A DNA stretch of 64,000 nucleotides, from assembly GCF_029867415.1 (NCBI RefSeq), contig NC_081185.1, positions 130,457,848-130,521,847 of the forward strand. The letters are read 5' to 3'. The notes under the pieces are model-generated. The model saw nothing but the letters and a program-made list of their open reading frames with translations, ran no database searches and was not told the DNA's origin. The translations under genes were made by a program, and so were the position numbers. The stretch comes from Vicia villosa (lineage: Eukaryota > Streptophyta > Magnoliopsida > Fabales > Fabaceae). Positions 1 through 64,000 of the stretch are shown in pieces. Position 1 is the first letter of the stretch, and each line of letters opens with the position of its first letter.

Positions 1-59
1 AAATTCGCGGCATATAACTCTCGCGACATATAGCACTGCTCATTAAGAAAATGTGATAA

Positions 60-279
60 ATAAAAGAGAGAGTAATGTTTTTACAAAACTATCCCCGTTT
101 ATTATTGGTGTATTTGAATGATCATAAATGTAAAGTGAAAGAACAATAAATTAAGAGTATTAATTAGAGGGCATAATTGAAAGATAAAAATTAAAATTGC
201 ATTGGAAACTTAAAGCGACACTTATTTTGGGACAAATAATTTTATCAAATGCGACACTTATTTTGGGACAGAGGGAGTT
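60..279. repeat. Stowaway-like MITE remnant
   Basis: The segment ending near 279 reads, on the minus strand, CTCCCTCTGTCCCAAAATAA, the common terminal sequence of plant Stowaway (Tc1/mariner-type) MITEs. The internal piece with GACACTTATTTTGGGACA occurs twice, near 219 and 251, so this end is duplicated. I cannot find a matching left terminus or a clean TA target duplication, so this is a truncated copy and its left boundary is a guess. Confidence 0.5.
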
Positions 280-289
280 TTTTTTTTAA

Positions 290-915
290 TAAGCAAAATA
301 CTATTAAAAACGAGTTATAAAGAGTTATAAAGAATACTCAATTATGACAATATAAGATTTTATAATCAATTTTCCTTTCAACAAAAAAGAATGTTCTTAA
401 ATCTAACTTTAAACCAATCTTAAGAAAACAATTTAATCACTAAGACATTTCCTGAAACCCCTTTCATCCATCATCAAAGAGGATATCATTACAAGTAAAT
501 CAAACATTTTGAACAACAACCAAATTATTATTCTAAACTAGGCCTCAACCTATCTTGCAAAACATGATTAAAACGAAACAAATGTTCAAAAATATCGACC
601 CAGAGATAAAGTCTACATTAATCCACCCAATTCGAGATGCAATATCACATATCTTAAACAACACTTAACTAAGTTTATAATGAGTACTCTCTTCGAAAAT
701 ATCAAGTGGAAAAATGAATATATCACCACCTTGCATGATCATCACTCAAAACCCTTAAAAAACTTTCATTCTCAATTAAAGGGAGCTGAAGAGAAATTGC
801 AATTTAAGGTAAAATTTACTCATTTATTCCTGATTGATTGTATTAATCTTATTTTTGAGCTGAAAAAATATTCATTGAGTCCAGAGATGCATCTCATAAT
901 TCACCTGCTACGTAC
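290..915. other. AT-rich stretch, no recognisable gene
   Basis: An 84-residue open frame at 680-934 (+) has no family signature I know. It could be the decayed start of the MULE gene that follows, or chance. Confidence 0.3.
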
Positions 916-919
916 CTGT

Positions 920-3553
920 TCCGATCGATGTTAAATCGAATGAGGTGATGGACGATGTTAGACCAGTTGACGTCAAGATAGATGTTGGTCAACACTTTAC
1001 AAATGAACAACTGTATACTGCTCGTGAACATATGCTTTAATGGATCCGTATGGTGGCCGGGAAATTGGGGTTTGGCATTGTAATCGGAAGGTCCGACACG
1101 GTTCTAGCCGAAGGCAAGCATTTGTTACCTTGAGATGCGAGAGAAGTGGTATGTATGTTTGAAACGAGATGGCACATGATCAAGGAAATGTGAGTGCCCA
1201 TTTAAATTGTGTGGATACCGTAAGGCAAATGATACATGGAAATTTAATGTGATTTCTGGTTTACATAATCAAGCATTACAATCCAAGCTAGTCGCTCATC
1301 CCATCATATATTGCCTTAAACCGGTGGAGAAGGAAAATGTTTAGGATATGTCTTTAATTAGCGTGGCACCTAAAAACATACTAGCTGATCTGACAGACAC
1401 GACCTGAAGTGCTTCAAATATCAAGCAAGTGTGCTATACTCATTATCAAAATAATATGGCGATAAGAGGTCTGAGATCCAAAATGCAACAACTTTTGAAG
1501 CTATTGGATGGCAACCACTATGTTTCTACGTACAAGGTTTGTGATGATAAAGTCACTATTCGTGAAATATTTTGGCCTCATCCTAAAAGTATCAAGTTTA
1601 TCAACACATTTCACACCATTCTCATAATTGACTCAACATATAAAACCAACAAGTAAAGGATCACGGTTTTGGAAATTGTTGGTGTTACATCAACAAGTAA
1701 GACTTTTTGTTGGGATTTGCAATTTTGGAATCCGAAAAAGAGGACAACGCTACATGGGCATTTTAAATGTACAAGACCTTATTGAAGGACCAAGAAAATA
1801 CAGCGAAGTTAATTGTCACTAATCAAGACACCACATTGATGAAATCAGTGACAAAGGTGTTTCGACATCTTATGCATTACTTTTCTGATATCACATAAAA
1901 AAATGCGAGAAGTCAGCTCAAACCCGCGGTTGGCACCAAACAAATAAAGGGTGAAGACGGAAAAATGGTCAAACCAAATATGGTGGTGGAAAATATAATG
2001 GATGCATGGAATAATATATTAAATTCATCCACGAAACACTTGTATGTTGCCTCTGTAATGCAATTTCGGAGTGTATTCCAATATCCAGATTTCCTAAAAT
2101 ACATTGAGAGTACTCTTCTTGTACCGAACATGTCAGACACCTCGTTAACACAACGACCAACAGAGTGGAGTCTGCATATTCGCCATTGAAGAAATGGTTG
2201 GGTGATAGTAAGTGTGATTTTTGAAGAGAGCGGGACAACGTGAACCAAATGCTCCAAAACCAACATAATGAAATAAAAACAACTTTTTGTCGGAGCATTA
2301 CCGTGTTAGAACACAGATTCAAATATAACACCCTCTATTCGCAGCTGGTTGACAACGTATCTTGGGCGAAATTGAATTTCATTTTTCACGAAGCGAAGTG
2401 AGTTGAGAAGATAGGTTCAAATAGTTTTAAGTGTGGATGTACACTCAGGAAGACTTACGGTCTTCCATGTGCTTGTCACATTTCAAATTTTTTTGAAGCT
2501 TCATTCTCGATAAGTATGGATGAAATCTACAATCACTGGAAAAGACATCGATTTGATGACGATAGTGTGACGAAAAGTGGTAAAGCAGGTATAACTATTA
2601 CGAATGAATAAGAAATAATCCAAGACAGATTTGATAAAGCTGATGACACCATGAAACTGCACATCAAAGAGCCGCTGAGGAAGATTCTTATTCAGAAACT
2701 ACAAATTTGAAACCTCCTTCGAAACCGGTTAAAACCAAAGGTGCCCCTAAAAAAGTCAAATCGACACAAGATGGCCATTCAACAAAACGGTCTCCTTCAT
2801 ACTTTGAACACGTTGATTCACATTTCCCGGATTCTCCAACTCCAAAATCTCAAAAAAAATGTGTACAAGGGTGCTTGCATTAGCAAACCACCTCCTTCGT
2901 CGTCGATGCCTCTTCATTGAAGAAATGCAGCTTTTTAAGTAGAAACACATTGAGCATATTGTAAATGTAAAGGATGATGGTAATTGCGTTTTTTAGGTCG
3001 TACCCAGCTTGCTTGGTAAAGGAGAGGAGAATCACTTTCTTGTCCGCCAAACTCTTTTGAAAGACTTGACGTCGAATAGGGAATTCTACACAATGTTATA
3101 CGAAAAAAAAACATTTTGATGCACTTCAAGATGATCTTACTCCTTGTGTTAGCGGTCCCGCACCGTTTCAAAATGGACGCGCTTCCGTGAAATGAGCCAC
3201 CTAATAGCAAATGCATATGACATAATGTGTAATGATCTGATAAGATATGGTTTCTCAGAGACATTTTTTCCACTTCGTAGTGGTCCATCCAAAGATCCTT
3301 CCGGACGCATCATGTGTATAGGGTGGCTTTCGAAATTGCTACATTTTGTTAAGGTTTATTTGAAACTGGGGTGTCCTATACCAAGTACATTGTTGAGTGG
3401 AAGACACATTCCACAAAAGAGGCAGAAACTTGGCCGAATCAATTTTTGGAAAGGATGGAAGAATTCACCAATTTGAGCAAACTTGAAAGAGAATCCAATA
3501 AGGAAAAGTCGAATGAGGAATCAGTCGTAGATATATGCGCTGATGCATTTTAG
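920..3553 (+). pseudogene. Decayed MULE transposase with SWIM zinc finger and OTU protease domain
   Basis: The product would have been a Mutator-like transposase acting on its own terminal repeats in the nucleus. Read across several frames, the pieces appear in family order. A FAR1-type Cys/His DNA-binding region lies at about 1100-1330 (AFVTLRCERSG, CPFKLCGYRKA). A transposase core lies at about 1420-2190, with the IIDSTYKTNK motif near 1628. A SWIM-type finger lies at about 2425-2480 (CGCTLRKTYGLPCACHI). An OTU-type cysteine protease region lies at about 2950-3470, with DDGNC and its catalytic Cys codon at 2985-2987, and HFVKVYL with the expected catalytic His near 3343. There are many stops, for example TAA at 1038, and frame changes between all blocks, so no protein is made. 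MULEs with a captured peptidase are known; the pairing with OTU is my reading of these motifs. The 5' boundary is uncertain. Confidence 0.75.
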
Positions 3554-3795
3554 ATTGTAATCGATTCATTTTTTTTGAATGTATTATCGTCAACGATGTT
3601 ATCTTGATACGATTTAATACATAAGTAATATATTTTCCGTAATTATGGCGCAAATGGTGACAGTTTTTTACTCTTTTTAAGATTTGCAACTTCGATTTAT
3701 ATTTTGAAGTTTCTTGTTTGTTTATGGTGTGTGGTTTATTTCTGATATGCATATTCAGATAAACCCTAATGTAATTAAAACAACCCAACGATATT

Positions 3796-3815
3796 TTCGG
3801 ATGTGTATATCCGAA
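3796..3815. repeat. 20-bp near-palindrome TTCGGATGTGTATATCCGAA
   Basis: Both ends (TTCGGAT...ATCCGAA) are inverted copies. It has the same length and outer bases as the palindromes at 63585-63700, so it may belong to the same family. Confidence 0.5.
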
Positions 3816-3922
3816 TTAACCTTTTTTTTTGTAAAATAAAAGGGTTTACCCAAAAATGCTTCTTCGAAAATTTCTCTGATGATAGGATAAGGTTTCTAAT
3901 GTCCAAAGTGATATAAGCCTTG

Positions 3923-3929
3923 TATAAAT
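3923..3929 (+). promoter_or_regulatory. Candidate TATA box
   Basis: TATAAATA lies about 50 bp before the ATG at 3979 and follows the MULE/OTU frame on the same strand. This is plausible as the promoter of a separate small transcript. It is positional evidence only. Confidence 0.35.
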
Positions 3930-3978
3930 AGGGTGTTTCTCATCTCATTTTTTCTACAAAAACACCCGATATCAGAAA

Positions 3979-4335
3979 ATGAATACATCACCTTGCATTT
4001 GTGTATTTCAATGGTGAGAAGCCGCCACTTCAGTTTAGAGTTTGCGAGGACATAACTCGCGCCGATCTGATATCCAAATTGAACACGCTCATGCGATATC
4101 TAGAAAATCGACGCGTTGTCAAGATAGAGTATCGTTCACCCTCGTTTGACAACGATAAGAAGTTACAATTCACCAACTTCAAAATGAAGACAGATGCAAA
4201 ATTAGAGGTTATGTGAAGTACTTTTTGTTGATATAAAATAAAGGGTCTGATTGAAGTGGGTGGAAAGTTTCAAGATCCTCCAAAGATATTATCAACATGT
4301 TGCAACGTCCGAAACTACCTGTTTATAACAATGTG
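3979..4335 (+). pseudogene. Small MULE-companion reading frame, frameshifted
   Basis: The frame opens with ATG at 3979 (MNTSPCIC), shifts frame near 4000, continues as YFNGEKPPLQFRVCEDITRA to a TGA near 4215, and then in another frame reads KDIINMLQRPKLPV to about 4330. I cannot assign a domain. Its position directly behind the MULE/OTU gene, on the same strand and with its own TATA-like site, suggests it is the second gene of the same transposon family. It has at least two frame breaks and is presumably inactive. It could instead be an independent repeat. Confidence 0.45.
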
Positions 4336-5412
4336 TAATGTTAATTTTTCGATTATCAATTACCTATGTAATTTTGTGTGTTTAAATGTAATATCAAGTT
4401 GTTATGATTATCAATGCATCTATTTAATGCCTTTTACTACTACAAATACACGATTTTCCTGCAGATTTACCCGCAGATTTGAGTTAAAGTAATATAATTA
4501 TATATTTAAATTTAATATAATATAATATCTTTTACAATTATACAATTTAATATAAAAAAAACCTACAAAAAATGTCAAATAAATTATTTATCTTATATAA
4601 TATAATATCTTATACAATTTAATATGTAAATAAAATAAATCTACAAAAATTATCAAATAAATAATAAACTAAATATCAAATTTTAATAAATATTAGAAAT
4701 TTTAATTTTCAAACACCCGCGCATCGCACGGGTTTACGATCTAGTTCATAAGAAATATAGAAAAGCATTGTAATTTCTTAACCTAATTTTTTTAACATAG
4801 TGGAAAATCTATTGAAGAATTTATAGGAAAATCTATAAATATATGTTATTTCTTATTACAAAGTTATAAAGTATTGTATTAAGGAAAAAGTATTTATAGT
4901 TTTCGAAAATATAATTGTTGAAAATTTTGGTGAAATATTTATACGAAATTTAAAATTTTTATATGAATTATATATACTTGATTCAGAAAGAGATTAGGTA
5001 ATACAAATTAGAAAATGTTGAGGGACATGTTATAATTATTTTTAATATATATTTTTTTAATAAATCTTTACAAAAAATAATTAAATATATCTCGTAGATA
5101 AATCTGCAACAAATGTCGGAGTAAAATCTTCAGGTAAAATTGTAGCAAAATTCCCAGGTACTAGTATTTCTGAGTCTTAAGCACATAATTGAAAATTGGT
5201 TTTAAGCGAAATTTTTCGCGGTTTTACTCACACGTAATTTCCGCAGTTAAAACTACAGAAATTCTTACGGATTTTGTTGCCAATAGTTTATCCGCAAGAA
5301 ATAAATTTTCGTTGAATATTTTAACAGAAAAATCCACAGGTATTTCTGGATATTATTTTCTACAAGAAAAACGTGAATTTTTAGTCGTGTCTATTTATGT
5401 TTTTATTTGAAG

Positions 5413-5413
<1 letters not shown>
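4336..5413. other. AT-rich non-coding stretch with degenerate transposon ends
   Basis: No gene is seen. At 4436 ACTACTACAAATACACG resembles a CACTA-superfamily terminus, and near 5376-5392 the minus strand reads CACGACTAAAAATTCACG, a possible decayed partner. No matching 3-bp target duplication was found. The Helitron-like end listed separately lies inside. Confidence 0.25.
4715..4745 (+). mobile_element. Helitron-like 3' terminus
   Basis: ACCCGCGC-ATC-GCACGGGT (4715-4733) forms an 8-bp stem with one mismatch and a 3-base loop. It is followed 7 bases later by CTAG (4741-4744) and then T. A short GC-rich hairpin just before CTRR, with insertion before T, is the standard Helitron 3' signature, and this particular hairpin sequence resembles plant Helitron ends I know. 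The 5' TC end was not located. Confidence 0.5.

Positions 5414-5490
<77 letters not shown>
5414..5490. repeat. (AT)n microsatellite
   Basis: About 38 uninterrupted AT units. Confidence 0.98.
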
Positions 5491-5492
<2 letters not shown>

Positions 5493-5709
5493 TACTAAAC
5501 TTAATTTTAAAGATCTATCTCTAAATTAAAATTAAATAAAATAGAGAAAGTATACGTTCAAAAATATATGACATTTTAAATTTTCATCTAGAGTTAATAT
5601 ATTAGAGTGGAAAAAGGAAATTTCCTAAATAATTTTGGTTAACCAGTCGAAGTGGGTTGGAGTGACCCGACCCAATTTACAATTATAATAATATAAATAA
5701 GAAAAATGT

Positions 5710-5890
5710 TAAATAGTGTCCTTAGGACAATTGTTAAGCATTTCAAAATAGTAAATTTATTTCGATAATCTGCATATTTAATGTCTCGAAAATTGAAATA
5801 TTAAATTTTTTATAAAATATTTTCTTTTTTTAAAATGCTTAACCATTACCCTAAGGGACAAGGGCACTGGTTAGCAAGACACTATAAATA
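5710..5890. repeat. Small MITE with imperfect terminal inverted repeats
   Basis: The left arm ATAGTGTCCTTAGGACA, then GTTAAGCATTTCAAAA, is mirrored by a right arm that reads on the minus strand ATAGTGTCTTGCTAACC, then GGTTAAGCATTTTAAAA. It is about 180 bp and AT-rich inside. The superfamily is not assignable from the ends. Confidence 0.55.
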
Positions 5891-6580
5891 AAGGTCGGTA
5901 AGATGATTATTAATTGGTAAGAAAATTCTCAATTCGCCCTCTTGAGTAAGGTCACGGTGGCCACACTTAAATGATGAGGCATCATTTTAAAATGCCGCAT
6001 TTTCTGTGTTAAAGCAAGGCTGAATTCAAGAAACAACAATAGTATAGAGCAATATTCAATTATGTAATTCCACCTCAAACCCGCAAATTCAGTCAATGAT
6101 AGCTGAAAGTGATCAAATAAAAAGTGCTTTTTATATGGGCATATGACACCAATCGAAATCAAAGCAACTAGTATATATTGTCTGTCGTGCTGCTACATAT
6201 ATACTACTACTATATATATTTGACAAGGACATATATTTAAATTTAAAGTGCCTTTAAACTTTTTTTTGCCTTTTTTTGTGATTAGCTCAAGTGAGAAAGG
6301 CTGAATAAACTATCATAGGTTTGTGAAAATAATGATGAAACCATTTTTATTTCCCAAATATTTTATAGTGTGTTTTCAATGATGTGTATCACATCATGTG
6401 CCAAATTTGAATTTGTGGTGTGATGGTCAGAGTTAAGGTGAGTCAGTTAGGTTAAAGTTATATTTTGAAATGTTATAATTTTTTTTATTACAAGAAAACA
6501 AAATGCGGGGTAGAAATCCCTGATAAATTATTAACAAAGTAATTATAATTTTTTTTCGGGTAATCATCATAAATATGAAG
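5891..6580. other. No recognisable gene
   Basis: AT-rich. Short open frames here have no family signature. The 3' tail of the minus-strand LINE remnant may extend into the T-rich runs near 6480-6560 (poly-A on the minus strand). Confidence 0.4.
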
Positions 6581-6599
6581 ATCACAATCTCATCCACCA

Positions 6600-7872
6600 A
6601 CAATCTTATAATTTGGAAAAACAATCATGTCATAGCTCTCACGAGGCACTTCTTCCTCTTCATTTTGTCTATAACAAGTTTACTATTTGATTGAATTTCT
6701 AATCTTCTGAATCCTTTGCTAATAGCGACTTTGATACCTTTTATAACCCCCTAGGTTTCAGCAACTTCTATGCTACACTTGCCAAGGAATTTAGAAAAAC
6801 CTCTACGCCGCGTGTCATTGTGACTCCTGAGGATACCTCCATGAGAGGCTTGAAGCGAACCATTGACTGCCACATCGACGTTAACACAAATGCAACCAAC
6901 AGGGGGCATATTCCACCTTATGTGTTTCACCTCTTGATTCTTCGCACTAATTTCCCAGCCAAGATCAATCGCTGCAAGGTAGATCTTAACTTTGTTGCAC
7001 AACATAATAGGGAGATTGCTAGGCATACCAAAATGCTCGTCATGCTTCCTTTGATTTCTCCAAAACCATAGCGAGTGGCTAGTGGTAGCCCACAATTCCC
7101 TCGCAAAAGTGTACTCTTTCGAGAGAAATTTATTATTCAAGTTACTGGTAATCCAATCCCGAAAGTTGCTGCCAAAAAATTCAGCTAGATGACAATTACT
7201 AACCAGCTGAACCCAGACTTCTATAGCCACGCTGCAGTCCCGCAAGGCATGAGAAATATCTTCTGAAAAACCAAGACAAACATCGCAACTAGGACCGGCT
7301 AGAGAGAGACGGATGAGATAGGCGTTGGTCAAGAGCTTTTCGTGTTTGGCCATCCAAATTAAGGATTTAATTCTTTCTGGCACCTTAAGACTCCAAATGT
7401 TCTTCCAATCTTTATCAACTATATCCACCTGCAAATCACCACTAGGAATGTTGTAAGCGCTGGAAATCGAAAAGCTCTCATTATGAGTTCCATTCCATAA
7501 GCAGACATCACCACCATGGCAGCTTCTAGGTGGATGAATAGCAATAATTTCCTCCACGGTATCCTTGCTAAAGATGTTTCGCATGAGGCCAATATTCCAC
7601 TCTTGGTAATTGTTCAGCAGATTCGCAACATAACTCAAATGAGGAATTTGCAAATCTGTAATCATGGTCTAATTGACACAACCCGACTTCACCCACGAGT
7701 CCTGCCAAATGTTGACACTATTTCCATTGCTAATGTCCCAAAAGACCCACTGCTGTAGTTCTGGCAACAACTTGACAATCTCTTTCCACATCCTTGAGTC
7801 ACCATGGTTAGTTTTTATATATTTCTCTCTTCGCATAAGGTTACAATATTTTTGTTCTATAATAATGCACAT
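6600..7872 (-). pseudogene. LINE (L1-type) ORF2 C-terminal remnant: zf-RVT and RNase H
   Basis: The minus strand encodes the end of a plant non-LTR reverse transcriptase polyprotein. SRMWKEIVKLLPE...VFWDISNGNSVNIW at about 7710-7815 is typical of the region after the RT. The zinc-binding zf-RVT domain is at about 7230-7420 (IWSLKVPERIKSLIWMAKHE, then CDVCLGFSEDISHALRDC). A plant-type RNase H begins near 6900 (CVNVDVAVNGS). An in-frame TAG lies at 7669-7671. Further stops at about 6752 and 6630 break the RNase H domain, whose helix GFRRLEIQSNSKLVIDKM is still readable. RT and endonuclease are absent, so this is 5'-truncated. It differs from the LINE at 46-63 kb and is more decayed. Confidence 0.8.
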
Positions 7873-8276
7873 ACTTTTTGAGGAAGTGTTCAGTTGTGAA
7901 TTAAAATTAAGTTTCGAATAATATTACATATAATTTTTTAACAGTGTAGTGTTCGTTAAGTCAGATAGTTGATAACTAGACATAAACATCCGATCGTAGA
8001 AATGTGGTTTTGAATATGCAACATTTTATTTATTTATTTTTAAAAGATGAAATTTTAGTTATTAAACTACATAAAAATAGAAAAATTATGAAAAGAGAAA
8101 GAAATGAAAAAGAGAATGCGAAGAGAGAAGAAAAAATGAAAAATAGAATGCAAAGAGAGAAATATATATAAAATAAAATATATTTATATATGATTTAATA
8201 TAAAAAAATAACATAAATAAAAAAATATTGATAATTTTAAAAATAAAATATATCACTAGATTAAAAAAGACTCATA
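7873..8276. other. AT-rich, purine-rich non-coding stretch
   Basis: The run 8080-8165 is mostly A and G (repeated GAGAATGCGAAGAGAGA-type words). No gene is seen. Confidence 0.4.
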
Positions 8277-9161
8277 AAATTTAGGGTTAATAATAATTCA
8301 CCTCTGTAATGTTAGCGAATGTTGCTTTTCTCCCTCCCTACCTTTTGACAACGGTTTTTTCAAAAAAACCGTTGCCAAAACCTGCGTTTGACTAGAGCTG
8401 TTAAAATGGGCTATCCGACCCTAAATGGGCCGACCCTGATGGATCCTGAGCTTTTTAGAGCTGAGCCAAAAAGACCCTGTGTTAAATGGGCTCGAGAATT
8501 ACTACTAGAGCCCGGACCTAGATGGGTTTCGGGCTACCCGGCCCTAAATAGACTTTTTTATTTAAAAAAATTAAAATAAAAACTTCATAATATTTATTAT
8601 AAATTAAATTAAAAATTATATTATTTTAACCATAATACATTTTTAAGTACTATATTATCTGTTATAAATACTATAATGTGTTTCTAAATACAATATATGT
8701 CTAAATTGTATGAAATAATACTTGAATAGTTAACATAAGAGGAAAACTAATATAATACGATGAAAGAATGTTTATTATATTAATGTTTAATATTTAAAAG
8801 AGAAAGATTTAATAGAATAGAGATAAAATTTAGTGAGGTGGGAAAAATGAATGTGCTATTTGGAATAAGACAATATAAATATTAATATATACTTTTTAAT
8901 TTTCTAATTATGCTGGTCTAATGGGCTACCCACGGTCCATATGGGCTAGCCCTAATGGGTAGCGGGTTTTCTAGGGTTGGGCTAAAAAGGCTCTGAAAAA
9001 TATGGGCTCTAATTTTAAGGCCCGAGACCTATGATTTTTCGGGCTTGGCGGACCGGCCCATATGAGCTAGCCCATTTTGACAGCTCTACCTTTGACAACG
9101 GTGGGGTAAACTGAAACACACTCATATTACACGGGATAAACTACTATTAACCCTAAAATTT
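8277..9161. repeat. Outer inverted-repeat element split by a hAT MITE
   Basis: AAATTTAGGGTTAATAATAA at the left is mirrored by a right end reading AAATTTTAGGGTTAATAGTA on the minus strand. The interior holds TTTGACAACGGT words. The hAT-like MITE at 8393-9088 sits inside, so the host element is older and would be about 185 bp without it. Confidence 0.5.
8393..9088 (+). mobile_element. hAT-like non-autonomous MITE, copy 1
   Basis: The termini TAGAGCTGTTAAAATGGGCT and, on the other strand, TAGAGCTGTCAAAATGGGCT are flanked by 8-bp repeats CGTTTGAC (8385-8392) and CCTTTGAC (9089-9096), 7 of 8 matching. An 8-bp duplication and this terminus fit the hAT superfamily. The interior near both ends is rich in GGGCTACCC/GGCCCGA words, with an AT-rich centre and no coding capacity. 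Related to 19191-19877 (inverted) and 49685-50433. Confidence 0.8.
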
Positions 9162-9829
9162 AATATAATTTATACTCATTTTTATTTCAATTACATAATT
9201 ATCTTTTTTATTCATTTAATTAAATATGTTAATTACTTTTAATTTTTAAATTAATTTTAATTTATAGTTTTGAAATAAATCAAATCTTTGATTGCCACTT
9301 ATACGGTAGAATGGAAATAATTTGAGATAAAATCATGGTTTAGGTTACTATAAACAAATTTAATATCTAATTTTTTTAATCTTAATATTCATTTTTTTCA
9401 ATTTATATTTTAAAATAATAAATTTTTTCATATATCTCAAACTATCAACTGTCAAACAAAAGAATTGAAGTAAATACATCAATTGACATTGCTTCTATAT
9501 TTAAATAGGAGACGAGTCACCAATTGAATTGACACTATGTATTTATTTATTTTTAATTTTATTTATATTATAGGTAGATTTTCTTACATATTTGACATTA
9601 CTCTTGAATTTTCCAACTAATTTACTTGTGGATTTTCTTATAAGTTTGATATTACCTGCGAATTTACCTACACATAGTGTTATCTACTAAAAAATATATA
9701 ATTTTATGTAGGAAAATCTGCAAGTAATATCAAATCTGAAATCCACACTTAACAAAAAAAAAAAGTTGCCAATTCAACTAGCGTTTCCTATTTAAATATA
9801 GGAGTAAGCGCCAATTAACGAAACTAGTC
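9162..9829. other. No recognisable gene
   Basis: AT-rich. The word TATTTAAATAGGAG/TATTTAAATATAGGAG followed by GCACCAATT-like text occurs near 9495 and 9790, possibly the edges of a decayed small element. Confidence 0.3.
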
Positions 9830-10830
9830 CATTTTTTTGTTTGAAAGTTGGATAGTAATGACAATTCTAGTAAGTGCACTAGTCTCGTCGAGTAATAAAA
9901 TTAATTCGTCTTCACATGGATTGAAAATTTCACGAGGTAACAACAATGCGATGCAAAAGTAATAGCAAAGAAGGGGTTTTAACAATGATTCAATTACAAA
10001 AATAAGATGAGAATTTTGTCGGAGTAAAGTTCGATAATGAAAGACGATAAGATCTTTTATGTCGAACCCTTTAATTATACTTGTTGATGAACTGTGTATT
10101 AAATGAGTTGCCATTACATTATCATCTTACGACGAATTAACTAGACCATTGTACCCAATTCTTTGGTGTACAACTAACTAATTTACACAATAATTCCCTA
10201 ATTTCTTAGAGCAATTCAGAGTTAAATAAAGTGTGCTACGTTCTTTAATTCAATAGCCACAACTTATAATTACCTATTCCTAGTTAATTACAAAGTTGAA
10301 TATCTGCGCTACATTAGATCAGTAGAGTTATACGGTCAATAATCGCTACTCATCTGATATCAGTTTGGGTGTTCATCAACACACAAAAAACATTAAGATC
10401 AACAACAATTAAATAATGATAATAACATAAAATGTTTTAAATTAATCTCAAACAGTCATATGATCCAACAAAGTAAATAAAAATTCATCTCAAAAGACCT
10501 AATCTAAAATAACTTCGCTATGCATAGAGAATTTAACAATTACCATGAATTGATAAGAATTCTTCATCAAAATCTATGGAAAATAAGCTCTCCAATGATT
10601 CTAATACTCTTCAAAATCGTACCCCAAAAGCTCTTGTCCATCATTTTCTAGCTCAAAATCGGAACCCCTCAAAAAGTAGGCAAATTTTTTAAATGCTGCA
10701 AAAACCGTGTCTAAAATTCAATGAATTCCAACTTCGTTCAATTTTTTCACACATATTTATTTGATTTTTGCTAATTCTTCCGCCAATTCTGTCGAAAATA
10801 CTAGTCATATAATAACACAGGGTCATCAAA
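9830..10830 (-). repeat. Possible degenerate Ty3/gypsy LTR fragment
   Basis: The text around 9860-9935 and the unique-looking, non-coding kilobase after it resemble the LTRs of Athila-like legume elements, which carry a stretch like the ATCGTATCCACAGGGATT seen in the LTR at 27953. Here the cognate reads ATTCGTCTTCACATGGATTG. No LTR ends or target duplication were identified, so this is tentative. Confidence 0.3.
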
Positions 10831-10864
10831 TAGTTTGAAATATATGAGGAGGGTTATATTGACT

Positions 10865-11041
10865 CCAAGAGTAAGTGATAATAACTTACTCCACATCTTG
10901 ACCATTAATTCTTTTTAATCTAATGGTTAAAAATAATAAGTCATTAAATGTGGAAAGAGAAAACTATTCCTTATTATTTTTAACCATTAGATTGAAAAGA
11001 ATTAATGGTCAAGATGTGGAGTAAGTTATTATAACTTAATA
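10865..11041. repeat. Foldback MITE with long inverted arms
   Basis: The left arm (about 10868-10941) containing ACTTACTCCACATCTTGACC and TCTAATGGTTAAAAATAATA is mirrored almost exactly by the right arm (about 10967-11036). The arms of about 70 bp flank a loop of about 25 bp. There is no coding capacity. Confidence 0.75.
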
Positions 11042-15529
<4,488 letters not shown>

Positions 15530-16010
15530 TTTAGGTTATGTTTGAAAAGGCATAATTTTGAGCTTATGTCTTATATGTTAAAGCTCATAAGCTCACACGA
15601 CAATTTAGACTTATTTAGTAACGATCTTTTTATCACTAACTTATAGTTTATTTTACTAACTTATAGTTTATTTTCCAGGTGCTGTTTCAAATAACGTTTT
15701 AGCTTATAACTTATTATTTTTCTTTTCTTTTTTCTCCTTATTATTTTAGCGTAAACTCATTTTTAACCTTTATAATTTATTTTAATTTTAAATTAAATAA
15801 TTATTTATTAAATATCTTTTATGTCATTTTACATTTATAAGTTATTTGAAACCGTTAATTTTACCAAACACTTCAATTAGCTTATGAGTTATCAGTCTCA
15901 ACCATCAATCATAAGCTATAAGTTATCAGTCATTAGCCATCAGCTATAAGCTATAAGCTATCAGCTAACTTATCAGTCAACTGCTATTTTTACCATACAG
16001 ACCCTTACTA
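15530..16010. repeat. MITE-like repeat rich in AGCTTATAAGCT words
   Basis: It opens with TAGGTTATGTTTGAAAAGG and closes, on the minus strand, with TAAGGGTCTGTATGGTAAAA, weakly matching ends. Near the right end AAGCTATAAGCTATCAGCTA-type words repeat, and a 22-bp unit with ACTTATAGTTTATTTT is duplicated near 15648. This pattern is common in plant hAT-like MITEs, but no clean target duplication was found. Confidence 0.4.
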
Positions 16011-16212
16011 CTCGAGCTATTTTACTAAGGAAATATCTCAATCCACCCCTTGATATGCTTAGACACCTGCCAAAATTCCAATTATGCCTCCTAATTATGG
16101 AGATGCATTTCAAGAAACACATATCTTTTTGCTAAGTTTTGAGCCTTATCTACGGAAGCATTAAAAACACAATGAACGTTGGAAAAATTCAAATTAATTC
16201 AATTCAGGAAAT

Positions 16213-16280
16213 GTTCTGTAGATATATCTACGGAACATGTTAAAAACAAAATGTTTCGTAGGTACACCTAAAGAACATTC
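16213..16280. repeat. Pair of palindromes related in layout to the right-edge family
   Basis: GTTCTGTAGATATATCTACGGAAC-type sequence lies at about 16213-16236 (one mismatch between arms). A second, TTTCGTAGGTACACCTAAAGAA, lies at about 16255-16276. They share the plan of 7-8 bp arms around a self-complementary centre seen at 3796 and 63585. Confidence 0.5.
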
Positions 16281-17260
16281 TGTTATATTTTTATAAAACG
16301 TCTTATTAAGACTTTCTTAGTTACTTTCTGTGAGCATCATATATATAAGTATTTCCAATTTTTTTTACAAATACAACTAGTTTGTATATTTTCAAAATTT
16401 ACAATAATGTATATAGAATAGTCAAACACTATTTTTTTTAACTTTGTCACCCAATACTAAGTAAATTGTGATTTAAACCTTCAACAAGTAAAACATCTTC
16501 AACGGTAAGATTTGTTTGTTTGAATATGGAGTAATTTGTCTAGAAGGGGGTTGAATTGACAATTAAAAAATTTCGTCCTTTTTTATTTAAAAAATTAGAT
16601 TATGCAAGCGGAAAAGATTATGGCGAAAACTTATTTTGAGATGGTTTTTATATATTGGAAGACGATTGCGTATTACATAAACTATACTGACCCCACAGAG
16701 CACTACCACACCAAACCTAAAATTTTAGGGGGCCCACTTTTTTTTTTTATAATTAAGTAAAAAATATTTAAAAATAAAAAAAATTTGAAACACAAAATTT
16801 ATATAAAAACATTTATAAATTAAACAATAGTTTGAATTTTTTTAGTATTTTGTTTGATTAAAATACAATTGTATTTTTTATGTGTTATTTTTTAATTATT
16901 AAAATTTTATTTTATTTTCAAAATTTACGTCCATTTTTAAAAATAAAACATGACCTCTAAATTAATTGGGCCGACCCTCACATAAATACAAAAGGCAAGG
17001 AATGTAGATATATACTATATATTGAATAAAAGTCAAAGCTTCAAACAAGCTGTTTGATGCACTTTATAATTCATCAAATTAAAAGCCAAACTAATATCAA
17101 GTATTTACAGATTAATCAATAAATCGGTTGTTTATAAATCCAATTCTAATCAAATCTAAATTTTTACAAATTAAGACTATGATTGCATTAAACTTATGAA
17201 GTAGCGATCTAGATTAAACGATGAATATCAACAACGAACACAAGCATGCAATTCTAAATA

Positions 17261-17278
17261 AGAGAGAGAGAGAGAGAG
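17261..17278. repeat. (AG)n microsatellite
   Basis: Nine AG units. Confidence 0.95.
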
Positions 17279-17429
17279 CACTAGGATAAATACTGGTTTG
17301 ATGTTATCGTCCTTGCAGGCTTATACTCCTGTATTCGATGATAAATAATCAAAATTTTGTATCTTCCACTATGTTAACATGTTACAACAATTCAGCGAAA
17401 AAACATATAAACTTTGACTATACAATCTA

Positions 17430-18010
17430 TCTTCTGTCGGGGGGTTTGAGATTAAGCTATTGATTAACTTAACTCACAAAGCAAGAGTTGCCACTAAACT
17501 TTATTGTTTCCAAGGGAAAGGGAAAATATCGATAAAATTCAACAATGGAAAGGACCTGGATACAGAGGTTGGTTATGCAAGGGGAAGGTATTAACACCCC
17601 TCACATCCATGGTACTCCATGTAAACCTTTTGAAAATTTGCGTTTTTAGCTAAAGGGTTAAAATTTGCAAAAAGATTGATGACATGAGAAAATAAATTAT
17701 TTTTAATATTTTTGTGTGCTTGGCAAGACATTGCATCTTGTACCTACATACCCCTTCTGCGCAATAGGGAAGTCAGAGTATTTGTAGTTCTGGTCAAAAG
17801 GAAACGTAGAAGTTTGTTTTGTTAGTTTTTAATAGAAAAGACATTTTGTCCCATTTGAGTGAAAAACACCAATTGCCATCCACAAGTTGAGGGAGTGTTT
17901 ATTTGCATCATCTTAAGGTTTGGATCACTGCAAGAATATGGACTCCTGTTCTTCCTTTCTAAAAAGGTTTTAAAAGAAAAGTGCACAAAGACACAAAATG
18001 AAAGCATGAA
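17430..18010 (-). repeat. Old Ogre/Tat-type LTR fragment
   Basis: The block TATGCAAGGGGAAGGTATTA, then ACACCCCTCACATCCATGG (17572-17612), matches the same place in the Ogre-like LTR at 50865-50910 (TATGCAAAGGGAAGGTGTAA, GGCACCCTTTGCATCCATGG). It is preceded in both by AGAGTTGCCAC/AGAGTCGCCAC and GGGGG text. The order and spacing agree, so this is the 3' side of a diverged LTR in the same minus orientation. No second LTR, primer site or target duplication was found. Confidence 0.6.
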
Positions 18011-18092
18011 GATGTTAGTTTTTTTATTTAGTTTAAGATATTGCTTTGGTTAAGATATTGAGTTTGAATTCGTAGACCCTTTGACCCAATTC

Positions 18093-18581
18093 TAGGAATG
18101 ACAACGGGTAGGGTTGGGTGCGGGTTTTACACTACCCAAACGCGCACCCGAAATCACCACCCGAACTCAAATCCAAAGGCTATTTGTGTGGAAAAATAGT
18201 ACCTACGCCCACACCCGTTGGGTTCGAGTTTTTTCATCTGAACCCGAACCCGCAGCAAAACACATAAAATACGACAACATTGAAATTTTCCATCAATCCA
18301 AACGGGTGAAAAAACACCGTAGAATTAAAATATATTTTGGAGCATAAAATACAACAACAACATTAAAATACAACGTAGAATTATATATACAGTTAGGGGC
18401 ACTTATATAATTTCAGGTCTAAGCGGGTGTGGTTACGGGTTTCGGGTGCGGGTTTCACACTACCCAAACCCGCACCTGAAATATTGGTTGGCACCTGAAT
18501 CCAATCAACTTGAATTTTCATCCGTTGACTCGGAATCGGGTGCAGGTGGACCCCGCGGGTTTGGGTCTGCCTGCCATCTCA
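18093..18581. mobile_element. hAT-like non-autonomous element (GGGT-rich)
   Basis: Starts TAGGAATGACAACGGGTAGG and ends GCCTGCCATCTCA, imperfect inverse of the start. Flanking 8-mers CCCAATTC (18085-18092) and TTCAATTC (18582-18589) match at 6 of 8. The interior is full of ACCCGAACCCG/CGGGTTTGGG words near both ends. The same family start is seen at 42858 and, more distantly, at 26569. Confidence 0.55.
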
Positions 18582-18589
18582 TTCAATTC

Positions 18590-19182
18590 CTTAATGTGAC
18601 ATTAGTAACTTTTTGTAATTTTATTTATTTTCTTACTATTATTTAAATGAAAAAGAAAAATTAATACTAACTAGTATTTTTTTTTCTTAATTTGTCATTC
18701 ACTACCAATACTACTAGATTAATATTGGGTTAGTAAATTTATGCAAATTAAAGACAATATTATTGCTTATTTTTTGTTGTATCATTTCCAACTTTTAATT
18801 TTTTATGAAATTATGTGTTTTGTAAATTTTGCTACTACTATTAAGTGTTGGTATATGGATAAATTTATTAGAAATCATATTATATTATGTGTTTTTATCT
18901 AATTTAAATATCAGAAATTTGTGCAATTGTATTAAATTTTGTTACATTTTTTTAGAATTAGATTTTATTTATTTATTTTTAGTTTTCACACAATCCATGA
19001 ATCCAACTCAAATTATAAATGAGCGAGTTGGTTAAGTTCAATTTTGATAATGAAATTGTGAATTGAACAAAGAACAGCCCCATTAAAATCAAAACGAATT
19101 AGGTCCAACACGACGCAACCCAAATTCCTAGTTGTCACGTCAACCTTATCGACTTATTCTCTTGTTAATATTGGATTGGATG
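18590..19182. other. AT-rich stretch, no recognisable gene
   Basis: Nothing identifiable beyond short hydrophobic open frames that look like chance. Confidence 0.4.
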
Positions 19183-19190
19183 GTATCGGT

Positions 19191-19877
19191 TAGAGCTGTC
19201 AAAATGGGCTAGCCCGTATGGACCGGCTCGCCAAGCCCGTAAAATCACAGGGCTCGAGCCTTAAAATTAGAGCCCATATTTTTCAGGGCCTTTTTAGCCC
19301 AGCCCTAAAATGCCCGCTGCACATTAGGGCTAGCCCATATGGACCGTGGGTAGCCCATCAGACCCGCATAATTAGAAAGTTTAAAAAATATATATTAATA
19401 TTTATATTGTCTTATTCCAAATAGCACATTCATTTTTTCCACCTCACTAAATTTTATCTTTATTCTATTAAATCTTTCTCTTTTAAATATTAAACATTAG
19501 TATAATAAACATTCTTTCATCGTATTATATTAGTTTCCCTCTTATGTTAACTATTCAAGTATTATTTCATACAATTTAAACATATATTGTATTTAGAAAC
19601 ACATTATAGTATTTATAACAGATAATATAGAACTTAAAAATGTATTATGATTAAAATAATATAATTTTAATTTAATTTATAATAAATATTATGAAGTTTT
19701 TATTTTAATTTTTTTAAATAAAAAAATCCATTTAAGGCCGGGTAGCCCGAAACTCATCTAGGGCCAGACTCGGGTAGTAATACTCGAGCCCATTTAACAT
19801 AGGGTATCAGCCCTAAAAAATCCAGGGCCATCAGAGTCGGCCCGTTTAAGGCCGGGTAGCCCATTTTGACAGCTCTA
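19191..19877 (-). mobile_element. hAT-like non-autonomous MITE, copy 2
   Basis: 687 bp with ends TAGAGCTGTCAAAATGGGCT on both strands and a perfect 8-bp target duplication GTATCGGT (19183-19190 and 19878-19885). Its interior is the inverse of copy 1 at 8393-9088, including the AT-rich centre, so it is inserted in the opposite orientation. There is no coding capacity; mobilisation would need a hAT transposase supplied elsewhere. Confidence 0.9.
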
Positions 19878-19885
19878 GTATCGGT

Positions 19886-20217
19886 GTAGAGGAACTTGAG
19901 GACATTCAAAATTAGAGTTGATTTTCTTCTCAACAATGATAACCTTAAGACACTCTTCCACAACTTCTTCATTATCCAATTAATTCAGTTTACAAATGAG
20001 TATCTTTGATATGCTTTCATGAGCTTGAGCCTAGCCTGAGAAGATAATATGTAACCATTTTTCTGGGTTTTTTTCTTGAAGGATGTGTACCGCATATGTG
20101 TACTGTGTACTCCGACTAAAATAGTGCGCAGGGTGATGCTACTCGATTTGGTTTGTTGGCTTTCTTGATTCTGCGCATGCTGCAGCTAACTGTTTCAATT
20201 AGAATTTTAGTTTATAG
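19886..20217. other. Flank of the copia insertion, no recognisable gene
   Basis: Less AT-rich than its surroundings, but no exon or motif could be assigned. The sequence continues across the copia element at 25429. Confidence 0.35.
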
Positions 20218-20222
20218 GGTGT

Positions 20223-20490
20223 TATTAGCATACTATTTGTATATAGCTTATTTTATTGATGTATATACATGAGTCAGCTTAGATAAGTTAGTTAGTTAGT
20301 TAGTACTTTATGCCTTGCTGGCATTTAGTCATTGGTTGTATATATAGAGTTCACACTCTCTTATCTGTAACTACTTGATTCATTGAATAACAGAAAACTT
20401 TACTCTTTCTTTCATCTTGTTCAATGAACCTTTCTTGGATGTTCATGGCTTCTTCACCTTGCTGGTGTGTTCTCATGGCCATTATTGACA
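20223..20490 (+). repeat. Copia 5' LTR
   Basis: Begins TATTAGCATACT and ends ATTATTGACA. A TATA-like sequence is at 20338-20346. Nearly identical to 25161-25428. Confidence 0.95.
20338..20346 (+). promoter_or_regulatory. TATA box in copia LTR
   Basis: GTATATATAG sits 150 bp before the LTR end, at the expected U3/R border. The equivalent in the 3' LTR is at about 25276-25284. Confidence 0.5.
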
Positions 20491-20502
20491 TGGTATCAGA
20501 GC
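20491..20502 (+). promoter_or_regulatory. Copia primer binding site
   Basis: TGGTATCAGAGC, complementary to the 3' end of plant initiator tRNA-Met, immediately after the 5' LTR. Confidence 0.95.
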
Positions 20503-20607
20503 ATATATAGCTCTGGTAGCCATTGATTCTTTCTTCTCTTTGATTCTTTCCTTTCGTTTTCTCTTTTTTTCTCTTTTGAATCACACTTCTTCTTCTTCCT
20601 TTCATTC

Positions 20608-23600
20608 ATGGCGAACCAGAGCTACGCCGACTATACTACCAATTCTGCGAATCCGTTTTATCTACATCCGAACGAGAATCCTTCACTCGTTCTTGTTTCA
20701 CCTCTTCTCACGGACAAAAATTATCATACCTGGGCGCGATCGATGCAGATCGCTCTGATCTCCAAGAACAAGGAGAAGTTCATCGACGGTACATTTCCCA
20801 AGCCACCAGTATCCGATCCTTTGTACTCACCATGGATTCGATGTAATACGATGGTTCTTGCATGGATTCCACGATCGATTTCAGAGCAAATTGCTAAATC
20901 AGTGTTATGGATCGATAATGCCTCTGGTGTGTGGAAGAACTTGCAGATTAGGTTTTCACAAGGCGATATCTTCCGCATTTCTGACATCCAAGAAGATCTC
21001 TACAAATTCAAACAAGGTACTCTTGACGTCTCAAACTATTTTACTCAATTGAAGGTTATGTGGGACGAATTAGAGAATTACAGACCTATTCCATCTTGAA
21101 GCTGTGCTATTGCATGTTCCTGTGGTGCCATTGCATCCATTAGATTGTATAGGGAACAGGATTATGTCATACGATTTCTGAAAGGTTTAACTGAAAAGTT
21201 TGCTCACTCTAAGTCTCAGATAATGATGATGCATCCCCTTCCTAGCATAGGCAAAGCCTTTTCCCTAGTTATTCAACAGGAGCGTGAAATTGACAGTTCA
21301 GTATCTAGTGTTATCCCATCCATTGCTGCTAATGAGCAGGCTACAGCCTTGCAAACTCAAACTCATGAGGCTAACTTCACTGCTAAGCAAGGAGGTTTCA
21401 ACAATTATCGTGGCAAACCTCAAGCCTCTCAAGGATCTAATACACCTAGGGGAACTAATAGGGTCTGTGTTCATTGTGGGAGAACAAATCATACCATTGA
21501 GACATGCTTTCTTAAGCATGGTTATCCACCATGTTACAGTAGTTATAAAGGAAAGAGTAAATCTCAGGGTGTTGCACACACAAATTCATCTGCTGCAAAT
21601 GTGAGCAATGGCACTGAATTTTCTTCTCAAGGCTCAGCTACTTCTTCATTTGGATTTACTAAAGAGCAGTATGATAGCATTCTTGCTTTGATTCAACATT
21701 CCAAACAACCACCCTCTGTCAATTCTGTATCCACCTCTCCTTTAGCTATGCAATCCACTTCTTCCAATGTGAATGGTAAGCACTCTGATCTTTGGATCCT
21801 GGATACAGGGGCCACTGATCATTTCTCCTTTAATTTTGCTTCCTTCACTGATCATAAATACATTGTTCCCATACCTGTAAATCTGCCTAATGGATCTCAA
21901 ATATTTGCTTCTATTTCTGGCACAGTAGCTATCTCACCTTCCTTCATTCTGAAAAATATTCTTTATGTCCCTAGCTTTCATGTTAACCTAATTTCTGTGG
22001 CTAAACTTGTTGAGCACAACCAATTCACTGTCCAATTTACTCATAATTCTTGTACTATTGTGCAGAATCATTCCAAGGAAATGATTGGTATAGCTAAGCT
22101 GCACAGGGGGCTCTATACTCTTGATTCTACAGATTTCAATTCATTTGTAAATAGTTCTTCTGTTGCTCATAATTCTTCTTGTAATCTGTGGCATATGAGA
22201 TTAGGCCACATCTCTAAGATAGGTCTACATAGTATTGCTAAGGCTTTTCCATTCATCAATTGTAATGATGACAATGTACCCTGTGATTCTTGCCAATTTG
22301 CTAAGCAAAAGAAGCTTCCTTTTCCACAAAGCATATCTAATTCTATTGTCCCTTTTAACATTTTACATGCTGATTTGTGGGGCCCTTTTTCTACTGTTTC
22401 TGCCTTAGGACATAAATATTTTTTGACACTTGTTGATGATTTTACCAGACATACATGGGTCATTTTTCTCAAAAGCAAAGATCAAACAAAATCTAGCCTC
22501 ATTAACTTTGTAGCTTACATAGAAAACCAATTTCAGACCACTTTAAAATGCCTAAGATCAGATAATGGGACTGAGTTTGTTGTTTTATCTGATTTTTTTC
22601 TTTCCAAGGGTATCATTCATCAAAGAACATGTGTAGAGACCCCTCAACAGAATGGTGTGGTGGAAAGGAAACACCAACACATTCTGAATGTTGCTAGATC
22701 TATTTTCTTCCACTCCAATGTTCCTTTGAACATGTGGAATTTTTGTATCCAACATGCTGTCCATCTAATAAACAGGCTTCCCACCCCTCTTCTTAAGTTC
22801 AAATGTCCTTATGAAGTCTTATTCAAACAACCACCTTCCATGATGCATCTCAAAGTTTTTGGATGCCTCTCTTATGCTACCTCTCTTCAAGCTCATAGAA
22901 CAAAATTTAATCCTAGGGCTAGAAAAGCTATTTTTCTTGGATACAAAGAAGGAACAAAAGGTTATATCCTATATGATTTGGCCAACCATAATTTCTTCAT
23001 TTCACGAAATGTGGTTTTCTATGAAAATTTTTTTCCCTACAAACTTGCTTCCCCTGGCCATAATCAATCTGAACCATCCAACCATATTCCCTCCTTTCCT
23101 ATTTTAGATGATCCCTTACCTACATCCTTTCCTACTTCCCAGCCTAGTACCACTGATATTTCCTTTTCCACTGACAGGTCCACATCTGATTTGATATCTC
23201 AACCCATAAATTCTGAGTCTGCCACTCTTCATAACATCCAGCCTGTTAGTCCTCCCAGTACTAGCCCTATTTCCTATCAGTCTATTTCCAATGATGGGAC
23301 CCCCCATACCAATTCTGACTCTATCCTTGATACCATTCCTTTACATTCTGGTCCTCCTGAGTCTCCTTCTTCTAATAGTCATTCTGAACACGAGCTGTCT
23401 TCCTCTAATAGTCATTCTGAAGTTGCTCCCTCTAATAACATTTCAACTAGACATTCATCTAGGCAGTCTAATCCTCCTCATTATTTAAAGGACTATCACT
23501 GCTATTCTACTCTCTCAAATAACACCTCTCATAATCTCTATCCTCTATCTTCTGTGTTGTCTTATGACAAGTGCTCTCCTTCCTATAAACACTTTTGTTG

Positions 23601-25153
23601 CAATGTCTCATCTAAGTCTGAACCCAAAACCTTTGCCCAAGCCATAAAATTGGAATGTTGGCAACAAGCTATGAATGCAGAATTACTTGCTCTTGAACAA
23701 AATCACACTTGGACTGTAGTTGACCTTCCACATGGGAAGACTCCTATTGGTTGTAGGTGGGTCTACAAGATTAAATATAAGGCAGATGGCACCATTGAGA
23801 GGTATAAGGCCAGGCTAGTGGCAAAGGGGTACACTCAAATGGAGGGCATAGATTTTTTTGATACTTTTTCCCCTGTGGCTAAGATAACTACTGTGAGAGT
23901 TCTTTTGACTATTGCAGCAATTAAAGGTTGGCATGTTGAACAATTAGATGTCAACAATGCTTTTCTTCATGGTGATCTTCAAGAAGAGGTATACATGACT
24001 CCCCCCTGGCATTTCTTCTTCTAATCCTTCTCAGGTTTGCAGATTACAAAAATCTCTTTATGGCCTAAAGCAAGCTAGTAGGCAATGGTATTCTAAACTC
24101 TCTTCTTTTTTGCTGTCTTTGGGTTATGTCCAATCACAAGCAGATCACTCTTTATATGCAAAATCTGAAAACTCTCATTTCACTACTATCTTAGTTTATG
24201 TTGATGATATTGTTGTAGCTGGAAATTCTTTGATGGAAATCCATAATGTCAAAGCTCTTCTTGACAAACAGTTCAAAATCAAGGATCTAGGCAATCTGAG
24301 ATATTTCCTTGGATTTGAAACAGCTAGATCAACAAAAGGAATTTTTATGAACCAAAGGAAATATACCCTTGAGCTTTTAGAAGATACAGGGTTTCTTGCT
24401 GCTAAACCATCAGCCATTCCTATTGATCCTACTCTAAAACTTACCCCTGTAGATAGTGATCTCTTGGCTGATCCTACTGTGTACAGAAGGTTAATTGGTA
24501 GATTAATATACTTGACCAATACTAGGCCTGACATCTCTTATGCTGTCCAGCATTTGAGTCAATTTGTTTCAAAGCCTTGTACATCTCACTACCAGGCTGC
24601 TCTTAAGATACTGAAGTTTTTGAAATCTTCCCCTACTACAGGTATCTTGTTCTCAGCTTCAAGCTCTCTAAAATTGTGTGCATTTGCAGATTCTGATTGG
24701 GCAAGATGTCCCACTTCTAGAAAATCTGTTACTGGTTTCTGTGTGCTCTTAGGATCCTCACTCATCTGTTGGAAATCAAAGAAGCAGAATACTGTTTCTA
24801 GATCCTCTACTGAAGCTGAATATAGGGCTCTGGCTTCCCTAACTTGTGAGTTGCAATGGCTGCAGTTCTTGTTACAGGACCTCATGATATTTCTACCTCA
24901 ACCGGCTTCTGTCTATTGTGATAGCAAGTCTGCCATATACCTTGCACACAATCCAGCATTCCATGAAAGAAGCAAGCACATAGAATTGGATTGTCATGTG
25001 GTTCGTGAGAAAATCAACTCCAAACTGATTCACCTTCTTCCTGTCTCTACTAAAGACCAGCTAGCTGATGCTTTTACTAAACCTTTACATTATCCTCTCT
25101 TCTCCTCCATCATGTTCAAGTTGGGACTTTGTAGTCTCCACAGTCCAACTTGA
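20608..25153 (+). pseudogene. Copia gag-pol polyprotein, broken
   Basis: Start at ATG 20608 (MANQSYADYTTN). The gag N-terminal part (NYHTWARSMQIALISK) runs to an in-frame TGA at 21097-21099. The same frame continues from 21145 to 24024 and holds a zinc knuckle ([14 protein letters not shown], residues 108-121 of this segment), protease DTGA near residue 220, and the integrase HHCC region at about 346-383. It also carries the integrase triad D410, D473 and E507 and the first RT motifs ([20 protein letters not shown]). A one-base frame change at the C run 24001-24006 then moves the frame. The rest is open to 25153 and has the RT active site YVDD at about 24198 and a copia RNase H (ADSDWA, SSTEAEYRALA, CDSKSAI). 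Both breaks are single-nucleotide events in otherwise well-kept coding sequence, so inactivation is recent. Confidence 0.95.
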
Positions 25154-25160
25154 GGGGGCA
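25151..25160 (+). promoter_or_regulatory. Copia polypurine tract
   Basis: TGAGGGGGCA directly before the 3' LTR, the plus-strand priming site. It also contains the polyprotein stop codon region. Confidence 0.8.
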
Positions 25161-25428
25161 TATTAGCATACTATTTGTATATAGCTTATTTTATTGATGT
25201 ATATACATGAGTCCGCTTAGATAAGTTTGTTAGTTAGTTAGTACTTTATGCCTTGCTGGCATCTAGTCATTGGTTGTATATATAGAGTTCACACTCTCTT
25301 ATCTGTAACTACTTGATTCATTGAATAACAGAAAACTTTACTCTTTCTTTCATCTTGTTCAATGAACCTTTCTTGGATGTTCATGGCTTCTTCACCTTGC
25401 TGGTGTGTTCTCATGGCCATTATTGACA
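25161..25428 (+). repeat. Copia 3' LTR
   Basis: Begins TATTAGCATACT, ends ATTATTGACA, and is followed by target duplication GGTGT. Confidence 0.95.
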
Positions 25429-25433
25429 GGTGT

Positions 25434-26560
25434 AGTTGATTTGCAAAATTGGTTGGCTTCTATTTTCTATTGTGCAGGCCGGTTCTGCTTATGGTTCAAA
25501 GATGCTGCATTTTTTGGTGTTGGTGGCTTGCAAATTTGGCTGGTTGTTCCTTTCAAGTTGGAAGTTGTTCCCTCCTATTATATGATCACAATGACTAGAT
25601 ATTTGTGGGTTTAGGTGTTGGAGTACCATGTTATTGTCATCTTTATCACTCAGCAACGATATTCTAAATCCATATGACTTGAGTAAAAGCATACAAAAAA
25701 GAGTAAAGAACTCGCAATATTGTCATCATTAAAGATTTTCTTAAGCATAACTTATTTTTGCCATTTCTATTCATATCCAGGTTTTGTTTATAAATAAATT
25801 TAATATGTTGAATGATCGGTGGGCTTGATGGATTAACATGTTGCATGAAGTATAAGCATACACCCAATTATTCCATAGATTAAAAAATAATAAGCAACAG
25901 ACATAAGGTCTAAGGGATAAAATTAGGCCGATAAAATTAATATATGTGGTGTCAAGACTGTTGAAAAGAAAACTATAATATAAAAATATTTAATCAAAAT
26001 AATAAGAACAAATATATAAAAGAAACAGTGTTAATTAATATAAATAGTAGTGGAAAGAAGATGCATGTTTCATTTTTAAAACAATTTAAAAGGATAATGA
26101 AGGATGCACTACTAGTTTATTTTTGAAGAAAGGATGCACTAATGCTAATGTTGCCACTTATATAATGACATAATTGGTCTAGAGATTAAGTGGGTTTAGT
26201 CACAGTTTGAGTTTTGCATAAAATTGACAAAATTTATATGGACTGTGATCCATGAAGAATAGTGAAATGCATTGATCATTGGCTGAACAAAAACTGGTTT
26301 TAGGTTTTTGAACACTCAAGAGCACCTTTAACTTTGTTGTATGTATATTTCTTTTAATTGTAAAATCTAGAACACAACTTAGACGTTGCATCAAATTATA
26401 TTTCAGCAACATGGAGAAAAAAAAACAAAGATTCTTTTAAATTTTGGTTGGAATTCAAATATGTATAATTAAGTCTCACATAAATATTATGGAGAAAATA
26501 TTGAATATATAAGAAAGGTGATTATAATTCTATTATTTTAAAAGTTTAGATGAATATATA
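25434..26560. other. No recognisable gene
   Basis: Continuation of the copia target flank, moderately AT-rich. Open frames here are short and without motifs. Confidence 0.4.
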
Positions 26561-28708
26561 GTGTCAATTAGGGATGACAAAATAAAATTCATAGGCGTGA
26601 ATATCCGCATATACAATCTGTCACGTATATAGGGCAGATAGCTTAATAAATATCTACAAATAAAATAAATAAATATTTTAACACCCACTTTTAATGGATA
26701 CAGATATATGTTTAATAATATATGTGCGGATATATGTGTTAATAAATTATAAAATTATTTAAATATAATTAGTTAAAATTATTTAAAGAATGAAATTAAA
26801 TTTGTCATGAGGGAAATTAATGTGACAAAATTTTGTTATTAAAATAAGAGCGAATTGTATGTATTTTATGTGATAGTAAATTAAAAAAATTTCAAAAAAT
26901 AAATTCAAAAAACTTTTATTCATGAATATCTTTAAATGTGGCCATGGCCACCCCATTATTTTTTTAAGTAAAATTCATATCCTCTTAATATAATTGTCAT
27001 TTGGTATTACAAGTGGGAAAATATGGTTCATTAAATTTACATAAGTGATAAATTAAAACTATTAGTAAACATTGCGATGTATTTTCGGTTTTAATTAGCT
27101 CTCATAGTCTCACACTATACTACACTAAGCCATCTAACTTTATATTTATATAATTCACGTATTAAAACTAACTATTATCATCATTATATCCTTAATTATT
27201 TTTTTATATGTTAAATTATTACAAATAATAATACTAATAATTGTATATTATGTTTAAAATCTATCTCAATGATTATATATAATTAAAATTTGTCTCAAAT
27301 TCGTCTAAATATTTGATGATAGATTTTTCATAAATATAAATAAAAATAAATAATAATTGTGTATTTTGTGAATTATTTTTTTTAAAGACTCTTCATAATT
27401 TTATCTCAAATTCACCTTAATATTTTACAACTGATTTAAGACAAAATATAAAAATAAATACCAATTTTATATTATGTCTAAAATTCATCTCAAAGTCTAT
27501 ACACACAATGAAATTCTGCCTAAAATCCCTTTCAGTCTTTTACACTAATTTGAGATAGAATTTAAAAAAAAATAACAATTATGTATGATTTTTTCTAAAA
27601 TCTATCTTAAAGGTCTCTCTGGAATTGAATTTTGTTCAAACGTGTCTCAATATATCACATGAATTCAGAATAAAATTTTAGAAATATAGTAAAATATACA
27701 ATAATTATATAATTAGTCTGAAGTTCGTCTTAAAATCTCTACATGATTGAAATACAACTACATCATTTAAGATGGAATTTAATTCGTCCCAAATTTCTAT
27801 TTAAAAATATCAATATTTTAATGGTGTCACAACTACATGCAATACATTCATCACCATATACACTTATATTACTTATATTGTTCCCCATCATATATCTGTA
27901 TTTTGTATTTGACCCTTGTTGAAAGAGTATTGTGGTGTACTTTTCGCTATTATCGTATCCACAGGGATTATTGCGATATCACCGCCGTTCTATAGCCTAT
28001 TTTGTCTTGAGTTATGGTTACTTTAAATTTGGGTTTGCAAAAGATCATTCAATTCTTTTAGTAGCAAAGAGTAAATTAATGAAAGTTCTAAGTTAAAGAA
28101 AATGTATCAAGATTCGATTTCATCGACCTAAATTTGTATGTCTCCTTATAAATAGATGCTTATGAACTTGCTAACGATCAATATAATTACGTATCGACAC
28201 CTATATCGTCCGTGTCCGCAACGATATAGTTAGATTTACCGTATTGTTTAACCGACGATTTCTCCACCGTTTAAACAATACAAATAACGTTTTAAGAACC
28301 GATACTTAGTAAACATCAAACTCTAAATCCATGTCTGCAACTTATAGTTTGAAAGATGATTAGTTAGGTCTAGATACAAACATTGATGTCTCAAACACTT
28401 ATACCAAAGAAAAAGCTTTAATAAACAAACTAAACCATCTATATTGATCATCACTTGTTCATACACATATATTCACAAGAAAAACATACAAAAGGCTAGG
28501 AAGATTACATCTTATCTTGATACAAAAGTGATTTAGCTATCCATGAGAATGGTAGCTTGCACAAGAAGTAAAGGATGAAGATCAACAAGCATCAAAGGCG
28601 ATTAATCGACGATCAAAGCTTCCAATCTTCGATTCTTTGTTTGCTACAGTGCACAAGTGTTCTTTTGCTCTCAAGATCAACCAACAAACACAAAATATCT
28701 GAAAACCC

Positions 28709-28717
28709 CTTTATATA
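28709..28717 (-). promoter_or_regulatory. TATA box in Athila LTR
   Basis: TATATAAAG on the minus strand. The copy in the 5' LTR, which would drive the genomic RNA, is at 39215-39223. Confidence 0.6.
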
Positions 28718-28736
28718 GCATTTCTGAATTCTGTCC

Positions 28737-28884
28737 AGGGCGCGTCGCGCCCTCCAGCGCGCTTCGCGCCAATACACTTAAAATTATAAACCGCCCATGC
28801 GCGCGACGCGCGCAACTCTCTGCCAGGAAGCTCCAAAATATCTCGCCCAGGGCGCGACGCGCCCACATCTCCGCGCGACGCGCG
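28737..28884. promoter_or_regulatory. Cluster of five GC-rich odd palindromes in the Athila LTR
   Basis: Within 150 bp: 28737-28753 (GGGCGCGTCGCGCCC core), 28757-28770 (imperfect), 28798-28814 (GCGCGCGACGCGCGC core), 28850-28864 (GGGCGCGACGCGCCC) and 28872-28884 (CGCGCGACGCGCG). Each is CGCG arms around a single A or T. Two are followed by AACTCTCTGCC. They lie 20-175 bp upstream of the TATA box in element orientation, the proximal-promoter position. The copy in the other LTR is at 39243-39390. A function as protein-binding sites (CGCG boxes are CAMTA targets) is inference. Confidence 0.7.
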
Positions 28885-29120
28885 CAACTCTCTGCCTGGG
28901 ACTCTCTTGCAAAGCTCAAAACAAGCTCCAAACTTCCCCAAAATTGGCTAAAACCTACAAAAATCATAACTAAAACACATATTAACATAAAATGAAAGCT
29001 TAATATTATAAACTATAAATAATTATTTAAAACTTCAGGGAATTGTACGAATATCCGATAAAAACGGTCGAAAGGTGCCATTAATTTAAACTAAATATAA
29101 ACACAATTTGGCACCTAACA

Positions 29121-29131
29121 ACTCTCCCCAA
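29121..29131 (-). promoter_or_regulatory. Athila polypurine tract
   Basis: Minus strand TTGGGGAGAGT immediately before the 3' LTR. Confidence 0.85.
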
Positions 29132-30713
29132 CTTAAACTCTTGTTTGTCCTCAAACAAAACAATGATAAATTACCGGGAACACAAAATATCACAAATGAA
29201 ACAACAAGGCAGAAACAAGAACAATTTAATGGTTCAAATTCCAAAAGTACACAAAGATCAATCCTTACCAGTTTTCATCAAAGTACCATGATAACAATGC
29301 TAATCCTATATACAAATTCTATGTCAGAAATTCCACAAAGCAAAGAAGTTCAAGAATGAATCACACCTACGTACTTCTCTACTAAGAGAACAAAAATGGA
29401 GGATCCTAACACTCACCAGACAATGACGCAAACATACCGAATTAATTATAAACTCATCTAAGCATAAGATATATAAAAGGTATATAAGCATGAATCACTA
29501 AGGACTTTCGGGTTGTAGCTTGGCTTGGTTAACAAGGAAGTGTCATTTCTCAAGGCCATTGAAACAAAAGGGGTCAATTCCTAAGAGAGCATTCAAATCA
29601 TGATTATATCCACACATCCTTATCAACCGATCACACAATTTTATTGCTCAAGAGTTCATCTTTTTATTTTAAAAGAACTAGCTATATACAAAGCTCTTCT
29701 CTTTTCCTTATTCTTTTTCTCTTTTTTTTTTTTTTTTTTTTTTCTTTTTCTCTCTTGAGCAATTTATTTATTTTCTTCTACTCACCAATACAACCAAGAT
29801 CAAAATTTTATTCTCCCCAACTTGAATATTACCACCACATAATCACGAATGCTCCCTATTCTAAGGCGAAAAGGAATCAATCCTAACCACATTTCATGGT
29901 ACTTTTCAAGGTTCAAAGAAAGTCATCAAGATTCAAATCAAACATCGGCAATTATAAGGCATGACATGATACCGATTGAATCTTGGCAAAATGGCTCAAA
30001 GTGGTTAGCAAACACTCACACACTCACCGGGTAGGTTATATTTGGAAGAGAAGTTATACTCGTAGTGCAGAACAAAACGCCTTGATCACTTTCATGCTTA
30101 ACACAATTTAATAACAATGCAAGATTAATCATAATAAAAACGAGTTAAAACGCACATTGCTGGTATCCAGCACAATTTATATATATACACAGTGGAAAGT
30201 CTCCTCACAACTACAGCTAGGCTAAAGTGATTCACAATTGAACTAATTTTATCCACAGAAATTAATGACAACTAATTTGTACAATTAAAAGCATCAGAAT
30301 CAAAAGTACTTGATAAATAAAACGATAAAGGATGTACCTTGCGCGTACAGTTTTCAACTTATATCATCACCACTCAAATTGTGTTGCATCATCCAAATTC
30401 ATCGTGGCAATAAAAATTTGTGTTCCAGCTAATTAATCATTAGGACAACTTGTCAAACCATTATTTCTAAAATATAAACACTAAACTAAAATAAACTACT
30501 TAAAAATAAATAAATGCAAAAATAAAATAAACTGAACTTATATAAAAATAAAAACCACACCAAGCGGTGTTAATTATCCAAAGGCGTAAACTTAGCCTTT
30601 CAAAGTACCTCATCCACCAGGATGGAACAAAATTAAAAACAAAGACAACTAAAAACTGTTCTAACATAAAACTAAAAACAATAAAACATAAAGCAAAATA
30701 AAAAAAACAAAGT
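29132..30713 (-). other. Athila 3' untranslated region
   Basis: Non-coding between the second open frame and the 3' LTR. Contains a 22-base T run on the plus strand (about 29728-29751, poly-A in element sense). At 29499-29532 it contains a motif almost identical to one at 56104-56140 in the Ogre-like element. Open frames here are short. Confidence 0.6.
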
Positions 30714-31886
30714 CTACTCCTCATCGGAAGTCTCCGGATCATCCTGCTCCATCCCCTCCTCAGGATCTGGCCTGCCCTCAGGCCATGCAGCATAGGCCGA
30801 TAAATCATCCCTGGAACCAACAGGCTGCTGCAGAGAAAGCTGCCGGATAGAATCCTGCAAAAACATAAACGCTCTCTGATGCGCCATATGCATCTGATAG
30901 TTCCAATCACTTGCATCACCATACTGTGGACCAGCAGGCGGTGCAGCAGCAACCGGAACAGCCTGAGAAGCATCGGGAAGGTCAGATGCACCAGCAGCAA
31001 CACCAAAAGGACGACCTCCAGGCAAACAGTACCTGTTAGCAAAAATATCATCGATAATACCATCCATGGGGATCATCCCACCAGTTGGGAACCGGACACC
31101 AGCCTTCCTGCACAAACCCATTATTAAACCAGGAAAAATCAACCTACATTTCACCCCATCTCCATGAAGAGTCCCATTCAGGGCGACTCTTTTCAGCTCA
31201 TTCGCCACAATCCTGGACACATCAATGTTATCACTATTCAGAATACCCTGAACCAAACCTGCCGTATCAATGGTGAGAGAAGAAGTGTGACTCCGTGGCC
31301 TAATGTTGTAAAGGACCACCGAAGCCACCAACTGAGCCTCCTCCGTCAACTGACTACGAGTAAAAGTCTTTGGCAGCCCAGCTTTAGTCAGAGTATAGGT
31401 GAAACCAGTCCTGCAAATCCTGTCCCTAATGCTGTCTGCATCCCAATTTCCTCTATTCAACCTGGGATGGTACTGACACTCTTCTACCAAAGCAAGAGGG
31501 TTATCCAGAAAATCAAAAATAGCCTCTTTGCTAAAATCAATGGCCTTACCTCTCACCCATGTTTTAAACGGGTAAGCTTCAGTACCTGTCCAACTGCTCG
31601 GAGGCAAGGCATTTGCATAAAACTCTCTAACAATCTCCACCTGATAGAATTGTGGTGGAGTGAACAACTTGTCCCAGCATGTTTCAGACAAAGCAGTCCA
31701 CGCCCTTTGGAAGAGGCCGTGGTCAATAGGAACCACCGTGCGTTCACTCCACACAACGCGGCTTTCAAGCTCATGGTACCTCGCCTCTTGCTCCGGACCT
31801 AGAAACCTCGTCCGATCAAACCTGCCAGCTTGTGAGGAAGATCCCTCACCAGAACCAGTCTTCTTTCTCTTTAAAAAGGGTGCCAT
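30714..31886 (-). CDS. Athila second open frame (390 aa), plant transposon-associated protein
   Basis: An uninterrupted 390-residue frame starting MAPFLKRKKTGSG lies downstream of pol, where Athila elements carry their extra gene. It has a basic N-terminus, a globular middle (WTALSETCWDKLF, IDFSKEAIFDFLDNP, LVASVVLYNIRPRSH, GLIMGLCRKAGVRFP), an Ala/Pro-rich linker at about 295-325, and a strongly acidic C-terminus (EEGMEQDDPETSDEE). The middle resembles the family catalogued as putative plant transposon protein in many plant genomes. I see no signal peptide and no membrane segment, so it is not envelope-like in appearance although it occupies the position often called env. Its role is unknown. 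It is separated from pol by 929 bp rich in GC palindromes, so it probably needs splicing or its own promoter. Confidence 0.8.
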   Translation of the reverse strand: MAPFLKRKKTGSGEGSSSQAGRFDRTRFLGPEQEARYHELESRVVWSERTVVPIDHGLFQRAWTALSETCWDKLFTPPQFYQVEIVREFYANALPPSSWTGTEAYPFKTWVRGKAIDFSKEAIFDFLDNPLALVEECQYHPRLNRGNWDADSIRDRICRTGFTYTLTKAGLPKTFTRSQLTEEAQLVASVVLYNIRPRSHTSSLTIDTAGLVQGILNSDNIDVSRIVANELKRVALNGTLHGDGVKCRLIFPGLIMGLCRKAGVRFPTGGMIPMDGIIDDIFANRYCLPGGRPFGVAAGASDLPDASQAVPVAAAPPAGPQYGDASDWNYQMHMAHQRAFMFLQDSIRQLSLQQPVGSRDDLSAYAAWPEGRPDPEEGMEQDDPETSDEE

Positions 31887-32815
31887 TCCTGCACAAATTT
31901 AAAATCAAACAAAACACACACAAATTGAAACAAAGTTAGCATAACCTCAATTTTAATAGCCTACATCAATCCACATTCATCATCAATCACAAAACAGACC
32001 CTATACAACTTCACAGAATGCATAAAAAAAAAAATTCAAAATTTGACCCAGGGCGCGACGCGCGCTGAACAGGGCGCGACGCGCGCTCTGCGAAACCCAG
32101 AAAAATTCTTCAGAAATCTGCAAAACAGAAGAGGAGAACAAGCTTCTCCTCCCTTCTAAGGGTCCCAGCAAGCAAAATACATCAATAACATGTTTTCTAC
32201 CCTAGTTTTTCACAATTTATCAAAAAATTCCTAAATCTAAAAACCTAAACTTCTAAAACTAAATTAATGGAAAGAGAAGAGAAGAAGAACAAACCTTTGA
32301 TGATTGATGACAGTGGAGAGACGAAAATAGTGAGGCAAATGCAAGAATCTAAGAGTAAGTGTGTGTTTGTTCTTTTTCTTTTCTTGGAACAAAGAGGAAG
32401 GGCAAGAGTGGAGGCAAAACCTCCAAAAACCCTAAATCTCAATTCTGAAAACGAACCGGGTCGGGCCCAGCATGGGTGGGCCCAAACAAAATTATTTTTT
32501 TTTTTTCAAAAATACGCACAGCGCGCTACGCGCGCAGACTCGGCGCGACGCGCCCTCATCTCTGCCTGGAAGGGGTCCTTGAGTACACATAGCGCGCGAC
32601 GCGCGCATATGGGTGCGACGCGCGCTACACCAGAAACAGCAGAAAAACTGCATTGTTTCAGCACGCCCAAAAATACCGGTAGATCGTTTCTGGCTCGACG
32701 ACAACTCAAAAATCCCACCTGCAAAAATAACACAAATACAAGTGAATATATACAACTTGGGGTGCCTCCCAAGAGCGCTTTGTTTAACGTCGGTCAGCTC
32801 GACGGTCAAAGGCAA
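31887..32815 (-). other. Spacer between Athila pol and the second frame, with GC palindromes
   Basis: Six more GC-rich palindromes of the LTR type: 32053-32063, 32074-32084, 32521-32535, 32542-32554, 32592-32606 and a partial one at about 32613-32625. The 32542 copy is followed by TCATCTCTGCCTGG, like the LTR copies. No gene is seen in the element sense; plus-strand open frames here are by-products of the repeats. Confidence 0.6.
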
Positions 32816-35800
32816 TCAAGGATCGCCAAACGATAAAACGCAAGTTTCACGATTAAAATCGCTTCCTCGATACACCTTCAACCTCTGACCATTTACTACC
32901 CACTCTTGGTTTGATTTTTGGTCCTCTATCACAATAGCCCCTTGGCTTCTCACTTCTTTGACCAAAAACGGTCCGGACCATTTAGACTTCAACTTTCCCG
33001 GAAAAAGTCTTAACCGGGAATTGAAGAGTAAAACTAATTGCCCTACCTTAAAGTCCTTCATTCTAACCTTACTATCATGATAGAATTTGGTCTTTTCCTT
33101 GTAAATCGAATTGGACTTATAGGCATGCAATCTCATCTCTTCCAACTCATTAAGTTGGATTTTTCTTCTCTCTCCACACAACTTGTGGTCAAAATTCAAA
33201 AGCTTCAAGGCCCAATATGCCTTATGCTCTAGTTCTACGGGAAGGTGGCAACTTTTACCATACACCATTTGGAATGGTGTAAGACCGATCGGTGCTTTGA
33301 AAGCGGTCCGATACGCCCACAAGGTTTCATCTAACTTCATTGACCAATCCTTCCTAGAACTAGACACAGTTTTCTCAAGAATTCTCTTAATCTCTCGATT
33401 GGTCCTCTCAACTTGCCCATTTGTTTGTGGATGATATGGAGTAGCTACCTTGTGCTTGACTCCATATTGCTCCAACACTTTTTCAAGCGGAGCATTACAA
33501 AAATGAGATCCACCATCACTAATTATCACTCTTGGCGAGCCAAACCGCGAAAATATATTTTTCTTCAAAAACTTTATCACGGTCTTACCATCTGCTTTGG
33601 GTGAAGCAATCGCTTCCACCCACTTAGACACATAATCAACAGCTACCAAGATGTATTCATTTGACATTGAGGAAGGGAATGGTCCAACAAAATCAATGCC
33701 CCAACAATCGAATACCTCAACTTCTACAATACTTTGGAGGGGCATTTCCTCTCTTTTCCCTATTCCACCAGTTCTTTGACAACTGTCGCATGAGGCAACA
33801 TGGTGGTAAGCATCTTTGAACAAAGTAGGCCACCAAAATCCCGATTGAAGGACTTTTGTGGCCGTACGCAAACCATTAAAATGACCACCATAAGGCGAAT
33901 TGTGGCAATGCCACAAAATGCTTTTTGCCTCCTCATCCGCGACACATCTTCTCAAAAGATTGTCACTACTCAACTTAAACAAGTGAGGATCGTCCCAAAC
34001 ATAAAAATTAGCATCGTTTAAAAACTTTTTTCTTTGATTCCAAGTTAGATCCTCCGGTATCCAGCCAGATGCTTTGTGATTAGCCATATCTGCGAACCAG
34101 GGTCTAACTTCTTGTACCATGTACAGTTTTTCATCGGGGAATTCTTCCCTCACCTCTTTTTCATTGTTTGTCACCTCGGTATTCACTAACCGAGACAAAT
34201 GATCCGCAATCAAATTTTCTGTACCTTTCTTATCTTTCACTTCAAGATCAAATTCTTGAAGCAAAAGAATCCACCGAATAAGCCTCTGTTTTGAATCAGG
34301 CTTGGTGAGAAGATATTTGATTGCGGCATGATCAGTATAACACACAACTTTAGAACCAATGAGGTAAGAGCGAAACTTTTCCAATGCAAATACAATTGCG
34401 AGCAATTCTTTTTCGGTAGTGGCATAGTTAACCTGTGCCTCATTTAAAACTTTGCTCGCATAATGTATAGCATGGAATTGTTTGTTCTTCCTTTGGCCTA
34501 AGACCGCACCAACCGCATAGTCACTCGCATCGCACATGAGTTCAAACTCAAGCGACCAATTAGGAGCGACAATTATGGGTGTGGTGGTCAAATTTGCTTT
34601 AAGTTCTAGGAAAGCTTTTAGACATGATTCATCAAAATTAAATTCCATACCTTTGTTGAGCAAATTACTCAAAGGCTTTGCGACCTTGGAGAAATCCTTG
34701 ATGAATCTTCTATAGAACCCAGCATGTCCCAAGAAGCTCCTTATGCCTTTCACATTCACCGGAGGGGGAAGTTTTTCAATAACTTCAATTTTTGCCGGAT
34801 CGACCTCAAGACCCTTTGAAGAAACCTTGTGGCCAAGAACAATCCCATCCGTCACCATGAAAGTGCATTTCTCCCAGTTGAGAACCAAATTTGTTTCAAT
34901 GCATCTCTCCATTACCACATCAAGGTTCTTTAAGCACAAGTCAAATGACGACCCGTACACAGAAAAATCATCCATGAACACCTCGATGCTTTTCTCAATC
35001 AAATCAGAGAAGATAGCTTGCATGCACCTTTGAAATGTTGCAGGAGCATTACATAGTCCAAATGGCATTCTTCGGTAAGCGAAAACGCCAAAAGGACATG
35101 TAAAAGCAGTTTTCTCGTGGTCCGCCGGATTCACTGATATTTGATTGTATCCCGAATAACCATCCAAGAAACAATAGAAATTTCTTCCGGCTAACCTCTC
35201 TAACATTTGATCCATAAAAGGCAATGGAAAGTGATCTTTTCTTGTTGCTTGGTTCAACCTCCTATAGTCAATACACATACGCCACCCGGTCACCGCTCTC
35301 GAAGGAATCAACTCGTTCTTCTCATTTCTCACAACTGTCAATCCACCCTTCTTAGGAACCACATGCACCGGGCTCACCCATTCACTATCGGAGATGGGAT
35401 AAATCATCCCCGCCTCTAATAACTTCACAACCTCTTTTCTAACAACTTCTTTCATGGTTGGATTCAATCGCCTTTGAGGTTGTGCCACGGGCCGAAAATC
35501 ATCTTCTAACATAATCTTATGCATACAATAGGCCGGACTAATACCCTTCAAGTCGGATAAAACCCATCCTATTGCTTCTTGATTCTTCGTCAACACTTCC
35601 TTCAATCGATGCTCTTCCTTGTTAGACAAACCACTATTAATGATAACCGGCTTAGTAGAATTGTCACCGAGAAACACGTATTTCAAGTGAGATGGTAACA
35701 CATTCAACTCCACCTTTTGCTCTTCAACTTTAGGTTCATCCTTCAACTCTTCAATTTGAGTTTCAAATGGATTCATCTCCTCACAAGCCTCTAAGTTTCT

Positions 35801-38272
35801 CAAGCAATCTTCAATTTCCTTCTCTTGATCTTTGGTGAGAACTTCGAGAGCTTCCATTAAAGTCTTCTCAAGAGGATTCGACAAGTGCATTTGATTCTCC
35901 ACTTTCATAATAGCCCTTTCGGTAGCATCGATTCTAAAACAATCATCCTCATCATTAGGATGCTTGATGGCTTCAAAGAGATCAAGACATAATTCTTCAT
36001 CTTGGTACCTTAATTTCATTAAGCCATCATCAATATCGATCATCATTCGGGCCGTCTTCATAAAAGGCCTTCCTAAGATCAATGGAATCTCAGGATCTTC
36101 TTCCATGTCTATGACGATAAAATCAACAGGATACCAAAATTTGTCAACCTTGACAAGCAAGTCTTCCGCAACTCCATGAGGATGAGCTGTGGATTTATCT
36201 GCTAATGATAACGTCATTCTTGTCGGCTTCAAATCATTGATTCCTAATCTTCTCACCATAGACAATGGGATCAAATTAATGCTAGAACCGGTATCTACCA
36301 AACCTTTGCCTATGTGAACATTTCCAATAGACACCGGTAAGGTTACCCGCCCAGGATCATTTGATTTTATCGGAGTAGTGCGTTGAATTAACGCATTACA
36401 ACAAGAGCTCACCGTTACTACCTCCGGATCCAAGAATCTTCTCTTCTTAGTGATGATGTCTTTGATGAATTTTGCATACATCGGCATTTGCTCTAATGCT
36501 TCGGAAAAAGGGACATTGATTTGCAACTTGCTAAAAATGTCCAAGAACCGAGCATAGTGCTTTGCATCTTCTTTCTTTGACGGACCAGGAGGGTAAGGTA
36601 ATTTCTTCACTTGTATAGAATCATCCACCTTCTTCTTTCCCTTTTCACTCACACTCAATTTTTTTCTCTCTTTTTCTACAACTTTCTCAAGAGTTTCTTT
36701 TTCCACTAATTCTTTCTCTTTCTCATTTTCAACTAAATCACCCTCAACATTTTTTTCTACTTCAATCACCCTATCTTTTTCACTCTCAACAATTTCCTCC
36801 TCAACTATTTCTCCTACACCCATATCAATATTTCTACCGCTACGAGTTAGAATTGACTTACAATGCTCACGAGGATTTTCTTGTGTAGTAGCCGGAAAAG
36901 GACCTTTGTTTTGATCGGCAAGTTGCTTTGACAATTGCCCGACTTGAGTTTCAAGGTTCTTAATTGCGGCATCCGTACTCTTTTGGCTTGCAATTTGCAA
37001 TTGCATGAATTGGCTAAGAGTGTCCTCGATAGAAAGCTTTGTTTGTTGAGGTTGTTGATTGTAACCGCCTTGATAAGGATTTTGACGATTCGATGGGCCC
37101 GCTTCCGGCCTCCATCCTTGTTGATAACCTTGATTACCTCTTTGTTGGTAACCTTGGTTATTGTTGTAAGGTTGTTGTTGTTGTCTTCCACCATATCCTT
37201 GATTAGGATTAGACACATAATTCACCTCTTCACCCGGTGGAGGACAAAAACCTGTTTGATGGTCACCCCTACACAATTCACAACACATCACATGTTGATT
37301 TTTAGAAGGGCTCCCATTTATCTCTTTGATTTGTTGAGGGAGTTTTGACATTTGTTGAGTGAGCAATTCTACTTGTTGTGTCAATAACTTGTTTTGAGCA
37401 AGTATTGCATCACTAGTATTCAATTCAAGAACTCCCGGTTTTCTTTGCAATGCACTACGGTTGTGTTGCCCTTGATGATCATTCAAAGCCATTCTATCAA
37501 TGATAGCAATCGCTTCTGCAGCAGTTTTTGACATCAACGAACCACCCGCGGTAGCATCTAAAAGAGTTTTTGGTTGAGGTTGGAGTCCATTTCTAAAGAT
37601 ATGGATTTGAGACAACTCATCAAACCCATGACCTTTGCACTTTCTAACCATGGACTTGAACCTCTCCCATGCTTCATTGAGAGATTCATTCGAACCTTGA
37701 GAGAACACCGCAATAGAAGTTTTCGCTTCCATGAACCTATTGTGAGGAAAGAACCGATCCAAGAACTTCTCTTCTAACTCGTTCCAATTTGTCATGACAT
37801 TATTAGGTTGATCAAGGTACCATTCCTTAGCTTTTCCAATTAAGGAATGAGGAAAAAGTCTCCTGAACACCTGTTCTTCTTGGTCTTCCGGAGCACCTAT
37901 TGTTCCGGCAATCTCGTAGAACTTTGTTAGATGAGTAAATGGATCCTCGTGATCTGCCCCTGTGAACGGATTTTGGTATAATAATTGAAGTAACCCCGTC
38001 TTCATTTCGGAGTTTCTTCCATTGGCCTGATCACGAGCAAATTGTGCATTGAGACGAGGGCTGTTAACACATGGCCCTCGAGGTGGTGGATCCGCAGCCA
38101 TTTCTTCCTCAACCAAGTTTTCAACAGGAGTTGAAGAAGAAGATGCCTCTTGTTGCTGTCTTCTTTCCCTAGCTAGTTGTCTCCTCCTACGAGTTTTGCT
38201 ATTCTCTCTACGAGCAGTCCTCTCAATCTCAGGATCAAAAAGGAGTTGATCTGCAGGTACACGTCCTCGCAT
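32816..38272 (-). CDS. Athila gag-pol polyprotein (1818 aa)
   Basis: A single uninterrupted frame from ATG 38272 (MRGRVPADQ). A basic N-terminus leads into Athila-type gag at about residues 95-265 (NPFTGADHEDPFTHLTKFYE). A Cys/His knuckle is at 330-343 (CCELCRGDHQTGFC), followed by a Gln/Gly/Tyr-rich tract at 355-410. Protease has DTGSS at 660-664. Reverse transcriptase has CIDYRRLN near 1000 and active site FMDD at 1099-1102. RNase H spans about 1240-1320 (CDASDYAVGAVLG, TTEKELLAIVFALEKF, YTDHAAIKYLL). The integrase zinc region is at about 1455-1499 (H..H..CDSC) and its catalytic triad is D1527, D1586 and E1622, followed by a C-terminal domain ending near 1800. All key residues are present. 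One polyprotein would be cleaved by its own protease in the cytoplasmic particle. The lack of any stop with nearly identical LTRs indicates a very recent, potentially active copy. Confidence 0.97.
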   Translation of the reverse strand: MRGRVPADQLLFDPEIERTARRENSKTRRRRQLARERRQQQEASSSSTPVENLVEEEMAADPPPRGPCVNSPRLNAQFARDQANGRNSEMKTGLLQLLYQNPFTGADHEDPFTHLTKFYEIAGTIGAPEDQEEQVFRRLFPHSLIGKAKEWYLDQPNNVMTNWNELEEKFLDRFFPHNRFMEAKTSIAVFSQGSNESLNEAWERFKSMVRKCKGHGFDELSQIHIFRNGLQPQPKTLLDATAGGSLMSKTAAEAIAIIDRMALNDHQGQHNRSALQRKPGVLELNTSDAILAQNKLLTQQVELLTQQMSKLPQQIKEINGSPSKNQHVMCCELCRGDHQTGFCPPPGEEVNYVSNPNQGYGGRQQQQPYNNNQGYQQRGNQGYQQGWRPEAGPSNRQNPYQGGYNQQPQQTKLSIEDTLSQFMQLQIASQKSTDAAIKNLETQVGQLSKQLADQNKGPFPATTQENPREHCKSILTRSGRNIDMGVGEIVEEEIVESEKDRVIEVEKNVEGDLVENEKEKELVEKETLEKVVEKERKKLSVSEKGKKKVDDSIQVKKLPYPPGPSKKEDAKHYARFLDIFSKLQINVPFSEALEQMPMYAKFIKDIITKKRRFLDPEVVTVSSCCNALIQRTTPIKSNDPGRVTLPVSIGNVHIGKGLVDTGSSINLIPLSMVRRLGINDLKPTRMTLSLADKSTAHPHGVAEDLLVKVDKFWYPVDFIVIDMEEDPEIPLILGRPFMKTARMMIDIDDGLMKLRYQDEELCLDLFEAIKHPNDEDDCFRIDATERAIMKVENQMHLSNPLEKTLMEALEVLTKDQEKEIEDCLRNLEACEEMNPFETQIEELKDEPKVEEQKVELNVLPSHLKYVFLGDNSTKPVIINSGLSNKEEHRLKEVLTKNQEAIGWVLSDLKGISPAYCMHKIMLEDDFRPVAQPQRRLNPTMKEVVRKEVVKLLEAGMIYPISDSEWVSPVHVVPKKGGLTVVRNEKNELIPSRAVTGWRMCIDYRRLNQATRKDHFPLPFMDQMLERLAGRNFYCFLDGYSGYNQISVNPADHEKTAFTCPFGVFAYRRMPFGLCNAPATFQRCMQAIFSDLIEKSIEVFMDDFSVYGSSFDLCLKNLDVVMERCIETNLVLNWEKCTFMVTDGIVLGHKVSSKGLEVDPAKIEVIEKLPPPVNVKGIRSFLGHAGFYRRFIKDFSKVAKPLSNLLNKGMEFNFDESCLKAFLELKANLTTTPIIVAPNWSLEFELMCDASDYAVGAVLGQRKNKQFHAIHYASKVLNEAQVNYATTEKELLAIVFALEKFRSYLIGSKVVCYTDHAAIKYLLTKPDSKQRLIRWILLLQEFDLEVKDKKGTENLIADHLSRLVNTEVTNNEKEVREEFPDEKLYMVQEVRPWFADMANHKASGWIPEDLTWNQRKKFLNDANFYVWDDPHLFKLSSDNLLRRCVADEEAKSILWHCHNSPYGGHFNGLRTATKVLQSGFWWPTLFKDAYHHVASCDSCQRTGGIGKREEMPLQSIVEVEVFDCWGIDFVGPFPSSMSNEYILVAVDYVSKWVEAIASPKADGKTVIKFLKKNIFSRFGSPRVIISDGGSHFCNAPLEKVLEQYGVKHKVATPYHPQTNGQVERTNREIKRILEKTVSSSRKDWSMKLDETLWAYRTAFKAPIGLTPFQMVYGKSCHLPVELEHKAYWALKLLNFDHKLCGERRKIQLNELEEMRLHAYKSNSIYKEKTKFYHDSKVRMKDFKVGQLVLLFNSRLRLFPGKLKSKWSGPFLVKEVRSQGAIVIEDQKSNQEWVVNGQRLKVYRGSDFNRETCVLSFGDP

Positions 38273-38400
38273 AAACTGTAATCTGAAAAACTAACCAAGC
38301 AAATTAACAAACACAAGGAAAATAAATTTAGAAACAAGATATTAATTATAAGACTCAATACAAAACAAACTATTGCAATGCTTGCAATATCTAAACAACA

Positions 38401-38419
38401 ATCCCCGGCAACGGCGCCA
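38401..38419 (-). promoter_or_regulatory. Athila primer binding site (tRNA-Asp type)
   Basis: Minus strand TGGCGCCGTTGCCGGGGAT, three bases after the 5' LTR, matches the 3' end of plant tRNA-Asp. Confidence 0.93.
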
Positions 38420-38422
38420 TTT

Positions 38423-39626
38423 TGTTGAAAGAGTATTGTGGTGTACTTTTCGCTATTATCGTATCCACAGGGATTATTGCGATATCACCGCCGTTCTATA
38501 GCCTATTTTGTCTTGAGTTATGGTTACTTTAAATTTGGGTTTGCAAAAGATCATTCAATTCTTTTAGTAGCAAAGAGTAAATTAATGAAAGTTCTAAGTT
38601 AAAGAAAATGTATCAAGATTCGATTTCATCGACCTAAATTTGTATGTCTCCTTATAAATAGATGCTTATGAACTTGCTAACGATCAATATAATTACGTAT
38701 CGACACCTATATCGTCCGTGTCCGCAACGATATAGTTAGATTTACCGTATTGTTTAACCGACGATTTCTCCACCGTTTAAACAATACAAATAACGTTTTA
38801 AGAACCGATACTTAGTAAACATCAAACTCTAAATCCATGTCTGCAACTTATAGTTTGAAAGATGATTAGTTAGGTCTAGATACAAACATTGATGTCTCAA
38901 ACACTTATACCAAAGAAAAAGCTTTAATAAACAAACTAAACCATCTATATTGATCATCACTTGTTCATACACATATATTCACAAGAAAAACATACAAAAG
39001 GCTAGGAAGATTACATCTTATCTTGATACAAAAGTGATTTAGCTATCCATGAGAATGGTAGCTTGCACAAGAAGTAAAGGATGAAGATCAACAAGCATCA
39101 AAGGCGATTAATCGACGATCAAAGCTTCCAATCTTCGATTCTTTGTTTGCTACAGTGCACAAGTGTTCTTTTGCTCTCAAGATCAACCAACAAACACAAA
39201 ATATCTGAAAACCCCTTTATATAGCATTTCTGAATTCTGTCCAGGGCGCGTCGCGCCCTCCAGCGCGCTTCGCGCCAATACACTTAAAATTATAAACCGC
39301 CCATGCGCGCGACGCGCGCAACTCTCTGCCAGGAAGCTCCAAAATATCTCGCCCAGGGCGCGACGCGCCCACATCTCCGCGCGACGCGCGCAACTCTCTG
39401 CCTGGGACTCTCTTGCAAAGCTCAAAACAAGCTCCAAACTTCCCCAAAATTGGCTAAAACCTACAAAAATCATAACTAAAACACATATTAACATAAAATG
39501 AAAGCTTAATATTATAAACTATAAATAATTATTTAAAACTTCAGGGAATTGTACGAATATCCGATAAAAACGGTCGAAAGGTGCCATTCATTTAAACTAA
39601 ATATAAACACAATTTGGCACCTAACA
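38423..39626 (-). repeat. Athila 5' LTR
   Basis: Copy of 27917-29120 at an offset of 10506 bp, with TATA at 39215-39223 and the palindrome cluster at 39243-39390. Confidence 0.97.
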
Positions 39627-39979
39627 ACCCTCATTATCTTTTATTTCATTTTTTGATGTATTTTGAATTTTAAAATTTTTATTTGAATATTAAAATTATA
39701 CATTTAATAATTTTAAAATGTTTATTTTAGTGTTGAAATTAGGAAGGTTTTTTCTTAAGAATTGTTATCTTAATGAAGTGCATCACAATAAACAAAAAAG
39801 TCAATGTTATTGTCAGGATTCTTGCGAATATATAATTATGTTTTATTAATATTTTATTAAATTTGATTACAATTTAAATGATTTGTATATTATAATTTTT
39901 TTATATTTAATAAAAAATTCAGTTTAACTCAACGGATTATCCACTTAACAGATATCCGCACAGATATTTGGTTTGACTC

Positions 39980-40767
39980 CACTACTAGAAAATTCGTTTT
40001 TAGTGACCGAATTAGAGACCGAAAAAGCTTATAAATCGGTCACTAAAACGTTTAGAGACCGATTTAGCGACCATTAATTTTCGGTTGAAAAAGTGCTAGT
40101 CGCTAAGCTCTTGTGACGAATTTAGTGACCGAAATTTAGAGACCGAATTTAGTGTTCTTTTTCATAAAATAAAATTAAAATTCTGATACATAGGAATTGA
40201 ACTTGTGACCTCCGTGTATTCTAATAACAACTTGCCACTACACCACTTAACAATTATTGTTATATTTTATATTTAAACATATATACATATAGTTTTTAAA
40301 ATATATTATATGTTAAAACAATAAAAATATGAAAATTTTAGAAAAAATTTAAATTTAAAAGAGAATTAAAATCTTTAAAAAAAATGGAAAGGAAATGGTA
40401 AAAATAATAAAGAGGATTAAAATAGAAAAAGAAAACAAAAAATATTAGTGACCGAAATTTCGGTCTCTAATTTATATATAAAAATTAAATTGAATATAAA
40501 AATATTTTTTGTGACCGATTTAGTGACCACTTAAAATTGGCTCATGAATATTAAATTTTGGTGGCTAATTCGGTCACTATAGTGACCAAAATTCCGGTCA
40601 CAAAATATTGGTCTCTAAATCGGTGGCAGATTTATTTTAGTGACCGATTTAGTGACTTCTTAAAATTTGCCCATGAATATAAAATTTTTGTGGCTAATTC
40701 GGTCACTACAGTGACCAAAAATTTCCGGTCACTAAATCGGTCACTAAAAGCAAATTTTTTAGTAGTG
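39980..40767. mobile_element. CACTA-type non-autonomous element, 788 bp
   Basis: Left end CACTACTAGAAAATTCG; right end on the minus strand CACTACTAAAAAATTTGC. Flanked by the 3-bp duplication CTC (39977-39979 and 40768-40770). Many sub-terminal copies of AGTGACCGA/TCGGTCACT in both orientations, as expected of transposase-binding arrays in this superfamily. No gene. Confidence 0.92.
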
Positions 40768-40935
40768 CTCCGCCACTGTCCACAAATATCTTAAAACTCA
40801 CGGATTACCCGCTTAGCAGATATCCGCACAGACACAAATATGAGACGGATATGGATATCATATTTATCAAACGGGCCAGACACGTATATCATACTATCAT
40901 TTTCATGGATATTTATTTACATCCCTGGTCTCAAT

Positions 40936-41559
40936 GTCTCTTGAATCCTAAATGTTTAATCGATTGTCACTCTAGCTCATTATGATTCATAGACTTCTAA
41001 ACAAGTGATATCAGAATCATGGTTAGTCTCACAGATGTAGGAGTATAAGTGAGATCCTAGTATAAATCAAAGTTAGTGATGCGAGGGAGTCACGTGTGGA
41101 GTAGTAGGATTGAGATCCTAGCTAGTATGCATCAAAGCTAGTGATGTGAATGAATTACACTTATTAAAATGATTGTTAAGATTCAAGTGTGATTTAGTGG
41201 GAGTTTTTGTTATACGTCTCATTAAAATTAATATTATTTAAATAAGATTAGTATAATTAAAATTTTGATCATAAAAGTTTATTTTTAATATGTTTTTAGC
41301 ATTCTACATCTTACCTCCCTTCACATATGTTATACCATTTTTTTTATTGGGCTAATACGTATACGTCTTTTATGAAATTTTTGGTATATATCATACTAAG
41401 AATTATCTTATTTAGACACAATTATTAGAATTAAATAAAGTTAAGATAAAAATAAATGTACGTTGTCTAAACATGCTAATAATATTATTACAATTTGAAA
41501 ATGAAAAATAAAGATATTCAAAACTATATTCAGCAACAACTGAAGCATACAAAATATTG
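40936..41559. other. No recognisable gene
   Basis: Includes two related stretches with GAGATCCTAG and CAAAGYTAGTGATG near 41050-41150, an imperfect tandem of about 75 bp. Otherwise unremarkable. Confidence 0.35.
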
Positions 41560-42002
41560 TTTATATTGTAATCATTGACGTTCTTTAAGAAGAAGGTCGA
41601 ACATGAAATCTTTATTCGAAGAATTTTCTTTTTTCCTGTAATTTTTTTTCCGTAGTAAAGCAAAAATGTAACTCATGTTAGACTTTTCTTAAAGAAAAAG
41701 ATAGTGAAATTAATAGTAATTAGTGTAATATAGTATTTTTTTTACCTTGTAAAGATTCGAATCAATTCTTCATACATCCCTTTATATTGTAATCATTGAC
41801 GTTCTTTAAGAAGAAGGTCGAACATGAAATCTTTATTCGAAGAATTTTCTTTTTTCCTGTAATTTTTTTTCCGTAGTAAAGCAAAAATGTAACTCATGTT
41901 AGACTTTTCTTAAAGAAAAAGATAGTGAAATTAATAGTAATTAGTGTAATATAGTATTTTTTTTTACCTTGTAAAGATTCGAATCAATTCTTCATACATC
42001 CC
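41560..42002. repeat. 221-bp direct tandem duplication
   Basis: 41560-41780 and 41781-42002 are identical by eye except for one extra T in a T run. Non-coding, and a recent duplication. Confidence 0.95.
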
Positions 42003-42243
42003 TTTATCAATGAATTCTCGAGTTTTAAAAAACTACAAATACATCACTAAATGTCATATCAATAAACAAATACATTCAAAACATGTGACTCGTAGAGTAT
42101 AATATAATTGATTATGACATAACTAAATGTAATACTCGGAGAATATAGATACTTTGTTTTAGGTTAGATTCGATAGAATAACAACTCTGACTTGTTTTTG
42201 AATCACATGGATTCCTGGTAAAAAAAGGAAGACAATTGACTTG

Positions 42244-42857
<614 letters not shown>

Positions 42858-43465
42858 TAGGGATGGCAATGGGTAGGGTTTGGACAGGGTACTATAGTAC
42901 CCGTCCCCATACCCGCAGTTTAAAAAAATCCCCGTACCCGAGCCCAAACCCGCGTGGGTATCAATATTCATGCCCGTACCCGTATCCTGTGGGTACTTCA
43001 ATGCCCATACCCGTACCCGTTTACCTGCATTTATAGTAAAATTAAATCATTTAATTACAAAATATCATACAATTTAAGTCTTTTTAACAATATTAAAAAA
43101 ATTATGTATGTTATTGTTGAGTTAAGAAACAAATAAACACTTTTATTAAAATGTATAATGATTTAATAGCGATATATTTTTTTAAAAAAATTTAGTATCA
43201 TGCATTTTATATAATAATATAAATGACATTATAGAAATATGTAGTGTGGGTATGGGGCGGGTTGGGTAGTAAGGTACCCGTGCCCGCACCCATACCCGCA
43301 TATTTTAATGGGTAATTACCCGTGCCTGTGCCCATACCCATTTTTAAGGGTATTTATCCTACCCGATATGAGGTTTCTCCTCATTTATCCATACCCATTT
43401 TTAAGTGGTTTCTCCTCAAGTGCACATACCCATTTTTAAGTGGTTTCTCCTCAAGTGCACATACC
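42858..43465. repeat. hAT-like GGGTA-rich element, truncated, with a 35-bp tandem
   Basis: Begins TAGGGATGGCAATGGGTAGG, a common plant hAT-like terminus, with TACCCGTACCCG words at both ends of an AT-rich centre. No inverse terminus or target duplication was found. From about 43385 the unit ATACCCATTTTTAAGTGG plus TTTCTCCTCAAGTGCAC repeats two to three times. Confidence 0.5.
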
Positions 43466-43693
43466 TGCTCTTCTTGTACATTCGACACCAATTGTGCTTT
43501 TCTTCCTACATCTCCACGAGGAATAATTCTACCGTCGCGTCCTTGCCGCATCTACATTAATAAAAAATAGTTTTAATCAATTTTAAAAAGAATAAAAATA
43601 AGATCAAATGACTTTCATTTAAGACATCCAGTGACTGAAACATATGATCAGAAAACTTATTCAAAAAACTTTCGGAGAATTAGTTTATAGATC

Positions 43694-43919
43694 AGGGAAC
43701 TTGAAAGTAAGACTTCTGATGTTGTTTTGTGGTTCAGATAATTTGGAAGTAAGTCTTTCAGGTGAATTTTATGGTTTGAAAAATTTGAAAGTAAGGCTTC
43801 CAGGTGAATTTTATGGTTTGAAAAACTTGAAAGTAAGACTTTCGATTCTATTTTGTGGTTCGAAGAATTTAGGGATTAGTGTTCCGATTCTGTTTTGTGG
43901 CTTGAAGAATGTGGGGTAA
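43694..43919 (+). repeat. 42-bp minisatellite inside an open frame
   Basis: Five degenerate units of 42 bp (14 codons) keep one frame open from 43644 to 43919. In that frame each unit reads like KNLKVRLPGEFYGL or KNLKVRLSILFCGS. The unit length is a multiple of three, so the open frame may be a by-product of the repeat. I recognise no protein family. Confidence 0.6.
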
Positions 43920-44440
43920 CTTAAAATTGGATTAGATAACTTAAAATTAGAATGAAAAATAAAATAATTTTTTTATATATATTTTATTTATATTGAGACA
44001 TTTTGATCAAATCAAACAAATTACACGAGTGGTGAGATAATTTTAAGAGTATGGACTAAAATTTTCTAACTTATACAAATTTTTTATACTATATTTTTAT
44101 TTTAAAATTTGATTGGATACCTATGTCATGTAAACAAAAATTATCTAAACGAAATTAATAAATAAAATTTGATTGAATCCTGAGGTGCATATCTAAAATT
44201 TATTGCCAAAACAATAAAATTTATTGTTATGATTTCCATTAGATAAATATAAAGAAATACTAGTTTGCTTGCCAAAACAATTTAAAGAGAAAAAAAAACT
44301 ACCTAGAGAGTAATGAGATACTGCAGATTAATAAAATTGTGTGAAACAAATTAATGATGAAAGTTTAGTTTCTTTAGCGAAAAGGTGATGATAAAAGTAT
44401 TTTGGTTTCATATAAAAAACGCTGATGATAAAAGCATGCA
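43920..44440. other. AT-rich stretch, no recognisable gene
   Basis: Nothing identifiable. Confidence 0.4.
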
Positions 44441-44443
44441 ACA

Positions 44444-44541
44444 CGCGTGAAAAGTACAACGTAAATGAACGAAAACATTGAAAAAAACCAAACGCGTGAA
44501 AAGTACAACTTAAACGAACAAAAACATTGAAAAAAAGCAAA
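44444..44541. repeat. 49-bp tandem pair abutting the tRNA gene
   Basis: Two units starting CGCGTGAAAAGTACAAC at 44444 and 44493. Each ends with a run of seven A (T7 on the minus strand). The right unit reaches to 3 bp from the tRNA 3' end. Confidence 0.85.
44531..44537 (-). terminator. Pol III terminator of tRNA-Ala
   Basis: T7 on the minus strand, 7 bases after the tRNA 3' end. A second T run in the tandem copy (about 44482-44487) could act as a backup. Confidence 0.75.
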
Positions 44542-44543
44542 TT

Positions 44544-44616
44544 TGGAGATGCGGGGTATCGATCCCCGTACCTCTCGCATGCTAAGCGAGCGCTCTACCA
44601 TCTGAGCTACATCCCC
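44544..44616 (-). tRNA. tRNA-Ala (anticodon AGC)
   Basis: The 73-nt minus-strand sequence starts GGGGATGTAGCTCAGATGG and ends CCCCGCATCTCCA. The acceptor arm pairs GGGGATG with CATCTCC (one G-T pair). The A box TAGCTCAGATGG and B box GGGATCGATACC lie in the D and T arms. The anticodon is plus-strand 44581-44583 (AGC on the transcript) in the loop CTTAGCATG. The G3:T70-type pair used by alanyl-tRNA synthetase is consistent. Upstream, CAA sits at -4 to -2 and an A/T-rich block at about -30, both usual for plant tRNA genes. No intron. Looks functional; the CCA end is added after transcription. Confidence 0.96.
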
Positions 44617-44639
44617 TTGAAGCTTTACAATTTCATATT

Positions 44640-45270
44640 TATTATTTAAACTATTTTGTAATAATGTTTTTGATAGCAAACGTACTATTAGATGTACTAC
44701 TCACTTAAACAAGACATTGAAGATTGTTAAAAAGAAACAGAGACGACACAATAGAAACTTTGACGTAAAATTGTTTCGTGCAGTTCAAAAAAACTGAAAA
44801 TATAATGTGCATTTAGAGTTATATAATTTTATTTTATAAAATATTTTCCCTTTCTAATTTTAATTTTTTTGTTGTTGTTAATTTTAATTATTGGCAAATA
44901 GATAATAGATTTTTTAAGTGAAGGATTATCTGCATATTATTTTAAATATATAAGAAAACTACTTTTTTATTATTTTTATAAATAGGGCATCCCTAACTAG
45001 CATGTTTACAAACACAATTCAATGATCATATTATGCAGCCGTCTATGTTAGCTGCAGTAGTGCTGCTGATATAAACTACGGGAGTTAGTTAATTTATCAC
45101 TTAATTAATTAGTTACTAATTAATTAATTAATAACAGTTAGTTGTTTAGAACATAATTATGATATTGGTTAGTCAATTGATCTAGTTCATCTATAAATAC
45201 ATGAGGCAATATATTTGTAAAATCAACAACTTACAAGTACAACACATCTTATTGAAGATTAACTATACAG
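44640..45270. other. No recognisable gene; possible retroelement promoter
   Basis: Includes TTAATTAATTAGTTACTAAT-type A/T repeats near 45100-45135 and a TATAAATAC near 45192, followed by a copia-like scrap. It could be a decayed LTR, but ends were not found. Confidence 0.3.
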
Positions 45271-45353
45271 GATGAAATCAATGCTATGAAGAGAAATACC
45301 ACTTGAATGTTGAAATTCCTCTTCACAAGAAGCCAATTACTGTGAAGTTAGTC
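45271..45353 (+). pseudogene. Scrap of copia reverse transcriptase
   Basis: Reads DEINAMKRNTT then, after a one-base shift, NVEIPLHKKPITVK. This matches the conserved start of copia RT (acidic-E-N-A-K-N-x-T-W ... P-K-P-I-x-x-K). Only about 80 bp survive, with a stop and a frameshift. Confidence 0.5.
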
Positions 45354-46147
45354 TCATTGATATTTTTCTTGCTAGCTTTTCAATAGATATATTTTTCCAT
45401 TCCACTGTTCCATTTTGTTAGGGAGACCATTGAGAAAAAAAAATGTATTCAATTTCATTTCTCAAAATCTACATTATTTTGGATAATCTTAGTTAATTTT
45501 TGAAAGACAACAAAGATGTGTATTTTCTACGTTATCCTTTGCTCAATATTTATTCAAGCTATCATGATATTCCTCTAATCACCACTTCGATACACTATTT
45601 AGAAAACGAAGTTGTAATCTTTTGACAAGTTTATCCTCTAATGACGAGACATTGAATCTTTATAAGATTATTATCTGAAGAATAACTTTGATGATTTTTC
45701 TCACAATATAATGACTTCATATTTTAGAGAAAATTAATATGTGACACACTAGCATATATAATGCACGACAATTCCTATTATGAGTACAAGGTTGTTGTGT
45801 TAAATTATACCAAAAGAACTATCATCTAAAAGACTTATCTACAATAATAACAGAGAAACCAAAGTTTAAGAATCCAATACTATTTATCCCTGCATAATTA
45901 TACTAGTTCAAATATGTAGACACGATGAATCATCTAAAATACATGCCAAAATTAAATTATCTTTTACAACAATAACTCATAATTTTAAAATTCATATAAG
46001 TAATAATAAAATAATGTTCTACTACAATTTTAAAATTCATATAAGTAATAATAAAAAGTATTTGCATTGAACTTAAAAATTATAGTTAAAAGTATGATCA
46101 TTTGAGAAAGGTTATAAGATCATGTAGATATTTCTTTGGAAAAAATG
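45354..46147. other. No recognisable gene
   Basis: AT-rich. ACAATTTTAAAATTCATATA and its following 12 bases occur twice, near 45978 and 46023. Confidence 0.4.
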
Positions 46148-46168
46148 AACATAAACATTAAAAGTGGC
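46148..46168. repeat. LINE target-site duplication, left
   Basis: A 21-bp sequence starting GAACATAAACATT is repeated exactly at 63342-63362, after the LINE poly-A. Confidence 0.92.
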
Positions 46169-46606
46169 TTTGGAATATTACAAAAAGGAATTTCGGTGGA
46201 GTCATCTCCTTGTGTCCTCATCCCAGTGCCAGATTTACAACAACAAGTCTTGAAGAATAAAGAGACAAATGTTACTTTGGTTCATCGAAATCAAAGCTCG
46301 GAAGATAGCAGCTCCTCAGACGGCTCGGAGTTTGTGGAAGAATCCCAATCCCAACTGCATCCTCCTATAACATCAAATAAGAAGTCTAATTCTAATGAAA
46401 TTTTTCTCAAGAATTCTTGGAGTATCCTATCGGAAGAAGCTGAAGATGTTGAGTGAGATAATGATGATGATGATTTTGACACTGAGAAACTCAAACTTCA
46501 ACTGGTGAAATCCAAATCGCTCAAGAAGAAGATTCGAAAAAAAGCGACATCAAAAAATTCTCTCACCACCAGATCTCATTCTGGTCACTCCAAGCCTTTA
46601 ACATGA
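46169..46606 (+). pseudogene. LINE ORF1, C-terminal remnant
   Basis: The frame holds a Ser/Asp-rich tract (SSEDSSSSDGSEF), a TGA at 46454-46456, then DNDDDDFDTEKLKLQL and a Lys-rich end (SKSLKKKIRKKATSKNS), stopping with TGA at 46604-46606. That stop overlaps the ORF2 start codon as ATGA. The gag-like RNA-binding part and zinc knuckle of ORF1 are missing because of 5' truncation. Confidence 0.65.
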
Positions 46607-49600
46607 AGTGCATTTATTGGAATGCACGGGGTCTCGCCAATGCCCCCACTAGATTGGTCCTTAAGAATTTTCTAATTAATCACAAACCCGATTTTTGTTT
46701 TCTTGCAGAACCATGGATGGATTTGAAAAATCTCCCCACAAACTTTCTCCACTCTCTTAATCTTCATTGCTTTGCTACTAATTGTCGTCCTAACAATCTG
46801 CCGAATCCCTGGTGTATCTGCCCCCGTAATATCGTTCCAAAATCATCCTCACCATTGACCAACTGGTAGCTTTCAATGTTACCATTGATTCTGTCAACAT
46901 TTTCATAGCTGCAATATATGCCTCCACCTCTGTGTCAAAACGTAGGTTACTTTGGTCTGATCTCTCTAATCTGTCTTCGAACCTTGTTGGCCCCTGGTGT
47001 TTCTTAGGAGACTTCAACGCAATTTCTGGTGCTCACGAACACCGTGGTCACTCTGCCCCTTCTAGAGCTTCAATCTCAGATTTTCGAAATTGGATTGACA
47101 ATAATTCTCTCACAGACCTTCCGGTGCGTGGCCCTCTTTTCACATGGTGCAATGGAAGAACTGGTTCGCATCTTATTGAAAGGAGATTGGATAGATTTTT
47201 ATGTAATCAATAGTGGATGGCCGCCTGCTATTCCTTTGCTGCCTTCACTTTGCCAAAGATTAGATCGGATCATTTTCCGCTTTGTTTAGAGGTTTCTTTC
47301 TCTGAGATTCGGTTTAAATCTAGTTTTAGATTCCTTAGTATGTGGAGCCTCCACGATAGTTGCTACAGTCTTATAGCTGACAGTTGGGCTCAAACTGTCA
47401 TTGGTTGCCCAATGTACATTCTTTCACAAAAGCTCAAAATGTTAAAATGCAAGCTCATTTCATGGAACAAAGATGTCTTTGGGAATATTCACACACTTGT
47501 TAAAAACTCTACATCTAATCTTGAGGTTATTCAACAGCAAATCCATCTTCTTGGCATGACGGATAACTTAAAAGCTCTGGAAATTAAAGCTCAATCTGAT
47601 CTGGAGAATGATTTAGCCAAGGAAGAGTTATTTTGGCTTGAGAAATCTAGAATCCGTTGGCACACACAGGGAGACCGAAACACAGCTTTTTTCCATAGAA
47701 TCTCTAAAATCAAGCAAAGCAGGCAGAAAATTTCTTATCTCAGAGTTGACGGCAACACCATTTCCGATCCCGATGACATGGCTGCCCACGCGGTAAATTA
47801 TTTTACTAACATTTTTGGTTTTGCAGGTACTGTTCAGCAGACGAATATTGCTGACATCATCCCCCTTTTGGTTACGGATAACATGAACAACATTCTCACG
47901 GCAATTCCGACGATTGAAGAGATTACAACGGCGGTGTTCGGTCTTAAGCAGGATAGCGCGCCTGGTCCAGATGGTTATGATGGAGTTTTTTACCAGAAAT
48001 TCTGGTCCATTATTAAGCAGGATGTCATCAACGCCGTGTGGCAGTTCTTCAAAGATGGTTGGATCCCTCGGAATTATAACGCAAATTTGCTCATTCTCAT
48101 TCCCAAAGTCAAAGAGGCAGATACTATGGATAACTTCAGGCTGATCGCCGTGGCGAGTTTCAAGTATAAAATTATCTCCAAAATTATTGCTGATCGTCTT
48201 GCTTGTATAATGCCGTTTCTTGTTTCGAAGGAGCAAAAAGGTTTCATTGGGGGTCGGAATATCAAAGATTGTTTATGTCTTGCCTCAGAGGCGATAAATT
48301 TGCTTGATAAGAAGACGGTGGGGGGAAACATCGCTTTGAAAGTTGACATTTCTAAAGCCTTCGATACATTGGATTGGAGTTTTCTCATATCGGTGCTTAG
48401 GAAATTTGGTTTTAATAATCTTTTCTGTCATTGGATCTCTACTATTCTGAATTCTGCCTATATCTCTATTGCTTTTAACGGGGCTGCTCATGGTTATTTC
48501 AATTGTAAACGGGGAGTTCGCCAAGGTGATCCGCTCTCACCGTTGCTTTTTTGCCTTGCTGAAGATGTTTTAAGCAGACACATTTCTACTCTTGTCAACT
48601 CGGGTTCCCTTGCTCCTATGCGCATCAATCGTAACATCGCCGTTCCTTCCTACATTCTTTACACAGACGATATTCTTATTTTCTGCAAAGGTCTTCATTC
48701 CAACATTGCCATTCTAAAGGATCTGTTCATTAATTATGTTGTTTCTTCTGGACAGGTTACTAATGTTGCAAAGTCCATGGTTTACTGCGGCGCTATGTCG
48801 GATCGTAAAGCAAACAGAATCTCCTCTGTCACTGGATTTTCTTTAGCTACTCTTCCGTTCACTTATCTCGGAGTCCCGTTATTCAAAGGATGTGTCAAAA
48901 GAGTCTACCTTCATGGAATTGCTGACAAGATGATTTCCAAACTGGCTTCCTGGAAGGGTGCTTCTCTTTCTTTTGCTGGCATGGTTATCCTGGTCTCCTC
49001 CATTATCCACAGCATGATTTATCACTCTATTTCTATATATTCCTGGCCAATCTCACTGCTGAAAGAAATTGGGACTTGCACCCGTAATTTTATATGGAGC
49101 GGTAACGTTAATAATAGAAAGCTAGTCACAGTTGCTTGGAAGAAAGTCTGCAGCCCGAAATCGGTAGGTGGTTTAGGAATTCGGTCTCTGCTTACTCTAA
49201 ACTCCGCCTCGAATTTGAAACTTTGTTGGGATGCTATGGCTAGTGAGGAAGATTGGGCTATTATTGTTCAGGCTAGAACTTTTAGATCTTTCGGTCACAT
49301 CCATCACCATATTTTTTCCTCCATTTGGAGCGGCATCCGTCCTGAATTTGGCTGTCTGGTTGATAATATTTCTTGGATCATTAATAGTGGCAGGACGATT
49401 CGGTTTTGGATTGACGAGTGGTGCGGTTGTCCGTTAATTAATTTTACTGATTTGCAAGCGCTACAAGATCGTGAGATTGATATTAACCTGTGCCTGGCTG
49501 ATTTGTTTGTGGATGGGTCCTGGTGTTTCCCTCCCTCTTGATTCGTGTGGTTCCCGTTCCTTCTACATGTCATTCCTTCTTCTGTTTCTTTTTCTCAAAC

Positions 49601-49684
49601 GCAAGACTGCAGATGCTGGAAGCATTCTGCAAATGGCTGCCTCTCCTTAAAAGAAGCCTACTCTTTTAAATCTCCCATTGGTTC
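46603..49684 (+). pseudogene. LINE ORF2: endonuclease and reverse transcriptase, broken
   Basis: ATG 46603 opens an APE-type endonuclease (MKCIYWNARGLANAPTR ... FLAEPWM). A frame change occurs near 46830, and the frame then continues WCFLGDFNAI, ... FTWCNGRTGSHLIERRLDR. There is an in-frame TAG at 47211-47213, after which RSDHFPL completes the endonuclease. The RT is open from 47217 to 49541: FRLIAVASFKYKIISKIIADR, KGFIGGRNI, ALKVDISKAFDTLDW, GVRQGDPLSPLLF and an active site YTDD at 48660-48671, where this family normally has F/YADD. A TGA at 49539-49541 precedes the zf-RVT domain (DCRCWKHSANGCLSLKEAYSF), which is cut by the MITE at 49685. It cannot make a full protein. Confidence 0.93.
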
Positions 49685-49907
49685 TAGAGTTGTCAATATG
49701 GGCTACCCGGCCCATATGGGCTTCGGGCTTTTTAGGGCCGGGCCCAATAAACCCATTTTTAAATTTTACTACCCAGGCCCGGCCCTGTCTGGGCTGCGGG
49801 CTACCCGGCCCTAAATGGGCTTCGGCCCTAAACGGGCCCAATTCTATAAAAAATTAAAATTTTCTCCTTATTTTTGTAAGTAACCATATAATTGCATGCA
49901 AGAATAC

Positions 49908-50000
<93 letters not shown>

Positions 50001-50433
50001 AAAATTATAATTTCTAAATAATCCATATAAGTTAATAATTAAAATGTAAAACAACACATTAACTTAATTTAAACTATCCAAAATACATCACAAATTATAT
50101 AATGTAGCACAAATAATTAAATAACTTTTTCCAACAAATTTTAAGTTATAAATATTCATGACAATTATAATTTTATGATAATTATAACAAGAAAATGCTA
50201 TAAATTTTTATAATAATTATAATTAGGAAAGGATAAATTTTAATTATATTAAAAATATTTAACTTTTTCGGGCCGGTGGGCTACCCATGGCCCATACGGG
50301 CCGACCCATATTTTTTAGGGCCGGGCTAAAAAAGGCCCGGATGTAAATGGGCTCGAAAAATGAGGCCCAGGCCCTAAAATTTTTCGGGCCAAATGGGCCG
50401 GCCCATGGGCTTCGGCCCATTTTGACAGCTCTA
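49685..50433 (+). mobile_element. hAT-like non-autonomous MITE, copy 3, inside the LINE
   Basis: 749 bp. Left end TAGAGTTGTCAATATGGGCT; right end on the minus strand TAGAGCTGTCAAAATGGGCC. Perfect 8-bp target duplication ATTGGTTC (49677-49684 and 50434-50441). GGGCTACCCGGCCC words near both ends, and an 88-bp (AT)n at 49911-49998 in the centre. More diverged from copies 1 and 2 than they are from each other. Confidence 0.9.
49911..49998. repeat. (AT)n microsatellite in the MITE
   Basis: 44 AT units. Confidence 0.97.
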
Positions 50434-50441
50434 ATTGGTTC

Positions 50442-50715
50442 TAAGCTATCTTGGACAAATTATATCTGGAATGATGATATTGCTCCCTCAAAGGCTTTTC
50501 TCATATAGAGAATCTTCCATAATAAAATCCCAACCGATGTGGCGCTCCAACGGCGAGGGTGTAGTATTTGTTCTCGCTGTAGTATCTGCGGATTGGTCGA
50601 GGAATCGATGGATCATTTATTTTTCTCTTGCCGGTTTGCTAGTAAACTTTGGAATTGGCTCCGTTCACACCTTAACTCTCCTCTCTTGGTAAATTCATTG
50701 GACACGGCGTGGGAG
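50442..50715 (+). pseudogene. LINE ORF2 continuation: zf-RVT domain
   Basis: Continues the LINE after the MITE: YIWNDDIAPSKAFL, then CSICSRCSICGLVEESMDHLFFSCRFASKLWNW, the Cys/His-rich zf-RVT region, in shifted frames. It is cut at 50715 by the Ogre-like element. Confidence 0.85.
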
Positions 50716-53700
50716 TGTAATACGGTGAACTGACTTTTTATTAATCGGAATGTCGCGGATAGCAAGAGTCGCCACCGACTTTTATATTATCCAAACAAAT
50801 TCAGAAAGGCAAAAAGAAACAGAAAAAAAACCTTTTAAGAAAAACTGAGTTCGGGGGGTAATTTATGCAAAGGGAAGGTGTAAGGCACCCTTTGCATCCA
50901 TGGTTTTCCATGGGCTCTTAATTGCTTTGCTTGCTCGTTTGTTTAGAAAATGTAGATGAAAGAGATAGGGACTTTAGCTTGTGAATAAGCGTTGCCCTTT
51001 TGAAAAATTATGAGAAAGAATATAATAAAAAGGTTTGAGCATTGCAAGGCAATTAGGGGCAATTACCTTAAACTCAGATGATAGGTCTCTTTTTAGCCTT
51101 TCAGAATGAAAGGGTCTATCCTTGCCATAAGAGGGCAGGAAGCCTTTCGTTTGGAGGTTGAAGGGTCATCGAAGCATCCTTTGCCATAAGACTGTCCCAT
51201 GCCATAGAAGGGCAGGTAGTCTAAGGCAAGGATCAGAATAAGCCATTTCGTAGGCAGCCAGAAGATACCTCAGCCTTTTTCCGTAGGCAACTTCCGAGGG
51301 TCGAGGTCATATTGCGTATCGAAGGCAGCATCATTTAGGGTCGTATGACCTTTTAATTATCGAGGCAACAGGCTAAGGTATCCTCGTATTCGAGGGACAT
51401 GGCTTATTCTGCAAAAACACGAGGCAACAGGCAACAGGCAACAAGGCAACAAAGAGGTTACCCCAAAAGCGTGCGTGTGTGCACCAATCATGTGATTCAA
51501 TTCAGTTATTTATCTTGTATTTAGTTATTCTAGGTCACTTACAATCTTGCACTCCCTAAATTACTAACCACGCAGTTATAAAGCAATAAAGGGGAGGGGA
51601 AAGTGAAACCAGCGGATCCCCAATGGGGTTTGACATAAATAATAATAAAGCATAAAATATTAAGGTTAGGGTTTAGGGTTACCAACAACGTAGCTTTGGC
51701 AATTGACAAACCCTGAAAAGGAGAAAGAAGAGGCAGAAAACAAAGAGTGAGTGCATTACCAAGTTCGAGGGCAAACTTCATTAACCACAAAAGAAAATAG
51801 AATAATAAATTAAAAATAGAATAGAGAGAAAGTACTTAGCTTGGCATTTGCCTGACAGAGTTGAGGGCAAGGGTTTGCCAGAAGCATCGACTCTGACCAT
51901 TAGGCATGAGCAAAGAAACAAATAAGGCGTGAGTGTATTACTAATTCGAAGATAATCAGAGTTAACGTAAATAAAATGAAAGAAAAATAAATTAATAATG
52001 AATAAATAGGGAATACTTAGCTTCGATTCGAATTTGATCTGATATGGTTGTTAGGCGCCTTTAGGATTGACCCTGAAACAAGGCAGAAAATAGGTGAAGG
52101 CAAAATAAAAATAGAATTAAAATAGAAATAAAATTGAACTTAGCTTTTGATTTGATCTGATATGGTTCGTTGTCGGAAGGCACCTGAACAGTTAACCCTG
52201 AAAAGGACACGGGAAAATGATAGCTTTAGTGTAGGGTGTGATCCTCGTAAACCTGATTAGGGCACAAGTTAACCATGGTTAATAGAACAGATAAACGTTA
52301 AATTAATTAAGTATTTGTTTTCAACCTAATTAATTAAATCGACAAAGTGCGGTTTCGATTAAATGTTCTAACCCTAATATTTATTTTAATCAAATAATAC
52401 TAACTCAATTAAATAGTTAAAATAACCACTTATTTATTCTATTTAAGGTAAACCACTAATATAAAAAATAAAAGTTTAATTTTCATTAAGTGGAAAAAAG
52501 GTCTTATTATTAGGTAAAAAGACTTTTGAAAGAAAAAAGAAAAGAATTTAGTTAAAAACTAAATCAAATAAATAAAGGAAACAAAAAAAAAGTAAAGAGG
52601 AAAAAACTTAGCTGGCGCTGGATCTGGTGTGCACGCCTCCTGGGGATCCATGATGGACCGGCGCCTTGTGTCCGTTGGATGGAGAGGCGCTGTGATCTGA
52701 GGGTTGCAATCCAATGGTGCACCATAGTCTTGTATGCGCTGGAGACACAGGATCTATAAACAACAATTGGTAAAAATAAACATGTAGTGCCTGGGGATCG
52801 AACTCAGACCCCCTTGATTCCATTAAGGCGCTAGGCCATCTGTGCCATTGAAGCTAATTGTCAAACTGACACAAACGAAATATCATAAATAAAATAAGAA
52901 GGAACTCCTGGGAACGCGCGCGCAGGCTGGGCAATTTTGAATTGAACCAATGAGACGTTGACACTGCATCGTCTTCTCCATCAGCCTGTTGTTTTAGACT
53001 CCATCTTCTACCTACGGACGGCTACTGTAGCGATAAGTCCTGCAACTCACAAAACTTGCAATACACAATATAAATCAAAGGTGAAAGCATGGATCGACTA
53101 TAATTTCTCATCTGAACCCAATGGCATCAATTTTTACGCCTAATTTTGCCTATTTAACGAAGCCCTAAATCAAGGTTTGAAAACCTAACAATGGAACCGT
53201 GTCAAATCTGCATCCAAACTATAATTAAACAATCCAGAAACCACATAGGCATTGAGGCGAACTCAAACAAATAATCAAAATGTGCTAAAAATGTAAGAAT
53301 TATGCGATTTAGCTCATGCTTAAAGTGAACAAACCGTAGCAATTTGCGAACAATTATGAGCGTCTCAGCCTCAGATGATGATCGAAAATTATCCAGTGAT
53401 GCTTTAGGGATGAGTTTTAATCTTTTAAACGCCTTGAATCGAGCTACCAATGTCAAAACGATTTTGATTTTTTTTGGTACTTTTATGAACTCGGTTAGGG
53501 TTCCTTGTGGCCGAATTCCTCTTCCAACCTTATGAATGCCTTCTGCACTTTATAGTCCAGAGTATTAGGTCAACAAAACTTAATCGAATCCTACTAAATC
53601 CATGATTGGGATCTTGATTGGAATCAATATCAAAAACTTCTAAAAGTGACTCCAATTTCCTCTTCATCCGTGTGCATGATCTGCCATTCATCTTTGTGTT

Positions 53701-54216
53701 CTCGTGGGCCCCCAATATGGCATGAATCCAAGTCTTTAATCTTTAATCCTTGCACCATTCTTTTATATCTTGATTTGTCTTATTTAAATTTTAATTGAAT
53801 AATAATCCAAATAAATATAAATTAAAGTCCCAAAAATATGAGAATGGTGTTTTGATTTGTGGTCACGGATATCTTTGGATTGACTAAGCATAACTTATAA
53901 AAATTATTTCACTTAAATGTGATTTTATATGATTTAATTTGAATTTAAATAAAAATCAAACATAAATAATATAAAATCATGAAATAAATTTTATATGACT
54001 AATGGGCTCCTTATAGGTTTGAAATTTGGCATGAGGATTATTTGAATCATATGATAGACCATGGAATCCACTTAAGGCATCAGAAGTTGATTTCTCTTTG
54101 AAAAAATCAAAACCCTGGTTTGAGGGTTGTTGTTTAGGAGAGTGTGTTTTGGAGCTTTGTCTTTTGTTTTGATTTTATGTATGGAAAATAACATGGGCAA
54201 ATTTTGGGGTATGACA
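50716..54216 (-). repeat. Ogre-like 3' LTR
   Basis: 3501 bp, no convincing gene; open frames duplicated in both LTRs are short and lack motifs. Contains a tRNA-like module at 52784-52856. Confidence 0.95.
52784..52856 (-). other. tRNA-like module in the Ogre-like LTR
   Basis: Minus strand has TGGCACAGATGG (A-box-like) and, about 45 bases on, GAGTTCGATCCC (B-box-like) inside a CTGAG/CCCAG T-arm. A possible anticodon-like stem CCTTA/CAAGG lies between. This resembles a tRNA-derived (SINE-like) insertion. The second copy is at 61214-61286 in the other LTR. Whether Pol III uses it is unknown. Confidence 0.45.
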
Positions 54217-54229
54217 GCTGCCCCTGTTC
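54217..54229 (-). promoter_or_regulatory. Ogre-like polypurine tract
   Basis: Minus strand GAACAGGGGCAGC directly before the 3' LTR, the typical place and composition for this group. Confidence 0.75.
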
Positions 54230-57129
54230 AATTATCTTAAACCTGAAGATGTAGAGTGGTCTGTATGCCAGTCGGTATCTGAAGGTTGGAGATGATTGAA
54301 CACAAGAATACCAAGAAATTTGCCCTATTTGAAGTAGGGACTTTTGTCGGAGATGGGCTTGTAGATGCCATCTGGTAGTTGTTGGAGTATGGATTGTTAC
54401 AAAATCTCTGCTTTTGCTGTTTTCCTTTGTTCGAATGTTGAGGAACCGTCAAAGGTATCGACTCAAATCTGTATTGGGTTATTTAAGGAACCGTCAAAGG
54501 TATCGACTTAAATTTGAAGCATATGGTTGAGGCACCGTCAAAGGTATCGACTCAGATATGCGGATAGATTGTATAAGGAACCGTCAAAGGTGTCGACTTA
54601 TACCTGAAGTATGTCGTTAAGGAACCGTCAAAGGTGTCGACTTAACTCTTGATGTGGGTTGTTAAGGAACCGTCAAAGGTGTCGACTTAACTCTGAAGCA
54701 TATCATTGAGGCACCGTCAAAGGTATCGACTCAGATATGTAGATAGATTGTATAAGGAACCGTCAAAGGTGTCGACTTATATCTGAAGTGTGTTGTTAAG
54801 GAACCGTCGAAGGTGTCGACTTAACTCTTGTAAATAGAGATAGTAGTATCCTGAAAAGTAGAGGTTAGTTTTCTTTATGCCATGTCATGATGCATGCAAT
54901 GTGTTTGTGTGACGGGATTCTCAAAATAAATGAGGACCTCGTATGTTATGTATGCAGTTGTCGCGCTGTTTTATGTATTATGTATGAACGTGTATGCAAT
55001 TGTATGAATATGTTTATGACATGTGATATGTGAATATGATTCATGTTGTCTTGATTGAGAAAATAAATCTCTGTATCTTTGAAGATGTTCAGCTGGGGAT
55101 TTACGGTTTCTGCTTGGGGATGATCAGTAATTTGATGTACCCTGATTTAGAGATATAAATGGACCATATTGAAGAAGAGCAACTTGTTGGAGAAATAATA
55201 GTGTCGAAGATGTAAACTCTGTTGGGGAGTCATGTCTTTGTCGGGACGAGCACATTTGAAGATATCTTCTTAGTGATTACTCTGTGGGGATATGTTCTTG
55301 CGAAATCAGCTTTGTGGGAAGACGTGGATGTCTTGAATGTTGCCCCCAGTATTATAGTACCTACCATTCCTGGATTTTAATTAGGACATGCCAGTGATGC
55401 CACTGAATGTTGATCAAGATGTCAAACTGGACTTGCATAGATTTGCCCCAGTTAGTAGGAACTTTGGAAAGATTCGCCTCGCGAGGGCTTTATGAGATGT
55501 ACACTATGGGCGATATGCCCCCAGTAATCATAGGCTCAAGACAGTGTCCCTTGTTGATTGGGGACTAGCTTTAGATATACTTGGATGTATGCCCCTGATT
55601 GTTTGAGCATCCATGAGAGATTCTCGGAATCTTGACTTGATTGCCCCAGATTGATCGGGAAATAGTTTGAAGTCCACTTGGGATGAATGCCTTTGACTTT
55701 TGGCATTTTGAGAGATTCTTCGAATCTTGACTTGATTGCCCCAGATTGATTGGGCAAAACATGTTATGCCCCTTGTATACGTAAGAGACATGGCTTCTTG
55801 GAGTGATTTTGTTTGTCGGGATAACTTTCAGTCATTAGCCATACCCTGTGCAAATTTATTCTGATGCTAACATTTGAAATTACGTAGCAGAATATGTTTA
55901 ATAATGAATTCATGAGATGCAATGCATACGTTTGTCTTGAGTTTTTTTTTAAAAAACATTAAAACAAGAGATGTAAAAGCGTGATATTTGTAAAACATGC
56001 TATTTTTTGTAGAAGCGAAATATCCACTCAGCATTTTAGTAAACCTTAAGGAGTCGGGATACCTTTTTGGTGACAGTATGCTTTCGAACTAACCATGCTT
56101 CAGTTAGGACTTTCAAGGGTTGTAACGTGGCTTGGTTCACGGTTTAAGAAACAAAGGATAAAGGCTCAAAATTTGATTGTACCCACCCCTCTTCGTGATG
56201 TACTTCGATCCTAAGCTCAGTTAATTGACTTATGCATTCAAATTCCAAGAGATCTATGGATTTGCGCCTTCGATAATATTGATGGTTCACAAGCAGAGAG
56301 AACTTTTGAGATGGCAGTCACTTCTTCCTTTTGGTAGTCACAGCTTTGAGTTGTTCAAGAATTTATTGACTTCTTCTTTTTTTTTCATCTTTTTATTATC
56401 CCTAACTTTTGCCTGAACTGTCTATTTTGAGCTTACAGTCAGCGGGATGCCTTGATTTTTGCCTAAGTCTTCTTTTTTATTTTTGACTTAGCCGGCTTTT
56501 CTTTGTATATATGTTTTTTCCATTTTTTTTTTCTTTTTGAAAGATATTGACTGCCTTGTTTGATGATTGATGAATCGTCATTGTCTTTTGATTGACATCT
56601 CCAACACTTCTTTGATGTGTGCGGATGAACGCTTGCGATTGAAACCTTTGTTGAAAGGTGTACTGAATGATTCTCTTAAAATAGAATGCACAGCCAGATT
56701 AACTGAGAACTACCCTGCCCCAGGTTATGATCAAGGGTTTTAATTAGTACAAGAAAGAAACTTCTACTTCTTAGGCTCAAAGGGGTTGACGAGGGATTAT
56801 CATCCTTATATCTCCACTGTTTAGGAATTGAAACAATGCCTGTCAGCATAGTCCGCTCAAAAGCATACTGTATGAGATTGCGGTATCGTTTTCGTCATCC
56901 TCCCTCAAAAGGTATACAGCTTTAGCAGGAGTTGAGTATCATAAAGCATATGCAAAGTAAAGATGCAGTTTAGATGAGTGATAGCGAAATAATTTATTCA
57001 AGACAAACATATGCAATGCACTGATGATGATTATTAAAACATATAATGTCTATCATGAGTTGAATGTTTAAACAAACAGAAAGTAAACTTGCAAATGAAA
57101 GTAGATCTAATGATCCAAAAGTTCGTCCG
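54230..57129 (-). other. Ogre-like 3' untranslated region
   Basis: Non-coding region that replaces pol. Holds the higher-order tandem at 54442-54830, a diverged duplication of about 125 bp at 55580-55760 (GATTGCCCCAGATTGATYGG in each), a motif shared with the Athila element at 56104-56140, and T-rich plus-strand tracts at 56360-56550. Confidence 0.6.
54442..54830. repeat. 45-bp tandem repeat with a 179-bp higher-order period
   Basis: Nine units starting GGAACCGTCAAAGG or GGCACCGTCAAAGG at 54442, 54487, 54531, 54577, 54621, 54666, 54710, 54756 and 54800. Units 2-5 and 6-9 correspond one to one at exactly 179 bp, including the two GGCACC variants. Unit 1 resembles units 5 and 9. Confidence 0.93.
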
Positions 57130-57884
57130 TCTAGACGTCAACCAGTCTTGTCATGACTAGGCATGGGAGAGGCGATCACCACAGGAGTTTCAGGAGAGTT
57201 GAACTCAACTTCACCAGCATTGATCATGTCTTGGATCTTATTCTTCAGTGTCTAACAATTGTTTGTGTAATGTCCAGGACTGTTGGAATGGTACGCGCAC
57301 CTCGCATTGGGTTTATAGTAAGTGTTAGAATTCGTTGGCTCGATTGCCCTGAGCGTCTGGATCATATGAGTGAATTGATTGTTGTGATTCAGTTGTCGTG
57401 ATTCCATTATCGTGACTCAGTTGTCGTGACTTTGTTGTCTTGATTCCATTATCGTGACTCAGTTGTCGTGATTCCATTATCGTGACTCAGTTGTCGTGAC
57501 TTTGTTGTCTTGATTCCATTATCGTGACTCAGTTGTCGTGATTCCATTATCGTGACTCAGTTGTCGTGATTCCATTATCGTGACTCAGTTGTCGTGATTC
57601 CATTATCGTGACTCCGTTGTCGCGATTCCATTATCGTGACTCAGTTGTCGTGATTCCATTATCGTGACTTTGTTGTCGTGACTCAGTTGTCGTGACTTCA
57701 TTGTCGTGGTCTTTTCTGATTTGAGTGTCATGATTAAATCTTTAATGGCACGCTTCAACGGTCTACCATCCTTTACACCATAACCAGGATTGTTCGAATA
57801 ATAAGCGCATCTCGCATTGTAATTGTACTCCAAGAATAGGAGTGCTTTTAATTCTTCTTGCCCCTTGGCTGAGTTCAGAATCAA
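57130..57884 (-). pseudogene. Ogre-like gag remnant with duplicated knuckle region
   Basis: Minus strand at about 57254-57315 reads NARCAYHSNSPGHYTNNC, then a stop and TLKNKIQDMINAGEVEF. This is the C-x2-H-x5-H-x4-C region and following helix seen in Ogre/Tat gag. A second, more decayed copy at about 57730-57830 reads NARCAYYSNNPGYGVKDG, then RPLKRAIKDLIM, with both His and the last Cys replaced. Between the two lies the 14-bp minisatellite. There is no start codon context and no downstream pol. The copy is dead as a protein gene. Confidence 0.7.
57373..57710. repeat. 14/28-bp minisatellite
   Basis: Alternating 14-mers GTGACTCAGTTGTC and GTGATTCCATTATC, with GTGACTTTGTTGTC variants, repeat about 24 times. 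Confidence 0.93.
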
Positions 57885-59120
57885 AGTTTGAGATCAGATG
57901 TTGTGAGCCTGAAGGTGTTCACCTGATTGCTCGAAATCCATTTGGGCTGAAGTAAACAGCAAGAGAGGATGAGATACCTATTGTGAGAAACCTGCTATGC
58001 GATGTTATGAATGCAAATGCAATGTTTTCAAAGATCTATAGGAAATTTAGTTTGCGACGTTAGAGAATGATTGGTTGCGTCTTTGTCTGAAGAATTGTGA
58101 ATTTCGTCTTTGAACATCCTTCTTTGAGAATCGAGCTCACCATATCGAGTGGGTCATCGCCTCCGATTTGGGGTGCTTCTGAATTCGAAGGTACATGGCT
58201 AGAGAAAAATAAATCCTCTTGCCCCTTGATAAGTATTGAGTCTCTGAATTGGAAGGTATGTGGCCAGAGGAAAATAAATCCTCTTGCCCCTTGATAGGAA
58301 TTCAGTTTTTGATAAGAGCACCTGAAATTGTGCGCCCTAAATTCCTAAGATCCTTGAAAGGGTTAGTTAAATCATGTTATGCTTATGATGTCATGATGTC
58401 ATGATGTCATGATGTTATGCGAATGCAGCTCATAAGGCATAGTGTGAGATAGTAAGGACAAACAAGTCCTTTTAACAAAACCTGCAAGAAACGAAGGTTA
58501 GTAGCAAACACAGGCAAGTCACGCAAGTCACACAAGTCACACAATTTTTGGCTTAAGGCTTGCATGGGGTCTGATCAGGTGTCCTTCCCAAGGGTATTTC
58601 TATGGATAAGGAGATTTCAGCAACGGGTTCTACAAGTTATCCAGAATTGTCAGCCCTTCTAAAGCACCCTCGGACATGATACATTCGCATCATGCAATGA
58701 TACCTTGAGAAAGAACCTATCTGAATTGTAGCATCGGGTAGCGACTAGTCCTTAACATTTGTCAAGGGTAGTCCCCCCACTACGTTCCTAAAGGCCAGGA
58801 TGGGTTAAGGGTAACTAAAGGTCCTTGAGCTCCGGCGCACCCACAGACACATACATAGACCTCCCTCATTTGAGAAAGGTGTGCATATGCTATGGAGTCC
58901 TAACTCAAGCGTGAACTTCATATTGACTCATCTCCCACATATGTGAAAGAGGCCTCCATGACTATGCCACTCCTAACTTAGGTGTTCTTGAATCCGGGAA
59001 TAGGATTCGTCCTTCAATTTTCCCAAAACGCCCCTGAAAGATAAAACAAACAAAGCAAACAATAGAAAACATTTAAGTGAATCCTAAACTTTTAAGGTAA
59101 CCCCTCTTTTATCGAATTTT
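57885..59120 (-). other. Ogre-like 5' leader
   Basis: Non-coding between the primer site and the gag remnant. Contains a 75-bp tandem pair at about 58183-58310 (AAATCCTCTTGCCCCTTGAT in each), a 9-bp GATGTCATG run at 58387-58420 and short CAAGTCACA repeats near 58514-58542. Confidence 0.5.
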
Positions 59121-59140
59121 CGTCCCCAGCAGAGTCGCCA
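59121..59140 (-). promoter_or_regulatory. Ogre-like primer binding site (tRNA-Arg type)
   Basis: Minus strand TGGCGACTCTGCTGGGGAC, four bases (GAAC) after the 5' LTR. Confidence 0.9.
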
Positions 59141-59144
59141 GTTC

Positions 59145-62100
59145 TGTAATACGGTGAACTGACTTTTTATTAATCGGAATGTCGCGGATAGCAAGAGTCG
59201 CCACCGACTTTTATTTTATCCAAACAAATTCAGAAAGGCAAAAAGAAACAGAAAAAAAAACCTTTTAAGAAAAACTGAGTTCGGGGGGTAATTTATGCAA
59301 AGGGAAGGTGTAAGGCACCCTTTGCATCCATGGTTTTCCATGGGCTCTTAATTGCTTTGCTTGCTCGTTTGTTTAGAAAATGTAGATGAAAGAGATAGGG
59401 ACTTTAGCTTGTGAATAAGCGTTGCCCTTTTGAAAAATTATGAGAAAGAATATAATAAAAAGGTTTGAGCATTGCAAGGCAATTAGGGGCAATTACCTTA
59501 AACTCAGATGATAGGTCTCTTTTTAGCCTTTCAGAATGAAAGGGTCTATCCTTGCCATAAGAGGGCAGGAAGCCTTTCGTTTGGAGGTTGAAGGGTCATC
59601 GAAGCATCCTTTGCCATAAGACTGTCCCATGCCATAGAAGGGCAGGTAGTCTAAGGCAAGGATCAGAATAAGCCATTTCGTAGGCAGCCAGAAGATACCT
59701 CAGCCTTTTTCCGTAGGCAACTTCCGAGGGTCGAGGTCATATTGCGTATCGAAGGCAGCATCATTTAGGGTCGTATGACCTTTTAATTATCGAGGCAACA
59801 GGCTGAGGTATCCTCGTATTCGAGGGACATGGCTTATTCTGCAAAAACACGAGGCAACAGGCAACAGGCAACAAGGCAACAAAGAGGTTACCCCAAAAGC
59901 GTGCGTGTGTGCACCAATCATGTGATTCAATTCAGTTATTTATCTTGTATTTAGTTATTCTAGGTCACTTACAATCTTGCACTCCCTAAATTACTAACCA
60001 CGCAGTTATAAAGCAATAAAGGGGAGGGGAAAGTGAAACCAGCGGATCCCCAATAGGGTTTGACATAAATAATAATAAAGCATAAAATATTAAGGTTAGG
60101 GTTTAGGGTTACCAACAACGTAGCTTTGGCAATTGACAAACCCTGAAAAGGAGAAAGAAGAGGCAGAAAACAAAGAGTGAGTGCATTACCAAGTTCGAGG
60201 GCAAACTTCATTAACCACAAAAGAAAATAGAATAATAAATTAAAAATAGAATAGAGAGAAAGTACTTAGCTTGGCATTTGCCTGACAGAGTTGAGGGCAA
60301 GGGTTTGCCAGAAGCATCGACTCTGACCATTAGGCATGAGCAAAGAAACAAATAAGGCGTGAGTGTATTACTAATTCGAAGATAATCAGAGTTAACGTAA
60401 ATAAAATGAAAGAAAAATAAATTAATAATGAATAAATAGGGAATACTTAGCTTCGATTCGAATTTGATCTGATATGGTTGTTAGGCGCCTTTAGGATTGA
60501 CCCTGAAACAAGGCAGAAAATAGGTGAAGGCAAAATAAAAATAGAATTAAAATAGAAATAAAATTGAACTTAGCTTTTGATTTGATCTGATATGGTTCGT
60601 TGTCGGAAGGCACCTGAACAGTTAACCCTGAAAAGGACACGGGAAAATGATAGCTTTAGTGTAGGGTGTGATCCTCGTAAACCTGATTAGGGCACAAGTT
60701 AACCATGGTTAATAGAACAGATAAACGTTAAATTAATTAAGTATTTGTTTTCAAACGAATTAATTAAATCGACAAAGTGCGGTTTCGATTAAATGTTCTA
60801 ACCCTAATATTTATTTTAATCAAATAATACTAACTCAATTAAATAGTTAAAATAACCACTTATTTATTCTATTTAAGGTAAACCACTAATATAAAAAATA
60901 AAAGTTTAATTTTCATTAAGTGGAAAAAAGGTCTTATTATTAGGTAAAAAGACTTTTGAAAGAAAAAAGAAAAGAATTTAGTTAAAAACTAAATCAAATA
61001 AATAAAGGAAACAAAAAAAAAGTAAAGAGGAAAAAACTTAGCTGGCGCTGGATCTGGTGTGCACGCCTCCTGGGGATCCATGATGGACCGGCGCCTTGTG
61101 TCCGTTGGATGGAGAGGCGCTGTGATCTGAGGGTTGCAATCCAATGGTGCACCATAGTCTTGTATGCGCTGGAGACACAGGATCTATAAACAACAATTGG
61201 TAAAAATAAACATGTAGTGCCTGGGGATCGAACTCAGACCCCCTTGATTCCATTAAGGCGCTAGGCCATCTGTGCCATTGAAGCTAATTGTCAAACTCAC
61301 ACAAACGAAATATCATAAATAAAATAAGAAGGAACTCCTGGGAACGCGCGCGCAGGCTGGGCAATTTTGAATTGAACCAATGAGACGTTGACACTGCATC
61401 GTCTTCTCCATCAGCCTGTTGTTTTAGACTCCATCTTCTACCTACGGACGGCTACTGTAGCGATAAGTCCTGCAACTCACAAAACTTGCAATACACAATA
61501 TAAATCAAAGGTGAAAGCATGGATCGACTATAATTTCTCATCTGAACCCAATGGCATCAATTTTTACGCCTAATTTTGCCTATTTAACGAAGCCCTAAAT
61601 CAAGGTTTGAAAACCTAACAATGGAACCGTGTCAAATCTGCATCCAAACTATAATTAAACAATCCAGAAACCACATAGGCATTGAGGCGAACTCAAACAA
61701 ATAATCAAAATGTGCTAAAAATGTAAGAATTATGCGATTTAGCTCATGCTTAAAGTGAACAAACCGTAGCAATTTGCGAACAATTATGAGCGTCTCAGCC
61801 TCAGATGATGATCGAAAATTATCCAGTGATGCTTTAGGGATGAGTTTTAATCTTTTAAACGCCTTGAATCGAGCTACCAATGTCAAAACGATTTTGATTT
61901 TTTTTGGTACTTTTATGAACTCGGTTAGGGTTCCTTGTGGCCGAATTCCTCTTCCAACCTTATGAATGCCTTCTGCACTTTATAGTCCAGAGTATTAGGT
62001 CAACAAAACTTAATCGAATCCTACTAAATCCATGATTGGGATCTTGATTGGAATCAATATCAAAAACTTCTAAAAGTGACTCCAATTTCCTCTTCATCCG

Positions 62101-62646
62101 TGTGCATGATCTGCCATTCATCTTTGTGTTCTCGTGGGCCCCCAATATGGCATGAATCCAAGTCTTTAATCTTTAATCCTTGCACCATTCTTTTATATCT
62201 TGATTTGTCTTATTTAAATTTTAATTGAATAATAATCCAAATAAATATAAATTAAAGTCCCAAAAATATGAGAATGGTGTTTTGATTTGTGGTCACGGAT
62301 ATCTTTGGATTGACTAAGCATAACTTATAAAAATTATTTCACTTAAATGTGATTTTATATGATTTAATTTGAATTTAAATAAAAATCAAACATAAATAAT
62401 ATAAAATCATGAAATAAATTTTATATGACTAATGGGCTCCTTATAGGTTTGAAATTTGGCATGAGGATTATTTGAATCATATGATAGACCATGGAATCCA
62501 CTTAAGGCATCAGAAGTTGATTTCTCTTTGAAAAAATCAAAACCCTGGTTTGAGGGTTGTTGTTTAGGAGAGTGTGTTTTGGAGCTTTGTCTTTTGTTTT
62601 GATTTTATGTATGGAAAATAACATGGGCAAATTTTGGGGTATGACA
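59145..62646 (-). repeat. Ogre-like 5' LTR
   Basis: 3502 bp copy of 50716-54216, offset 8429-8430. Differences seen by eye include A/T at 59214, one extra A near 59260, A/G near 59805, G/A near 60054, a two-base change near 60745 and G/C near 61298. Confidence 0.95.
61214..61286 (-). other. tRNA-like module, second LTR copy
   Basis: Same A-box-like and B-box-like sequence as at 52784-52856. Confidence 0.45.
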
Positions 62647-62651
62647 GGGAG

Positions 62652-63145
62652 CTTTGAAAGAAAGGTGACTCTCATCAATGTAAGATTGTCATCACTGCTG
62701 CCACAGTTTTGGTTTTTGATTCTATTTGGCATACTAGAAACTGTGTGAGATACGATAATAAATCCTTCAACTTGCACTCCATCATTTCTTATTTAATGGC
62801 TAAGGTTCGTATCCTCGGAAACAACTCTTCTCGTCTCGTTTCTTCTTCCATGTCGGATTTTATGCTTCTCAAATCTTTCAAGATTGATATTAACTATCCA
62901 AAAGCTCCGCGCATTTTGGAGGTACTTTGGCAGCCCCCCTTCTTGGTTGGGTTAAGGGTAACTGTGACGGTTCTTTATTGGATGATAGTAGCGGTTGCGG
63001 TGGTATCTTTCGAAATCATCTTGGTAATTTTTTGATAGCTTTTGCTGAGCCTTGTTTGAGGCTTTGCTCCTTACATGCCGAATTTGCTGCGGTGTTCAGA
63101 GCAATTGAGAAGGCAATTCATGTGCCGACTTTTTTGTTAACGTAG
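62652..63145 (+). pseudogene. LINE ORF2 C-terminus: RNase H
   Basis: Continuation of the LINE after the Ogre-like insertion: VFDSIWHTRNCVRYDNKSFN, then a frame change at the C run 62934-62939, then GWVKGNCDGSLLDDSSGCGG and LCSLHAEFAAVFRAIEKAI. The plant RNase H motifs CDGS (Asp) and AEF (Glu) are kept. The domain ends early by frame loss near 63120. Confidence 0.85.
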
Positions 63146-63341
63146 GTCGTAGTGTCACTTCTCTAACTCTTTTTGATGCCATCCCTATAGCTATTAGATG
63201 TGATTTTGTAAAAAATAGATTAGGGATGAGTTTTTACAGGTTTCGTTATTGCTGAGAGTGTCTTGGTATAGTCCCCCCTATCCTTTTTGTATCTCTCCTT
63301 TTTCTTTAATTCCATTTGCCTTACTAAAAAAAAAAAAAGAA
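63146..63341 (+). other. LINE 3' end with poly-A
   Basis: Short non-coding tail ending in an A run at 63326-63338, followed by the target duplication at 63342-63362. Confidence 0.85.
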
Positions 63342-63362
63342 GAACATAAACATTAAAAGTGG

Positions 63363-63583
63363 TGAAGTTGAACTAGCTAAAAGGAATATAAAATACTAAG
63401 TAATTCAACTAGATGACAAAATTAAGGATGAATGGAATTACTGACTTCAAAATTTGCAATTTCTTTCGTTATTTATCCTACATATAATTATGTTAATTTG
63501 CAATTTCTTTCATATTTTTAGAAAATTTCTTTACCCACTTCCCTATGGGGGTCACCCCCAGCGAAATCCCAAAACTACCCCTG
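63363..63583. other. No recognisable gene
   Basis: Short. The word AATTTGCAATTTCTTTC is repeated at 63450 and 63495. Confidence 0.35.
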
Positions 63584-63740
63584 CTTCGGAGATGCATCTC
63601 CGAAGTTATTTTTTTTTTGAATTTTTTTTACTTCGGAAATGCATCTCCGAAAACACCAAAAAAGTGGTGTTTTCGGAGATGCATTTCCGAAGTAAAAAAA
63701 AATTCAAAACCGTGAATATTTCAGAAGTTCATTTCCGAAA
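63584..63740. repeat. Cluster of 20-22 bp palindromes and a long hairpin
   Basis: TTCGGAGATGCATCTCCGAA at 63585-63604 is a perfect palindrome. Related copies are at 63632-63651 (TTCGGAAATGCATCTCCGAA), 63672-63691 (TTCGGAGATGCATTTCCGAA) and a partial one near 63721. The stretch 63619-63705 is also one inverted repeat with arms of about 40 bp around a loop of 6-8 bases. A plus-strand open frame across it only reflects the repeats. Confidence 0.85.
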
Positions 63741-64000
63741 ATATTGCTGCATATACAATTTTCCCTCCTTCACTATTTCATCATTTTTCTCCAAAACTTC
63801 TCCAAACCCTCTCCAAAACCCAATCAATCTCCATCCATTTTTCGTCCTAAAATCAAGTTTCAAACCGTTGATCACGTTAAAGGGAGCATAGAAAGCTACA
63901 ATTTCAGGTAAACATCTCTCATTTCATCCCCTATTTCACTACAATTTCAGGTAAACATCTCTCATTTCTTCCCCTGCTATGGTTCGGAAGTTCATTTCCG
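63741..64000 (+). other. Pyrimidine-rich, leader-like sequence with a 43-bp tandem
   Basis: C/T-rich with CCAAAACCCAATCAATCTCC, like a plant 5' leader. CTACAATTTCAGGTAAACAT occurs at 63896 and 63939 (43-bp tandem pair), each containing TTCAG|GTAAAC, a possible splice donor. Another palindrome half, GGAAGTTCATTTCCG, closes the window. It may be the start of a transposon gene outside the window. Confidence 0.4.

Follow-up and report, generated by a model that had tools for sequence, protein, structure and literature searches.

Family-specific palindrome arrays in Athila-type retrotransposons and their possible reading by the element's own ORF2 product

The arrays described here most resemble the RM boxes of Sireviruses, which are palindromic, CpG-rich, and present in multiple copies, both in the LTR upstream of the TATA box and before the env-like gene (Bousios et al., PMC2829016). 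As far as the accessible part of that report goes, RMs are specific to Sireviruses and absent from classic copia elements, and no common binding protein is named for them. The Athila-type elements that we analyzed likewise carry boxes at two places, with a word that varies between elements and with extra copies before ORF2 in 15 of 15 elements. The two systems differ in that Sirevirus RMs belong to Ty1/copia elements and mostly have a CGG-CCG core, whereas our boxes are found in Ty3/gypsy elements and contain CGCG or CGCT half-sites or, in one family (F4), read CATACGCGTATG. The CpG islands of Del LTRs, as described in the available text (PMC4029996), are looser than these arrays.

A further counterpart is the VANDAL transposons, which encode their own VANC protein and in which the motifs are dense in non-coding DNA, introns, and upstream regions (PMC5735166, PMC10398659; both as partly available). 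A likeness to our elements may lie in an element-encoded protein, in motifs within non-coding DNA, and in a motif and a protein that diverge together between related families. However, VANDALs are DNA transposons, and VANC21 motifs have one orientation and form tandem repeats, whereas ours are dyad palindromes known from sequence alone. With respect to the protein, the 3' ORF of an active sunflower Athila element resembles the ORF2 considered here in that its product is a PF20167 protein, for which nuclear localization is predicted; the accessible portion of that report mentions neither palindromes nor a function of this kind (PMC11728184). MAIN and MAIL1 offer another parallel, as a retrotransposon-related plant domain involved in silencing, with a "DOWN" promoter motif marking the dependent genes (PMC5418596, PMC7156037; both as partly available), but they are host genes, and no profile-level relation to PF20167 was found. 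Whether the extra ORFs of Tork and Athila elements modulate the epigenetic landscape "remains to be investigated," according to the available text of a 2026 study (PMC12844716). Our literature search, with subscription papers largely outside its reach, found no report of such arrays in Athila or of a VANC-like role for PF20167.

The window element and its arrays

The window, i.e. the whole 64-kb stretch of Vicia villosa DNA that was analyzed, contains a complete Ty3/gypsy element (Table 1). It is flanked on both sides by the 5-bp target site duplication ACCCT, its LTRs end in TG..CA, a polypurine stretch precedes the 3' LTR, and the PBS, which we take as a sign of the Athila lineage, directly adjoins the 5' LTR. 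A domain search placed RVT_1 at 994-1149, RNase H at 1240-1341, and rve at 1521-1615 of the gag-pol product, which is the gypsy order. Judged from its PBS, gene order, and ORF2, the element appears to be a young member of the Athila lineage. Beside it, at window positions 41560-41964, lies a perfect 184-bp direct repeat with a spacing of 221 bp.

Table 1. Features of the Athila-type element in the 64-kb window (positions in the window)
Feature	Positions	Strand	Details
Complete Ty3/gypsy element, Athila-type	27917-39626	minus	
3' LTR, 1204 bp	27917..29120	minus	1 mismatch in 1204 vs 5' LTR
TATATAAA of 3' LTR	28710..28717	minus	23 nt after last CGCGWCGCG core
LTR box 1, 17-nt odd palindrome	28737..28753	minus	plus strand AGGGCGCG-T-CGCGCCCT
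LTR box 2, imperfect, 3-nt center	28757..28769	minus	GCGCG-CTT-CGCGC
LTR box 3, 17-nt odd palindrome	28798..28814	minus	plus strand TGCGCGCG-A-CGCGCGCA
LTR box 4, 15 nt	28850..28864	minus	plus strand GGGCGCG-A-CGCGCCC
LTR box 5, 13 nt	28872..28884	minus	plus strand CGCGCG-A-CGCGCG
ORF2, 390 aa, PF20167 Transposase_32	30714..31886	minus	"env-like" position; E 1.2e-33
Predicted 5'-UTR intron of ORF2	31889..32294	minus	AAG^GTTTGT ... TTTGTGCAG^GAATG; called by eye from sequence
Internal box cluster 2	32050..32085	minus	two CGCGWCGCG (32054, 32075), inside predicted ORF2 5'-UTR intron
Promoter-like motifs TGGGCC, TAGGGTT (sequence matches)	32428..32484	minus	between the two internal clusters
Internal box cluster 1, after pol stop	32521..32625	minus	perfect 32542-32554, 32592-32606 (CGCGWCGCG at 32544, 32595); degenerate at 32521, 32615
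gag-pol ORF, 1818 aa	32816..38272	minus	gag, protease, RT, RNase H, integrase (ORF and domain search)
5' LTR, 1204 bp	38423..39626	minus	then PBS TGGCGCCGTTGCCGGGG on minus strand
Same array in 5' LTR	39243..39390	minus	perfect boxes at 39243, 39304, 39356, 39378

Each LTR carries four exact odd palindromes centered on CGCG-W-CGCG, with perfect arms of 6-8 nt, and one imperfect palindrome. The initial annotation had counted five palindromes of the form CGCG-A/T-CGCG in the 3' LTR; four of them are exact, the longest spanning 17 nt, but the fifth is not. The tail CTCTGCC, which had been ascribed to several boxes, is present but follows just two LTR boxes (28798 and 28872). All 12 CGCGWCGCG sites in the window lie within this element, four in each LTR and four, overlooked by the initial annotation, between pol and ORF2. 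When the genome was searched with the LTR devoid of its boxes, the array was kept in all 30 LTR stretches, with four sites in 25, three in two, and eight in three, the latter representing two LTRs within one stretch. With 99-100% identity to the query, these stretches are hardly informative about selection. Separately, five copies of the LTR stretch with an exact spacing of 1744 bp are found at G000:C2:89046623-89054056 (L031-L034 being four of the five); they form a tandem array that stems from the Athila LTR described here and is possibly a young satellite.

The motifs TGGGCC and TAGGGTT between the two internal clusters are ones that we take to be of the site II type and the telo-box type, respectively; motifs of both types are usual in plant promoters. 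Both types are present before ORF2 in 8 of 13 elements, the three elements of family F5 have the telo-box type only, and the telo-box type also occurs at two box-free loci (L069 and L072; see below). To judge from these motif matches, ORF2 may have a host-like promoter of its own.

Family words in the LTR and before ORF2

A PF20167 profile search of the 2.03-Gb genome returned 15,269 candidates, 150 of which were scored. TCCGCT-N-AGCGGA was found in two to four copies at each of 30 of the scored loci, where none of the three other family words that were counted occurred. From the 150 scored places, we then examined 16 that had been chosen on ORF length and score, irrespective of palindromes, although at one of them (C4:99.9, among the 30) the internal word had already been seen before picking. 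Two of the 16 (L069 and L072) have neither a recognizable pol upstream nor boxes. The other 14, together with the window element, make up a set of 15 Athila-type elements that fall into six families from one genome. The window element represents F1, with the word CGCG-W-CGCG and four internal and four LTR boxes. The others are F2 (TCCGCT-N-AGCGGA; three to four internal and three to five LTR boxes), F3 (CCGCT-N-AGCGG; three to four and two to four), F4 (CATACGCGTATG; seven and five to six), F5 (CGCG-C-CGCG; 5-10 and four), and F6 (CGCT-W-AGCG; six and five). Two elements, C854 and C1095, have a single internal box each and five and four LTR boxes, respectively.

In all 15 elements, the word in the LTR is the word found before ORF2, and boxes of other families are absent, except for one or two degraded boxes in each F3 LTR and one degraded F2 box in C854. 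It is thus near certain that, in the elements examined, the arrays carry the family's word at both places. Some words differ by only one or two letters: F2, F3, and F6 have a half-site in common, as do F1 and F5, and five of the six words, F4 standing apart, fit the scheme CGC-x-n-x'-GCG, where x is G or T. Were the words of the six families dealt randomly, the chance of the right LTR-internal pairing would be 1 in 720; distinguishing no more than three half-site classes raises it to 1 in 60. When the boxes were masked, all 13 elements with a same-word partner still had such a partner as the top match for either zone, F1 and F6 being single-element families in this comparison. Further, the intron box lies behind a similar leader (TTTCTG...) in F1, F2, F3, F5, and F6, and therefore one seemingly homologous site bears five different words.

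The word and the place of the LTR boxes in F5 and F6 were forecast before the sequences were fetched, and both forecasts held: the F6 LTR has five CGCT-W-AGCG boxes, and in each F5 LTR a single exact CGCGCCGCG is accompanied by three copies of GGCGCCGCG, the latter being one-letter variants that spoil the dyad. A TATATAA just downstream of the F5 and F6 LTR boxes, which had also been forecast, was absent in both. The view that the boxes lie upstream of a TATA box holds for F1, where they end, on the element's minus strand, 19 bp before TATATAAA, but not for every family. In the seven elements checked, TATATAAA lies 23-29 nt after the last box core in F1, F4a, and F4b, the F2 element shows CATAAA at a distance of 30 nt, and no TATA-like match lies within 150 nt of the last box in F3, F5, and F6.

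Overall, we conclude that the palindromes are part of a real, organized, and conserved cis-system that extends far beyond the five first reported. The idea of a cis-regulatory array is upheld with respect to anatomy, in that boxes are kept in relatives and the same word precedes ORF2. As to a possible methylation-sensing role, also suggested initially, every family word does contain CpG. The question raised with it, whether relatives lack the boxes or vary freely in them, is answered in part, at the level of sequence and in favor of the arrays: the boxes keep their positions, and a change of word affects LTR and internal boxes together. As a separate observation, a comparison of L071/L075 with window positions 28330-33000 revealed near identity between F1 and F6 in 3' pol and in the part of the LTR that follows U3, but strong divergence from the pol stop to U3, as though a cassette had been swapped between families.

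Chance, copying, and conservation of the boxes

Dinucleotide shuffles and counts of reversed patterns rule out that the palindromes arose by chance. The four odd palindromes with arms of at least 6 in positions 28700-28920 were reached by none of 1000 shuffles, at least four in the whole LTR by 3 of 1000, and the two with perfect arms of 6 in the F1 internal region by 18 of 1000. Genome-wide, the F1 word CGCGWCGCG occurs 10,407 times and its backwards pattern 557 times; the corresponding counts, which cover F1-F5, are 10,288 and 9 for F2, 1,573 and 3 for F3, 5,331 and 9 for F4, and 33,911 and 4,316 for F5. In a word-free test for dyads (arms of at least 5, spacer of 0-1, at least two CpG, 300 dinucleotide shuffles), 24 of 30 zones exceeded all shuffles. 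The six zones that fell short are those of F6 (reached by 46 and 15 of 300), the internal zone of C1095 (7 of 300), and the three F5 LTRs, none of which contained a dyad with arms of 5. We likewise rejected the idea that one long segment had been copied between the LTR and the internal zone, as no string longer than 18 nt is common to both zones of an element; the shared strings are mostly a box and a few letters and, in F2, also the spacer between two boxes.

Comparing relatives in F2-F5, we found differences at 27 of 1052 sites (2.6%) in the box arms and at 1609 of 11,436 (14.1%) in the flanks; the pairs in this comparison are not independent, and a single row with the intact word sufficed for a column to be counted as box. 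The conservation of boxes is weaker within F1, where a set of the window element and 15 copies with 88-93% identity shows differences of 4.2% in the arms, 8.1% in the flanks, and 6.7% in flank CpG columns. Many of the F1 box changes are of the CpG-to-TpG/CpA type, as expected of decaying methylated copies.

Half-sites lie within dyads in 27 of 35 (F2) and 28 of 30 (F3) cases for CCGCT, in 25 of 37 for ATACG (F4), and in 11 of 16 for CGCT (F6). The equivalent counts for CGCG (8 of 31 in F1 and 27 of 67 in F5) are not telling because CGCG is its own reverse complement. The center letter is free in F2 (G, C, or T) and F3 (A, C, or T). All 98 boxes pair at +/-1 to +/-3, but this is built into the search patterns, and being circular is not evidence. 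Outside the pattern, the picture is mixed, and pairing is seen in F1 at +/-5 in 8 of 8 boxes and at +/-6 in 6 of 8 (three C-G and three G-C), in F5 at +/-5 in 26 of 36 (15 T-A and 11 A-T), in F6 at +/-6 in 11 of 11 and at +/-5 in 2 of 11, in F3 at +/-6 in 8 of 28, and in F2 at +/-7 in 1 of 15. A dyad with a center of 0-1 nt could be read by a dimer on double-stranded DNA, and we consider it likely that the boxes are sites of a dimeric DNA-binding protein.

Candidate readers of the boxes

The reader need not be encoded by the element, and transcription factors of the host could bind the same site before both promoters, CAMTA factors in the case of the CGCG words and others elsewhere. CGCG is the CAMTA core, and its presence in the F1, F4, and F5 words fits this explanation, as do the TGGGCC/TAGGGTT type motifs before ORF2. 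In the available text on Sireviruses, the boxes matched mainly stress factors (PMC2829016). However, CAMTA as the general reader, proposed for the window LTR in the initial annotation, is ruled out by two of the six words (F2 and F3), which lack CGCG (43 of the 98 boxes are CCGCT-N-AGCGG), and several host factors with similar GC-rich dyads would be needed, yet five of the six words fit one scheme. We regard host factors as an unlikely, if serious, explanation. It is improbable to a greater degree that the arrays are CpG-dense tracts with an epigenetic role (CpG island, methylation target, or boundary) and without a sequence-specific reader. The CpG observed/expected ratio is indeed 1.65 in the array vs 1.04 in the rest of the LTR; RM clusters define CpG islands in Sireviruses (PMC2829016, as partly available), and a drop in methylation in the LTRs of one sunflower Athila cluster is described in the accessible part of PMC12844716. 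A CpG tract needs no dyad symmetry, no family-specific word, and no repeat of that word at two places, and in F4 the 12 nt of the word include just two CpG.

Neutral spread, in which slippage, template switching, or conversion multiplied the boxes and the families differ by drift only, would account for the F5 internal boxes lying within tandem repeats of ~70 bp, for the short flanks that some boxes share between the LTR and the internal zone, for the poor dyads among the F5 LTR boxes, and for the divergence of the segment from the pol stop to U3 as a block. It does not sit well with arms that are ~5 times less diverged than flanks in F2-F5 (~2 times in F1), with the limited length of the shared strings, or with the excess of dyads over shuffles, and we consider it very unlikely. 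That the boxes act as hairpins in genomic RNA (in packaging, stability, or 3' processing) has the least to recommend it and is a far more remote prospect still: the folding energy is about -12 kcal/mol for single F1 boxes and -9.4 for an F5 box, but a center of 0-1 nt does not leave room for a loop. The F4 box, present in seven internal and five to six LTR copies, reaches only -0.6 kcal/mol, and the lack of a stable fold there makes RNA hairpins unlikely.

With a sequence-specific, probably dimeric DNA-binding protein as the preferred reader of the dyads, the element's own ORF2 product is the most likely candidate, and whether it is the box-binding protein we judge to be about an even call. 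We rejected an envelope function of ORF2 because simple hydropathy shows no transmembrane-like stretch in six of seven ORF2 proteins; the maximal 19-residue hydropathy is 0.81-1.60 in these six and 2.14 in F4b, where it falls in an N-terminal extension. A structure model of ORF2 gave a tentative match to VANC21; no sequence-level relation of ORF2 to VANC was found. A Foldseek search of the ORF2 model against the PDB gave three matches with E values of 6 or worse, a search of viral structures gave no match with E <= 0.001, a profile search of PDB sequences gave one match (SRSF protein kinase 2, E 0.1), and the AlphaFold model of F4 ORF2 had a pLDDT of 34.8 and was set aside. No relatives were confirmed in the viral and bacterial contig collections, and hhalign found no profile-level relation to DUF1985/PMD proteins. 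Motifs and ORF2 change together in three family pairs, yet both are linked on one segment.

We propose, with a confidence that stops just short of even, that Athila-type elements carry a family-specific switch, with the palindromes as one half and the ORF2 product as the most likely other half. The protein (PF20167), possibly with a VANC-like fold, would act both before the LTR promoter and at ORF2, there upstream of the gene and in its predicted first intron. By recognizing its own family's word, it would keep its own DNA transcribable, either through activation or by countering silencing, as in VANC/VANDAL. As one uninterrupted stretch of the element RNA holds the pol stop, the internal boxes, ORF2, and the U3 boxes, lock and key could be exchanged together in one template switch. 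The full scheme is more tentative, and we hold it as a possibility that may well prove wrong: Athila-type elements would run a VANC-like anti-silencing system, in which a nuclear ORF2 product of VANC fold recognizes a palindrome private to its family, in the LTR promoter as well as in the promoter and intron of its own gene, and erases or blocks silencing there, with the co-evolving cassette from the pol stop to U3 being swapped by template switching and the Sirevirus RM boxes and env-like genes following the same principle.

If the proposal is true, a very common "env-like" ORF of plant retrotransposons would be a self-serving DNA-binding regulator rather than an envelope, the puzzling Sirevirus boxes may likewise have a reader, and the differing words and ORF2 proteins among elements with nearly the same pol would be explained. 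Several natural DNA-binding specificities would also be on offer. The six protein-word pairs in one genome provide a concrete, testable partner for the Athila 3' ORF.

Two minor observations concern related protein families. The box-free loci L069 and L072 (G000:C630 and G000:C348) hold two very similar PF20167 genes, which could be a domesticated or other host copy. Further, proteins P0057-P0064 carry both PF10536 (plant mobile domain) and PF09331 (DUF1985), and these two Pfam families therefore overlap.
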